Source: Archivesica marissinica
Taxonomy: Eukaryota; Mollusca; Bivalvia; Venerida; Vesicomyidae
Reading direction: 5' to 3'
DNA length: 64,000 nucleotides
Assembly: GCA_014843695.1 (NCBI GenBank)
Contig: CM026390.1
Location: forward strand, 2,625,213-2,689,212
The translations under genes and the position numbers were made by a program. Shown piece by piece: positions 1-64,000 of this stretch. Position 1 is the stretch's first letter; every line of letters begins with the position of its first letter. The notes below the pieces were generated by a model. It saw nothing but the letters and a program-made list of their open reading frames with translations, was not told the DNA's origin and did not search any database.

Positions 1-3000
1 GCAACAGCAAGTATCTAATGTATAATGTATAACACTGGCAACAGCAAGTATCTAATGTATAATGTATAACACTGGCAATAACAAGTATCTAATGTATAAT
101 GTATAACATTGGCAATAACAAGTATCTAATGTATAATGTATAACACTGGCAACAGCAAGTATCTAATGTATAATGTATAACACTGGCAACATCAAGTATC
201 TAATGAATAACACTGGCAACAGCAAGTATCTAATGTATAACACGGCAATAACAAGTATCTAATGTATAATGTATAACACTGGCAACAGCAAGTATCTAAT
301 GTATAATGTATAACACTGGCAACAGCAAGTATCTAATGTATAATGTATACACTGGCAATAACAAGTATCTAATGTATAATGTATAACACTGGCAATAACA
401 AGTATCTAATGTATAATGTATAACACTGGCAATAGCAAGTATCTAATGTATAATGTATAACACTGGCAATAGCAAGTATCTAATGTATAATGTATAACAC
501 TGGCAATAACAAGTATCTAATGTATAATGTATAACACTGGCAATAACAAGTATCATAATGTATAATGTATAACACTGGCAATAACAAGTATCTAATGTAT
601 AATGTATAATGTATAACACTGGCAATAACAAGTATCTAATGTATAATGTATAACACTGGCAATAGCAAGTATCTAATGTATAATGTATAACACTGGCAAT
701 AGCAAGTATCTAATGTATAATGTATAACACTGGCAATAACAAGTATCTAATGTATAATGTATAACACTGGCAATAACAAGTATCTAATGTATAATGTATA
801 ACACTGGCAAAACAAGTATCTAATGTATAATGTAACACTGGCAATAACAAGTATCTATGTATAATGTATAACACTGGCAATAACAAGTATCATGTATAAT
901 GTATAACACTGGCAAACAAGTATCTAATGTATAATGTATAACACTGGCAATATCAAGTATCAATGTATAATGTATAACACTGGCAATAGCAAGTATCTAA
1001 TGTATAATGTATAACACTGGCAACAGCAAGTATCTAATGTATAATGTATAACACTGGCAACAGCAAGTTCTAATGTATAACAAACAAGTATCTATGTATA
1101 ATGTATAACACTGGCAATAACAAGTATCTAATGTATAATGTATAACACTGGCAATAACAAGTATCTAATGTATAATGTATAACACTGGCAACAGCAAGTA
1201 TCTAATGTATAATGTATAACAATGGCAATAACAAGTATCTAATGTATAATGTATAACACTGGCAATATCAAGTATCTAATGTATAATGTATAACACTGGC
1301 AATAACAAGTATATAATGTATAATGTACAACACTGGCAATAACAAGTATCTAATGTATAATGTATAACACTGGCAATAACAAGTATCTAATGTATAATGT
1401 ATAACACTGGCAATAACAAGTATCTAATGTATAATGTATAACACTGGCAATATCAAGTATCTAATGTATAATGTATAACACTGGCAATAACAAGTATCTA
1501 ATGTATAATGTATAACACTGGCAATAACAAGTATCTAATATATAATGTATAATGTATAACACTGGCCATAAGAAGTATCTAATGTATAATGTATAATGTA
1601 TAACACTGGCAAAATAACAAGTATCTAATGTATAATGTATAACACTGGCAATAGCAAGTATCTAATGTATAATGTATAACACTGGCAATAGCAAGTATCT
1701 AATGTATAATGTATAACACTGGCAATAACAATTATCTAATGTATAATGTATAACACTGGCAATATCAAGTATCTAATGTATAATGTATAACACTGGCAAT
1801 AATAAGTATCTAATGTATAATGTATAACACTGGCAATAACAAGTATCTAATGTATAATGTATAACACTGGCAATATCAAGTATCAATGTATAATGTATAA
1901 CACTGGCAATAACAAGTATCTAATGTATAATGTATAACACTGGCAATATCAAGTATCAATGTATAATGTATAACACTAGCAATAGCAAGTATCTAATGTA
2001 CAATGTATAATGTATAACACTGGCAACAGCACGTATCTAATGTATAATGTATAACACTGGCAACAGCAAGTTTCTAATGTATAACACGGCAATAACAAGT
2101 ATCTAATGTATAATGTATAACACTGGCAATAACAAGTATCTAATGTATAATGTATAACACTGGCAATAACAAGTATCTAATGTACAATGTATAATGTATA
2201 ACACTGGCAACAGCAAGTATCTAATGTATAATGTATAACAATGGCAATAACAAGTATCTAATGTATAATGTATAACACTGGCAATATCAAGTATCTAATG
2301 TATAATGTATAACACTGGCAATAACAAGTATATAATGTATAATGTATAACACTGGCAATAACAAGTATCTAATGTATAATGTATAACACTGGCAATAACA
2401 AGTATCTAATGTATAATGTATAACACTGGCAATAACAAGTATCTAATGTATAATGTATAACACTGGCAATATCAAGTATCTAATGTATAATGTATAACAC
2501 TGGCAATATCAAGTATCTAATGTATAATGTATAACACTGGCAATAGCAAGTATCTAATGTATAATGTATAACACTGGCAATAACAAGTATCTAATGTATA
2601 ATGTATAACACTGGCAATAACAAGTATCTAATGTATAATGTATAACACTGGCAATAACAAGTATCTAATGTATAATGTATAACACTGGCAATAACAAGTA
2701 TCTAATATAATGTATAATGTATAACACTGGCAATAACAAGTATCTAATGTATAATGTATAATGTATAACACTGGCAATAACAAGTATCTAATGTATAATG
2801 TATAACACTGGCAATAACAAGTATCTAATGTATAATGTATAACACTGGCAATAACAAGTATCTAATGTATAATGTATAACACTGGCAATAACAAGTATCT
2901 AATGTATAATGTATAATGTATAACACTGGCAATAACAAGTATCTAATGTATAATGTATAACACTGGCAATAACAAGTATATAATGTATAATGTATAACAC

Positions 3001-6000
3001 TGGCAATAACAAGTATCTAATGTATAATGTATAACACTGGCAATAACAAGTATCTAATGTATAATGTATAACACTGGCAATAACAAGTATCTAATGTATA
3101 ATGTATAACACTGGCAATAACAAGTATCTAATGTATAATGTATAACACTGGCAATAACAAGTATCTAATGTATAATGTATAACACTGGCAATAACAAGTA
3201 TCTAATGTATAATGTATAACACTGGCAATAACAAGTATATAATGTATAATGTATAACACTGGCAATAACAAGTATCTAATGTATAATGTATAACACTGGC
3301 AATAACAAGTATCTAATGTATAATGTATAACACTGGCAATATCAAGTATCTAATGTATAATGTATAACACTGGCAATAACAAGTATCTAATGTATAATGT
3401 ATAACACTGGCAATAACAAGTATCTAATGTATAATGTATAATGTATAACACTGGCAATAACAAGTATCTAATGTATAATGTATAACACTGGCAATAACAA
3501 GTATCTAATGTATAATGTATAACACTGGCAATAACAAGTATCTAATGTATAATGTATAACACTGGCAATAACAAGTATCTAATGTATAATGTATAACACT
3601 GGCAATAACAAGTATCTAATGTATAATATAACACTGGCAATAACAAGTATCTAATGTATAATGTATAACACTGGCAATAACAAGTATCTAATGTATAAGT
3701 ATAACACTGGCAACAGCAAGTATCTAATGTATAATGTATAACACTGGCAATAACAAGTATCTAATGTATAATGTATAATGTATAACACTGGCAATAACAA
3801 GTATCTAATGTATAATGTATAACACTGGCAATAACAAGTATCTAATGTATAATGTATAACACTGGCAATAACAAGTATCTAATGTATAATGTATAACACT
3901 GGCAATAGCAAGTATCTAATGTATAATGTATAACACTGGCAATAACAAGTATCTAATGTATAATGTATAATGTATAACACTGGCAATAACAAGTATCTAA
4001 TGTATAATGTATAACACTGGCAATAACAAGTATCTAATGTATAATGTATAACACTGGCAATAACAAGTATCTAATGTATAATGTATAATGTATAACACTG
4101 GCAATAACAAGTATCTAATGTATAATGTATAACACTGGCAATAACAAGTATCTAATGTATAATGTATAACACTGGCAATAACAAGTATCTAATGAATAAT
4201 GTATAACACTGGCAATAACAAGTATCTAATGTATAATGTATAACACTGGCAACAGCAAGTATCTTTATAATGTATAATGTATAACACTGGCAATAACAAG
4301 TATCTAATGTATAATGTATAACACTGGCAATAACAAGTATCTAATGTATAATGTATAACACTGGCAATAACAAGTATCTAATGTATAATGTATAACACTG
4401 GCAATATCAAGTATCTAATGTATAATGTATAACACTGGCAATAACAAGTATCTAATGTATAATGTATAACACTGGCAATAGCAAGTATCTATGTATAATG
4501 TATAATGTATAACACTGGCAATAACAAGTATCTAATGTATAATGTATAACACTGGCAATACAAGTATCTAATGTATAATGTATAACACTGGCAATAACAA
4601 GTATCTAATGTATAATGTATAACACTGGCAACAGCAAGTATCTAATGTATAATATATAACACTGGCAATAGCAAATATCTAATGTATAATGTATAACACT
4701 GGCAACAGCAAGTATCTAATGTATAATGTATAACACTGGCAACAGCAAGTATCTAATGTATAATGTATAACACTGGCAACAGCAAGTATCTAATGTATAA
4801 TGTATATCACTGGCAATAACAAGTATCTAATGTATAATGTATAACACTGGCAATAACAAGTATCTAATGTATAATGTATAACACTGGCAACAGCAAGTAT
4901 CTAATGTATAATGTATATCACTGGCAATAAGAAGTATCTAATGTATAATGTATAACACTGGCAATAACAAGTATCTAATGTATAATGTATAACACTGGCA
5001 ACAGCAAGTATCTAATGTATAATGTATATCACTGGCAATAAGAAGTATCTAATGTATAATGTATAACACTGGCAATAACAAGTATCTAATGTATAATGTA
5101 TAACACTGGCAACAGCAAGTATCTAATGTATAATGTATATCACTGGCAATAAGAAGTATCTAATGTATAATGTATAACACTGGCAATAACAAGTATCTAA
5201 TGTATAATGTATAACACTGGCAACAGCAAGTATCTAATGTATAATGTATAACACTGGCAACAGCAAGTATCTAATGTATAATGTATAACACTGGCAATAA
5301 CAAGTATCTGATGTATAATGTATAACACTGGCAATAGCAAGTATCTAATGTATAATGTATAACACTGGCAACAGCAAGTATCTAATGTATAATGTATAAC
5401 ACTGGCAATAACAAGTATCTAATGTATAATGTATAACACTGGCAATAACAAGTATCTAATATATAATGTATAATGTATAACACTGGCCATAACAAGTATC
5501 TAATGTATAATGTATAATGTATAACACTGGCAAAATAACAAGTATCTAATGTATAATGTATAACACTGGCAATAGCAAGTATCTAATGTATAATGTATAA
5601 CACTGGCAATAGCAAGTATCTAATGTATAATGTATAACACTGGCAATAACAATTATCTAATGTATAATGTATAACACTGGCAATATCAAGTATCTAATGT
5701 ATAATGTATAGCACTGGCAATAATAAGTATCTAATGTATAATGTATAACACTGGCAATAACAAGTATCTAATGTATAATGTATAACACTGGCAATATCAA
5801 GTATCAATGTATAATGTATAACACTGGCAATAGCAAGTATCTAATGTACAATGTATAATGTATAACACTGGCAACAGCACGTATCAAATGTATAATGTAT
5901 AACACTGGCAACAGCAAGTTTCTAATGTATAACACGGCAATAACAAGTATCTAATGTATAATGTATAACACTGGCAATAACAAGTATCTAATGTATAATG

Positions 6001-6993
6001 CATAACACTGGCAATAACAAGTATCTAATGTACAATGTATAATGTATAACACTGGCAACAGCAAGTATCTAATGTATAATGTATAACACTGGCAATAGCA
6101 AGTATCTAATGTATAATGTATAACACTGGCAACAGCAAGTTTCTAATGTATAACACGGCAATAACAAGTATCTAATGTATAATGTATAACATTGGCAATA
6201 ACAAGTATCTAATGTATAATGTATAACACTGGCAATAACAAGTATCTAATATATAATGTATAATGTATAACACTGGCCATAACAAGTATCTAATGTATAA
6301 TGTATAATGTATAACACTGGCAAAATAACAAGTATCTAATGTATAATGTATAACACTGGCAATAACAAGTATCTAATGTATAATGTATAACACTAGCAAC
6401 AGCAAGTATCTAATGTATAATGTATAACACTGGCAATAACAAGTATCTAATGTATAATGTATAACACTGGCAATAACAATTATCTAATGTATAATGTATA
6501 ACACTGGCAATAACAAGTATCTAATGTATAATGTATAACACTGGCAATAACAAATATCTAATATATAATGTATAATGTATAACACTGGCCATAACAAGTA
6601 TCTAATGTATAATGTATAATGTATAACACTGGCAAAATAACAAGTATCTAATGTATAATGTATAATGTATAACACTGGCAAAATAACAAGTATCTAATGT
6701 ATAATGTATAACACTGGCAATAACAAGTATCTAATGTATAATGTATAACACTGGCAACAGCAAGTATCTAATGTATAATGTATAACGCTGGCAATAACAA
6801 GTATCTAATGTATAATGTATAACACTGACAATAACAAGTATCAAATGTATAATGTATAACACTGGCAATAACAAGTATCTAATGTATAATGTATAACACT
6901 GGCAACAGCAAGTATCTAATGTATAATGTGTAACACTGGCAATAATAAGTATCTAATGTATAATGTATAATGTATAACACTGGCAATAACAAG
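1..6993. repeat. 37-bp satellite array
   Basis: About 189 head-to-tail copies of an AT-rich 37-bp unit, built from gcaataacaagtatctaatg followed by tataatgtataacactg. The main variants are caacagc, caatagc and caatatc in place of caataac, and an extra or missing 10-bp ataatgtata step. It runs off the left edge of the window. Short open frames occur here but have no coding character. No promoter or gene is seen. Confidence 0.97.
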
Positions 6994-8619
6994 TGTTACA
7001 TATTCTTTATGTATCTAATGTATAACAGTTATGTATCTAATGTATAACAGTTAAACTAAACATATTCTTTATGTATCTAATGTATAGCAGTTAAACTAAG
7101 TATACTCTTTATGTATCTAATGTATAACAGTTAAACTAAGTATATTCCTTATGTATATAATGTATAACAGTTAAACTAAGTATACTCTTTATGTATATAA
7201 TGTATAACAGTTAAACTAAACATACTCTTTATGTATCTAATGTATAATAGTTATGTATCTAATGTATAGCAGTTAAACTAAACATACTCTTTATGTATAT
7301 AATGTATAACAGTTAAACTAAGTATACTCTTTATGTATCTAATGTATAACAGTTAAACTAAACATACTCTTTATGTATATAATGTATAACAGTTAAACTA
7401 AACATACTCTTTATGTATCTAATGTATAACAGTTAAACTAAACATACTCTTTATTTATATAATGTATAACAGTTAAACTAAGTATACTCTTTATGTATAT
7501 AATGTATAACAGTTAAACTAAACATACTCTTTATGTATCTAATGTATAACAGTTATGTATCTAATGTATAGCAGTTAAACTAAACATACTCTTTATGTAT
7601 ATAATGTATAACAGTTAAACTAAACATACTCTTTATGTATATAATGTATAACAGTTAAACTAAACATACTCTGTATGTATGTATATAATGTATAACAGTT
7701 AAACTAAGCATACTCTTTATGTATATAATGTATAACAGTTATGTATCTAATGTATAGCAGTTAAACTAAACATACTCTTTATGTATATAATGTATAACAG
7801 TTAAACTAAACATACTCTGTATGTATCTAATGTATAACAGTTATGTATATAATGTAGAGCAGTTAAACTAAACATACTCTTTATGTATATAATGTATAAC
7901 AGTTAAACTAAACATACTCTTTATGTATCTAATGTATAACAGTTAAACTAAACATACTCTTTATGTATCTAATGTATAACAGTTAAACTAAACATACTCT
8001 TTATGTATCTAATGTATAACAGTTAAACTAAGCATACTCTTTATGTATCTAATGTATAACAGTTAAACTAAACATACTCTTTATGTATATAATGTATAAC
8101 AGTTAAACTAAACATACTCTTTATGTATCTAATGTATAACAGTTAAACTAAACATACTCTTTATGTATATAATGTATAACAGTTAAACTAAACATACTCT
8201 TTATGTATATAATGTATAACAGTTAAACTAAGCATACTCTTTATGTATATAATGTATAACAGTTATGTATCTAATGTATAGCAGTTAAACTAAACATACT
8301 CTTTATGTATATAATGTATAACAGTTAAACTAAACATACTCTTTATGTATCTAATGTATAACAGTTAAAGTAAGTATACTCTTTATGTATCTAATGTATA
8401 ACAGTTAAACTAAACATACTCTTTATGTATATAATGTATAACAGTTAAACTAAACATACTCTTTATGTATCTAATGTATAACAGTTAAACTAAACATACT
8501 CTTTATGTATATAATGTATAACAGTTAAACTAAGTATACTCTTTATGTATATAATGTATAACAGTTAAACTAAACATACTCTTTATGTATCTAATGTATA
8601 ACAGTTATGTATCTAATGT
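6994..8619. repeat. 40-bp satellite array
   Basis: About 41 copies of a 40-bp unit containing tatgtatctaatgtataaca then gttaaactaaacatactctt. Shortened units that skip the gttaaacta part recur. The unit shares the core gtatctaatgtata with the 37-bp satellite on its left, and the change from one to the other at about 6994 is abrupt. It is cut on the right by the assembly gap. Confidence 0.96.
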
Positions 8620-9619
8620 NNNNNNNNNNNNNNNNNNNNNNNNNNNNNNNNNNNNNNNNNNNNNNNNNNNNNNNNNNNNNNNNNNNNNNNNNNNNNNNNN
8701 NNNNNNNNNNNNNNNNNNNNNNNNNNNNNNNNNNNNNNNNNNNNNNNNNNNNNNNNNNNNNNNNNNNNNNNNNNNNNNNNNNNNNNNNNNNNNNNNNNNN
8801 NNNNNNNNNNNNNNNNNNNNNNNNNNNNNNNNNNNNNNNNNNNNNNNNNNNNNNNNNNNNNNNNNNNNNNNNNNNNNNNNNNNNNNNNNNNNNNNNNNNN
8901 NNNNNNNNNNNNNNNNNNNNNNNNNNNNNNNNNNNNNNNNNNNNNNNNNNNNNNNNNNNNNNNNNNNNNNNNNNNNNNNNNNNNNNNNNNNNNNNNNNNN
9001 NNNNNNNNNNNNNNNNNNNNNNNNNNNNNNNNNNNNNNNNNNNNNNNNNNNNNNNNNNNNNNNNNNNNNNNNNNNNNNNNNNNNNNNNNNNNNNNNNNNN
9101 NNNNNNNNNNNNNNNNNNNNNNNNNNNNNNNNNNNNNNNNNNNNNNNNNNNNNNNNNNNNNNNNNNNNNNNNNNNNNNNNNNNNNNNNNNNNNNNNNNNN
9201 NNNNNNNNNNNNNNNNNNNNNNNNNNNNNNNNNNNNNNNNNNNNNNNNNNNNNNNNNNNNNNNNNNNNNNNNNNNNNNNNNNNNNNNNNNNNNNNNNNNN
9301 NNNNNNNNNNNNNNNNNNNNNNNNNNNNNNNNNNNNNNNNNNNNNNNNNNNNNNNNNNNNNNNNNNNNNNNNNNNNNNNNNNNNNNNNNNNNNNNNNNNN
9401 NNNNNNNNNNNNNNNNNNNNNNNNNNNNNNNNNNNNNNNNNNNNNNNNNNNNNNNNNNNNNNNNNNNNNNNNNNNNNNNNNNNNNNNNNNNNNNNNNNNN
9501 NNNNNNNNNNNNNNNNNNNNNNNNNNNNNNNNNNNNNNNNNNNNNNNNNNNNNNNNNNNNNNNNNNNNNNNNNNNNNNNNNNNNNNNNNNNNNNNNNNNN
9601 NNNNNNNNNNNNNNNNNNN
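8620..9619. other. assembly gap of exactly 1000 N
   Basis: All N. The round length suggests a placeholder rather than a measured size. The 40-bp array ends on its left and the 60-bp array starts on its right, so the real junction and the true array lengths are unknown. Apparent open frames across it are artefacts. Confidence 0.99.
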
Positions 9620-12600
9620 TACTAAGCAACGTGTGTGAGGTGCCTTGTTCAATGACACTACAAACGTGGCCTGACCGAGTACTAAGCAACGTGTGTGAGG
9701 TGCCTTGTTCAATGACACTACATACGTGGCCTGACCGAGTACTAAGCAACGTGTGTGAGGTGCCTTGTTCAATGACACTACATACGTGGCCTGACCGAGT
9801 ACTAAGCAACGTGTGTGAGGTGCCTTGTTCAATGACACTACAAACGTGGCCTGACCGAGTACTAAGCAACGTGTGTGAGGTGCCTTGTTCAATGACACTA
9901 CATACGTGGCCTGACCGAGTACTAAGCAACGTGTGTGAGGTGCCTTGTTCAATGACACTACAACGTGGCCTGACCGAGTACTAATGCAACGTGTGTGAGG
10001 TGCCTTGTTCAATGACACTACATACGTGGCCTGACCGAGTACTAAGCTACGTGTGTGAGGTGCCTTGTTCAATGACACTACATACGTGGCCTGACCGAGT
10101 ACTAAGCAACGTGTGTGAGGTGCCTTGTTCAATGACACTACATAGGTGGCCTGACCGAGTACTAAGCAACGTGTGTGAGGTGCCTTGTTCAATGACACTA
10201 CATACGTGGCCTGACCGAGTACTAAGCAACATGTGTGAGGTGCCTTGTTCAATGACACTACATACGTGGCCTGACCGAGTACTATGCAACGTGTGTGAGG
10301 TGCCTTGTTCAATGACACTACATACGTGGCCTGACCGAGTACTATGCAACGTGTGTGAGGTGCCTTGTTCAATGACACTACATACCTGGCCTGACCGAGT
10401 ACTAAGCAACGTGTGTGAGGTGCCTTGTTCAATGACACTACAAACGTGGCCTGACCGAGTACTAAGCAACGTGTGTGAGGTGCCTTGTTCAATGACACTA
10501 CAAACGTGGCCTGACCGAGTACTAAGCAACGTGTGTGAGGTGCCTTGTTCAATGACACTACAAACGTGGCCTGACCGAGTACTAAGCAACGTGTGTGAGG
10601 TGCCTTGTTCAATGACACTACACACGTGGCCTGACCGAGTACTATGCAACGTGTGTGAGGTGCCTTGTTCAATGACACTACAAACGTGGCCTGACCGAGT
10701 ACTAAGCAACGAGTGTGAGTGCCTTGTTCAATGACACTACACGTGGCCTGACCGAGTACTAGCAACGTGTGTGAGGTGCCTTGTTCAATGACACTACATA
10801 CGTGGCCTGACCGAGTACTAGCAACGTGTGTGAGGTGCCTTGTTCAATGACACTACATACGTGGCCTGACCGAGTACTATGCAACGTGTGTGAGGTGCCT
10901 TGTTCAATGACACTACATACGTGGCCTGACAGAGTACTATGCAACGTGTGTGAGGTGCCTTGTTCAATGACACTACATACGTGGCCTGACTGAGTACTAA
11001 GCAACGTGTGTGAGGTGCCTTGTTCAATGACACTACATACGTGGCCTGACCGAGTACTATGCAACGTGTGTGAGGTGCCTTGTTCAATGACACTACATAC
11101 GTGGCCTGACCGAGTACTAAGCAACGTGTGTGAGGTGCCTTGTTCAATGACACTACATACGTGGCCTGACCGAGTACTATGCAACGTGTGTGAGGTGCCT
11201 TGTTCAATGACACTACATACGTGGCCTGACCGAGTACTATGCAACGTGTGTGAGGTGCCTTGTTCAATGACACTACACACGTGGCCTGACCGAGTACTAT
11301 GCAACGTGTGTGAGGTGCCTTGTTCAATGACACTACACACGTGGCCTGACCGAGTACTATGCAACGTGTGTGAGGTGCCTTGTTCAATGACACTACAAAC
11401 GTGGCCTGACCGAGTACTAAGCAACGAGTGTGAGGTGCCTTGTTCAATGACACTACATACGTGGCCTGACCGAGTACTAAGCAACGTGTGTGAGGTGCCT
11501 TGTTCAATGACACTACAAACGTGGCCTGACCGAGTACTAAGCAACGTGTGTGAGGTGCCTTGTTCAATGACACTACATACGTGGCCTGACCGAGTACTAA
11601 GCAACGTGTGTGAGGTGCCTTGTTCAATGACACTACACACGTGGCCTGACCGAGTACTAAGCAACGTGTGTGAGGTGCCTTGTTCAATGACACTACATAC
11701 GTGGCCTGACCGAGTACTAAGCAACGTGTGTGAGGTGCCTTGTTCAATGACACTACACACGTGGCCTGACCGAGTACTAAGCAACGTGTGTGAGGTGCCT
11801 TGTTCAATGACACTACAAACGTGGCCTGACCGAGTACTAAGCAACGTGTGTGAGGTGCCTTGTTCAATGACACTACACACGTGGCCTGACCGAGTACTAT
11901 GCAACGTGTGTGAGGTGCCTTGTTCAATGACACTACAAACGTGGCCTGACCGAGTACTAAGCAACGAGTATGAGGTGCCTTGTTCAATGACACTACACAC
12001 GTGGCCTGACCGAGTACTAAGCAACGTGTGTGAGGTGCCTTGTTCAATGACACTACATACGTGGCCTGACCGAGTACTAAGCAACGTGTGTGAGGTGCCT
12101 TGTTCAATGACACTACATACGTGGCCTGACCGAGTACTATGCAACGTGTGTGAGTTGCCTTGTTCAATGACACTACATACGTGGCCTGACCGAGTACTAA
12201 GCAACGTGTGTGAGGTGCCTTCTTCAATGACACTACATAAGTGGCCTGACCGAGTACTAAGCAACGTGTGTGAGGTGCCTTGTTCAATGACACTACATAC
12301 GTGGCCTGACCGAGTACTAAGCTACGTGTGTGAGGTGCCTTGTTCAATGACACTACATACGTGGCCTGACCGAGTACTAAGCAACGTGTGTGAGGTGCCT
12401 TGTTCAATGACACTACATAGGTGGCCTGACCGAGTACTAAGCAACGTGTGTGAGGTGCCTTGTTCAATGACACTACATACGTGGCCTGACCGAGTACTAA
12501 GCAACATGTGTGAGGTGCCTTGTTCAATGACACTACATATGTGGCCTGACCGAGTACTATGCAACGTCTGTGAGGTGCCTTGTTCAATTACACTACACAC

Positions 12601-15600
12601 GTGGCCTGACCGAATACTAAGCAACGTGTGTGAGGTGCCTTGTTCAATTACACTACACACGTGGCCTGACCGAATACTAAGCAACGTGTGTGAGGTGCCT
12701 TGTTCAATGACACTACAAACGTGGCCTGACCGAGTACTAAGCAACGTGTGTGAGGTGCCTTGTTCAATGACACTACACACGTGGCCTGACCGAGTACTAA
12801 GCAATGTGTGTGAGGTGCCTTGTTCAATGACACTACATACGTGGCCTGACCGAGTACTAAGCAACGTGTGTGAGGTGCCTTGTTCAATGACACTACAAAC
12901 GTGGCCTGACCGAGTACTAAGCAACGTGTGTGAGGTGCCTTGTTCAATGACACTACATAGGTGGCCTGACGAGAGTACTAAGCAACGCCTGACCGAGTAC
13001 TAAGGCAACGTGTGTGAGGTGCCTTGTTCAATGACACTACATACGTGGCCTGACCGATTACTATGCAACGTGTGTGAGGTGCCTTGTTCAATGACACTAC
13101 CTACGTGGCCTGACCGAGTACTAAGCAACGTGTGTGAGGTGCCTTGTTCAATGACACTACACACCTGGCCTGACCGAGTACTAAGCAACGTGTGTGAGGT
13201 GCCTTGTTCAATGACACTACATACGTGGCCTGACCGAGTACTAAGCAACGTGTGTGAGGTGCCTTGTTCAATGACACTACAACGTGGCCTGACCGAGTAC
13301 TAAGCAACGTGTGTGAGGTGCCTTGTTCAATGACACTACAACGTGGCCTGACCGAGTACTAAGCAACGTGTGTGAGGTGCCTTGTTCAATGACACTACAT
13401 ACGTGGCCTGACCGAGTACTAAGCAACGTGTGTGAGGTGCCTTGTTCAATGACACTACAAACGTGGCCTGACCGAGTACTAAGCAACGTGTGTGAGGTGC
13501 CTTGTTCAACGACACTACATACGTGGCCTGACCGAGTACTATGCAACGTGTGTGAGGTGCCTTGTTCATTGACACTACACACGTGGCCTGACCGAGTACT
13601 ATGCAACGTGTGTGAGGTGCCTTGTTCAATGACACTACATACGTGGCCTGACCGAGTACTATGCAACGTGTGTGAGGTGCCTTGTTCAATGACACTACAT
13701 ACGTGGCCTGACCGAGTACTATGCAACGTGTGTGAGGTGCCTTGTTCAATGACACTACAACCTGGCCTGACCGAGTACTAAGCAACGTGTGTGAGGTGCC
13801 TTGTTCAATGACACTACATACGTGGCCTGACCGAGTACTATGCAACGTGTGTGAGTTGCCTTGTTCAATGACACTACATACGTGGCCTGACCGAGTACTA
13901 AGCAACATGTGTGAGGTGCCTTGTTCAATGACACTACACACGTGGCCTGATCGAGTACTAGCAAACGTGTGTGAGGTTGCCTTGTTCAATGACACTACAT
14001 ACGTGGCCTGACCGAGTACTAAGCAACGTGTGTGAGGTGCCTTGTTCAATGACACTACACACGTGGCCTGACCGAGTACTAAGCAACGTGTGTGAGGTGC
14101 CTTCTTCAATGACACTACATAAGTGGCCTGACCGAGTACTAAGCAACGTGTGTGAGGTGCCTTGTTCAATGACACTACACACGTGGCCTGACCGAGTACT
14201 AAGCAACGTGTGTGAGGTGCCTTGTTCAATGGCACTACAAACGTGGCCTGACCGAGTACTAAGCAACATGTGTGAGGTGCCTTGTTCAATGACACAACAC
14301 ACGTGGCCTGACCAAGTACTAAGCAACGTGTGCGAGGTGCCTTGTTCAATGACACTACAAACGTGGCCTGACCGAGTACTAAGCAACGTGTGTGAGGTGC
14401 CTTGTTCAATGACACTACACACGTGGCCTGACCGAGTACTAAGCAACGTGTGTGAGGTGCCTTGTTCAATGACACTACAAACGTGGCCTGACCGAGTACT
14501 AAGCAACGTGTGTGAGGTGCCTTGTTCAATGACACTACATACGTGGCCTGACCGAGTACTATGCAACCTGTGTGAGGTGCCTTGTTCAATGACACTACAT
14601 ACGTGGCCTGACCGATTACTATGCAACGTGTGTGAGGTGCCTTGTTCAATGACACTACACACGTGGCCTGACCGAGTACTATGCAACGTGTGTGAGGTGC
14701 CTTGTTCAATGACACTACACACGTGGCCTGACCGAGTACTATGCAACGTGTGTGAGGTGCCTTGTTCAATGACACTACAAACGTGGCCTGACCGAGTACT
14801 AAGCAACGTGTGTGAGGTGCCTTGTTCAATGACACTACAAACGTGGCCTGACCGAGTACTAAGCAACGTGGGTGAGGTGCCTTGTTCAATGACACTACAA
14901 ACGTGGCCTGACCGAGTACTAAGCAACATGTGTGAGGTGCCTTGTTCAATGACACTACACACGTGGCCTGATCGAGTACTAGCAAACGTGTGTGAGGTGC
15001 CTTGTTCAATACACTACAAATATGGCCTGACCGAGTACTAAGCAACGTGTGCGAGGTGCCTTGTTCAATTGACACTACATACGTGGCCTGACCGATTACT
15101 ATGCAACGTGTGTGAGGTGCCTTGTTCAATGACACTACACACGTGGCCTGACCGAGTACTATGCAACGTGTGTGAGGTGCCTTGTTCAATGACACTACAC
15201 ACGTGGCCTGACCGAGTACTAAGCAACGTGTGTGAGGTGCCTTGTTCAATGACACTACAAACGTGGCCTGACCGAGTACTAAGCAACGTGTGTGAGGTGC
15301 CTTGTTCAATGACACTACACACGTGGCCTGACCGAGTACTAAGCAACGTGTGTGAGGTGCCTTGTTCAATGACACTACACACGTGGCCTGACCGAGTACT
15401 ATGCAACGTGTGTGAGGTGCCTTGTTCAATGACACTACAAACGTGGCCTGACCGAGTACTATGCAACGTGTGTGAGGTGCCTTGTTCAATGACACTACAT
15501 ACGTGGCCTGACCGAGTACTATGCAACGTGTGTGAGGTGCCTTGTTCAATGACACTACATACCTGGCCTGACCGAGTACTAAGCAACGTGTGTGAGGTGC

Positions 15601-18600
15601 CTTGTTCAATGACACTACATACGTGGCCTGACCGAGTACTATGCAACGTGTGTGAGGTGCCTTGTTCAATGACACTACATACGTGGCCAGACCGAGTACT
15701 AAGCAACGTGTGTGAGGTGCCTTGTTCAATGACACTACATACGTGGCCTGACCGAGTACTATGCAACGTGTGTGAGGTGCCTTGTTCAATAACACACTAC
15801 ATACGTGGCCTGACCGAGTACTATGCAACGTGTGTGAGGTGCCTTGTTCAATGACACTACACATGTGGCCTGACAGAGTACTATGCAACGTGTGTGAGGT
15901 GCCTTGTTCAATGACACTACACACATGGCCTGACCGAGTACTATGCAACGTGTGTGAGGTGCCTTGTTCAATGACACTACAAACGTGGCCTGACCGAGTA
16001 CTAAGCAACGTGTGTGAGGTGCCTTCTTCAATGACACTACATAAGTGGCCTGACCGAGTACTAAGCAACGTGTGTGAGGTGCCTTGTTCAATGACACTAC
16101 ACACGTGGCCTGACCGAGTACTATGCAACGTGTGTGAGGTGCCTTGTTCAATGGCACTACAAACGTGGCCTGACCGAGTACTAAGCAACATGTGTGAGGT
16201 GCCTTGTTCAATGACACTACATACGTGGCCTGACCGAGTACTATGCAACGTGTGTGAGGTGCCTTGTTCAATGACACTACACACGTGGCCTGACCGAGTA
16301 CTAAGCAACGTGTGTGAGGTGCCTTGTTCAATGACACTACAAACGTGGCCTGACCGAGTACTAAGCAACGTGTGTGAGGTGCCTTGTTCAATGACACTAC
16401 ATACGTGGCCTGACCGAGTACTAAGCAACGTGTGTGAGGTGCCTTGTCAATGACACTACATACGTGGCCTGACCGAGTACTATGCAACGTGTGTGAGGTG
16501 CCTTGTTCAATGACACTACATACGTGGCCTGACCGAGTACTATGCAACGTGTGTGAGGTGCCTTGTTCAATGATACTACAACCTGGCCTGACCGAGTACT
16601 AAGCAACGTGTGTGAGGTGCCTTGTTCAATGACACTACATACGTGGCCTGACCGAGTACTATGCAACGTGTGTGAGTTGCCTTGTTCAATGACACTACAT
16701 AGGTGGCCTGACGAGAGTACTAAGCAACGCCTGACCGAGTACTAAGCAACGTGTGTGAGGTGCCTTGTTCAATGACACTACAAACGTGGCCTGACCGAGT
16801 ACTAAGTGTGTGTGGTGCCTTGTTCAATGACACTACACACCGTGTGTGAGGTGCCTTGTTCAATGACACTACAAACGTGGCCTGACCGAGTACTAAGCAA
16901 ACGTGTGTGAGGTGCCTTGTTCAATGACACTACAAACGTGGCCTGACCGAGTACTAAGCAACGAGTGTGAGAGGTGCCTTGTTCAATGACACTACATACG
17001 TGGCCTGACCGAGTACTATGCAATGTTTGTGAGGTGCCTTGTTCAATGACACTACACACGTGGCCTGACCGAGTACTAAGCAACGTGTGTGAGGTGCCTT
17101 GTTCAATGACACTACATACGTGGCCTGACCGAGTACTAAGCAACGTGTGTGAGGTGCCTTGTTCAATGACACTACATACGTGGCCTGACCGAGTACTAAG
17201 CAACGTGTGTGAGGTGCCTTGTTCAATGACACTACATACGTGGCCTGACCGAGTACTATGCAACGTGTGTGAGGTGCCTTGTTCAATGACACTACATACG
17301 TGGCCTGACCGAGTACTAAGCAACGTGTGTGAGGTGCCTTGTTCAATGACACTACATACGTGGCCTGACTGAGTACTAAGCAACGTGTGTGAGGTGCCTT
17401 GTTCAATGACACTACATACGTGGCCTGACCGAGTACTATGCAACGTGTGTGAGGTGCCTTGTTCAATGACACTACATACGTGGCCTGACTGAGTACTAAG
17501 CAACGTGTGTGAGGTGCCTTGTTCAATGACACTACCTACGTGGCCTGACCGAGTACTAAGCAACGTGTGTGAGGTGCCTTGTTCAATGACACTACACACG
17601 TGGCCTGACCGAGTACTAAGCAACGTGTGTGAGGTGCCTTCTTCAAAGACACTACATAAGTGGCCTGACCGAGTACTATGCAACCTGTGTGAGGTGCCTT
17701 GTTCAATGACACTACAAACGTGGCCTGACCGAGTACTATGCAACGTGTGTGAGGTGCCTTGTTCAATGACACTACACACGTGGCCTGACCGAGTACTATG
17801 CAACGTGTGTGAGGTGCCTTGTTCAATGACACTACATACGTGGCCTGACCGAGTACTAAGCAACGTGTGCGAGGTGCCTTGTTCAATGACACTACAAACG
17901 TGGCCTGACCGAGTACTAAGCAACGTGTGTGAGGTGCCTTGTTCAATGACACTACATACGTGGCCTGACCGAGTACTAAGGCAACGTGTGTGAGGTGCCT
18001 TGTTCAATGACACTACATACGTGGCCCTGACCGAGTACTAAGCAACGTGTGTGAGGTGCCTTGTTCAATGACACTACAAATGTGGCCTGACCGAGTACTA
18101 TGCAACGTGTGTGAGGTGCCTTGTTCAATGACACTACATACGTGGCCTGACCGAGTACTAAGCAACGTGTGTGAGGTGCCTTGTTCAATGACACTACATA
18201 GGTGGCCTGACGAGAGTACTAAGCAACGCCTGACCGAGTACTAAGCAACGTGTGTGAGGTGCCTTGTTCAATGACACTACAAACGTGGCCTGACCGAGTA
18301 CTAAGTGTGTGTGGTGCCTTGTTCAATGACACTACACACCGTGTGTGAGGTGCCTTGTTCAATGACACTACAAACGTGGCCTGACCGAGTACTAAGGCAA
18401 CGTGTGTGAGGTGCCTTGTTCAATGACACTACAAATGTGGCCTGACCGAGTACTAAGCAACGTGTGCGAGGTGCCTTGTTCAATGACACTACATACGTGG
18501 CCTGACCGAGTACTAAGCAACGTGTGTGAGGTGCCTTGTTCAATGACATTACATACGTGGCCTGACCGAGTACTATGCAACGTGTGTGAGGTGCCTTGTT

Positions 18601-20213
18601 CAATGACACTACATACGTGGCTTGACCGAGTACTATGCAACGTGTGTGAGGTGCCTTGTTCAATGACACTACATACGTGGCCTGACCGAGTACTAAGCAA
18701 CGTGTGTGAGGTGCCTTGTTCAATGACACTACATAGTTGGCCTGACCGAGTACTAAGCAACGTGTGTGAGGTGCCTTGTTCAATGACACTACATACGTGG
18801 CCTGACCGAGTACTAAGCAACATGTGTGAGGTGCCTTGTTCAATGACACTACATACTTGGCCTGACCGAGTACTATGCAACGTGTGTGAGGTGCCTTGTT
18901 CAATTAAACTACACACGTGGCCTGACCGAATACTAAGCAACGTGTGTGAGGTGCCTTGTTCAATGACACTACAAACGTGGCCTGACCGAGTACTAAGCAA
19001 CGTGTGTGAGGTGCCTTGTTCAATGACACTACCATACGTGGCCTGACCGAGTACTAAGCAACGTGTGTGAGGTGCCTTGTTCAATGACACTACATACGTG
19101 GCCTGACCGAGTACTATGCAACGTGTGTGAGGTGCCTTGTTCAATGACACTACATACATGGCCTGACCGAGTACTATGCAACGTGTGTGAGGTGCCTTGT
19201 TCAATGACACTACATACGTGGCCTGACCGAGATGTAATAAGCAACGCCTGACCGAGTACTAAGCAACGTGTGTGAGGTGCCTTGTTCAATGACACTACAA
19301 ACGTGGCCTGACCGAGTACTAAGTGTGTGTGGTGCCTTGTTCAATGACACTACACACCGTGTGTGAGGTGCCTTGTTCAATGACACTACAAACGTGGCCT
19401 GACCGAGTACTAAGCAACGTGTGTGAGGTGCCTTGTTCAATGACACTACACGTGGCCTGACCGAGTACTAAGCAACGTGTGTGAGGTGCCTTGTTCAATG
19501 ACACTACATATGTGGCGTGGCCTGACCGAGTACTAAGCAACGTGTGTGAGGTGCCTTGTTCAATGACACTACATACGTGGCCTGACCGAGTACTAAGCAA
19601 CGTGTGTGAGGTGCCTTGTTCAATGACACTACATACGTGGCCTGACCGAGTACTATGCAACGTGTGTGAGGTGCCTTGTTCAATGACACTACAACGTGTG
19701 GCCTGACCGAGTACTATGCAACGTGTGTGAGGTGCCTTGTTCAATGACACTACATACGTGCAACGTGTGTGAGGTGCCTTGTTCAATGACACTACACAAG
19801 TGGCCTGACCCGGTACTAAGCAACGTGTGTTGAGGTGCCTTGTTCAATGACACTACATACGTGGCCTGACCGAGTACTAAGCAACGTGTGTGAGGTGCCT
19901 TGTTCAATGACACTACATACGTGGCCTGAGAGTACTAAGCAACGTGTGTGAGGTGCCTTGTTCAATGACACTACATACGTGGCCTGACGTGGCCTGACCG
20001 AGTACTAAGCAACGTGGCCTGTGAGGTGCCTTGTTCAATGACACTACACACGTGGCCTGACCGAGTACTAAGCAACGTGTGTGAGGTGCCTTGTTCAATG
20101 ACACTACAAAGTGGCCTGACATGGCCTGACCGAGTACTATGCAACGGCCTGACCGAGTGTGAGGTGCCTTGTTCAATGACACTACATACGTGTGGCCTGA
20201 CCGAGATGTAATA
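9620..20213. repeat. 60-bp satellite array with higher-order structure
   Basis: About 176 copies of a 60-bp unit: gtgtgtgaggtgccttgttc, aatgacactacatacgtggc, ctgaccgagtactaagcaac. Variable sites are catacg/cacacg/caaacg and actaag/actatg. Sixty is 20 codons, so three frames (one plus, two minus) stay open for hundreds of codons, but these are repeats of one 20-residue word. From about 16700 the order breaks up, with truncated and scrambled units and recurring junction motifs. The last unit ends in gagatgtaataagg at about 20213. Confidence 0.97.
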
Positions 20214-20318
20214 AGGCTCAAAATATACAGGCACGCAGAAACGTATCTTTTTCAAATTATGGTTACTATGGTAATATGATCAGTAATATGAAAAGAATCT
20301 TGCACTTCGTGGTAATTT
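20214..20318. other. short unique spacer
   Basis: About 105 bp of AT-rich sequence between the 60-bp array and the inverted-repeat-flanked 34-bp array. Nothing recognisable is present. Confidence 0.6.
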
Positions 20319-21327
20319 CATACCCTATTTTATGAAACTCGTTTGGGAATGTTGCTATTAACCGATTGCCAATAGCAACCGAGTACTACTACTAAACCGA
20401 GCCAATAGCAACCGAGTACTACTACTATAACCGAGCCAATAGCAACCGAGTACTACTACTATAACCGAGCCAATAGCAACCGAGTACTACTACTATAACC
20501 GAGCCAATAGCAACCGAGTACTACTACTATAACCGAGCCAATAGCAACCGAGTACTACTACTATAACCGAGCCAATAGCAACCGAGTACTACTACTATAA
20601 CCGAGCCAATAGCAACCGAGTACTACTACTATAACCGAGCCAATAGCAACCGAGTACTACTACTATAACCGAGCCAATAGCAACCGAGTACTACTACTAT
20701 AACCGAGCCAATAGCAACCGAGTACTACTACTATAACCGAGCCAATAGCAACCGAGTACTACTACTATAACCGAGCCAATAGCAACCGAGTACTACTACT
20801 ATACCGAGCCAATAGCAACCGAGTACTACTACTATAACCGAGCCAATAGCAACCGAGTACTACTACTATAACCGAGCCAATAGCAACCGAGTACTACTAC
20901 TATAACCGAGCCAATAGCAACCGAGTACTACTACTATAACCGAGCCAATAGCAACCGAGTACTACTACTATAACCGAGCCAATAGCAACCGAGTACTACT
21001 ACTATAACCGAGCCAATAGCAACCGAGTACTACTACTATAACCGAGCCAATAGCAACCGAGTACTACTACTATAACCGAGCCAATAGCAACCGAGTACTA
21101 CTACTATAACCGAGCCAATAGCAACCGAGTACTACTACTATAACCGAGCCAATAGCAACCGAGTACTACTACTATAACCGAGCCAATAGCAACCGAGTAC
21201 TACTACTATAACCGAGCCAATAGCAACCGAGTACTACTACTATAACCGAGCCAATAGCAACCGAGTACTACTACTATAACCGAGCCAATAGCAACATTCT
21301 AAAACTCGTTTCATGAAACATGGTAAA
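20319..21327. mobile_element. putative non-autonomous element: imperfect terminal inverted repeats enclosing a tandem array
   Basis: The left arm (about 20319-20358) and right arm (about 21286-21327) are inverted copies of each other. Reverse-complemented, the left reads aatagcaacattc, then an aaac-gtttcat segment, then ggta; the right has the same blocks in the same order, roughly 80% identical over about 40 bp. Everything between them is the 34-bp tandem array. No coding sequence and no clear target duplication are seen. TIRs around a tandem array fit a MITE-like element whose core expanded, but chance inversion of array edges is possible. Confidence 0.5.
20371..21294. repeat. 34-bp satellite array
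   Basis: About 27 very homogeneous copies of a 34-bp unit: cgagccaatagcaaccgagt followed by actactactataac. The only visible length change is one unit at about 20805 that lacks a base. The motif accgagtacta also occurs in every unit of the neighbouring 60-bp satellite. The homogeneity suggests recent amplification. Confidence 0.96.
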
Positions 21328-21427
21328 ATAATACTAATGTATATTCTATATTTGTATTTTCTATTAGATACGTCTATATTTGTAGGAAAATAGGGTTAGC
21401 AAATGTGTGCAATGTATTAGTCGGAAA

Positions 21428-21445
21428 CCCGGGGGGGGGGGGGGG
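21428..21445. repeat. ccc followed by a run of 15 G
   Basis: A homopolymer of 15 G directly after ccc, at the left edge of the G-rich minisatellite. The preceding 21328-21427 is unique AT-rich sequence without features. The exact run length is prone to sequencing error. Confidence 0.9.
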
Positions 21446-22958
21446 CTAGATACTGCAACCAATGAGAGGATATCTACAGAGGTCATGGTCTGGGGGGTGC
21501 GGGCTAGGTACTGCCACCAATGAGAGGGATATCTACAGAGCTCATGGTCTGGGGAGGGGTGGGGCTAGGTACTTCCACCAATGAGAGGGATATCTACAGA
21601 GGTCATGGTCTGGGGGTGGGGGCTATGTACTGCCACCAATGAGAGGGATATCTACAGAGGTCATGGTCTGGGGGAGGGGTAGGGCTAAGTACTGCCACCA
21701 ATGAGAGGGATATCTACAGAGGTCATGGTCTGGGGGAGGGGTGGGGACTAGGTACTTCCACCAATGAGAGAGATGTTTACAGAGGTCATGGTCTGGGGGT
21801 GAGGGCTAGGTACTTCCACCAATGAGAGGGATATCTATAGAGGTCATGGTCTGGGGGGTGGGGCTAGATACGTCCACCAATGAGAGGGATATCTACAGAG
21901 GTCATGGTCTGGGGGAGGGGTAGGGCTATGTACTTCCACCAATGAGAGGGATATTTACAGAGGTCATGGTCTGGGGGTGAGGGCTAGGTACTTCCACAAA
22001 TGAGAGGGATATCTACAGAGGTCATGATCTGGGGGAGGGGTGGGGACTAGGTACTGCCACCAATGATAGAGATATTTACAGAGGTCATGGTCTGGGGGAG
22101 GGGTGGGGGGCTAGGTACTTCCACCAATGAGAGAGATATTTACAGAGGTCATGGTCTGGGGGAGGGGTGGGGGCTAGGTACTTCCACCAATGAGAGAGAT
22201 ATTTACAGAGGTCATGGTCTGGTGGAGGGGTGGCGGCTAGGTACTGCCACCAATGAGAGGGATATCTACAGAGGTCATGGTCTGGGGGTGAGGGCTAGGT
22301 ACTTCCACCAATGAGAGGGATATCTACAGAGGTCATGGTCTGGGGGTGGGGCTAGATAGTTCCACCAATGAGAGGGATATTTACAGAGGTCATGGTCTGG
22401 GGTGGGGCTAGGTACTGCCACCAATGAGAGGGATATCTACAGAGGTCATAGTCTGGGGAGGGGTGGGGGCTAGGTACTGCCACCAATGAGAGGGATATTT
22501 ACAGATGTCATGGTCTGGGGGTGGGGCTAGGTACTGCCACCAATGAGAGGGATATCTACAGAGGTCATGGTCTGGGGCTAGATAGTTCCACCAATGAGAG
22601 GGATATTTACAGAGGTCATGGTCTGGGGGAGGGGTGGGGCTAGGTACTGCCACCAATGAGAGGGATATCTACGAGGTCATAGTCTGGGGGAGGGGTGGGG
22701 GCTAGGTACTGCCACCAATGAGAGGGATATTTACAGAGGTCATGGTCTGGGGGAGGGTGTGGGCTAGGTACTGCCACCAATGAGAGGGATATCTACAGAG
22801 GTCATGGTCTGGGGGAGGGGTGGGGACTAGGTACTTCCACCAATGAGAGGGATATCTACAGAGGTCATGGTCTGGGGGTGGGGAGGGGGCTAGGTACTGC
22901 CACCAATGAGAGGGATATCTACAGAGGTCATGGTCTGGGGGAGGGGTGGGGGGCTAGG
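21446..22958. repeat. about 59-bp G-rich minisatellite
   Basis: About 26 copies of ctaggtactgccaccaatga, gagggatatctacagaggtc, atggtctggggg plus a variable tail such as aggggtggggg. The length change is confined to the G-rich tail, giving units of about 50-63 bp. Each unit presents two or three G tracts, so one unit plus its neighbour can meet a G-quadruplex pattern on the plus strand. Open frames here are repeat artefacts. Confidence 0.95.
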
Positions 22959-25900
22959 TACTATCGCTAAGGTAGATCTCGCACTATGGAATGTCTATAT
23001 CACACTGGAGGTTGGTATCGCTAAGGTAGATCTCGCACCATGAAATGTCTATATCACACTAGAGGTTGGTATCGCTAAGGTAGATCTCGCACCATGGAAT
23101 GTCTATATCACACTGGATGTTGGTATCGCTAAGGTAGATCTCGCACCATGGAATGTCTATATCACACTGGAGACTGGTATCGCTAAGGTAGATCTCGCAC
23201 CATGGAATGTCTATATCACACTGGAGACTGGTATCGCTAAGGTAGATCTCACACCATGGAATGTCTATATCACACTGGAGACTGGTATCACTAAGGTAGA
23301 TCTCACACCATGGAATGTCTATATCACACTGGAGACTGGTATCGCTAAGGTAGATCTCACACCATGGAATGTCTATATCACACTAGAGGTTGGTATCGCT
23401 AAGGTAGATCTCGCACCATGGAATGTCTATATCACACTGTAGACTGGTATCGCTAAGGTAGATCTCACACCATGGAATGTCTATATCACACTGGATGTTG
23501 GTATCGCTAAGGTAGATCTCACACCATGGAATGTCTATATCACACTGGAGGCTGATATCGCTAAGGCAGATCTTGCACCATGGAATGTCTATATCACACT
23601 GGAGACTGGTATCGCTAAGGTAGATCTCACACCATGGAATGTCTATATCACACTGGAGGCTGGTATCGCTAAGGTAGATCTCGCACCATGGAATGTCTAT
23701 ATCACACTGGAGACTGGTATCGCTAAGGTAGATCTCACACCATGGATGTCTATATCACACTGGAGACTGGTATCACTAAGGTAGATCTCGCACGATGGAA
23801 TGTCTATATCACACTGGAGACTGGTATCGCTAAGGTAGATCTCGCACCATGGAATGTCTATATCACTACGTGGGTTGGTATCGCTAAGGTAGATCTCGCA
23901 CTATGGAATGTCTATATCACTATGTGGGTTAGTATCGCTAAGGTAGATCTCGCACCATGGACTGTCTATATCACACTGGAGACTGGTATCGCTAAGGTAG
24001 ATCTCGCACCATGGAATGTCTATATCACTACGTGGGTTGTCTATATCACACTGGAGACTGTATCGCTAAGGTAGATCTCGCACCATGGAATGTCTATATC
24101 ACACTGGGTAGTATCGCTAAGGTAGATCTCGCACCATGGAATGTCTATATCACACTGGAGACTAGTATCGCTAAGGTAGACCTCGCACCATGGAATGTCT
24201 ATATCACACTGGAGACTGGTATCGCTAAGGTAGATCTCGCACCATGGAATGTCTATATCACACTGGGTAGTATCGCTAAGGTAGACTCGCACCATGGAAT
24301 GTCTATATCACACTGGAGACTAGTATCGCTAAGGTAGACAAACTCGCACCATGGAATGTCTATATCACACTGGGTAGTATCGCTAAGGTAGATCTCGCAC
24401 CATGGAATGTCTATATCACACTGGGTGTATCGCTAAGGTAGATCTCCACCATGGAATGTCTATATCACACTGGGCTGTATCGCTAAGGTAGATCGCACCA
24501 TGGAATGTCTATATCACACTGAGTAGTATCGCTAAGGTAGATCTCGCACCATGGAATGTCTATATCACACTGGAGACTGGTATCGCTAAGGTAGATCTCG
24601 CACCATGGAATGTCTATATCACACTGGAGACTGGTATCGCTAAGGTAGATCTCACACCATGGAATGTCTATATCACACTGGAGACTGGTATCGCTAAGGT
24701 AGATCTCGCACCATGGAATGTCTATATCACACTGGAGACTGGTATCGCTAAGGTAGATCTCGCACCATGGAATGTCTATATCACACTGGAGACTGGTATC
24801 GCTAAGGTAGATCTCGCACCATGGAATGTCTATATCACACTGGAGTGTATCGCTAAGGTAGATCTCCACCATGGAATGTCTATATCACACTGGAGCTTAT
24901 CGCTAAGGAGATCTGCACCATGGAATGTCTATATCACTGGTATCGCAAAATCTCACACCATGGAATGTCTATATCACACTGGAGGCTGGTATCGCTAAGG
25001 TAGATCTCGCACCATGGAATGTCTATATCACACTGGAGACTGGTATCGCTAAGGTAGATCTCACACCATGGATGTCTATATCACACTGGAGACTGGTATC
25101 ACTAAGGTAGATCTCGCACGATGGAATGTCTATATCACACTGGAGACTGGTATCGCTAAGGTAGATCTCGCACCATGGAATGTCTATATCACACGTGGGT
25201 TGGTATCGCTAAGGTAGATCTCGCACATGGAATGTCTATACACTAGAGGTTAGTATCGCTAAGGTAGATCTCGCACCATGGAATGTCTATATCACACTGG
25301 AGACTGGTATCGCTAAGGTAGATCTCGCACCATGGAATGTCTATATCACACTGGAGACTAGTATCGCTAAGGTAGATCTCGCACCATGGAATGTCTATAT
25401 CACACTGGAGACTAGTATCGCTAAGGTAGATCTCGCACCATGGAATGTCTATATCACACTGGAGACTGGTATCGCTAAGGTAGATCTCGCACCATGGAAT
25501 GTCTATATCACACTGGAGACTAGTATCGCTAAGGTAGATCTCGCACCATGGAATGTCTATATCACACTGGAGACTAGTATCGCTAAGGTAGATCTCGCAC
25601 CATGGAATGTCTATATCACACTGGAGACTAGTATCGCTAAGGTAGATCTCGCACCATGGAATGTCTATATCACACTGGAGACTAGTATCGCTAAGGTAGA
25701 TCTCGCACCATGGAATGTCTATATCACACTGGAGACTAGTATCGCTAAGGTAGATCTCGCACCATGGAATGTCTATATCACTACGTGGGTTGGTATCGCT
25801 AAGGTAGATCTCGCACCATGGAATGTCTATATCACACTGGGTTAGTATCGCTAAGGTAGATCTCGCACATGGAATGTCTATATCACACTAGATGTATCGC

Positions 25901-28900
25901 TAAGGTAGATCTCACACCATGGAATGTCTATATCACACTGGAGGCTGGTATCGCTAAGGTAGATATCGCACCATGGAATGTCTATATCACACTGTAGGTT
26001 GGTATCGCTAAGGTAGATCTCACACTATGGAATGTCTATATCACACTGGAGACTGGTATCGCTAAGGTAGATCTCGCACCATGGAATGTCTATATCACAC
26101 TGGAGACTGGTATCGCTAAGGTAGATCTCACACCATGGAATGTCTATATCACACTGGAGGCTGGTATCGCTAAGGTAGATCTCGCACCATGGAATGTCTA
26201 TATCACACTAGAGGCTTATCCTAAGGAGATCTCACCATGGAATGTCTATATCACACTGGAGACTGGTATCGCTAAGGTAGATCTCACACCATGGAATGTC
26301 TATATCACACTGGAGGCTGGTATCGCTAAGGTAGATCTCGCACCATGGAATGTCTATATCACACTGGAGACTGGTATCGCTAAGGTAGATCTCACACCAT
26401 GGAATGTCTATATCACACTGGAGACTGGTATCCTAAGGTAGATCTCCACATGGAATGTATATCACACTGGAGACTGTATCGCTAAGGAGATCTCCACCAT
26501 GGGGTTGGTATCGCTAAGGTAGATCTCGCACCATGGAATGTCTATATCACACTGGAGACTGGTATCGCTAAGGTAGATCTCGCACCATGGAATGTCTATA
26601 TCACACTGGGTTAGTATCGCTAAGGTAGATCTCGCACCATGGAATGTCTATATCACACTGGAGACTGTATCCTAAGGTAGATCTCCACCATGGAATGTCT
26701 ATATCACACTGGAGACTGGTATCGCTAAGGTAGATCTCGCACCATGGAATGTCTATATCACACTGGGTGTATCGCTAAGGTAGATCTCGCACCATGGAAT
26801 GTCTATATCACACTGGAGACTGGTATCGCTAAGGTAGATCTCGCACCATGGAATGTCTATATCACACTGGAGCTGGTATCGCTAAGGTAGATCTCCACCA
26901 TGGAACAACACACGGTGTATCGCAAAATCTCCACCATGGAATGTCTATATCACACTGGAGACTGGTATCGCTAAGGTAGATCTCGCACCATGGAATGTCT
27001 ATATCACACTGGAGACTAGTATCGCTAAGGTAGATCTCGCACCATGGAATGTCTATATCACACTGGGCTAGTATCGCTAAGGTAGATCTCGCACCATGGA
27101 ATGTCTATATCACACTGGAGACTAGTATCGCTAAGGTAGATCTCGCACCATGGAATGTCTATATCACACTGGAGACTAGTATCGCTAAGGTAGATCTCGC
27201 ACCATGGAATGTCTATATCACACTGGAGACTAGTATCGCTAAGGTAGATCTCGCACCATGGAATGTCTATATCACACTGGAGACTAGTATCGCTAAGGTA
27301 GATCTCGCACCATGGAATGTCTATATCACACTGGAGACTAGTATCGCTAAGGTAGATCTCGCACCATGGAATGTCTATATCACACTGGAGACTAGTATCG
27401 CTAAGGTAGATCTCGCACCATGGAATGTCTATATCACACTGGAGACTAGTATCGCTAAGGTAGATCTCGCACCATGGAATGTCTATATCACACTGGAGAC
27501 TAGTATCGCTAAGGTAGATCTCGCACCATGGAATGTCTATATCACACTGGAGACTAGTATCGCTAAGGTAGATCTCGCACCATGGAATGTCTATATCACA
27601 CTGGAGACTAGTATCGCTAAGGTAGATCTCGCACCATGGAATGTCTATATCACTACGTGGGTTGGTATCGCTAAGGTAGATCTCGCACCATGGAATGTCT
27701 ATATCACTACGTGGGTTAGTATCGCTAAGGTAGATCTCGCACTATGGAATGTCTATATCACACTAGAGGTTGGTATCGCTAAGGTAGATCTCACACCATG
27801 GAATGTCTATATCACACTGGAGGCTGGTATCGCTAAGGTAGATATCGCACCATGGAATGTCTATATCACACTGTAGGTTGGTATCGCTAAGGTAGATCTC
27901 ACTACTATGGAATGTCTATATCACACTGGAGACTGGTATCGCTAAGGTAGATCTCGCACCATGGAATGTCTATATCACACTGGAGGCTGGTATCGCTAAG
28001 GTAGATCTCACACTATGGAATGTCTATATCACACTGGAGGCTGGTATCGCTAAGGTAGATCTCGCACCATGGAATGTCTATATCACACTAGAGGTTGGTA
28101 TCGCTAAGGTAGATATCGCACCATGGAATGTCTATATCACACTGGATGTTGGAATCGCTAAGGTAGATCTCGCACCATGGAATGTCTATATCACACTGGA
28201 GACTGGTATCGCTAAGGTAGATCTCGCACCATGGAATGTCTATATCACACTAGAGGTTGGTATCGCTAAGGTAGATCTCGCACCATAGAATGTCTATATC
28301 ACACTGGAGACTGGTATCGCTAAGGTAGATCTCGCACCATGGAATGTCTATATCACACTAGAGGTTGGTATCGCTAAGGTAGATCTCGCACCATGGAATG
28401 TCTATATCACACTGGAGACTGGTATCACTAAGGTAGATCTCACACCATGGAATGTCTATATCACACTGGAGACTGGTATCGCTAAGGTAGATCTCGCACC
28501 ATGGAATGTCTATATCACACTGGAGGCTGGTATCGCTAAGGTAGATCTCACACTATGGAATGTCTATATCACACTGGAGACTGGTATCGCTAAGGTAGAT
28601 CTCGCACCATGGAATGTCTATATCACACTAGAGGTTGGTATCGCTAAGGTAGATCTCACACCATAGAATGTCTATATCACACTGGAGACTGGTATCACTA
28701 AGGTAGATCTCACACCATGGAATGTCTATATCACACTGGAGACTGGTATCGCTAAGGTAGATCTCGCACCATGGAATGTCTATATCACACTGGAGGTTGG
28801 TATCACTAAGGTAGATCTCACACTATGGAATGTCTATATCACACTGGAGACTGGTATCGCTAAGGTAGATCTCACACCATGGAATGTCTATATCACACTG

Positions 28901-29310
28901 CAGACTGGTATCGCTAAGGTAGATCTCACACCATGGAATGTCTATATCACACTGTAGACTGGTATCGCTAAGGTAGATCTCGCACCATGGAATGTCTATA
29001 TCACACTGGAGACTGGTATCGCTAAGGTAGATCTCGCACCATGGAATGTCTATATCACACTGTAGACTGGTATCGCTAAGGTAGATCTCGCACCATGGAA
29101 TGTCTATATCACACTGTAGACTGGTATCGCTAAGGTAGATCTCGCACCATGGAATGTCTATATCACACTGGAGACTGGTATCGCTAAGGTAGATCTCGCA
29201 CCATGGAATGTCTATATCACACTGTAGACTGCTATCGCTAAGGTAGATCTCGCACCATGGAATGTCTATATCACTATGTGGGTTGGTATCGCTAAGGTAG
29301 ATCTCACCAT
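22959..29310. repeat. 54-bp satellite array
   Basis: About 117 copies of a 54-bp unit: ggtatcgctaaggtagatct, cgcaccatggaatgtctata, tcacactggagact. Every unit carries AGATCT and CCATGG. Variants include cacactagaggtt, cactacgtgggtt, and indel-rich copies around 24060-24540, 24840-24950, 26200-26500 and 26880-26940. The block at about 27080-27640 is nearly identical copies of one variant (gagactagtatc). Fifty-four is 18 codons, so the open frames (up to 275 codons) are periodicity artefacts. Confidence 0.97.
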
Positions 29311-29645
29311 GGGGAGATCATGAATGGATATATGCTGGGGAGTTTGTGAATGGATATATGCTGGGGAGTTTGTGAATGAATATATGCTGGGGAGGCTGTG
29401 AATGGATATATGCTGGGGAGTTTGTGAATGGATATATGCTGGGGAGATTGTGAATGGATATATGCAGGGGAGATTGTGAATGTATATATGCTGGGGAGTT
29501 TGTGAATGGATATATGCTGGGGAGATGGTGAATGGATATATGCTGGGGAGATTGTGAATGGATATATGTTGGGGAGATTGTGAATGGATATATGCAGGGG
29601 AGATTGTGAATGGATATATACTGGGGAGATTGTGAATGGATATAT
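29311..29645. repeat. 26-bp minisatellite
   Basis: About 13 copies of ggggagtttgtgaatggata followed by tatgct, with a gattg/tttg variant. It begins inside the last partial 54-bp unit, where caccatgggg is shared by both repeats. Because 26 is not divisible by three and the unit has no stop in several phases, a false minus-strand frame of 143 codons runs through it. Confidence 0.95.
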
Positions 29646-30060
29646 GCCAAATGGTTTTAGAAATAACTCTTCAAGTATTTGAATGGATTTCAGATTTAAT
29701 GAAACTGAACAAATGTGTTCAGTTAAGCACTGCATTGGTAGAGGTAGTTGTAAGTGTACCTCTCAATTTGGCAACAGTTGCTAATATATGTCTTAACATG
29801 TCTACGTCCCCGCGAGGGGTTCGACATTAGCGGAAGATAGATAGATAATACACTGACCAATTTAGCAACATTTTTAATGTATAGCTCAATTACAGTTGTA
29901 AGTGTACAGACATTGCCACAGAACAACCCGTACTGCTTGTCTCGGCCACATAACAAACTCCCATACACGTGCACCAATACTGTGTTCTTTCTTCATATAT
30001 AACTGCATTCACCTATTTGCCAATGACATATTTATTGTCTTGACACAGTTCAACAATTCC
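29646..30060. other. unique AT-rich spacer
   Basis: About 415 bp between two arrays. It has short overlapping open frames on both strands with no recognisable domain. A short segment with gttgtaagtgtac occurs twice (about 29748 and 29896), so part of it may be an old duplication. No gene is supported. Confidence 0.6.
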
Positions 30061-30606
30061 TCTTCCTTCACGACCCTCTTCTATTCAGCTTTATCCAGCA
30101 TATCTGTATACATGTAGTAGATATATATTCCTTCGCGACCCTCTTCTATTCAGCTTTATCCAGCATATCTGTATACATGTAGTAGATATATATTCCTTCA
30201 CGACCCTCTTCTATTCAGCTTTATCCAGCATATCTGTATACATGTAGTAGATATATATTCCTTCACGACCCTCTTCTATTCAGCTTTATCCAGCATATCT
30301 GTATACATGTAGTAGATATATATTCCTTCGCGACCCTCTTCTATTCAGCTTTATCCAGCATATCTGTATACATGTAGTAGATATATATTCCTTCGCGACC
30401 CTCTTCTATTCAGCTTTATCCAGCATATCTGTATACATGTAGTAGATATATATTCCCTCACGACCCTCTTCTATTCAGCTTTATCCAGCATATCTGTATA
30501 CATGTAGTAGATATATATTCCTTCGCGACCCTCTTCTATTCAGCTTTATCCAGCATATCTGTATACATGTAGTAGATATATATTCCCTCACGACCCTCTT
30601 CTATTC
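30061..30606. repeat. 65-bp tandem repeat
   Basis: Just over eight copies of a 65-bp unit containing cgaccctcttctattcagct, ttatccagcatatctgtata and catgtagtagatatatattc. The copies are almost identical, differing mainly at ccttcacg/ccttcgcg/ccctcacg. The homogeneity implies recent amplification. The following 30607-30696 is unique with nothing recognised. Confidence 0.95.
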
Positions 30607-30696
30607 ATCTGTCTCTGCTTCTACTCGAGGTTTATTGTTATTTCAGGGATATCCGCGTCCATTACTGTAAAATATCAACATGAAACTAAATCAGAT

Positions 30697-31284
30697 ATGT
30701 CAGGTGATGTTACAGTAACGTTTTATACCATTATGTCTAACAAAACACACAACTAAAGTACATAGTGTAATGTCAGGTGATGTTACAGTAACGTTTTATA
30801 CCATTATGTCAAACAAAACACACAACTAAAGTACATAGTGTAATGTCAGGTGATGTTACAGTAACGTTTTATACCATTATGTCTAACAAAACACACAACT
30901 AAAGTACATAGTGTAATGTCAGGTGATGTTACAGTAACGTTTTATACCATTATGTCAAACAAAACACACAACTAAAGTACATAGTGTAATGTCAGGTGAT
31001 GTTACAGTAACGTTTTATACCATTATGTCAAACAAAACACACAACTAAAGTACATAGTGTAATGTCAGGTGATGTTACAGTAACGTTTTATACCATTATG
31101 TCTAACAAAACACACAACTAAAGTACATAGTGTAATGTCAGGTGATGTTACAGTAACGTTTTATACCATTATGTCTAACAAAACACACAACTAAAGTACA
31201 TAGTGTAATGTCAGGTGATGTTACAGTAACGTTTTATACCATTATGTCTAACAAAACACACAACTAAAGTACATAGTGTAATGT
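30697..31284. repeat. 73-bp tandem repeat
   Basis: Eight copies of a 73-bp unit containing tgtcaggtgatgttacagta, acgttttataccattatgtc and acacacaactaaagtacata. The copies are nearly identical apart from tctaac/tcaaac. Each unit contains the small inverted repeat gttac-a-gtaac. Confidence 0.95.
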
Positions 31285-31950
31285 GGCGTCATAGCAACAT
31301 CATACACACATTAGTCGAATAAACAGAACTGAACCAGACATGTATGTGACGTCATGCTATAGAAATACAATACATTACAAATACATGTGTATACATCATA
31401 CAATAATACACAGAACAGTTTGCATGTATGCCATGTGAGATAACAGCAACACTCAGAAATACATTAGCCAAATATAATACAGAACAGAACAAGATGTGTA
31501 GGTGACAATATAGCAATGCTCAGAAATACATTAGCCAAATATAATACAGAACAGAATAAGATGCGTAGATGACAATATAGCAACGCTCAGAAACACATTA
31601 GCCAAATATAATACAGAACAGAATAAGATGTGTAGATGACAATATAGCAACGCTCAGAAACACATTAGCCAAATATAATACAGAACAGAATAAGATGCGT
31701 AGGTGACAATATAGCAATGCTCAGAAACACATTAGCCAAATATAATACAGAACAGAATAAGATGCGTAGGTGACAATATAGCAATGCTCAGAAATACATT
31801 AGCCAAATATAATACAGAACAGAATAAGATGCGTAGATGACAATATAGCAACGCTCAGAAACACATTAGCCAAATATAATACAGAACAGAATAAGATGCG
31901 TAGGTGACAATATAGCAACGCTCAGAAATACATTAGTAAAATAACAAAAT
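31285..31950. repeat. diverged units grading into a 67-bp tandem repeat
   Basis: From about 31427 there are 7-8 copies of a 67-bp unit (cattagccaaatataataca, gaacagaataagatgcgtag, gtgacaatatagcaatgctc). The preceding 31285-31426 holds degenerate units in the same order: a catagcaac block, acacattag, cagaactgaa and gacgtcat. These blocks line up with both the 67-bp unit and the 72-bp satellite that follows, so all three look like subfamilies of one repeat. Confidence 0.85.
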
Positions 31951-33024
31951 GCAGGATTTAATCAGATATGCATTGTGCCTTCATAGCAACGCAATAGAAA
32001 TACATTTTAGCAAAATGCAGAACTCAATCAGATATGCATTCTGCCTTCATAGCAACGTTATAGAAATACACTAAGCAAAATAACAAAATACAGAACTGAA
32101 TCAAATATACATTGTGCCTTCATAGCAACGGTATAGAAATACAATAGCAAAATAACACAATTCAGAATTCAATCAGATATACACTGTGCCATCGTAGCAA
32201 CGCAATAGAAATACACTAGACAGAATAACAAAATACAGAACTCAATCAGATATACACTGTGCCATCGTAGCAACGCAATAGAAATACACTAGGCAGAATA
32301 ACAAAATACAGAACTCAATCAGATATACATTGTGCCATCGTAGCAACGCAATAGAAATACACTAGGCAGAATAACAAAATACAGAACTGAATCAAATATA
32401 CATTGTGCCTTCATAGCAACGGTATAGAAATACAATAGCAAAATAACACAATTCAGAATTCAATCAAATATACATTGTGCCTTCATAGCAACGCAATAAA
32501 AAATACATTAGCAAAATACCAAATTGCAGAACGCAATCAGATATACATTGTGCTACAGAAGTACATTAATAATATAACCAAATGCAGAACTCAATCAGAT
32601 ATACATTGTGCCATCGTAGCAACGCAATAGAAATACACTAGGCAGAATAACAAAATACAGAACTCAATCAGATATACATTGTGCCTTCATAGCAACGCTA
32701 TAGCAATACATTAGTAAAATAACAAAATGCAGAATTTAATCAGATATACATTGTGCCTTCATAGCAACGCTATAGCAATACATTAGTAAAATAACAAAAT
32801 GCAGAATTTAATCAGATATACATTGTGCCTTCATAGCAACGCTATAGCAATACATTAGTAAAATAACAAAATGCAGAATTTAATCAGATATACATTGTGC
32901 CTTCATAGCAACGCTATAGCAATACATTAGTAAAATAACAAAATGCAGAATTTAATCAGATATACATTGTGCCTTCATAGCTATGCTATAGAAATACGTT
33001 AGCTAAATAATAAAATGCAGAACT
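31951..33024. repeat. 72-bp satellite, segment 1
   Basis: About 15 copies of a 72-bp unit: atagcaacgctatagaaata, cattagtaaaataacaaaat, gcagaactcaatcagatata, cattgtgccttc. The last four copies (about 32690-32980) are almost identical. The array stops within a unit after gcagaact, where the CACTA-like element begins, and resumes at 44659. Confidence 0.95.
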
Positions 33025-33035
33025 CCCAGGCAAAA

Positions 33036-33365
33036 TGATGACCATGGTCACCACGGTCTGACCATGGTCACAACGGTTTTTGATGGTTGACCATGTTTTA
33101 ACATGGTCAACCATCAAATACCATGGTGAAAACATGATCAGGAGCATGGTCGACCATGGTGAGAGAAGATCGACCATGGTCGACCATGGTGAGAGAAGAT
33201 TGACCATGGTCAGAGAAGATTGGCTATGGTCAACCATGGTGAGACAAGATTGACCATGGTCGACCATGGTGACAAAAGACAATCAACAAATATGACCATG
33301 GTCAACCTTTTTCATTACCACTGTCAAAATTCACCACACCATGGTTGACCATTGTCGACTGTGAT
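33036..33365. repeat. left subterminal repeats of the CACTA-like element
   Basis: More than a dozen copies in both orientations of gaccatggt/accatggtc, including the perfect 18-bp palindrome accatggtcgaccatggt at 33173-33190. In CACTA elements such arrays bind the accessory DNA-binding protein; that role is inferred here from position. Confidence 0.85.
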
Positions 33366-34037
33366 GAACACAGCACTTAAATCACTATCACGGTTGACCT
33401 TGTTGAAAACAATCCTCAATAATTCAACATCAGTACACTGTGGTCAAATGTGGTTGGATGGTCCACCATGGTTATATTGGAACATGTACAAGGACTTTGT
33501 GCTGTCAGATCAATTTCCTCCTTTGGGTTCAAAAACTGTCTTTAAGGCATGCAGAATACATGTCAAGGTCCTCACTCAATTGTGCCCTTACAGGCGGAGG
33601 GACCAAATAAACATAACAAATCAAACAGGACTTTGTGAGAGTTTTCAGACAAGCTATGTATTCTTAGCTTTTATTTTCAAAAAAAGGTCAAAGTTATTTC
33701 ATAGACACAGAAATATAGTTTCTACATGATTATAGACACCAATTAGAAACAAATTTTAAACATCAAAGACTTTCATCGCAATGAATTAGCTCTTGTCGCT
33801 ACATTTTGATGTCATACATGACGTCATCAATAATAACATTGGCACCAAATGCCACAAGCTTTTACCATAGGTATGTTCAGTAAGTCCTATATTTAGGTTA
33901 ATTTGTGTAAAATTCAATGTTTCTTTTTTGACAATCTCCTTCGGCCAATTTTAAATACAAACTGTATCTACCCCATTACAAGAATTATGCAATGCAGTTG
34001 TTGTCCTTCCACTTACTATCACAAAAAACAACACACA
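33366..34037. other. non-coding interior of the element
   Basis: AT-rich sequence between the left subterminal repeats and the transposase stop codon. It contains a TGACGTCA palindrome at 33819-33826 and no supported gene. Small open frames show no domain. Confidence 0.5.
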
Positions 34038-36644
34038 CTACTTGAGAATACTGTGACCTATCAAATTTGGCATACAAGCCACATAATGATGACCATCTAT
34101 GGACATAAAGAATACTTTCTCTGCTATATCTTCAACTGGAAATATTGCTTTCCCAGTAGCTTCAGTCACTTGTATAATATGCTGAGAATTAGTATCACAA
34201 ATAAAGCTTTCTTGGTGAACTTTTACTTTTTTTGCAAAGGCTAACACACTGTTTGTATCAGTTTTAACTAGAAAGTACATTACTTTTCTCAGCTGACCAT
34301 TTTTACATCGTACCACATAACAGATGCGCTTTTTCATTCTACTGTACTCTTCAGAATATAGTTTCTGCCCATTAACCAGAACTCGAAGTGATTTCTTGAA
34401 TAGCTGTATATCTTGGCAACCAGTTTCATTCAAAATGTACAAAATATCATCTTCATCCAAGTCTGTGCAGGATTTTAATGCCCCAGCCGTTGACATATTT
34501 TCACCACCATTAGTTACAGACCAGGTTTTACGTTGTTTCATTTTAACAAGGTAAGAATGTGCATCACCATGTGGCAGACTGTCGAGATCGATACAATTCA
34601 ACTTCAACTGTATTTCATGTACATGCAGACACTGCTTAGTAACATCTCCAGTGCCATGAACGGACTGAAGTAAAGCTGCATTCCAGTCCTCAAATGGGAA
34701 GCAACTCCAGCTCCATAATGGTCCCCACATTCTCACATAAAACACCATATGAGCACCAACATTGTGAATATTGAGTCCGCAACTTCCCTCTCCATATAGA
34801 GCAGCAAACTGTTTATAAAATAAATCTAAAAGACTTTCGGCTTTAAGAAGATTATCTTCAGTAATGTTGTCGCCAAGCAACAGATAAATACCTTTGCTTA
34901 AAAGTGCTAGATGCTGTTCAGGCAAGGTAGAGCATAGAACAGCAGCCACGTCTGATATTCAGTGGCCTTGAAGTGACTGTAATTTTTCTCCAAATCTCTG
35001 GGTATGCGCTCAATATAATCTGGTGGACATATACTGTGCATACGTTTAGATATTTTTTTCAGATGCTTGCCAACAAAATATGGTTTATCACTGTTTGTTG
35101 GCGAAGATGTTTTATATATCAAGGTTTTTGTCACACCAAGTAAAACACAGTGCATATAGTCTGGCATTACACCAATAACAACATCAAACCATGGCATAGC
35201 AGCCAAACCAGTCATTCCACAAATTCCTTTTTGTCGTACTGATGCGGTTGCACTAGGCCCTTTAATATATTTAACATCATCTGAATCGCGCATGTCCGGA
35301 CGTTCATCTGGTGATCTGTAGGGATAGGATCTTGCATACCCTTTTCCTTGTTTTACACTTTGACCCGACTCTTCACAAGTTGAACAACCAAATGCACCAT
35401 TATGCATTGTCATGTTAAGAACGTAGGCTTTTGCCTGCAAATCCATTGTACCAACAAAGACACCAAGTCGTACATTCAAAGTTTCCAGTAAACCGTAAGG
35501 CTTTATTTTGACACCATCTTCATACAAGTTGCACATTTGCTCTCCAAAGGCACACATATACTGAGCAAATGGTGGTTTATCTTTTCCTTGCCATATTGCT
35601 GGTAAAATCATGTTTTCTCTTGCAAACCGACAAGATGGAGGCAATTCATTGATAGCAAGAAACACAGGTCACAACTTTACATTGGAGGAGTTGTATAGAG
35701 GAATACCATCAGTGTTAAAGAGAGAACTAATATTGTTTGAATTATTTAAAAACTGTCCAGGTTGACATAATGTACGATAAAATTGACCATCACTGATATC
35801 AGTTATTTCTGTCTGACTGATTCTACGTTTAGTGTGCTGGATGCTGTTCCATGTACCTTTTCTTTCCAATATAAATTGGAGCTGTTTTTCGACATCCGCT
35901 AACACAAAACTGTTTATTGGTTGACGACTTGCTCTTTGTTGTGCAGGTAGTTGGCCCTTATAGCGTAGTCCAGTACATCCATCTGTTTCACATCTAAAAT
36001 CATCAGGATCCTCAGGAAATCGTTTACTACACATTGAACAGTAATCAACTGTTTTACAGTTTCTATTGCCTGCTAGTGACATGACTTTATTGAATGTGAT
36101 ATCCTTGAACTGACTTGAATCGGGACATAAAACTCTTAATAGGTTTAGCAAGTCTTTTATGGCAATACCTGATGAATTGTGTCGTACAAAGTAAGAAACT
36201 AAGCATAATGCATTCAATTCAGTTTCTAAGTACATAGATTTGTCCACATCATCACATAGCATTTCGTCATCAAACGAATCATAGTCAGACGGTTCTGAAT
36301 CAAGTTCTGATTCAGATGACAAAATGTCACTACAATCTGTTGACGAGTCACTGGTGAAATCACTGTCACTATTTGAAAATTCATCACAATGCTGATCACT
36401 TGTTATGACTTCATTTTGTACATGTGAATATGTGGCAGTATTATCCGAGTCCTGCTCTGAAGAACACTGTGTGTTACAGGCTTGAGCAGGGCTCTGTATT
36501 GCTGATGATTCATTATTATCTGAGTCCTGCTCTGAAGAACAATGACTGTTGTCAAACAGGCTCTTTCTTGTTGAGGAATGTCGCATTGCAGTGCGCTTTG
36601 GCATAGGAACTGAGGGGTCATCTTCGTACTGCTTTTCAACGGAC
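34038..36644 (-). pseudogene. tnp2-like (Transposase_21) transposase, broken
   Basis: Reads right to left as about 865 residues in one continuous homology block. The N-terminus is acidic with repeated SSEQDSD words. A cysteine cluster (YCSMCSKR, then CETDGCTG) follows. The core has PVFLAINELPP, FGCSTCEES, GVMPDYMHCVLLGVTKTL, and near the C-terminus GPLWSWSCFPFEDWN and HGTGDV, which I recognise as hallmarks of the tnp2 transposases of CACTA/EnSpm elements. Two breaks: an in-frame TGA at 35669-35671, with the same frame continuing on both sides, and a frameshift at about 34915-34945. A 3' splice site (tttcag) just before 36644 implies at least one upstream exon, so the first ATG at 36604 is probably not the true start. 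The enzyme would cut and rejoin the element ends. Confidence 0.85.
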
Positions 36645-38027
36645 CTGAAATAATTAATAAAAAGTTGTTATCAGATCTGATTTTACCTAACGGTTTTACT
36701 CTAAAATGTAACTACATGTATGTTATTTCTCATGGAATTTTTTTTAATTCACTAGGGGGTATAGAAATAGGCATGGCTTCCATAACTGTCACTCTACACG
36801 CATTGTCAATGTTAGTCTTACCGCACACGGGATTTACCGCACGTTTGAAGCAAAGGGCACGTTCATTCGGTTGCGGAATTAGACAGGGACGTAATCCAGA
36901 ACGCTACCTGAACACTGTTATATAAATGTACATTTAGAACAGAGTTCTCATTTCATTTCACATTATATCGTGAACAACGCCCAAGTTGGTGCAAAGCGCA
37001 AACTGCGTGTTTGAGATTACTGATCACACCCACGAGCACCTGCTCCAGTGTTTTCTCCAGACCCTGAATTTTGTTTTGTTTACATCCTGCCATCTATACC
37101 CACAGTCTATAAATATAACACAAGACAGTGAACTCAACACGAGAACCTCATGGGTTGCCTAGCAACCAATACGGTATTACCATATTTTTTTACTGGAGCC
37201 ATTTGACCCTGGGTTACAAAAGGCGTTACACTGCAGTGACCTTATTTTCTCTCAATGTCGGCATAACTTCAGACTTCAAAGGATGGATTGAAATTATTGG
37301 GTGTTGATTGTATATAAAATTCTGTATGTATACCAGTTTTTTTAAGGCGTACGGGAATCATTTTAACAGGTCTCCGCAAAATCAAATATACCGCTACTGC
37401 TTATTTCAGCACTGTGATGCCTTATTAGGTTGGGGAAAGCTTTTTTTTACACGAACGGCTGTCAAATATTGTTGTCACAGAAAACGCACTGAGTGATTCT
37501 TATCGCGTCACTGGCAATTTTATTGCGTCAAAGATGCAGGAAACGCACTCTGGAGAAAACACTGCTGCTCCCAGTTACCGAGCGATGGCTGAACTAATTA
37601 TTGCATAGATTCTAAGTAAGCATGTTTTACACTGATTTGACATCTACCGCGAGTGTATGGAGCATTCGGCGACACCTCATATGATTGGCTGAAATACTCT
37701 GCGTAACATTCTGACACCCGTCAGGTTAATAATTGGAGCTATTTGACCATAATAGATTAACAGATGTCACCTGGAGGATTAAGGCATGTCGGCCAGATCA
37801 AGGCATGTCAGAAATTGGTTTCTGATTTGAAGGCATGTCGGCCACGACATGCGAAACAGGCCTAGGGGAAACCCTGTGTCAGAATAATGGTAATTGATGC
37901 CATCAGCTATGCCGTAATGACCTTCCTTTATCACAGCCAAGTTTGTGAAATTTCAATCCAATAACTGCAGTGATTAATTTTGCATGAAGCACTTTAACCA
38001 CCATAACATTTGGTAACACATACTTAC
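36645..38027. other. divergent intergenic region / intron
   Basis: Lies between the transposase exon and the upstream zinc-finger exon. It contains gttgcctagcaac at 37154-37166, resembling an RFX X-box, and three copies of a short aaggcatgtcggcc-like word at about 37780-37845. No gene is supported. Confidence 0.4.
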
Positions 38028-38182
38028 TTTTATGATGCTTCTTGTTCAGATATGTTAATATTCTTTGCTTAGTACTTAGAAAGCGTCCACATATGTTGCA
38101 CTCATATTTTCTTGTCTTGTTATCCATTAGATGCATATCAAAGCCAATTTCTTTCGCGGTCTCTTCCATTTTGTTTGATATT
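38028..38182 (-). CDS. possible exon with a degenerate C2H2 zinc finger
   Basis: A 155-bp stretch bounded by a good 3' splice site (attccag) and a perfect 5' splice site (gtaagt). It encodes KYECNICGRFLSTKQR and then LNKKHH: two cysteines in CxxC, the hydrophobic core and the final histidine are present, but the first zinc-ligand histidine position holds tyrosine. It has the same orientation as the transposase and lies upstream, so it may be a 5' exon adding DNA binding. Its phase-1 end does not join directly to the 36644 exon in the transposase frame, so another exon would be needed. Tentative. Confidence 0.35.
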
Positions 38183-39130
38183 CTGGAATGAAATAACAGA
38201 AGCATCCTCAAATAAAATACATGTATTTGGAAATTTTCTTGCTCATTGAACTTGACCTGCATTTTATTGTCTAATGGTGCATCAGTCGAAAAGGGACCAT
38301 AATTATCTCTGTCAAAAGTTATTGAACCGAAGCAAAAATTGAACTTGACCTGCACTTCTTTGCATACCAAAATAAATTCTATCTATTAATCCATTAATGT
38401 TATTGAGCAGACAAGTTTCCAACTGACAGACAGACTAACGAAGAGTGCAATCACATGCCTCCCTACAGTGGGCATAAAACTACTTGTCATTTTTTACAAA
38501 CTTGTGTCTGAATCGTAGGACCTTCACCAATAAACGTTGGAACGTGGGCACTATATTAAACTTAAGAAACTGCAGCTGTAATAATGATAGAGATTAATTG
38601 ATTCGGCCCCGTGCTCGTACCATAAACAAAAGACCACGCGAGTATCAATTTATCAGTCTGATTTTGATAAGGGGACGTTTTGGCCGATTTCAGACGGTAC
38701 TGTGTGCTTTTGAATAATGAAAATTATGTTTTCGAAATCCGAGTGATTGGGAAACATTTCGGCAAGTTACATAGCAAATTCACTTACTTTTCTGATTTAT
38801 TTGTTCGTTATTTGAGGGTCCATCGCCTCAGATTGACTGGTTATTAATTATGCCAAATACAGAGAAGACGAGTTGAAAAATACAAGTCTATGTAAATCGA
38901 AAGTAGATTGGTAAATACAGGAATGTTTACGTCTTAGACGGTCGAATTGACAGGACCCCACTGTATATATTGAAATGTATTGTTATCTAACGATTGTAAA
39001 TATGCAACATATTAAAGGTCGGACTAGATCTTGTCTATCCCCTATTTTGTGTTGGGTCTGGATTTTACCCCCTAACGGTATTTTACCCAGAGCCAGGGGA
39101 AGCAACTTTGTATCTCTGCAAATCTACCGA
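38183..39130. other. non-coding region upstream of the BEN-domain gene
   Basis: About 950 bp with no supported gene. It separates the minus-strand transposase side from the plus-strand gene and would hold divergent control sequences. Confidence 0.4.
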
Positions 39131-39135
39131 CGTTT

Positions 39136-39242
39136 TTCATTGGTCAATCAAAGTAAAAAATACGCGTATTAACCAATCACAGAGTTCGATAGAAAAACCT
39201 CAGCATCACGAAAGGCGCGTTTTTCACAGCAGCAGTTTCAAC
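39136..39242 (+). promoter_or_regulatory. CCAAT-containing promoter region of the BEN-domain gene
   Basis: ATTGG at 39139-39143 and CCAAT at 39173-39177 sit in opposite orientations 66-104 bases before the ATG at 39243. Paired CCAAT boxes are common in animal promoters. No convincing TATA box is seen. The assignment rests on position only. Confidence 0.35.
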
Positions 39243-42200
39243 ATGTCGAAAGAATTTGCAGGGAAATTTGCGGTTGTTCGTTGGTTGAACGACGACAATA
39301 GACTTTCTGTGCATAATCAGAAATACTTCATGGAACCGCAAAAACAAACATACGTACCAGGAGACGAGGGTATTGCTTGCTACCACGGTGTTCCTGGAAA
39401 ATGGCAGTACAGAATTCTTGCCGTTGGTGGTAAGTACAAGCGCAAATATGGCCGATTGTTAAATTCTGGATTTGGGGCGGTCTAAATAAAAATGAGTGTC
39501 TAACTTTTATAACCATTACTGACAAAGTACCCCAATTCACAATGAAACGCAACATTTCCCCCTATCATTCTCGTAGATCTATTTCTAATCATGTCTAGAT
39601 GAAATTATCACAACACGGGTCAAAACGTTTGTTTGATGTGTGCTAATTTTAACGTAAGCCAATTGTCACCAACGCATAAACATTGCGAAAAAAATAATCT
39701 AGTGACCCATATTCGGAATAATGCTTTTGACCCTTGAAAAATCTTACAATAATCTTCCCAAAATGGCCAAATGGACCTGTATCGTGTTTGACCATCAACT
39801 TAGAACACTGATGGGAAATCTTGACATGGCGCATGCATGCATGCATAAGTATGTCAATGACTCAATCAAAGGCTGCTTTTCTCAACTTTCCTCATGTGAC
39901 ATTTATGACACACTATGTACCTGTCGGACATTTCGAGTGTTTATTTACATTTAACTAAACTTTTCTGGTGTGTTTTTGTTGTCGCCTTGACGCAAAAATG
40001 AAAGTATTAATCGGTTCCGAATAAAGGTTCCGTAGCAGTATGTATTTAAAGTGGTATAACAGATTTCGGGCTAAGATGTACTTATCTAGCAGGGATTTTG
40101 AGGCAGACGCCACAAAGTTCAGAAAAATTGATATTTGGGCCTTGATATCAGTTGCGCCTGGTAAACTACAGTACAGGCATGCCAAATTTTACTCAACACA
40201 ATGAAATACTTACCAAATCAAAAACCATATCTGGTTTCCTGGCATGGTAAGCGTATCTGGTTCTCTGGCATTGTAATAGGCAGAGAACAATGCAGGGCAA
40301 AAGGCCCGTGGTTCGTCCCCCATGCAGTTGCGTCAACATCTGGACTCAACTCAACCATGACATTTGAACTCAATATTAAAAGGAACGAAAATAATATGTG
40401 GTTAGACTCTACATAAATAGTTAACTTTATCAAAGTCAATTTTTAGTAGGTCCGGACCCCCCCTAGAATTTTCAAAATATACCTATTTTGTATTTCTTTT
40501 TTGAACTTTCCCCAATTTGGACCCCCCCCCCCTGAGAAAAAAAATGGATTTGGCAGCCAACCTGTGATTCATTAGTAATCTATTCTCTGTTACTGTAACT
40601 GAAATAACTTCAATTGTTTAGTTACCTCAACGACTCCAGTCAAGAAAGAACAGGCTGGTGGTTCCAACAAACTGGTAACAGACAAGTTGAAGAAACAGAA
40701 TGGTGGAAATGGGGACAGGCAGAAAGAACAGACAGGTGGTAAGTAAACTTCCTATTCACTGTGAAATTGTGAATGCACTTCCTATGCCTTAAAGGACATA
40801 CAATGAAAATTGGTACTCTGTCATCAACATTTAGCTTGTTAACAGTATTAAGGCCACAGTTTAGGCCCAATCTTCATGAAACTTGTTCAGAACGTCTGTC
40901 TTGATGAAATGTAGGTCAAGTTGATATAGGGTCAAATACTAGGTCACCAGTGACAGGTCTTGTTAACAGTCTTCGAATTTAGCGCCAGTCCGATGCCCGA
41001 GGCCGGTGAATTTTGGTCTCAGGCAGGCAAACACAATGACTTTTTTTAAAGATCGTCGGACTTGATTTTTCTGCCAGACATTTCTATAAATTGCCGTAAA
41101 GGTCCGACAAACCGACAATTTTTCGAGTAATCTTATTAAAAGCCAAAGTAAAACGAGTTTCGAATAAATGTAAATTTCATGTAGGCCGGTGATTTTTTTG
41201 GGGGCCAGTGGTTTTTCCTGATTCACTGGACCGCAGGGCCAGTGTCTTGAAAAGTTTGTCGTGAAGACTGTGTTAACGAAGCTCAGACCAGAAAAGGAAA
41301 CAAATAGTTTGCTCATTGCAAAAAGAAAAATATGTCCAAAAATTTTAAATACTGATTTATATTTGCTCAACTGAAACCAGAAAATGTAAAAAATGTCTGG
41401 TATGAACAGGGGAGCGAACCCACGACTGTTGAAGCGGACACTAGGCTATCGAGGCGGTTCAAACTTCATTATGAACAAGACACCAAATATGTACATTTAA
41501 CCTCTTTTGACCATATTTATTTCTCATTATTCTTACAGCTGTAGTCCAACAAAAGGCTCAAAAAGACCTTGCAGAGTCCTTGCTCTCAAAAAGAACACCC
41601 GAGTCAACACGGCAAAATGAAACTAGAGATGCACACAAAGAGTAAGTGAACACATAATATTTTGGCAGGCACTAATAGCTCCACCCTTGATTTACTTTAT
41701 TTTGGCACTCAACAACTCTTGTGACCTTCACACTGACCTATTGAACAGATGACCGTAACATTCAGCTGTTCTTACAAAAGCAAACCTGGAGACAGATTCG
41801 AGAAGGAGGGTTTTTGTTGTTAAATGCCTATATTTTGTCCTCAGAATGGACGAAAACTCCTATTTGGCTGGAAAATGGCCTATATTTTTAAGGAAACTTG
41901 GTTGATGGCCTGCACTAGGTCAATGTCATGGTGGCCATAAAGGTCAAATATGTTTCTACTCCATACATTGAGGAGTCTTCAAATTGGTCTCGTCCACTTG
42001 ATGACCGCTGTTGATTTTAGGGTCACTCAGTCAAAGGTCATGGGAGTCGTGGAAATGTGATAGATCTAGCTGTGATAGGGTTAAGTTACATTGTATGGTT
42101 TTTGTTTGAGGTACGATTGTGTGTGAATGATATAATGTTAAATTAAACAGGTCATTCTTTAAAATGATGCTTTGGTGTATACATGTATCTTGTTATGTAA

Positions 42201-42956
42201 CCTTCAAATAAATTATTATTAGCATGTTATGTGCCCATGTTCGCTCGGGTGAGAGATATAGGGCCATCATCATCCTCTGTTTTCATAAAGCTATCTGTTT
42301 GTAATAATAATGCTCCTCAGCTTGCAATGATGTATTTCATATATACTTTTTTCAGTTTTGTTTCTATACAAGACTTTAAAGCACTCAAGGATGACGTTCG
42401 TCGGCTAAAGAGAAAACTCAACTCGGATCAGCTGCAGCACCCCGAAACCAAGAAAACTATGTCTTCAACTACCTTGACACCAAGAAAATTAGGGACACAA
42501 ATAACTCTCAACTCTAGTGCACAGACAGCAGAAAAGTCAGTGACGCCTAGGAAGTTGACTCCAAGAACGTCGCCAAGGAAGTTAACTCCAAGAAAGTCAT
42601 CGCCAACACTTAGCCCTCTTAGAGAGTTAACGATGCCACCCCATGGAATGTTATATAACAGTCTCACTAGGTCTCAACTGGTAGATGCTATATCGCATAC
42701 TGATGGACTGTATACAGCTGTAAAAATTTTAATGTTGATGCTCTTCCCTGAAAGCTACATTCTATCACATTCTATCACAGGAAAACCAAGTAACAGTAAA
42801 GCTGAGGCAAAGCCCCAGTTTGACACAAGGCTGTACAACATACTACTTACAATTATTAAAGAAAAATATGGGTCGTCGGCAAAAGAAATAACAGCAAAAG
42901 TTCATTCTGTACAAAAGTGGGTGCAAAAAAAGAGTAAAACTACCCCACGTCCCTAG
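39243..42956 (+). CDS. BEN-domain protein, four exons, apparently intact
   Basis: Exons at 39243-39429, 40622-40738, 41539-41641 and 42356-42956 join with GT-AG sites (gtaagt donors) and matching phases (1, 1, 2) into 1008 nt, or 335 residues and a TAG stop. Residues 1-62 form an N-terminal module (MSKEFAGKFAVVRW...). A charged helix with coiled-coil character lies at about 140-158. Five T/S-P-R-K motifs sit at 177-216, like the SPKK motif that binds the AT-rich minor groove. A BEN-like fold spans about 240-328, with AVKILMLMLFPES, SHSITGKP and the helix ending QKWVQKK. BEN domains bind DNA and recruit chromatin factors. Inside a CACTA-like element this could be the TNPA-like accessory protein or a captured host gene. 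It is unbroken, unlike the neighbouring transposase. Confidence 0.75.
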
Positions 42957-42967
42957 ATGGCAAGCTA

Positions 42968-43138
42968 TTCTATAAATATAGGATCTTACATAAGTGGTCA
43001 TTTATTATTGAAATTATTAAACTCGTCTTCTAAAAACCATAAAAACGAGCCTCTGGAGAGTTTTTATGGTTTTTAGAAGACGAGTTTAATAATTTCAATA
43101 ATAAATGAACACGAATGTAAGATTCTATATATAACATA
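42968..43138. repeat. near-perfect foldback (hairpin) element
   Basis: Arms 42998-43046 and 43060-43108 are perfect 49-bp inverted copies around a 13-bp loop. Weaker symmetry (atcttacat) continues outward to about 42968 and 43138. It lies 12 bp after the BEN-gene stop codon, so a transcript would fold strongly. A related degenerate copy lies at 43853-44060. Confidence 0.9.
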
Positions 43139-43346
43139 ATCCCGCAAGCAGCTGCTGGGCTTGAATTAGAGTATTTGTAGGCAACTTATAGCGTTATGGC
43201 GCCAAACATTAATTGTAATTTTCATGACGTCATTTGAAATTGGCGTTAAAGTGTCTTTTTACTCTAGTATGTTAGTATATAGGCCCCATTCAAAGTTTGC
43301 AAATGCGTTTGTTTGTTTGTTTTGGTACATAGTGACGTCTGCACGC

Positions 43347-43768
43347 CAGAGGAACAGATAAGCTTTTGAACTGAATTGGGTATTACCCCATCATTTCATT
43401 TTCAATTGGGTATCCACTTGATTGAATTGGGTATTTTGAATATCAGTACTCGGGTATATTAGTTTTAATTAGTCTATACTAATTTATTTAAGCTCGATTG
43501 TGACGAAAGCTGGTAGCTTCTATAATCACTCTCGAGTCTGCTGCCTGTTGGGTACTAAGCATAATCAATAAGCTGAATGAAATGAAATAATGGTTAATTC
43601 AGTACTCGGTTACGTTGATTGTGGATCATGATACGCACATAATTCAACCTTTATTGCGTATCATCTATTTTCTAATGCGTTTCAGTACGCTTAGCTTTTT
43701 ATTTTAATTGGGTATTTTACAAAAATAATTGCGTAAGTACGCAAATACGCAACTTATCTGTTCCTCTG
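43347..43768. mobile_element. 422-bp MITE
   Basis: It begins cagaggaacagataag and ends with the exact inverse, cttatctgttcctctg. The interior is AT-rich with repeated aattgggtat words and no coding sequence. The CAGAGG ends resemble hAT MITEs, but no clear 8-bp target duplication is visible, so the superfamily is not assigned. Confidence 0.7.
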
Positions 43769-43852
43769 CATGCGCAAAAATAATTTGAGTACTCATGTAT
43801 TACGATAATTAATACACTGGTGTTACTATGCGTCTGCAAGGCAAATTATGTT

Positions 43853-44060
43853 ATATATAGAGAATACTAAATGAGTGATCATTGAATACTGAAATTATTG
43901 AACGAGTTGTTTAAAACGATACAAAACTTGGCTTTCGCATCGAATGCTATAATTATTGAACTTGTATTTCAGGCTTTTGCCGAGTTTTGTATCATTTTAG
44001 ACAACAAATTCAATATTTTCAGTATTCAACGATCACGAATACAGTATTCTATTTATCACA
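43853..44060. repeat. degenerate foldback element related to the one at 42968
   Basis: The left arm from gtgatcattgaatactg and the right arm ending cagtattcaacgatcac are imperfect inverted copies about 60 bp long, extending outward through agaatact. Shared blocks with the 42968 foldback (tgaaattatt, taaaa, ataaaaac/atacaaaac) point to one family with an older and a younger copy. Confidence 0.75.
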
Positions 44061-44339
44061 TACTGTGTATGATTCTTGCAGTATACGTCACTACAAACAG
44101 AATGCAGTGCAGCCGCTAGTAGCGCCGTCATTTCACGCTGTGAAATCAGTGACGCGGGAAATGTTGCCACACTAGTGGGTTATTCAAATGTTGCCTAATG
44201 GTCGTATCAAAGTAGTCAATAAATGAAAAAGGAATTCAGTTTTAAGAGTCAGTTATAGTCACTTGATTTTGTTTCTGTCCATTTTTAAGCTCATGTGAGC
44301 ACTGGATCACCATGAGCTTTTGTGTTTGCTGGTTATCCG
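44061..44339. other. non-coding sequence
   Basis: Unique AT-rich DNA between the second foldback and the right subterminal repeats. No feature is seen. Confidence 0.4.
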
Positions 44340-44645
44340 TCAAGACGGTTGTGTACCATGGTCATTGACCATGGTCCATGACCATGGTAAAAAACCATGG
44401 TGCCTTTTAGCAAAACGTGGTCGACCATGGTCAACTGGTTGTGTACCAAAACCATGGTAAAATGATCCAAAACCGTGGTCGACCATGGTCGTCAACTGTG
44501 GTCATACCATGGTTGTTGACCATGGTCGACCATGGTAAAAGACTGTGGTGCCATTTAACAAAACGTGGTCAACCATGGTTGACCATGGTCATATGACCAT
44601 GATAGTCCATGGTCGACCATGGTAGTCCATAGTCATATGACCTTC
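44340..44645. repeat. right subterminal repeats of the CACTA-like element
   Basis: Inverted counterpart of the left subterminal block: many accatggt/gaccatggt copies, with the palindrome accatggtcgaccatggt at 44519-44536. It ends 13 bp before the element terminus. Confidence 0.85.
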
Positions 44646-44658
44646 ATTTTCGCCTGGG

Positions 44659-45195
44659 CTCAATCAGATATGTATTGTGTCTTCAAAGCAACGCCATAGA
44701 AATACATTATCAAATTAACAAAAATGCACAACTCAATCAGATATACATTTTGTGCCTTCATAGCAACGGTATAGAAATACATTAGCTAAATAACAAAATG
44801 CACAACTCAATCAGATATACATTGTGCCTTCATAGCAACGCTATAGACATACATTAGCTAAATAACAAAATGCAGAAATCAATAAGATATACAGTGTGCC
44901 TTCATAGCAACGTTATAGAAATACAATAGCAAAATAACAAAATACAGAACTTAATCAGATACACATTGTGCCTTCATAGCAACGTTATAGAAATACATTA
45001 TTAAATTAACAAAATGCAGAATTCAATCAGATATACAGTGTGCCTTCATAGCAACGATATAGAAATACATTAGCAAATTAACAAAATGCAGAACTCATTC
45101 AGATATACATTGTGCCTTCATAGCAACGCTATAGAAATACATTAGTAAAATAACAAAATGCTGAATTTAATCAGATATACACTGTTCCTTCATAG
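44659..45195. repeat. 72-bp satellite, segment 2
   Basis: About 7 copies continuing in phase from the break at 33024. It ends within a unit after cttcatag, where the FEN-like-nuclease element starts. Confidence 0.95.
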
Positions 45196-45632
45196 TAGAC
45201 TGGTGGGATTTCAGAAAAAAGGCCCTGCATAAGGTTCTAGGGGCATTTTGGGGTAAAAGTTGGGAACCAGACTTCTTAACATATTCCAGGCATGCCGAAT
45301 CCGATAAACCCGGTTTCCAAGCAAAATTTTGAGTTTTTGACCATCTAATTTGCATAAACAAAATGGCCACCAAATGGCAAATGTTGAAGCATTCTTCTAC
45401 GATATGTCTGTAACCAGGCAAGCTATAATGACAAATCGAGTGTCTATACCTATATTTTGAAGGGCAGGGAATATGGTTCAGACATTTCCGAAGTCATTGG
45501 TGGTGAAAAATACTCATGAATATGCAAATTAGTGGCCGCCATTACAGAAAAGTCCGTTTTCACGAATATCTCTGTAACCGGGCAAGCTATAATGACAAAT
45601 CAAGTGTCTATACCTATGTTTTGAAGGGCAGA
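45196..45632. repeat. left terminal inverted repeat
   Basis: Inverted match to 49139-49563 at high identity, with most differences in the first 70 bp. A block starting ctgtaacc repeats directly at 45409, 45572 and (shortened, just beyond the TIR) 45702. Confidence 0.85.
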
Positions 45633-46101
45633 GAATATGATTATGACATTTCTAGAGTCATAAACAATACTCATGAATATGCAAATTAGTGACCAACATA
45701 TCTGTAACCAGGCAAGCAATAAGAAAAATTCAAGTGTCTATACCTATGTTTTGAGTACCGGGTAATCCAAGGGTTTCAGAAAGGGGATTCCCCAAAAGTA
45801 TTTGCAAGGGGATTCACTGAATCATGTTTCCCTTCTGATGGACCACTATGCACTAGACTATAATGGAGAAAGCCTGAAGGGTCTAATTTTGATATCTTGC
45901 TTGGCACCAGTGGTTTTGAACCATGACTCTGATTATCGATTGTATTCTATAAAATTGACCTTTTTAAATTAGGGTAAGTAGGCTACTGTCAGAAATATCC
46001 CCCAGATGAGTCAAATCAAACACAACTGGCAACATGGCAACGGGGACAAAAATCAGATGCTGAACTTCAGACGTTAGAGCCGTCAACTAGACATATGCTG
46101 A

Positions 46102-49100
46102 TTGTGCCAGATATCATGCAGAACCTGTACAGAACCTGTACAGAACCTGTATCCTGCGAACATAAATCCTGCAACAAGTGAGCCGGTATTCGCCACACCT
46201 GTTGACAAGAAATGGTTTACGAAACCTGAAGCAGACCCTGATTGTGTAAAACAAGCGGAGGTAAATGATATGGCGTTCTTTCTGCGATGTCAAGATTCTG
46301 ACACAAAACCTTCTTGGACAGTATTCAATCAGTCGATCTCATCAGAGGAACCAGAGGAGACAGCAGTAGGATATTTGCCTATCATTCTTGCTCTGGCCCA
46401 TGAATTAGATACGCTGAATACAGTTGTGAAAAGGTGCATGGCAATATCGTCCCATTTTGGCCAGGAGTACACTGTCCTTACAGTCGACCAAGCTCTATTC
46501 TGCAAACTCATGGAACTGAAGTGGTATGTTGAAGAATACCGGGATAAATTAATCCCTCGTCTTGGTGGACTTCATACTGCGATGAACTTCCTAAAGACAA
46601 TCGGAGATCACATGGCCGGTTCTGGTCTAGCTGAAGTGTGGTTGGAGTGTGGACTGCTCGGAGAGGGTGCTGTGCAGCTTGTCTTGTCAGGAAAGGCATA
46701 CAGCAGGGCTATGAGAGCTCACAAACTTACCGTGCAGGCCCTGTGGCGGCTTTTGTTGCCAACATTTCTCTTGTTTGCTGCAGAATCGAACAAGGAATGC
46801 TATGATGAAGTTTCTGCAATGGCAGCTGATGACAACCCCGAGAGAATTCCTGAGCTGATAGCGTGTCTCAGGCAGGAAATGTTTCACATAGTTCTGAAAG
46901 ATTTCGTTGCTAGTAGATCGGATGATGTGAACTTCGTCTTTTGGTGGAACTACATGGACATGGTATCGATACTGTTGCATTTCACCCGAGCACAGCGTGA
47001 TGGAGTATGGGACCTTCATCTATACTCCTTCAGTCTGATGTTGCCCTACATCATGCGATATGACCACCTGAACTATGCAAGATGGGGTCCGCTGTACTTG
47101 GCCGAGATGCACCAACTTCCAGAACCTGTGCTATCGGAGTTTCAAAAGGGAAACTTTGTTATCAAGCGTTCGGCACATAAGTTCAACCAAGTAGACCCAG
47201 ACCAAGCCATGGAGTGGATAAATGGTACAGGCAAGAAAGGAGGTGGAATCGTTGGCATCACAAAAACAACATCAGCTCTTACTAGATGGACCCTTTCGTA
47301 TAATCATGTACGATCACCATCCTGGCAGTGGATACGTTCACAATGAAGCCACCAAATCACGGCAAAAGCGAGACAACGATGATGAGATGGCATTAGTCAC
47401 GGCCTTCCAGGGATTCAAGGTGCTTGCATCAGTTTCACCAGGGTCCTTGCACAACCTCGTCATGAAAGACCAGCAACGGAGGAAATCCAGGACTCGTTAC
47501 TTTGTGCCAAAGACCTCGAACAGGAACAAGTGAATACATTTGTTGAGGAGAGAATGATTGTACCTAAGCAAGGTGACATGCCGGATATCCCGATTCATGC
47601 GCCACAAGAGTCGTGCCAAAACGTTTGAATCCCTGTATGAAGAGGTCAAGGACAGTAAAGACAAAGACAAGAAAACTATCATAAAAGCAGATAGAAACGT
47701 CCTTCAACGCCTCGTCATTGCTTATGAGGCAGGTCGTCCTGTTGACTTGCAAGCTGTCATGAAGCACGAGCTTCTGCCAGTTCCTATATCACTTGCCGAA
47801 ATGAATGGTTCACTCCGGACTGGAAACAAGTCCGTGCTGGCAGATACGTTAACAAAAGACATAGTATGTCCTGAAGCTATAGAAGTTCACAACTTGTCAT
47901 CTTGCCTTATCATTGATGGACAAGCACTGGTGGTTGCTCTGGGAAAGCCTGAAAAAGCAGTGACCTTCGGGGACTTGGCCGACACATACGTAAGAGCAGT
48001 ACTGAAGGCAGGTTCTAACTATCAACGAATAGACGTTGTGTTCGACAGGTACAGAGAAGAGACAATCAAGGGTGCTACCAGGACACGACGCACTAAAGCA
48101 GCTCGCCCAATCAGACGGCTTGTTGAAAATCGTGATGTGCCGCTTCCAAAAAACTGGACAAACTTTCTGTCGCTTCCTGATAATAAAGTTGATCTTGCAC
48201 ATTTCTTGTCTTGGGAATTGTGTCTTCAGGCACCAGATGATAAGGAGATAGTAGCTGCAGGGGGATTCAGGGAGGAACTTGAAGTTAGGTCTTCAAAGAC
48301 AACAACCGATTTGACTCAGCTGAAAGCCACACACGAAGAAGCTGACACTAGGTTGGAGTTACATGTTGTGCAGAGTCAGTTTAACACAGATGTTGTGTCA
48401 TCAAGGGACACTGATTTTCTCATGCTTTTGGTTTCCAATTTCCCACGTGTTCAGTGTGAACGTCTCTGGATGCTGTCTGGTACTGCCAAGAAACGGCGAT
48501 ATATACCCATTGATGCAGTTTTCAGTAACCTGCCAAGAGATTCAGCTACAAATCTTTTGCCATTTCATGCATTAACCGGGTGTGACACCACACCATACAT
48601 CGCAAATCACACGAAAAGGACCGCATGGGAAGTCTTTAAAGAACACCATCAGTTGCTCAAGGACTTAGCAATCGCTGAACTCACAGAGGAGACCATTAGA
48701 TCTTCAGAAACATTTCTTTGCAGAGTATACAATGTGCAAAAAACAGACTCTATTGATACGGCACAGCATATACTATTCTCTAAGACAGGGAAACCTGAAG
48801 CGATGCCCCCAACGAATGATGCTTTCCGCTATCATGTGATGCGAGCACACTATCAAACAATGGTTTGGAGAAATGCTCACTGTGCTGTACCTGAGCTTCC
48901 AGCCCCCGTGGACATGGGATGGGAACGTACTGATACAGGACTAAAGCCCAAACTAATGTCATTGAGTCCCATCCCTGAAAGTTGTATGGAAGTGATTTCA
49001 TGTTCATGCAAGAAACAATGCAAGACACGCCGGTGCAAATGCCGAAAATACAACTTACGATGCACAGCAATGTGTGCATGTGAGCAAGAGACTGATGACC

Positions 49101-49126
49101 AAACTCGTTGTATGAATACGGCCTAG
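46102..49126 (+). pseudogene. FEN1/XPG-like nuclease with C-terminal CXC cysteine domain, frameshifted
   Basis: One protein read in pieces: 46102 to about 47300, about 47290-47475, about 47475-47600, then 47600-49126, separated by three one-base frameshifts. The first 400 residues are helical and unassigned. In the last piece (numbered from 47558) acidic residues fall in FEN1-like order and spacing: D120 (LIIDGQ), D163 (VVFDRYR), E261 and D263 (HEEADTR), D284 and D286 (RDTD), D343 (LTGCDTT). These would match the seven metal-binding acids of FEN1. C-terminal residues 482-508 have CxC-x3-C-x4-CxC-x6-C-x3-CxC, like half of a tesmin/CXC DNA-binding domain. It is the only gene in the element, so it is the candidate mobility enzyme. 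The nuclease assignment is my inference. The true N-terminus is uncertain, as upstream exons may exist. Confidence 0.65.
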
Positions 49127-49138
49127 CCGAACAAACAT

Positions 49139-49563
49139 CTGCCCTTCAAAACAGGTATAGACACTTGGTTTGTCAATATTGCATTTCTGGTTACGGAGAT
49201 ATTGGTGAAAACGGACTTTTCTGTAATGGCGGCCACTAATTTGCATATTCATGAGTATTGTTCACAACCAATGACCTCAGAAATGTCTTAATCATATTCT
49301 CTGCCCTTCAAAACATAGGTATAGATACTTGATTTGTCATTATAGCTTGCCCGGTTACAGAGATATCGCAGAGGAATGGTCCAACATTTGCCATTTGGCG
49401 GCCATTTTGTTTATGCAAATTAGGTGGTCAAAAACTCAAAATTTCACTTGGGAACCGGGTTTATCGAATTCGGCATGCCTGAATTATGTTAAAAAGTCTG
49501 GTTCCCAACTTTTACCTAAAAATGCCGCTAACATTCACAATTTTCTCAAATCCCACTATACTA
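49139..49563. repeat. right terminal inverted repeat
   Basis: Inverse of 45196-45632. It contains two ctgtaacc-type direct-repeat blocks against three on the left, so the TIRs differ by a repeat-unit change. Confidence 0.85.
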
Positions 49564-50379
49564 TAGCAACGATATAGACATACATCAGTAAAATAACAAA
49601 ATGCAGAACTCAATCAGATATACATTGTGCCTTCATAGCAACGGTATAGAAACTCAATAGCAAAATAACAAAATGCACAACTCAATAAGATATACATTGT
49701 GCCTTCTTAGTAACGCTATAGAAATACATTAGTAAATTACCAAAATGCAGAACTCAATCAGATATGCATTGTGCCTTCATAGCAACGCTATAGAAATATA
49801 TTATCAAATTAACAAAATGCACAACTCAATCAGATATACATTGTGCCTTCAGAACAATGTTGTAGAAATACATTAGCTAAATAACAAAATGCAGAACTCA
49901 ATCAGATATACATTGTGCCTTCATAGCAACGGCATAGAAATTCAATAGCAAAATAACAAAATGCCGAACTCAATCAGATTTACAATGTGCCTTCATAGCA
50001 ACGGCATAGAAATTCAATAGCAAAATAACAAAATGCACAACTCAATCAGATATACATTGTGCCTTCATAGCAACGCTATAGAAATTCAATAGCAAAATAA
50101 CAAAATGCACAACTCAATCAGATATACATTGTGCCTTCATAGTAACGCTATAGAAATACATTAGCTAAATAACAAAATGCCGAACTCAATCAGATATACA
50201 TTGTGCCTTCATAGTAACGCTATAGAAATACATTAGCTAAATAACAAAATGCCGAACTCAATCAGATATACATTGTGCCTTCATAGTAACGCTATAGAAA
50301 TACATTAGTAAATTACCAAAATGTAGAACGCAATCAGATATACATTGTGCCTTCATAGCAACGCTATAGAAATACATTA
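49564..50379. repeat. 72-bp satellite, segment 3
   Basis: About 11 copies continuing in phase from 45195 and ending at atacatta, where the LINE inserted. Confidence 0.95.
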
Positions 50380-50385
50380 CCACGA

Positions 50386-50567
50386 AGAACATTCTTGAAA
50401 ATGGAAACAACAACTATGGCACCAGTGAAACGGACATATGGAAATCGACGTGGGCCAATCTAAATCAACATGGGGATACTCATAGACATCTTCAGTGGAA
50501 ATTCTCGGGAAGGTGTTTTAACTGTGACCGTCTTGGCCACAAGGCCATACATTGCTATAAGCAATAG
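50386..50567 (+). pseudogene. LINE ORF1, C-terminal fragment with CCHC zinc knuckle
   Basis: Reads in one frame to TAG at 50565-50567. It contains CFNCDRLGHKAIHC (50514-50555), an exact CX2CX4HX4C knuckle for nucleic-acid binding. Everything upstream was lost by 5' truncation. Confidence 0.75.
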
Positions 50568-50758
50568 AAATCAGGCCATGTTGCCAATGCTGACGTGTCT
50601 GGAAATGACTTTGATGTCACTACATCCAATAGATTTAATCTTTTGCAAACAATATGTTCACAATGAGAATTATCAAACTGTATTTGTAATGCTTTAGAAA
50701 TTAGTTTAGCTAATCATCCTGACTCGACCAGCAGCTTTAATGGTATTGTAATTGATAC

Positions 50759-53638
50759 CACAGACATTGGTCTGCATAAAAATGGCATGAATATCGGTCA
50801 TTTAAATGTTCAAGGTCTTAATAATTTAGACAAATTTGAAGAGGTAAAGCTACTTATGACCTCTGATAAAAATAAAATTGATATATGGGGCTGAGTGAAA
50901 CAAAATTTAAAGATGATGTAAATACAAATGCTTATTTAATAAAAGGATTTTTACCTCCATTTCGTAGAGACCAAAATGACAGAAATGGTGGTGGCGGAAT
51001 TTTAGTTTATGTTAAAGATGGGTTAAATGTGAAACGCCGTTATGATTTAGAAACGCATGATATTGAGGTTGTTGTTCTTGAAATATATTGTAAATATTGT
51101 AAACCATTTTTTGTTTGCAATGTGTATAGGATTTGAAACAATTGAATTGTTTATCGAAAATATGTTCTATGAAGATAAAGAAATAATTTTATTAGGTGAT
51201 TTCAATAGAAACCTCACTGATTGTTATACAAATGATGAATGGGCAAATTTTTATATCCCACTAGGTCTTACACAGTTAGTAACGGAACCTACTAGGGTAA
51301 CTAGATCATCTGCATCTTTGATTGATCACATATATACTAACATGGAAGAAAACATTGCCAATATGTATGTACCAAAGCTTTCTATCAGTGATCATTACCC
51401 AGTATTCTGTAATCGTAAAGTCAACTTTTTCAAATAATAAAAGTATGCATGAAACAATATCATATAGATCATTTAAAAACTTCAATGAGGAGTCCTTTTG
51501 CGAAGATTTACGTATTGCAGATTGGACCTTTGTTTATATATATGATGATCCAAATGAAATATTAAATATGTGGTGTAAACTATTTTTAGAAATTGTACAT
51601 AAGCATATTCCAATAAAAACTCAGCGAGTGAAACGGAAATATCAACCAGACTGGATAACAACAGAAATCTTAGATACTATGAAAAAACGCGATAAAATGA
51701 AGCAAGATAAATCAGAGCAAGGTGTTAATCAATATAAACTACTTAGAAACAAAGTGTCGGCAATGATTAATACAGCAAGGAAAGAGTCATGTGAAAGAAA
51801 AATAGAGTCTGGTAAAGATAACCCACGTACTGTCTGGAAGATTTTTAAAGAGTTTGGTTCAGGAAAATCAACACAATCTGTAAACAATATTAACTCAATA
51901 TACCATCAAGGATCTGATTACTCTCAAAATGTTGAAATGGCAAATATATTTAATGAAGTCAATGTTGCATCTAATATCAAAGATCCAGTCCCTGATCACT
52001 TAAACTTTGACTATATAAAAGATTTTATTAATGAACATGTACCTGTTGATGTAGTGTTTGAAATACCAGAAGTTACACAGAGTAATATCAGAAAACAATT
52101 ACTCGAACTTAATGTTTCTAAAGCTACTGGAATCGATAATATTGGACCAAAGCTGTTAAAACTTTCAGCTGATATCATTGTACAACATTTAACTGTTATA
52201 ATAAATATAAATAAGAGTTTGAAAACATCAACTTTCCCTGAAGCTTGGAAATTTGCAAAAGTCAAACCATTATTCAAAAGTGGAAAAACCAATGACGTCA
52301 ATAACTATAGACCTATTTCAATTTTACCATCTTTGTCGAAACTTTTTGAAAGACACGTGCATAAATCGCTGCAGACTTTTTTTGGATCACTTCAATTTAC
52401 TTCACAAAACACAAAGTGGTTTCAGAACTGGCCACTCAACTGAATCAGCTTTACTTTATATGATAGATAAATGGATTCGAGCAATGAATGAGGGAAAATT
52501 GATTGGAATTGTAATGGTCGATTTTCGAAAAGTTTTTGATCTTGTCGATCCTACTGTTTTGTTAAAGAAATTATCATTATACAAATGTAGCAACAATACT
52601 TTGAAGCTTTTTCAATCATATCTTTGTGATAGAAAGCAAACTGTTTCTATAAATGACGTTTTATCTGAAAATAGAACTGTTAATTGTGGAGTCCCGCAGG
52701 GCTCAATATTAGGACCTCTTTTATTCTTACTTTTTATCAATGACTTACCACTAATGTTTTCAAATAAAATCACCGGTAGCAATTTATATGCAGATGATAC
52801 TACATTGTATGATATCCATAATAAGAAAGAAGTGTTAGAAACAAGATTACAACAAGCTTTGGAAGACTTGAAATACTGGTGTTTCCAAAATGGAATGAAG
52901 ATTAATACAGACAAAACGAAAGTTCTATTTATGATGACAGCCCAGCGAAAATGTGCTTTCCCTAACCCTACACTCTCTCTTAAATATCAAAATATATTAT
53001 TGAAAACCAGCAAATCAGAGAAGTTGCTTGGAGTACACATTCAGGATTCATTAAAATGGGACTCACATATCAAATATATTGTGAAAAAGATTTCAACTAA
53101 CATTTGGCTATTAGGTAAAATACGGTATATTGTGAATCTGAACTACAGAATACTTTATTACAAGGCATATATCCAACCACATTTTGATTATTGTTGTATC
53201 ATATGGGAAAACACCACACAACAAAATATTAACACACTATTAAGATTGCAGAGACGAGCTTGTAAATTCATTCTGGGCCAAGATTATATTTCTTTGCGTG
53301 AATCAATGTCTGAAATTAATATAATGACTTTTGACCAACGGATTATTTTTCAAAAAGCAGTAACAATGTACAAAATTATGAACAATCTTGTACCGAATTA
53401 TTTTAATGAACATTTTCAATTAAGACATTGCAATTCAGTTACTTCAGATATGACATTGAGAAATGTTTCAAATATGGATCTCTATATTCCAAGACCTAGA
53501 TGTGAAATGTATAAGAAATCATTAGAATACTCTGGTCCAAAGATATGGAATGGTCTACCATTTGAAATTAAGACATCCAGATCTTTAAATATATTCAAGA
53601 CAAAATGTAAAGTATGGATACAACGTTTTAATTGGTAG
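50759..53638 (+). pseudogene. LINE ORF2: APE endonuclease and reverse transcriptase, frameshifted
   Basis: The APE-type endonuclease shows IGHLNVQGL, LSETKF, LLGDFNRNLTD, SLIDHIYTN and SDHYPVF in order at about 50785-51420. A linker follows, then the RT with NYRPISILPSLSKLFER, VPQGSILGPLLFLLFINDLP, and the catalytic YADD at 52787-52798. A C-terminal region with RLQRRACKFI ends at TAG 53636-53638. Breaks lie at about 50886 (a short G run), about 51125 (with loss of some residues), about 51427 and about 52390. The protein would nick target DNA and prime reverse transcription there. This copy cannot work as read. Confidence 0.88.
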
Positions 53639-53895
53639 ACACTAGACAGTTATATATATATAATGATTGTAAATCAATATGCTTATGTCGTTTTGTATTT
53701 CTATCAAAGTACCTGAGGCTGTTGTATAAGTTACATTGTACAACATTATGCATGTATATTGTACGGCATAACTATGTTATAATTATTGTGTATGTACATT
53801 TATTCTATAGTGTTAACAAATTGAAGAGGGCCCTAAGGAGGATTAGTTCAAAACTAATTAGGTCACCCTCTATAAATAAAGAAATCTATCTCTAT

Positions 53896-54147
53896 TTAGT
53901 AAAATAACAAAATGCAGAATTTAATCAGATATACATTGTTCCTTCATAGCAACGATATAGACATACATCAGTAAAATAAGAAAATGCAGAACTCAATCAG
54001 ATATGCATTGTGCCTTCATAGCAACGCTATAGAAATACATTAGTAAAATAACAAAATGTAGAATTTAATCAGATATACAGAGTGTGCCTTCATAGCAACG
54101 CTATATAAATACTATAGCAAAATAACAAAATGCACAACTCAATCAGA
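53896..54147. repeat. 72-bp satellite, segment 4
   Basis: About 3.5 copies, resuming in phase after the LINE. It stops within a unit at caatcagat, overlapping the first bases of the 355-bp inverted-repeat element, and does not return in the rest of the window. Confidence 0.93.
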
Positions 54148-54499
54148 TCTTTAAAAATTGTGTTAACACGTAATTTTTATATCTGTAAATATACAAACCA
54201 GATATCGCCATAACCAGTGCTAGCAACTCGCTTGCCCAACAGATATACCGAAAATTTGCTAAAAGCCCCATACTGATCGATAACAATACGTTTCCGTAAC
54301 AAGGCCGCCATTGATAAACATCATGTGACCGGAACTATAAGCAAGCGCTTGTCGGACCAAGATCACTTCCTCTTTTCGAGGGTCATGTCTAATACATGGA
54401 CATAGCGGCCTAGTGGGGTGGGAATTTAGTTTATGGCGATATCTGGTTTGTATATTTACAGATATAAAAATTACGTGTTAACACAATTTTAAAAGATCT
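54145..54499. mobile_element. 355-bp element with about 69-bp near-perfect terminal inverted repeats
   Basis: It starts agatctttaaaaattg and ends with the inverse caattttaaaagatct. The two arms match over about 69 bp with one or two differences, through aaccagatatcgccataa. Directly after the element, at about 54510-54535, another caaccagatatcgccataac-cagtgct stretch appears, linking it to the adjacent tyrosine-recombinase element. It may be a MITE or the inverted terminal structure of a DIRS-like element. Confidence 0.8.
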
Positions 54500-54877
54500 G
54501 TTACATATCAACCAGATATCGCCATAACCAGTGCTGACTATAACTGAATGAGGTGGGACGAAATACGGACAAGAAACGAACCTACATAGCTGAAGCGTGA
54601 TATAGGAACTATAACTCACCCGCTAAACGTCAGCTAACGGTCATCAACAGGGCTTATAGCGTGAAGGCCCCGGACGACTGGTCAATTAACGTACTTCCAG
54701 TTAACCAGACGGTACAAGAAACCAGAACATTACCTAGGACGTAAGTCCCTTGGCACAGCCAAAAACGTTTGTAAGCAAAACGTACGACCGAACGGCGAAC
54801 GTGAATACAAACAATAAGCTGAAACACATAATGTTAGGCTACATAACGAATTAACGGTTAAAATAGAGAACACGCAC
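54500..54877. other. non-coding 3' flank of the tyrosine-recombinase gene
   Basis: CpG-containing unique sequence between the inverted-repeat element and the recombinase stop codon. It repeats the terminal motif at its left edge. No gene is seen. Probably the 3' terminal region of the recombinase element. Confidence 0.45.
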
Positions 54878-55861
54878 CTAATCGGACGAAACTGAATGAG
54901 AGGTGATAACAGACTGGGCAGCCACTATGGGACCCAAGGCAAACAAAACACGTGCATGTGGCAGTGTGTTCCGTAAATAAAACCGTATAAACGAGCTCTC
55001 TGAACTCCAATAACCTGCCCTTAAAACCTTCTCTAAGGGGACATTATTGAGCCATGCCCATGACGTAGACAGAGCCCTAACTTCATGGGCATTGACATGG
55101 TCAGGACATGATTCCTGCTCCCCGGAGAGACTGTAGGCGAACTTAATCGTCTCTACAATCCAACGGGAAATAGTAGACGCCGACACCTCCTTTGTCCAGT
55201 TATGACGAAAGGAGATGAATAGTCTATGGCGACCCTTCCGTATGTGAGACACCCTCTTAAGATATGCTTTGAGGGCTCTGACAGGACAAAGCTGAACGGC
55301 ACTGTCGTCAGTATCACGGGGAAGGGCTGGTATAGTAATACTGGTGTGAGCCACAGACAGAAGTTGATTCTTAGCAAGAAACCCCGGATAAGTATGCAGC
55401 TCAACAGCCGACTCGTCGTGTGTGAAATTAACACATGCTTCGTCGGCTGATAAAGCGTGAATCTCACTCCGCCTGCGACCAGACGCTAAGGCAATAAGAA
55501 ATACTGTCTTAAAAGTCAGAAACTTTAACGAACAAGAAGTTAAAGTTTCAAAGGGAGGTTTGGACAAGACACCCAGAACCAATGGAAGATTCCATTTCGG
55601 AACTGGAGAAGAAACCTTAGGTTTCTCCAGTTCCAAACTCCTGATAACATTAGATATTACAGGCTGGTTACTGTAGTTAATGTCCGAGAAATGCCTAAGC
55701 GTAGTAGCAATAGCCGACCTATAGCCTTTAATTGCTACTGGCGTAAGATTCCTCACCTCAAATAAATATATGAGAAATTCAACAAGTAAGTTTACTGAAG
55801 GACTGAAGGGATCCACTTGCTGTCCGACACACCAATCCAGCCACACTTTCCACCTACCAGT
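54878..55861 (-). CDS. tyrosine recombinase of DIRS/Ngaro-type element, N-terminus missing
   Basis: An uninterrupted frame of about 328 codons. Numbering from the GTG at 55846, it has an N-terminal helical SAM-like region (about 1-75) and a catalytic domain with R126 (ALASGRRRSEIH), H254xxR257 (AHEVRALS), W280 (AGYW) and nucleophile Y290 (FIRFYLR): the complete tyrosine-recombinase set, with Trp in place of the second His as often seen. The frame has no ATG at all and begins just after TGA at 55862-55864, so it is either 5'-truncated or joined by splicing at the nearby tag-g. No reverse transcriptase is found beside it. The enzyme would integrate a circular DNA intermediate. The family is recognised from the motif set; a Crypton is not excluded. 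Confidence 0.75.
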   Translation of the reverse strand, partial: TGRWKVWLDWCVGQQVDPFSPSVNLLVEFLIYLFEVRNLTPVAIKGYRSAIATTLRHFSDINYSNQPVISNVIRSLELEKPKVSSPVPKWNLPLVLGVLSKPPFETLTSCSLKFLTFKTVFLIALASGRRRSEIHALSADEACVNFTHDESAVELHTYPGFLAKNQLLSVAHTSITIPALPRDTDDSAVQLCPVRALKAYLKRVSHIRKGRHRLFISFRHNWTKEVSASTISRWIVETIKFAYSLSGEQESCPDHVNAHEVRALSTSWAWLNNVPLEKVLRAGYWSSESSFIRFYLRNTLPHARVLFALGPIVAAQSVITSHSVSSD

Positions 55862-56802
55862 TCAATAACATGATTTACCTCCCGTTAAAAGTATCGACAG
55901 AGTTCTTGTTCTTCGGTTTTTTCACTTCCGGTGAGCAAATTCTAACAAAATGGCGTCTATAACAAACAAAGGAATGGGAGACGTGTCAATTTTTGACCCA
56001 GAAAACATGAAAGTGATCGAATTAAGGGATTATTTAAGAAAGCATGGATTGCCTGTATCGGGATCTAAGCGTGAACTAGTAGAACGGGTGAAAGGATCTC
56101 TTGAAATCGGCAGAATTCCACTTCAGGAACTACGTACTTGTGACGAAAATTTTGCGAAACACAGGAACTTGGACAAATTGCGAACGCCGTTCGGTGAAAG
56201 GTTGCCATCCGCGGATGCATTGAAATCGGGATGGTCTAGTGATATTCAGTTGATTCCAAGTATAACTAAAGAGGACCTATACAATTATCTTGTGTTGAAT
56301 GATTCTAGGACTTTTGACAACAAACCAGTAAATGCCAGGAAACAACTGAAAGCTAAAGTTTTTTACACAGACGGGCACATTCACAGTGTACAATACCATG
56401 ATATAGATACAAATATATCGCATTGCTATGTCCGGGCAGAATGCATAAAATCGGTTCCTGCTGTAAATGACGGGAAAAAGGATTACGTTGTGTGGGTTTG
56501 CCTGTCGAAGGTTACTGGACGAGTTCATGCAGCTGATTGTACATGTGATGCAGGGTGCGTATTCTTGTTAAAATAGTCCCTAAAGAGTATAATATATTCG
56601 GTACAGGCTTCCAGCTAAAAGTGCGACCTTGCAAGCCTGATTGATAATGATTGTTCACCTGAGGCTGAACGCTGCAGGAGATGGATGGTTTCAACCTTGT
56701 CCGGGGTTCATTCTTATATGGTTGGATAGAGAGCCAGTTAGTTAAATAATGATTACCGATTGCCTATAAGTCTGGCCTGCAAAGATATGATTTAAGAAGG
56801 TG

Positions 56803-57284
56803 CCAGGCCCGTAGGCAGGGGGGTGCATATGCACACCCTTTGCCGCCGAGGTCTGCTATTTCAGAACGTAAATGTTAATATATTATTACCACACTGCCAT
56901 AAATATGTTTGGCACACTACTCAGGGACAACTAAGATGGTAACATTCAAGGGGTGGTCAATACATCCGTGGACTTTTCAAATAATTTTTCATGGGGACCG
57001 TACACTGCTGGTCTTGGTATGGGCATTCATGCCTCGTTGAAGTTTCCGTGACCACCGTCTGTACGCGTGCCATTTTTTATGTGGTGCTAGAATGTTATAG
57101 TTAATTTTCTCCAGTCGTTCCTGGGTCTTCTTATGGATTTGTATTTCTCTCCTTATTCTGAGGCAAATACAGGTGTAAAATATACTTCCCAAAATGCAGG
57201 AAAACGCATCTCCTGCATTGTAGTTTAAAAACAAAATTCGGGGAGGGGCATGCACCTGGACCCCCTAGCAACCCCGGCCCCAGT
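56803..57284. mobile_element. possible hAT-like MITE inside the intron
   Basis: The left end ccaggcccgtaggcaggggg and the reverse-complemented right end (ctggggccggggttgctagg) share the CAGGsCCG...AGGGGG pattern and a following tgcat-gcac stretch. The ends match only moderately and no target duplication is clear. The small open frames inside show no domain. Confidence 0.35.
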
Positions 57285-58196
57285 CGATTTATTACGCACC
57301 CCTACACAATTTCCTGACTCATACATGTACATTGTCTGTACATGTACATTGTAAATCGGACCATTTAAAGAGTGGTGACAATATAATAAATAAACACTCA
57401 TCGCCAAGAAACATACATGTATTTAAGCAAATTATGCAGAAAATCATGATATGAAAATGGTATAACATTCAAACATTGTATTTATTGCAATATCATGCTA
57501 TATATTCTATACAATAAATCAGATTTGTATAATGTTATCAGATATGCATCACATTACTAATTATATTGCAATATAATATAAAGAAAACTTGTTTATTTAC
57601 ACTCACATACATACATATATGGGTAGGTGAATGATAAAATTTACAAATTAATTATTTCACTCATGAACATAGAAAGCTATTACATGTATTGTCACTCGTG
57701 GCAAGCATCGCTCGTGATGCTAATGCTTTCAATGTTCATCCGGTGAAATATAATTTGATGATCATTCACTGAAACAAACAAATATACTCAATATATATAA
57801 CTGTAAGAAAACTTCAAAACTATACTTTGGGAATAATTATGGGTACACTGTAAGTGTATCTTATTCTTAGAGCAAAATGTTCAGTTCAGCAATGTAATCA
57901 ATATTGACAGCTAGCCTGTAAAATTGCCAACATGGTTTCAACAGCCTTTTATTAAATGCAGGCATATTTATTACATACGGGTATACATGACCCAGTCAAA
58001 CATCAAAAGACTATTTTATAACATCCAATCAACCAATATGACTTCTTTGGGAGTACATGTATTGACTGGGTGGTTTTAACCGAGGCAGTCATTTGGCCGG
58101 TACTGTTAAGTCAATCAATCATTACACAGTAATATATATACATGTATGGACCATGTAAGATTTACTTAATAAAGTCATATTATTTTGTCATTTTAG
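57285..58196. other. rest of the intron of the SAP-SWIM-YqaJ gene
   Basis: AT-rich, with several atacatgta words. It ends at the 3' splice site ttttag (58191-58196). No other feature is seen. Confidence 0.6.
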
Positions 58197-59383
58197 AGAG
58201 GGCGAGTCGTGCAACCATGTTGCGGCACTTCTGTATGCACTGGTTGACATATCTGACAAGAAGAAGGAAGGTCTAGATGCATCTACATCAAAAGCCTGTT
58301 TGTGGAATAAGCCAAGAGCTCGGAAGCTTAGTCCGAAAAAAGTGACAGAGATTGTTTTCAAGAAACAAAAATTCAGTGATGATATGCTTGTAGGTGACAG
58401 TGTATGTGACAAACCAACAAGACAATTGAATACCGGGAAAGTCATATTACCAACCCCAATTAACTTTCAACAGTTTACTGACAGCCTTTCAAAATGTAAT
58501 CCGTATGCTGCATTCCACTTGGCACATACTGAAACTTTGAACAATTTCAAGAAGCCAGCCCATCAAACACTTGAACAGTTGGGCATGCCCAGTCCAGATG
58601 TCATGTTTAGAGATGGTGTTGATTTGTCTGCTAACGGACCCAAACATGCTTTCAAAAGATATTTAGAGAAATTAACTCTAAGTGATGAAATGTGTAAAAA
58701 TATTGAAGTGAAAACACGAAAGCAGGCAATGTCAAAATTGTGGAAAATCGCTCGCTGTGATAGACTTACGTCGTCAACATTTGGACTTGTCTGCAAGAAA
58801 AAAACAGATACTGTTCCCGATTCTATTTTGAAAACTGTGTTTGAGTATAATAGCTTCAGTTCAGCCAGTACCAACTGGGGGAAAATCATGAACCAGCTGC
58901 CCGCAGATTTTATTTAAAAGACTCGGTAAAGATACACTCCAACATAACAGTGAGTGAAACGGGATTTGTTGTAAATACCAAACATCCCCACCTTGGTGCT
59001 AGCCCTGATGGGCTTGTTAACTGCCCTCATTGTGTGTGTAACAAGGGAATTTTAGAAATAAAATGTCCATACAAATATAGAACTGTAACACCAGTAGAGG
59101 CATCCAAACAGAAAGACTTCTTCTGTTATTTACAAAATGGAAAAGTGACACTGAAAAAAATCATTGTTATTACTATCAAGTACAAGGTCAAATGGGTATA
59201 CTGGAATGCAGCTGGTGTGACTTTTATGTGTGGACTTTAGAAGGACGATCAACTGAAAGAATTCATTTTGATAAAAGTTTCTGGGAAAATATGCTAATTA
59301 AATTGGATGGATTTTACATACAATCAATGGTTCCTGAAATTTTCACACAACGTGTGAAGCGTGGCAAACAATTAATGCCTTGA

Positions 59384-60300
59384 AAAATTGTGGTACAGTG
59401 TCACTTTCACCTATTGAAAATCGCATACATGTCTCAAAATTTATAAATTGTTATAGATGTATCTACTAATATACACACATGGAAATTTGCAGAACATTAA
59501 AATTAACAATGAATGCTTTACTGATCTCTCCTATTTACATGTACACAACTGAATGTGGTTTATTTATTGAAACAAACTTTATCAACTTTGATATCACGTT
59601 GGCTAGGGTGAAAGCATGTACATTGTATGTGGGATCAAACCTGGGTTGAAATGGTGGGCTGGGTGTATGCATTGTGTTAGTACACATTTATTTTAGCTTG
59701 ATTGCAAAACATGTGTTTACAACATTAATCGAATCCATCACCATGAGAGAGGGGAGGCAATGTGAAATGTAAACTTATGCACTATGTTTGCACTGTTCGC
59801 TATCCTGGGCTTGAAAGTCTAAATCAAATTTAATAAAATATGTCTGTATTAATTCCTAGTGTAACATCCACGAAGTTATATTCCTGTTCAGAAAGACACA
59901 ATTTCACTGTATGCAATTGCATCGTTTTTTTATGCCAGAAATATTAATTATTTGACTACATTGCAAAGTGATTTTCATTAATTTCTTTCCTACACATGTA
60001 CAGGTATATCTATTTATTCTGGAGAAACAGAGCTACATGTATGTAGAGAGCAAAATGAAAAAGACTAGTCAAAATATGATTTATACATGTACAACATCAA
60101 GTACATTCAACATGTTAAATAAGTAGGATTTCATTACTGGTTTAGCAAATACATGTACATGATAACAACCATTTCAGAAATTGTGACGGTCATTTTGAAC
60201 AGGAATATGACTTTAATAGTTTATCAATATTTTAATTAACAATAAGTTTTATACCTAAAATTACTAGGATAAACTTCTTGTTTTGATATAAACACATGTA
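59384..60300. other. intergenic sequence between convergent genes
   Basis: AT-rich, with scattered acatgtac words and no supported gene. It would contain the 3' ends of both transcripts; an aataaaat at about 59832 could serve as a plus-strand polyadenylation signal. Confidence 0.4.
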
Positions 60301-60500
60301 TGACTGGCCCCATGCCACTAACCGATGTAGAATCCCATATGGGTGTCAAATTCGTGAGTCGGTGGTTCTACCCGGTGCTCGTCTGTGCTAGAAATACTGC
60401 TTGAGGGGGCACACAGGGTCTTTCTTCACCAAGTAATAGCTGGAGAGTCGCTATATGACCTCAGCTATTGATGCGACCCTAATCCCCAAACAAGCACAAC
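60301..60500 (+). mobile_element. SINE copy, 5'-truncated
   Basis: Matches the body of the SINE at 62437 in order: atcccat-tgggtgtc, gtcggtggttctacccg, gaaatactg, cacagggtctttcttcacca and agctggagagtcgc. The tRNA-like head is mostly missing. It lies between the two convergent genes. Confidence 0.75.
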
Positions 60501-60603
60501 ATACATACATGTATGGTTATAATAGAATATAATAAAAGATTGTTCATTCATGAAATAAACACTGTTTGTACATGTTATCATTGTTAGTTTATATTATTCA
60601 AGT

Positions 60604-61864
60604 TCAGTCATCCAGTATAAGAGGCGGTTGCAAATTTGACAGTCCAGCACATAACTTCAAAATTTTACTGAGGCGTTTCGAAATCGTAATCGGAATAGTT
60701 CCTTGTAGTATTCTGAAGTGTTTTACCCGTTCCATTTCAACATATATCCTAAGATTTGCAATCCGTCTAGTTTCCTCCACTTCTCTCCTAGAAAATCTGT
60801 GGTGCTTAAATGGTGGTATGATTAATGACAGTCCCTTTGGTGTTGTAAGGTCAGCAATTAAGAATCCTTTATCTGCCATTATGGCATCATCACGGTCACA
60901 CATATCAAGAATACCACACGATCTGGTTATCTGTTTATCGCTGATGCTGCCACCCCACATATCTGACACAAATGTTATCAAACCCATGGACTGATGCCAA
61001 GCAAAGCTTTATATGTCATGTGTGATTTATAATGTGAATACATTAATGACTTGTTAATGAGTGATTGGGATGTTTCTGTAAAAAATTCTGTACAGTCGAT
61101 GATAACTCTGTCTTTGGATATGTTGCTCTGAATTTCCTTGGCATCGACTCTTCTATAACTAATTTGCTTGGCCATGTTGTCAAAATGGAAAGTTTAATAG
61201 ACAGGTAATCAATCCATTTGCCGATGATTATCGAGGATGTAGCTTTTGATATGTGAAATCTAGCCGCAATGTCTTCCACCAGTAGTCCTAGTCGCAAGCG
61301 CATTAGGGCCAGAAAAAACTCGTCGATTAGTCTGAGCTGTCGAGGACGTCCTTTCCTTTCTGTATGTCCATTCCTTCCAGTTAGTGACTCCGCATCCCCC
61401 ATTTCATTGAACAGTGCATGAAAAGTACCAGCAATTGGCAGCCCAGTATAAAACATAACTTTTGAGTCTTTCTCTGCAATGTCGTCAAACACTAAATCGG
61501 GGAGCTTACACTGTATTCCAATATCCCTCGTCTCTATCACTGGATATTGCGTATGTTCAGTCTGCATAAGTTTGGAAACTGTTTTTATTCCCATCTGGGT
61601 CTCGACTGTTTTCACAGCCACCTGACCCACTACCGTCTGTTCACATTTGTTCAAAAATGTTGATACCGTATTAACACTTACTTCCCCACAATAGTCATGA
61701 AATAACACAGAAACACATTCGTTACTTGTGTCAGTTACACATAGATTTACATTATCTGTATCCACTGATTCACATTCAAACGCAGCGTCGCTGGCCATGT
61801 GGAGTCTAGTTGCTGTATACATATAATCACAGGAATCATTGTCGACACGATGCTCATTCGTCAT
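60604..61864 (-). pseudogene. HTH/DDE_Tnp_4 transposase with two frameshifts
   Basis: The first frame (61864 to about 61110) has a threonine/valine-rich leader, then an HTH_Tnp_4-like region: LRLIDEFFLALMRLRLGL, EDIAARFHISKATSS. After a frameshift at about 61108-61115 comes VIIDCTEFF with the first catalytic Asp. After a second shift at about 60983-60986 (a short G run) come VSDMWGGSISDKQI (second Asp), ADKGFLIADL, PPFKHHRFS and IYVEMERVK with the likely catalytic Glu, ending at 60604. The DDE triad is therefore present across three frames. A tttcag splice acceptor lies immediately before the ATG at 61864, so upstream exons are likely. It is the cut-and-paste partner of the convergent YqaJ gene. 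Confidence 0.8.
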
Positions 61865-61872
61865 CTGAAATG

Positions 61873-61940
61873 ATAATGTTTACGTTTAGCTACAGGTACA
61901 CAAACATAATGTTTACGTTTAGCTACAGGTACACAAACAT
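61873..61940. repeat. two direct copies of a 33-bp sequence
   Basis: The sequence aatgtttacgtttagctaca plus ggtacacaaacat occurs twice back to back just upstream of the transposase reading frame. It could be a small regulatory duplication or part of the element end. Confidence 0.8.
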
Positions 61941-62436
61941 TTTGATAATTTAAGATATCATTACTGATTTTTACATTTATAGTCTGTCATCTTGGATGGA
62001 CCTGCAAATGTTTTCCTGGGCAGACATGACCGACCTACATGTAACCATTCAAAAATGACATGTATCATACTCCTAGTCTCCTAGGAGACTTTAAATCTAG
62101 GTTCGATGTCTGTGCTCTACACTGTCACATAAAGAACCAGGTTCACTCTGTAATGGGTCTGTTTCATTACACTATCCTCCACAACTGTCAATAGCAAAAG
62201 CAAGCTGAAATGACATTTCCACCGGTAAATCATAAATGCACCTTCATTTATTCAAAAAGATGTTATTTTTTCATTACTCTCATAACATTTCATTCATGTA
62301 GTCAATATTTAGGTGAATTTCAATGACTTTGTTAAATACCGGCTGCATTGACATTTGTCTAGTGCCCGCCCCTGATGTGACGTCACATAATTGTCTTATA
62401 AATATGGCACGACTGTATTGGTACTGGTATAAACTA
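61941..62436. other. non-coding sequence
   Basis: No supported gene. It contains the 12-bp palindrome tgtgacgtcaca at 62376-62387, a CRE-type site, with no further support for function. Confidence 0.4.
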
Positions 62437-62695
62437 GGGACCTGCATGGTCGAGTGGTTAAGGTCGTTGACTTCAAATCACTTGCCCCTCACTGCTGTAG
62501 GTTAGAATCCCACTAGGGTGTCGAATTATTTCATATGAGTAAGCTTTCCAGCTGGCTTGCGGAAGGTCGGTGGTTCTACCCGGGTACCCGTCCGAGTCTG
62601 AAATACTGCATGGAGGGACACCCGGGGTCTTCCTCCACCAATAATAACTGGAGCTCGCCCATATGGTTCATAAAACTAAACACAACAACACTGGT
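62437..62695 (+). mobile_element. tRNA-derived SINE
   Basis: The tRNA-like head has an A box (tggtcgagtgg, 62447-62457) and a B box (ggttagaatcc, 62500-62510, one base from consensus). The body contains ggtcggtggttctacccggg, ctgaaatactgcatggaggg and acacccggggtcttcctcca. The 3' end is aactaaacacaacaaca. The layout and body fit the broadly distributed MetaSINE/mollusc SINE type, from memory. Pol III would transcribe it and a LINE would mobilise it. Confidence 0.8.
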
Positions 62696-63234
62696 ATAAA
62701 CTTCTATTACTAAAATTTAAATCGTCACCGGTGATTCGTATCCGTGTGTAAATAAGAAATGGAGGTCAATGCAGCTGCTTTCACTTTGTTAATGATTCAG
62801 TTATGATTTATTTCTTACTAACCGATATTGTATACAAGAAAATAATTAATTGAGAGTGAAAAGTATTTGCACAGCCTCGTTTTAAAATACAAATACACAG
62901 GTTATTGTTTATATATCACTGGCAATAGGTATACTCACTTCCCCCTTTGTTACACAGAATTATATAATTGCTATAAATACCGAATTAATCGCTAACTCCG
63001 AAACCAGTGTTGGGCAGACTGCAATTGCCATTACATTTGTTAAATCTTGAATTTTCTTTAGATCTACCGTTTGGTAAAATTATAATACCACATCCGCGAC
63101 CATATGCAATAAACTACTATATAATTTATAGTTGACGAATCCACTACCCCCTGTTTTATACAGCAAGGTATGTTAGCCGAAGAGGTAGTTACATGTAGAC
63201 GAAACCACTAACATCCCCCACCCACCTTCATATT
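62696..63234. other. unique AT-rich sequence
   Basis: No gene, repeat or RNA recognised. It runs into the terminal N run. Confidence 0.5.
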
Positions 63235-64000
63235 NNNNNNNNNNNNNNNNNNNNNNNNNNNNNNNNNNNNNNNNNNNNNNNNNNNNNNNNNNNNNNNNNN
63301 NNNNNNNNNNNNNNNNNNNNNNNNNNNNNNNNNNNNNNNNNNNNNNNNNNNNNNNNNNNNNNNNNNNNNNNNNNNNNNNNNNNNNNNNNNNNNNNNNNNN
63401 NNNNNNNNNNNNNNNNNNNNNNNNNNNNNNNNNNNNNNNNNNNNNNNNNNNNNNNNNNNNNNNNNNNNNNNNNNNNNNNNNNNNNNNNNNNNNNNNNNNN
63501 NNNNNNNNNNNNNNNNNNNNNNNNNNNNNNNNNNNNNNNNNNNNNNNNNNNNNNNNNNNNNNNNNNNNNNNNNNNNNNNNNNNNNNNNNNNNNNNNNNNN
63601 NNNNNNNNNNNNNNNNNNNNNNNNNNNNNNNNNNNNNNNNNNNNNNNNNNNNNNNNNNNNNNNNNNNNNNNNNNNNNNNNNNNNNNNNNNNNNNNNNNNN
63701 NNNNNNNNNNNNNNNNNNNNNNNNNNNNNNNNNNNNNNNNNNNNNNNNNNNNNNNNNNNNNNNNNNNNNNNNNNNNNNNNNNNNNNNNNNNNNNNNNNNN
63801 NNNNNNNNNNNNNNNNNNNNNNNNNNNNNNNNNNNNNNNNNNNNNNNNNNNNNNNNNNNNNNNNNNNNNNNNNNNNNNNNNNNNNNNNNNNNNNNNNNNN
63901 NNNNNNNNNNNNNNNNNNNNNNNNNNNNNNNNNNNNNNNNNNNNNNNNNNNNNNNNNNNNNNNNNNNNNNNNNNNNNNNNNNNNNNNNNNNNNNNNNNNN
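63235..64000. other. assembly gap (N) reaching the window edge
   Basis: All N to the end of the window. The true size cannot be judged. Confidence 0.99.

Follow-up and report, generated by a model that had tools for sequence, protein, structure and literature searches.

The window analysed here is a 64,000-nucleotide stretch of contig CM026390.1 from the bivalve Archivesica marissinica (genome 1.54 Gb), in which a 4,368-bp element (45196–49563; all positions are those of the window) is inserted within an array of 72-bp satellite units. Its inverted ends are imperfect and approximately 430 bp long, with core arms at 45238–45620 and 49148–49530 (383 nt) that share 90% identity. Joining the flanks with a single TAG kept restores a 72-nt unit, in register, in which 64 of 72 positions match the satellite consensus, a value inside the range of 17 neighbouring units (57–70 of 72); the element was therefore inserted here with a duplication of 3 bp of target. 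The boundaries, the inverted repeats of about 430 bp and the TAG duplication in a satellite, all put forward in the original prediction made from this DNA, were thus confirmed by the repeat and flank analysis. The features of the element are collected in Table 1.

Table 1. Features of the element and its insertion site, in window coordinates.
Feature	Position	Strand	Evidence
Left target-site duplication TAG	45193..45195		Sequence; joined flanks restore a satellite unit
Left terminal inverted repeat, starts TAGACTGGTGGGATTT	45196..45620	+	Inverted repeat core; outer end TAGACTGG
Internal deletion junction	46019..46023		Short microhomology; comparison with the complete C17 copy
Remnant of the predicted DDE transposase domain	46102..47346	+	Alignment to residues 539-909 of the full-length protein; weak Pfam DUF6589 match
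Open frame between transposase remnant and nuclease frame	47222..47533	+	Frame of the gene broken within
Predicted FEN1/EXO1/XPG-type nuclease domain and cysteine-rich tail	47558..49126	+	Fold, residues
Right terminal inverted repeat, finishes CTATACTA	49148..49563	-	Inverted repeat; ends of other copies
Right target-site duplication TAG	49564..49566		Sequence; joined flanks

Elsewhere, positions 1–33025 hold a series of satellites with units of 37, 40, 60, 34, 63, 54/108, 26, 65, 73, 67 and 72 bp, and one stretch at approximately 8.6–9.6 kb consists of N. On the minus strand, a frame at 34907–35665 that matches Transposase_21 (tnp2) below threshold (E = 2.7e-5) probably marks another DNA transposon between 72-bp satellite blocks. 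Two overlapping plus-strand frames at 51322–53638, the second of which is a reverse transcriptase (RVT_1, E = 1.2e-25), look like a broken non-LTR retrotransposon, and a minus-strand frame at 54878–55846 may encode a tyrosine recombinase (sub-threshold Phage_integrase match, E = 0.002). A SAP-domain frame (55950–56576, plus strand; E = 3.3e-12) and a frame with a borderline match to a viral alkaline exonuclease (58300–58917, plus strand; E = 2.9e-4) may both belong to a single further mobile gene.

The nuclease frame of the window copy is open for 522 aa, and its model folds as a FEN1/EXO1-type nuclease, the predicted structure matching FEN1, EXO1 and XPG. The original prediction had noted seven acidic residues in the order of the FEN1 metal ligands, and both the fold and their conservation bear this out. 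D120, D163, E261, D263 and D284 (codons at 47915, 48044, 48338, 48344 and 48407) occur in all 45 aligned sequences, and D286 and D343 (48413 and 48584) in 44 of them, with spacings of 43/98/2/21/2/57 versus 52/72/2/19/2/52 for the FEN1 numbers given in that prediction. By its predicted structure, then, the element nuclease has its fold and seven metal-ligand residues in common with FEN1, EXO1 and XPG, whose rows in the alignment are 10–16% identical to it; unlike those enzymes, it forms part of one protein with a transposase and a cysteine tail. In that tail nine cysteines (codons 49001 to 49109) are near-invariant, each being present in 42–44 of the 45 rows, and the region is modelled at a pLDDT of ~50. 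The FEN1/XPG-like nuclease and the cysteine tail of the original prediction therefore stand, while the tesmin/CXC identity proposed for the tail corresponds to sub-threshold Pfam tesmin/TSO1 CXC matches in six of the eight relatives scanned (E = 0.059–6.9). Searches of the nuclease frame against Pfam and NCBIfam returned no match.

The same genome contains a complete copy of 5,779 bp on contig C17, read in two overlapping pieces (L039 and L020), with a single open frame of 1,540 codons (1,528 aa counted from the first Met). Two further full-length copies (6,111 and 6,165 bp) have interrupted frames, leaving a fully open frame in one of the three full-length copies read; public relatives of ~1,530 aa also exist as single proteins. 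Complete copies, 5.8–6.2 kb in length, encode one protein of ~1,530 aa. The window copy aligns with the C17 copy in blocks of 90–97.5% identity and lacks full-length nucleotides ~692–2277 (~1.59 kb), with which the start codon and ~505 residues are gone. Its upstream frame (414 aa) matches the full-length protein at 90% and its nuclease frame matches residues 1022–1528 at 97%, whereas residues 910–1021 fall outside both main window frames, the gene being interrupted between 47346 and 47558. The window copy is an internally deleted, non-autonomous copy that is unable to make the whole enzyme. Thus the reading of the locus as one gene for a nuclease alone was not borne out: the upstream frame is part of a transposase domain in the same full-length open reading frame, and the full-length copies do not carry only a nuclease gene, as they also encode a predicted DDE transposase. 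The fallback reading, of an accessory gene whose transposase is lost, came close, in that the start and the first catalytic Asp are lost, with the transposase lying in the same frame as the nuclease.

The upstream part of the full-length protein is, by prediction, a DDE transposase. The 39 homologues of more than 1,450 aa in the alignment all have the D-D-E residues, two zinc-finger-like N-terminal CxxC...HxxC pairs are invariant in 39 of 39 long homologues, and each of the 39 long proteins examined retains the full set of ten acidic residues, three of the DDE core and seven of the FEN type; the window copy has the second Asp (codon at 46486) and the Glu (codon at 47212), and is without the first catalytic Asp. 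The structures best aligned with the transposase model were those of the P-element, Hermes, ISCth4 and RAG1 proteins, a comparison in which middling Z scores can arise with helical proteins, and a Foldseek search with the model gave no match at E ≤ 0.001, the best being RAG1 at 0.19. Nothing meaningful came from comparing sequences with those of the PDB by phmmer or by profile, so it is folds and residues that support the distant homologies. Pfam DUF6589 (PF20231), a family annotated as of unknown function, overlaps the predicted DDE transposase domain in proteins P0036, P0040, P0134, P0129 and P0126. The score of P0036 is 37.6 bits against a Pfam gathering cut-off of 27, and those of the window frame (16.9 bits) and of P0134, P0129 and P0126 fall below the cut-off. 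The word DUF6589 is absent from papers in the library searched, a result that applies to that library alone, and no IMG/VR viral contig matched the patterns used for P0134.

Other copies with the same inverted repeats, which the original prediction had proposed as a check, were found: the left 505 bp, used as a query, identified at least 40 copies, all at 94–100% identity (40 scored of 157 candidates). A perfect 3-bp duplication (TAG, TGT, TAA, TAT, AAC, TAA, TTC or TTG) flanks eight of the ten copies with both flanks readable, a count that omits L003 and L006, whose left flank is N, and copies with one end only; the other two (L002/L015 and L004/L035) have no clean 3-bp duplication. The sequence TAGACTGG starts nine of ten readable left ends, and 15 of 28 right ends finish CTATACTA and 7 more finish CTATTCTA.

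The window copy shares its deletion with other copies. Among L001–L008, the first copies to be read in their 5′ part, the junction 691|2278 (full-length coordinates) is present in seven, namely the window copy (L001) and six of the seven others, and the eighth runs into N. In a table of 24 copies, paired by hand from part of the set and resting mostly on sizes rather than junctions read, the distance from the 5′ end to the nuclease is 2,323–2,388 bp in nine (2,362 bp in the window copy), 1,998–2,023 bp in seven, 3,775–4,021 bp in five and of other values in three, compared with 3,773 bp in the complete C17 copy. The deleted segment, used as a query, was matched over its full length at 98–100% in at least eight places (40 scored of 92 candidates). 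The seven copies at 1,998–2,023 bp (L012/L042, L016, L019, L021 and others) form a second, even shorter class, and in L042/L012, the one copy of this class read across, the transposase start is also missing. It thus appears that two lineages of deleted copies have been amplified. As one deletion is common to dispersed copies, most of which have their own 3-bp duplication, we infer that the short form has multiplied, apparently by mobilisation in trans.

How such an element might move can be outlined from the layout of the full-length protein, which comprises the two CxxC...HxxC pairs, a predicted DDE core that carries a long helical insertion, then the FEN1/XPG-type nuclease and finally the cysteine-rich tail. 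Most likely, the DDE core acts on the long inverted ends and moves the element by cut and paste. The protein would bind those ends via its zinc-binding parts, which probably contact DNA; the DDE core would then cut the ends and insert the element with a 3-bp stagger, the order of cuts being conjectural, and the nuclease may trim or cut a branched or flapped intermediate. The full-length enzyme would also move copies such as that in the window. The strict conservation of the nuclease suggests that it has a needed role, for example in flap removal or in cutting branched intermediates. A bolder version, which we regard as a tentative possibility and rather doubtful, is a two-nuclease transposase in which transposition requires the FEN1-type nuclease as a second catalytic centre, the DDE core being responsible for one set of cuts and for strand transfer, and the flap nuclease cutting or trimming the other strand and helping to set the 3-bp stagger; the retention of all ten acidic residues in the 39 long proteins is in keeping with it.

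The state of the nuclease in the deleted copies bears on whether these are themselves of use to the family. No stops interrupt the 522 residues of the nuclease in the window copy, in L010–L013 or in L022, as would be expected if short copies were functional donors retained for supplying nuclease, but the window-type copies L014, L015, L026 and L028 have stops in the nuclease. Moreover, pN/pS in this frame is ~0.96 among seven short copies, with the class of L010 assumed (its 5′ part being unread) and codons with stops or gaps skipped, and 0.49–1.07 for single short copies compared with L020, versus 0.34 between the full-length copies L018 and L020, a value from few changes (7 synonymous and 8 other). 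We consider retention as nuclease donors very unlikely; on these small numbers, the short copies resemble passengers.

As for the identity of the element, the nuclease of AcademX transposons is named XPG type or XPG-like in published work, and AcademX has a Cys8 zinc finger, for which the nine tail cysteines and the two N-terminal CxxC...HxxC pairs are candidate counterparts here. The literature describes AcademX with a nuclease and a 3–4-bp target-site duplication, places Academ among the superfamilies encoding a DDD/E transposase (PMC9587614), and reports 100 curated bivalve Academ consensuses with a mean length of 5,565 bp (PMC10294476). The present family has the 3-bp duplication (in 8 of 10 copies), an EXO1/FEN1/XPG fold predicted in one open frame with the transposase, and, in full-length relatives (39 of 39, with the fold matches), the D-D-E residues, the first of which the window copy is without. 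The agreement with these descriptions covers the length of the duplication, the nuclease, the DDE transposase and the size of the element; judged by architecture and not by reference alignment, the window copy is very probably a non-autonomous, internally deleted member of the Academ-type (AcademX) DNA transposons. The same agreement makes it improbable that this is an unnamed DDE/nuclease fusion transposon of like architecture distinct from Academ, a reading left some room by the Pfam results (DUF6589 and sub-threshold CXC only), by the absence of NCBIfam matches and by the comparison with Academ being one of descriptions. Among the matches listed from the library searched, no paper paired Academ with XPG or 'XPG nuclease', a result confined to that library. 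The main claim of the original prediction was an element driven by a flap-type nuclease, possibly a new superfamily. The corresponding reading, a new superfamily in which this nuclease is the sole enzyme and itself performs excision and insertion, is compatible with the nuclease being the longest intact frame in the window copy and with the conservation of its seven metal-ligand residues in 44–45 of 45 sequences. Against it, a predicted DDE core lies upstream in the same open frame of the full-length copies, the window copy is a deletion of this DDE-carrying element, and the architecture agrees with that of the already named AcademX. A DDE transposase in full-length copies and a match to a named superfamily are two of the outcomes that the original prediction itself had listed as refuting; the nuclease-only reading is in effect refuted, and we give it almost no credence.

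Placement in Academ removes a candidate new superfamily, and as a modest gain in annotation, part of Pfam DUF6589 can be read, by predicted fold, as a DDE transposase domain of this kind. This recent family, which has both complete copies and multiplied deletion derivatives within a single genome, could be used to probe the role of the fused nuclease; should the nuclease be necessary for movement, this would represent an uncommon two-enzyme mechanism of transposition.

The P element, hAT (Hermes), RAG1 and ISCth4 appear to share with this family, as judged from the models, an RNase H-like core whose helical insertion precedes the last catalytic Glu, although profile searches gave no sequence match to PDB chains. 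P and hAT elements have 8-bp target-site duplications, whereas those here are 3 bp, and no FEN1-type nuclease is known in the P-element, hAT, RAG1 or ISCth4 transposases. AcademH belongs by the literature to the same superfamily as AcademX, and is reported to have a helicase and 9–10-bp duplications; in contrast, eight of ten copies here have 3-bp duplications, and Pfam scans of five long relatives found no helicase at E up to 10. AcademX, compared by description, agrees in combining a DDE transposase and a nuclease in one element of similar size with a 3-bp (3–4 reported) duplication, and the window copy differs from it in having lost the start and the first catalytic Asp.
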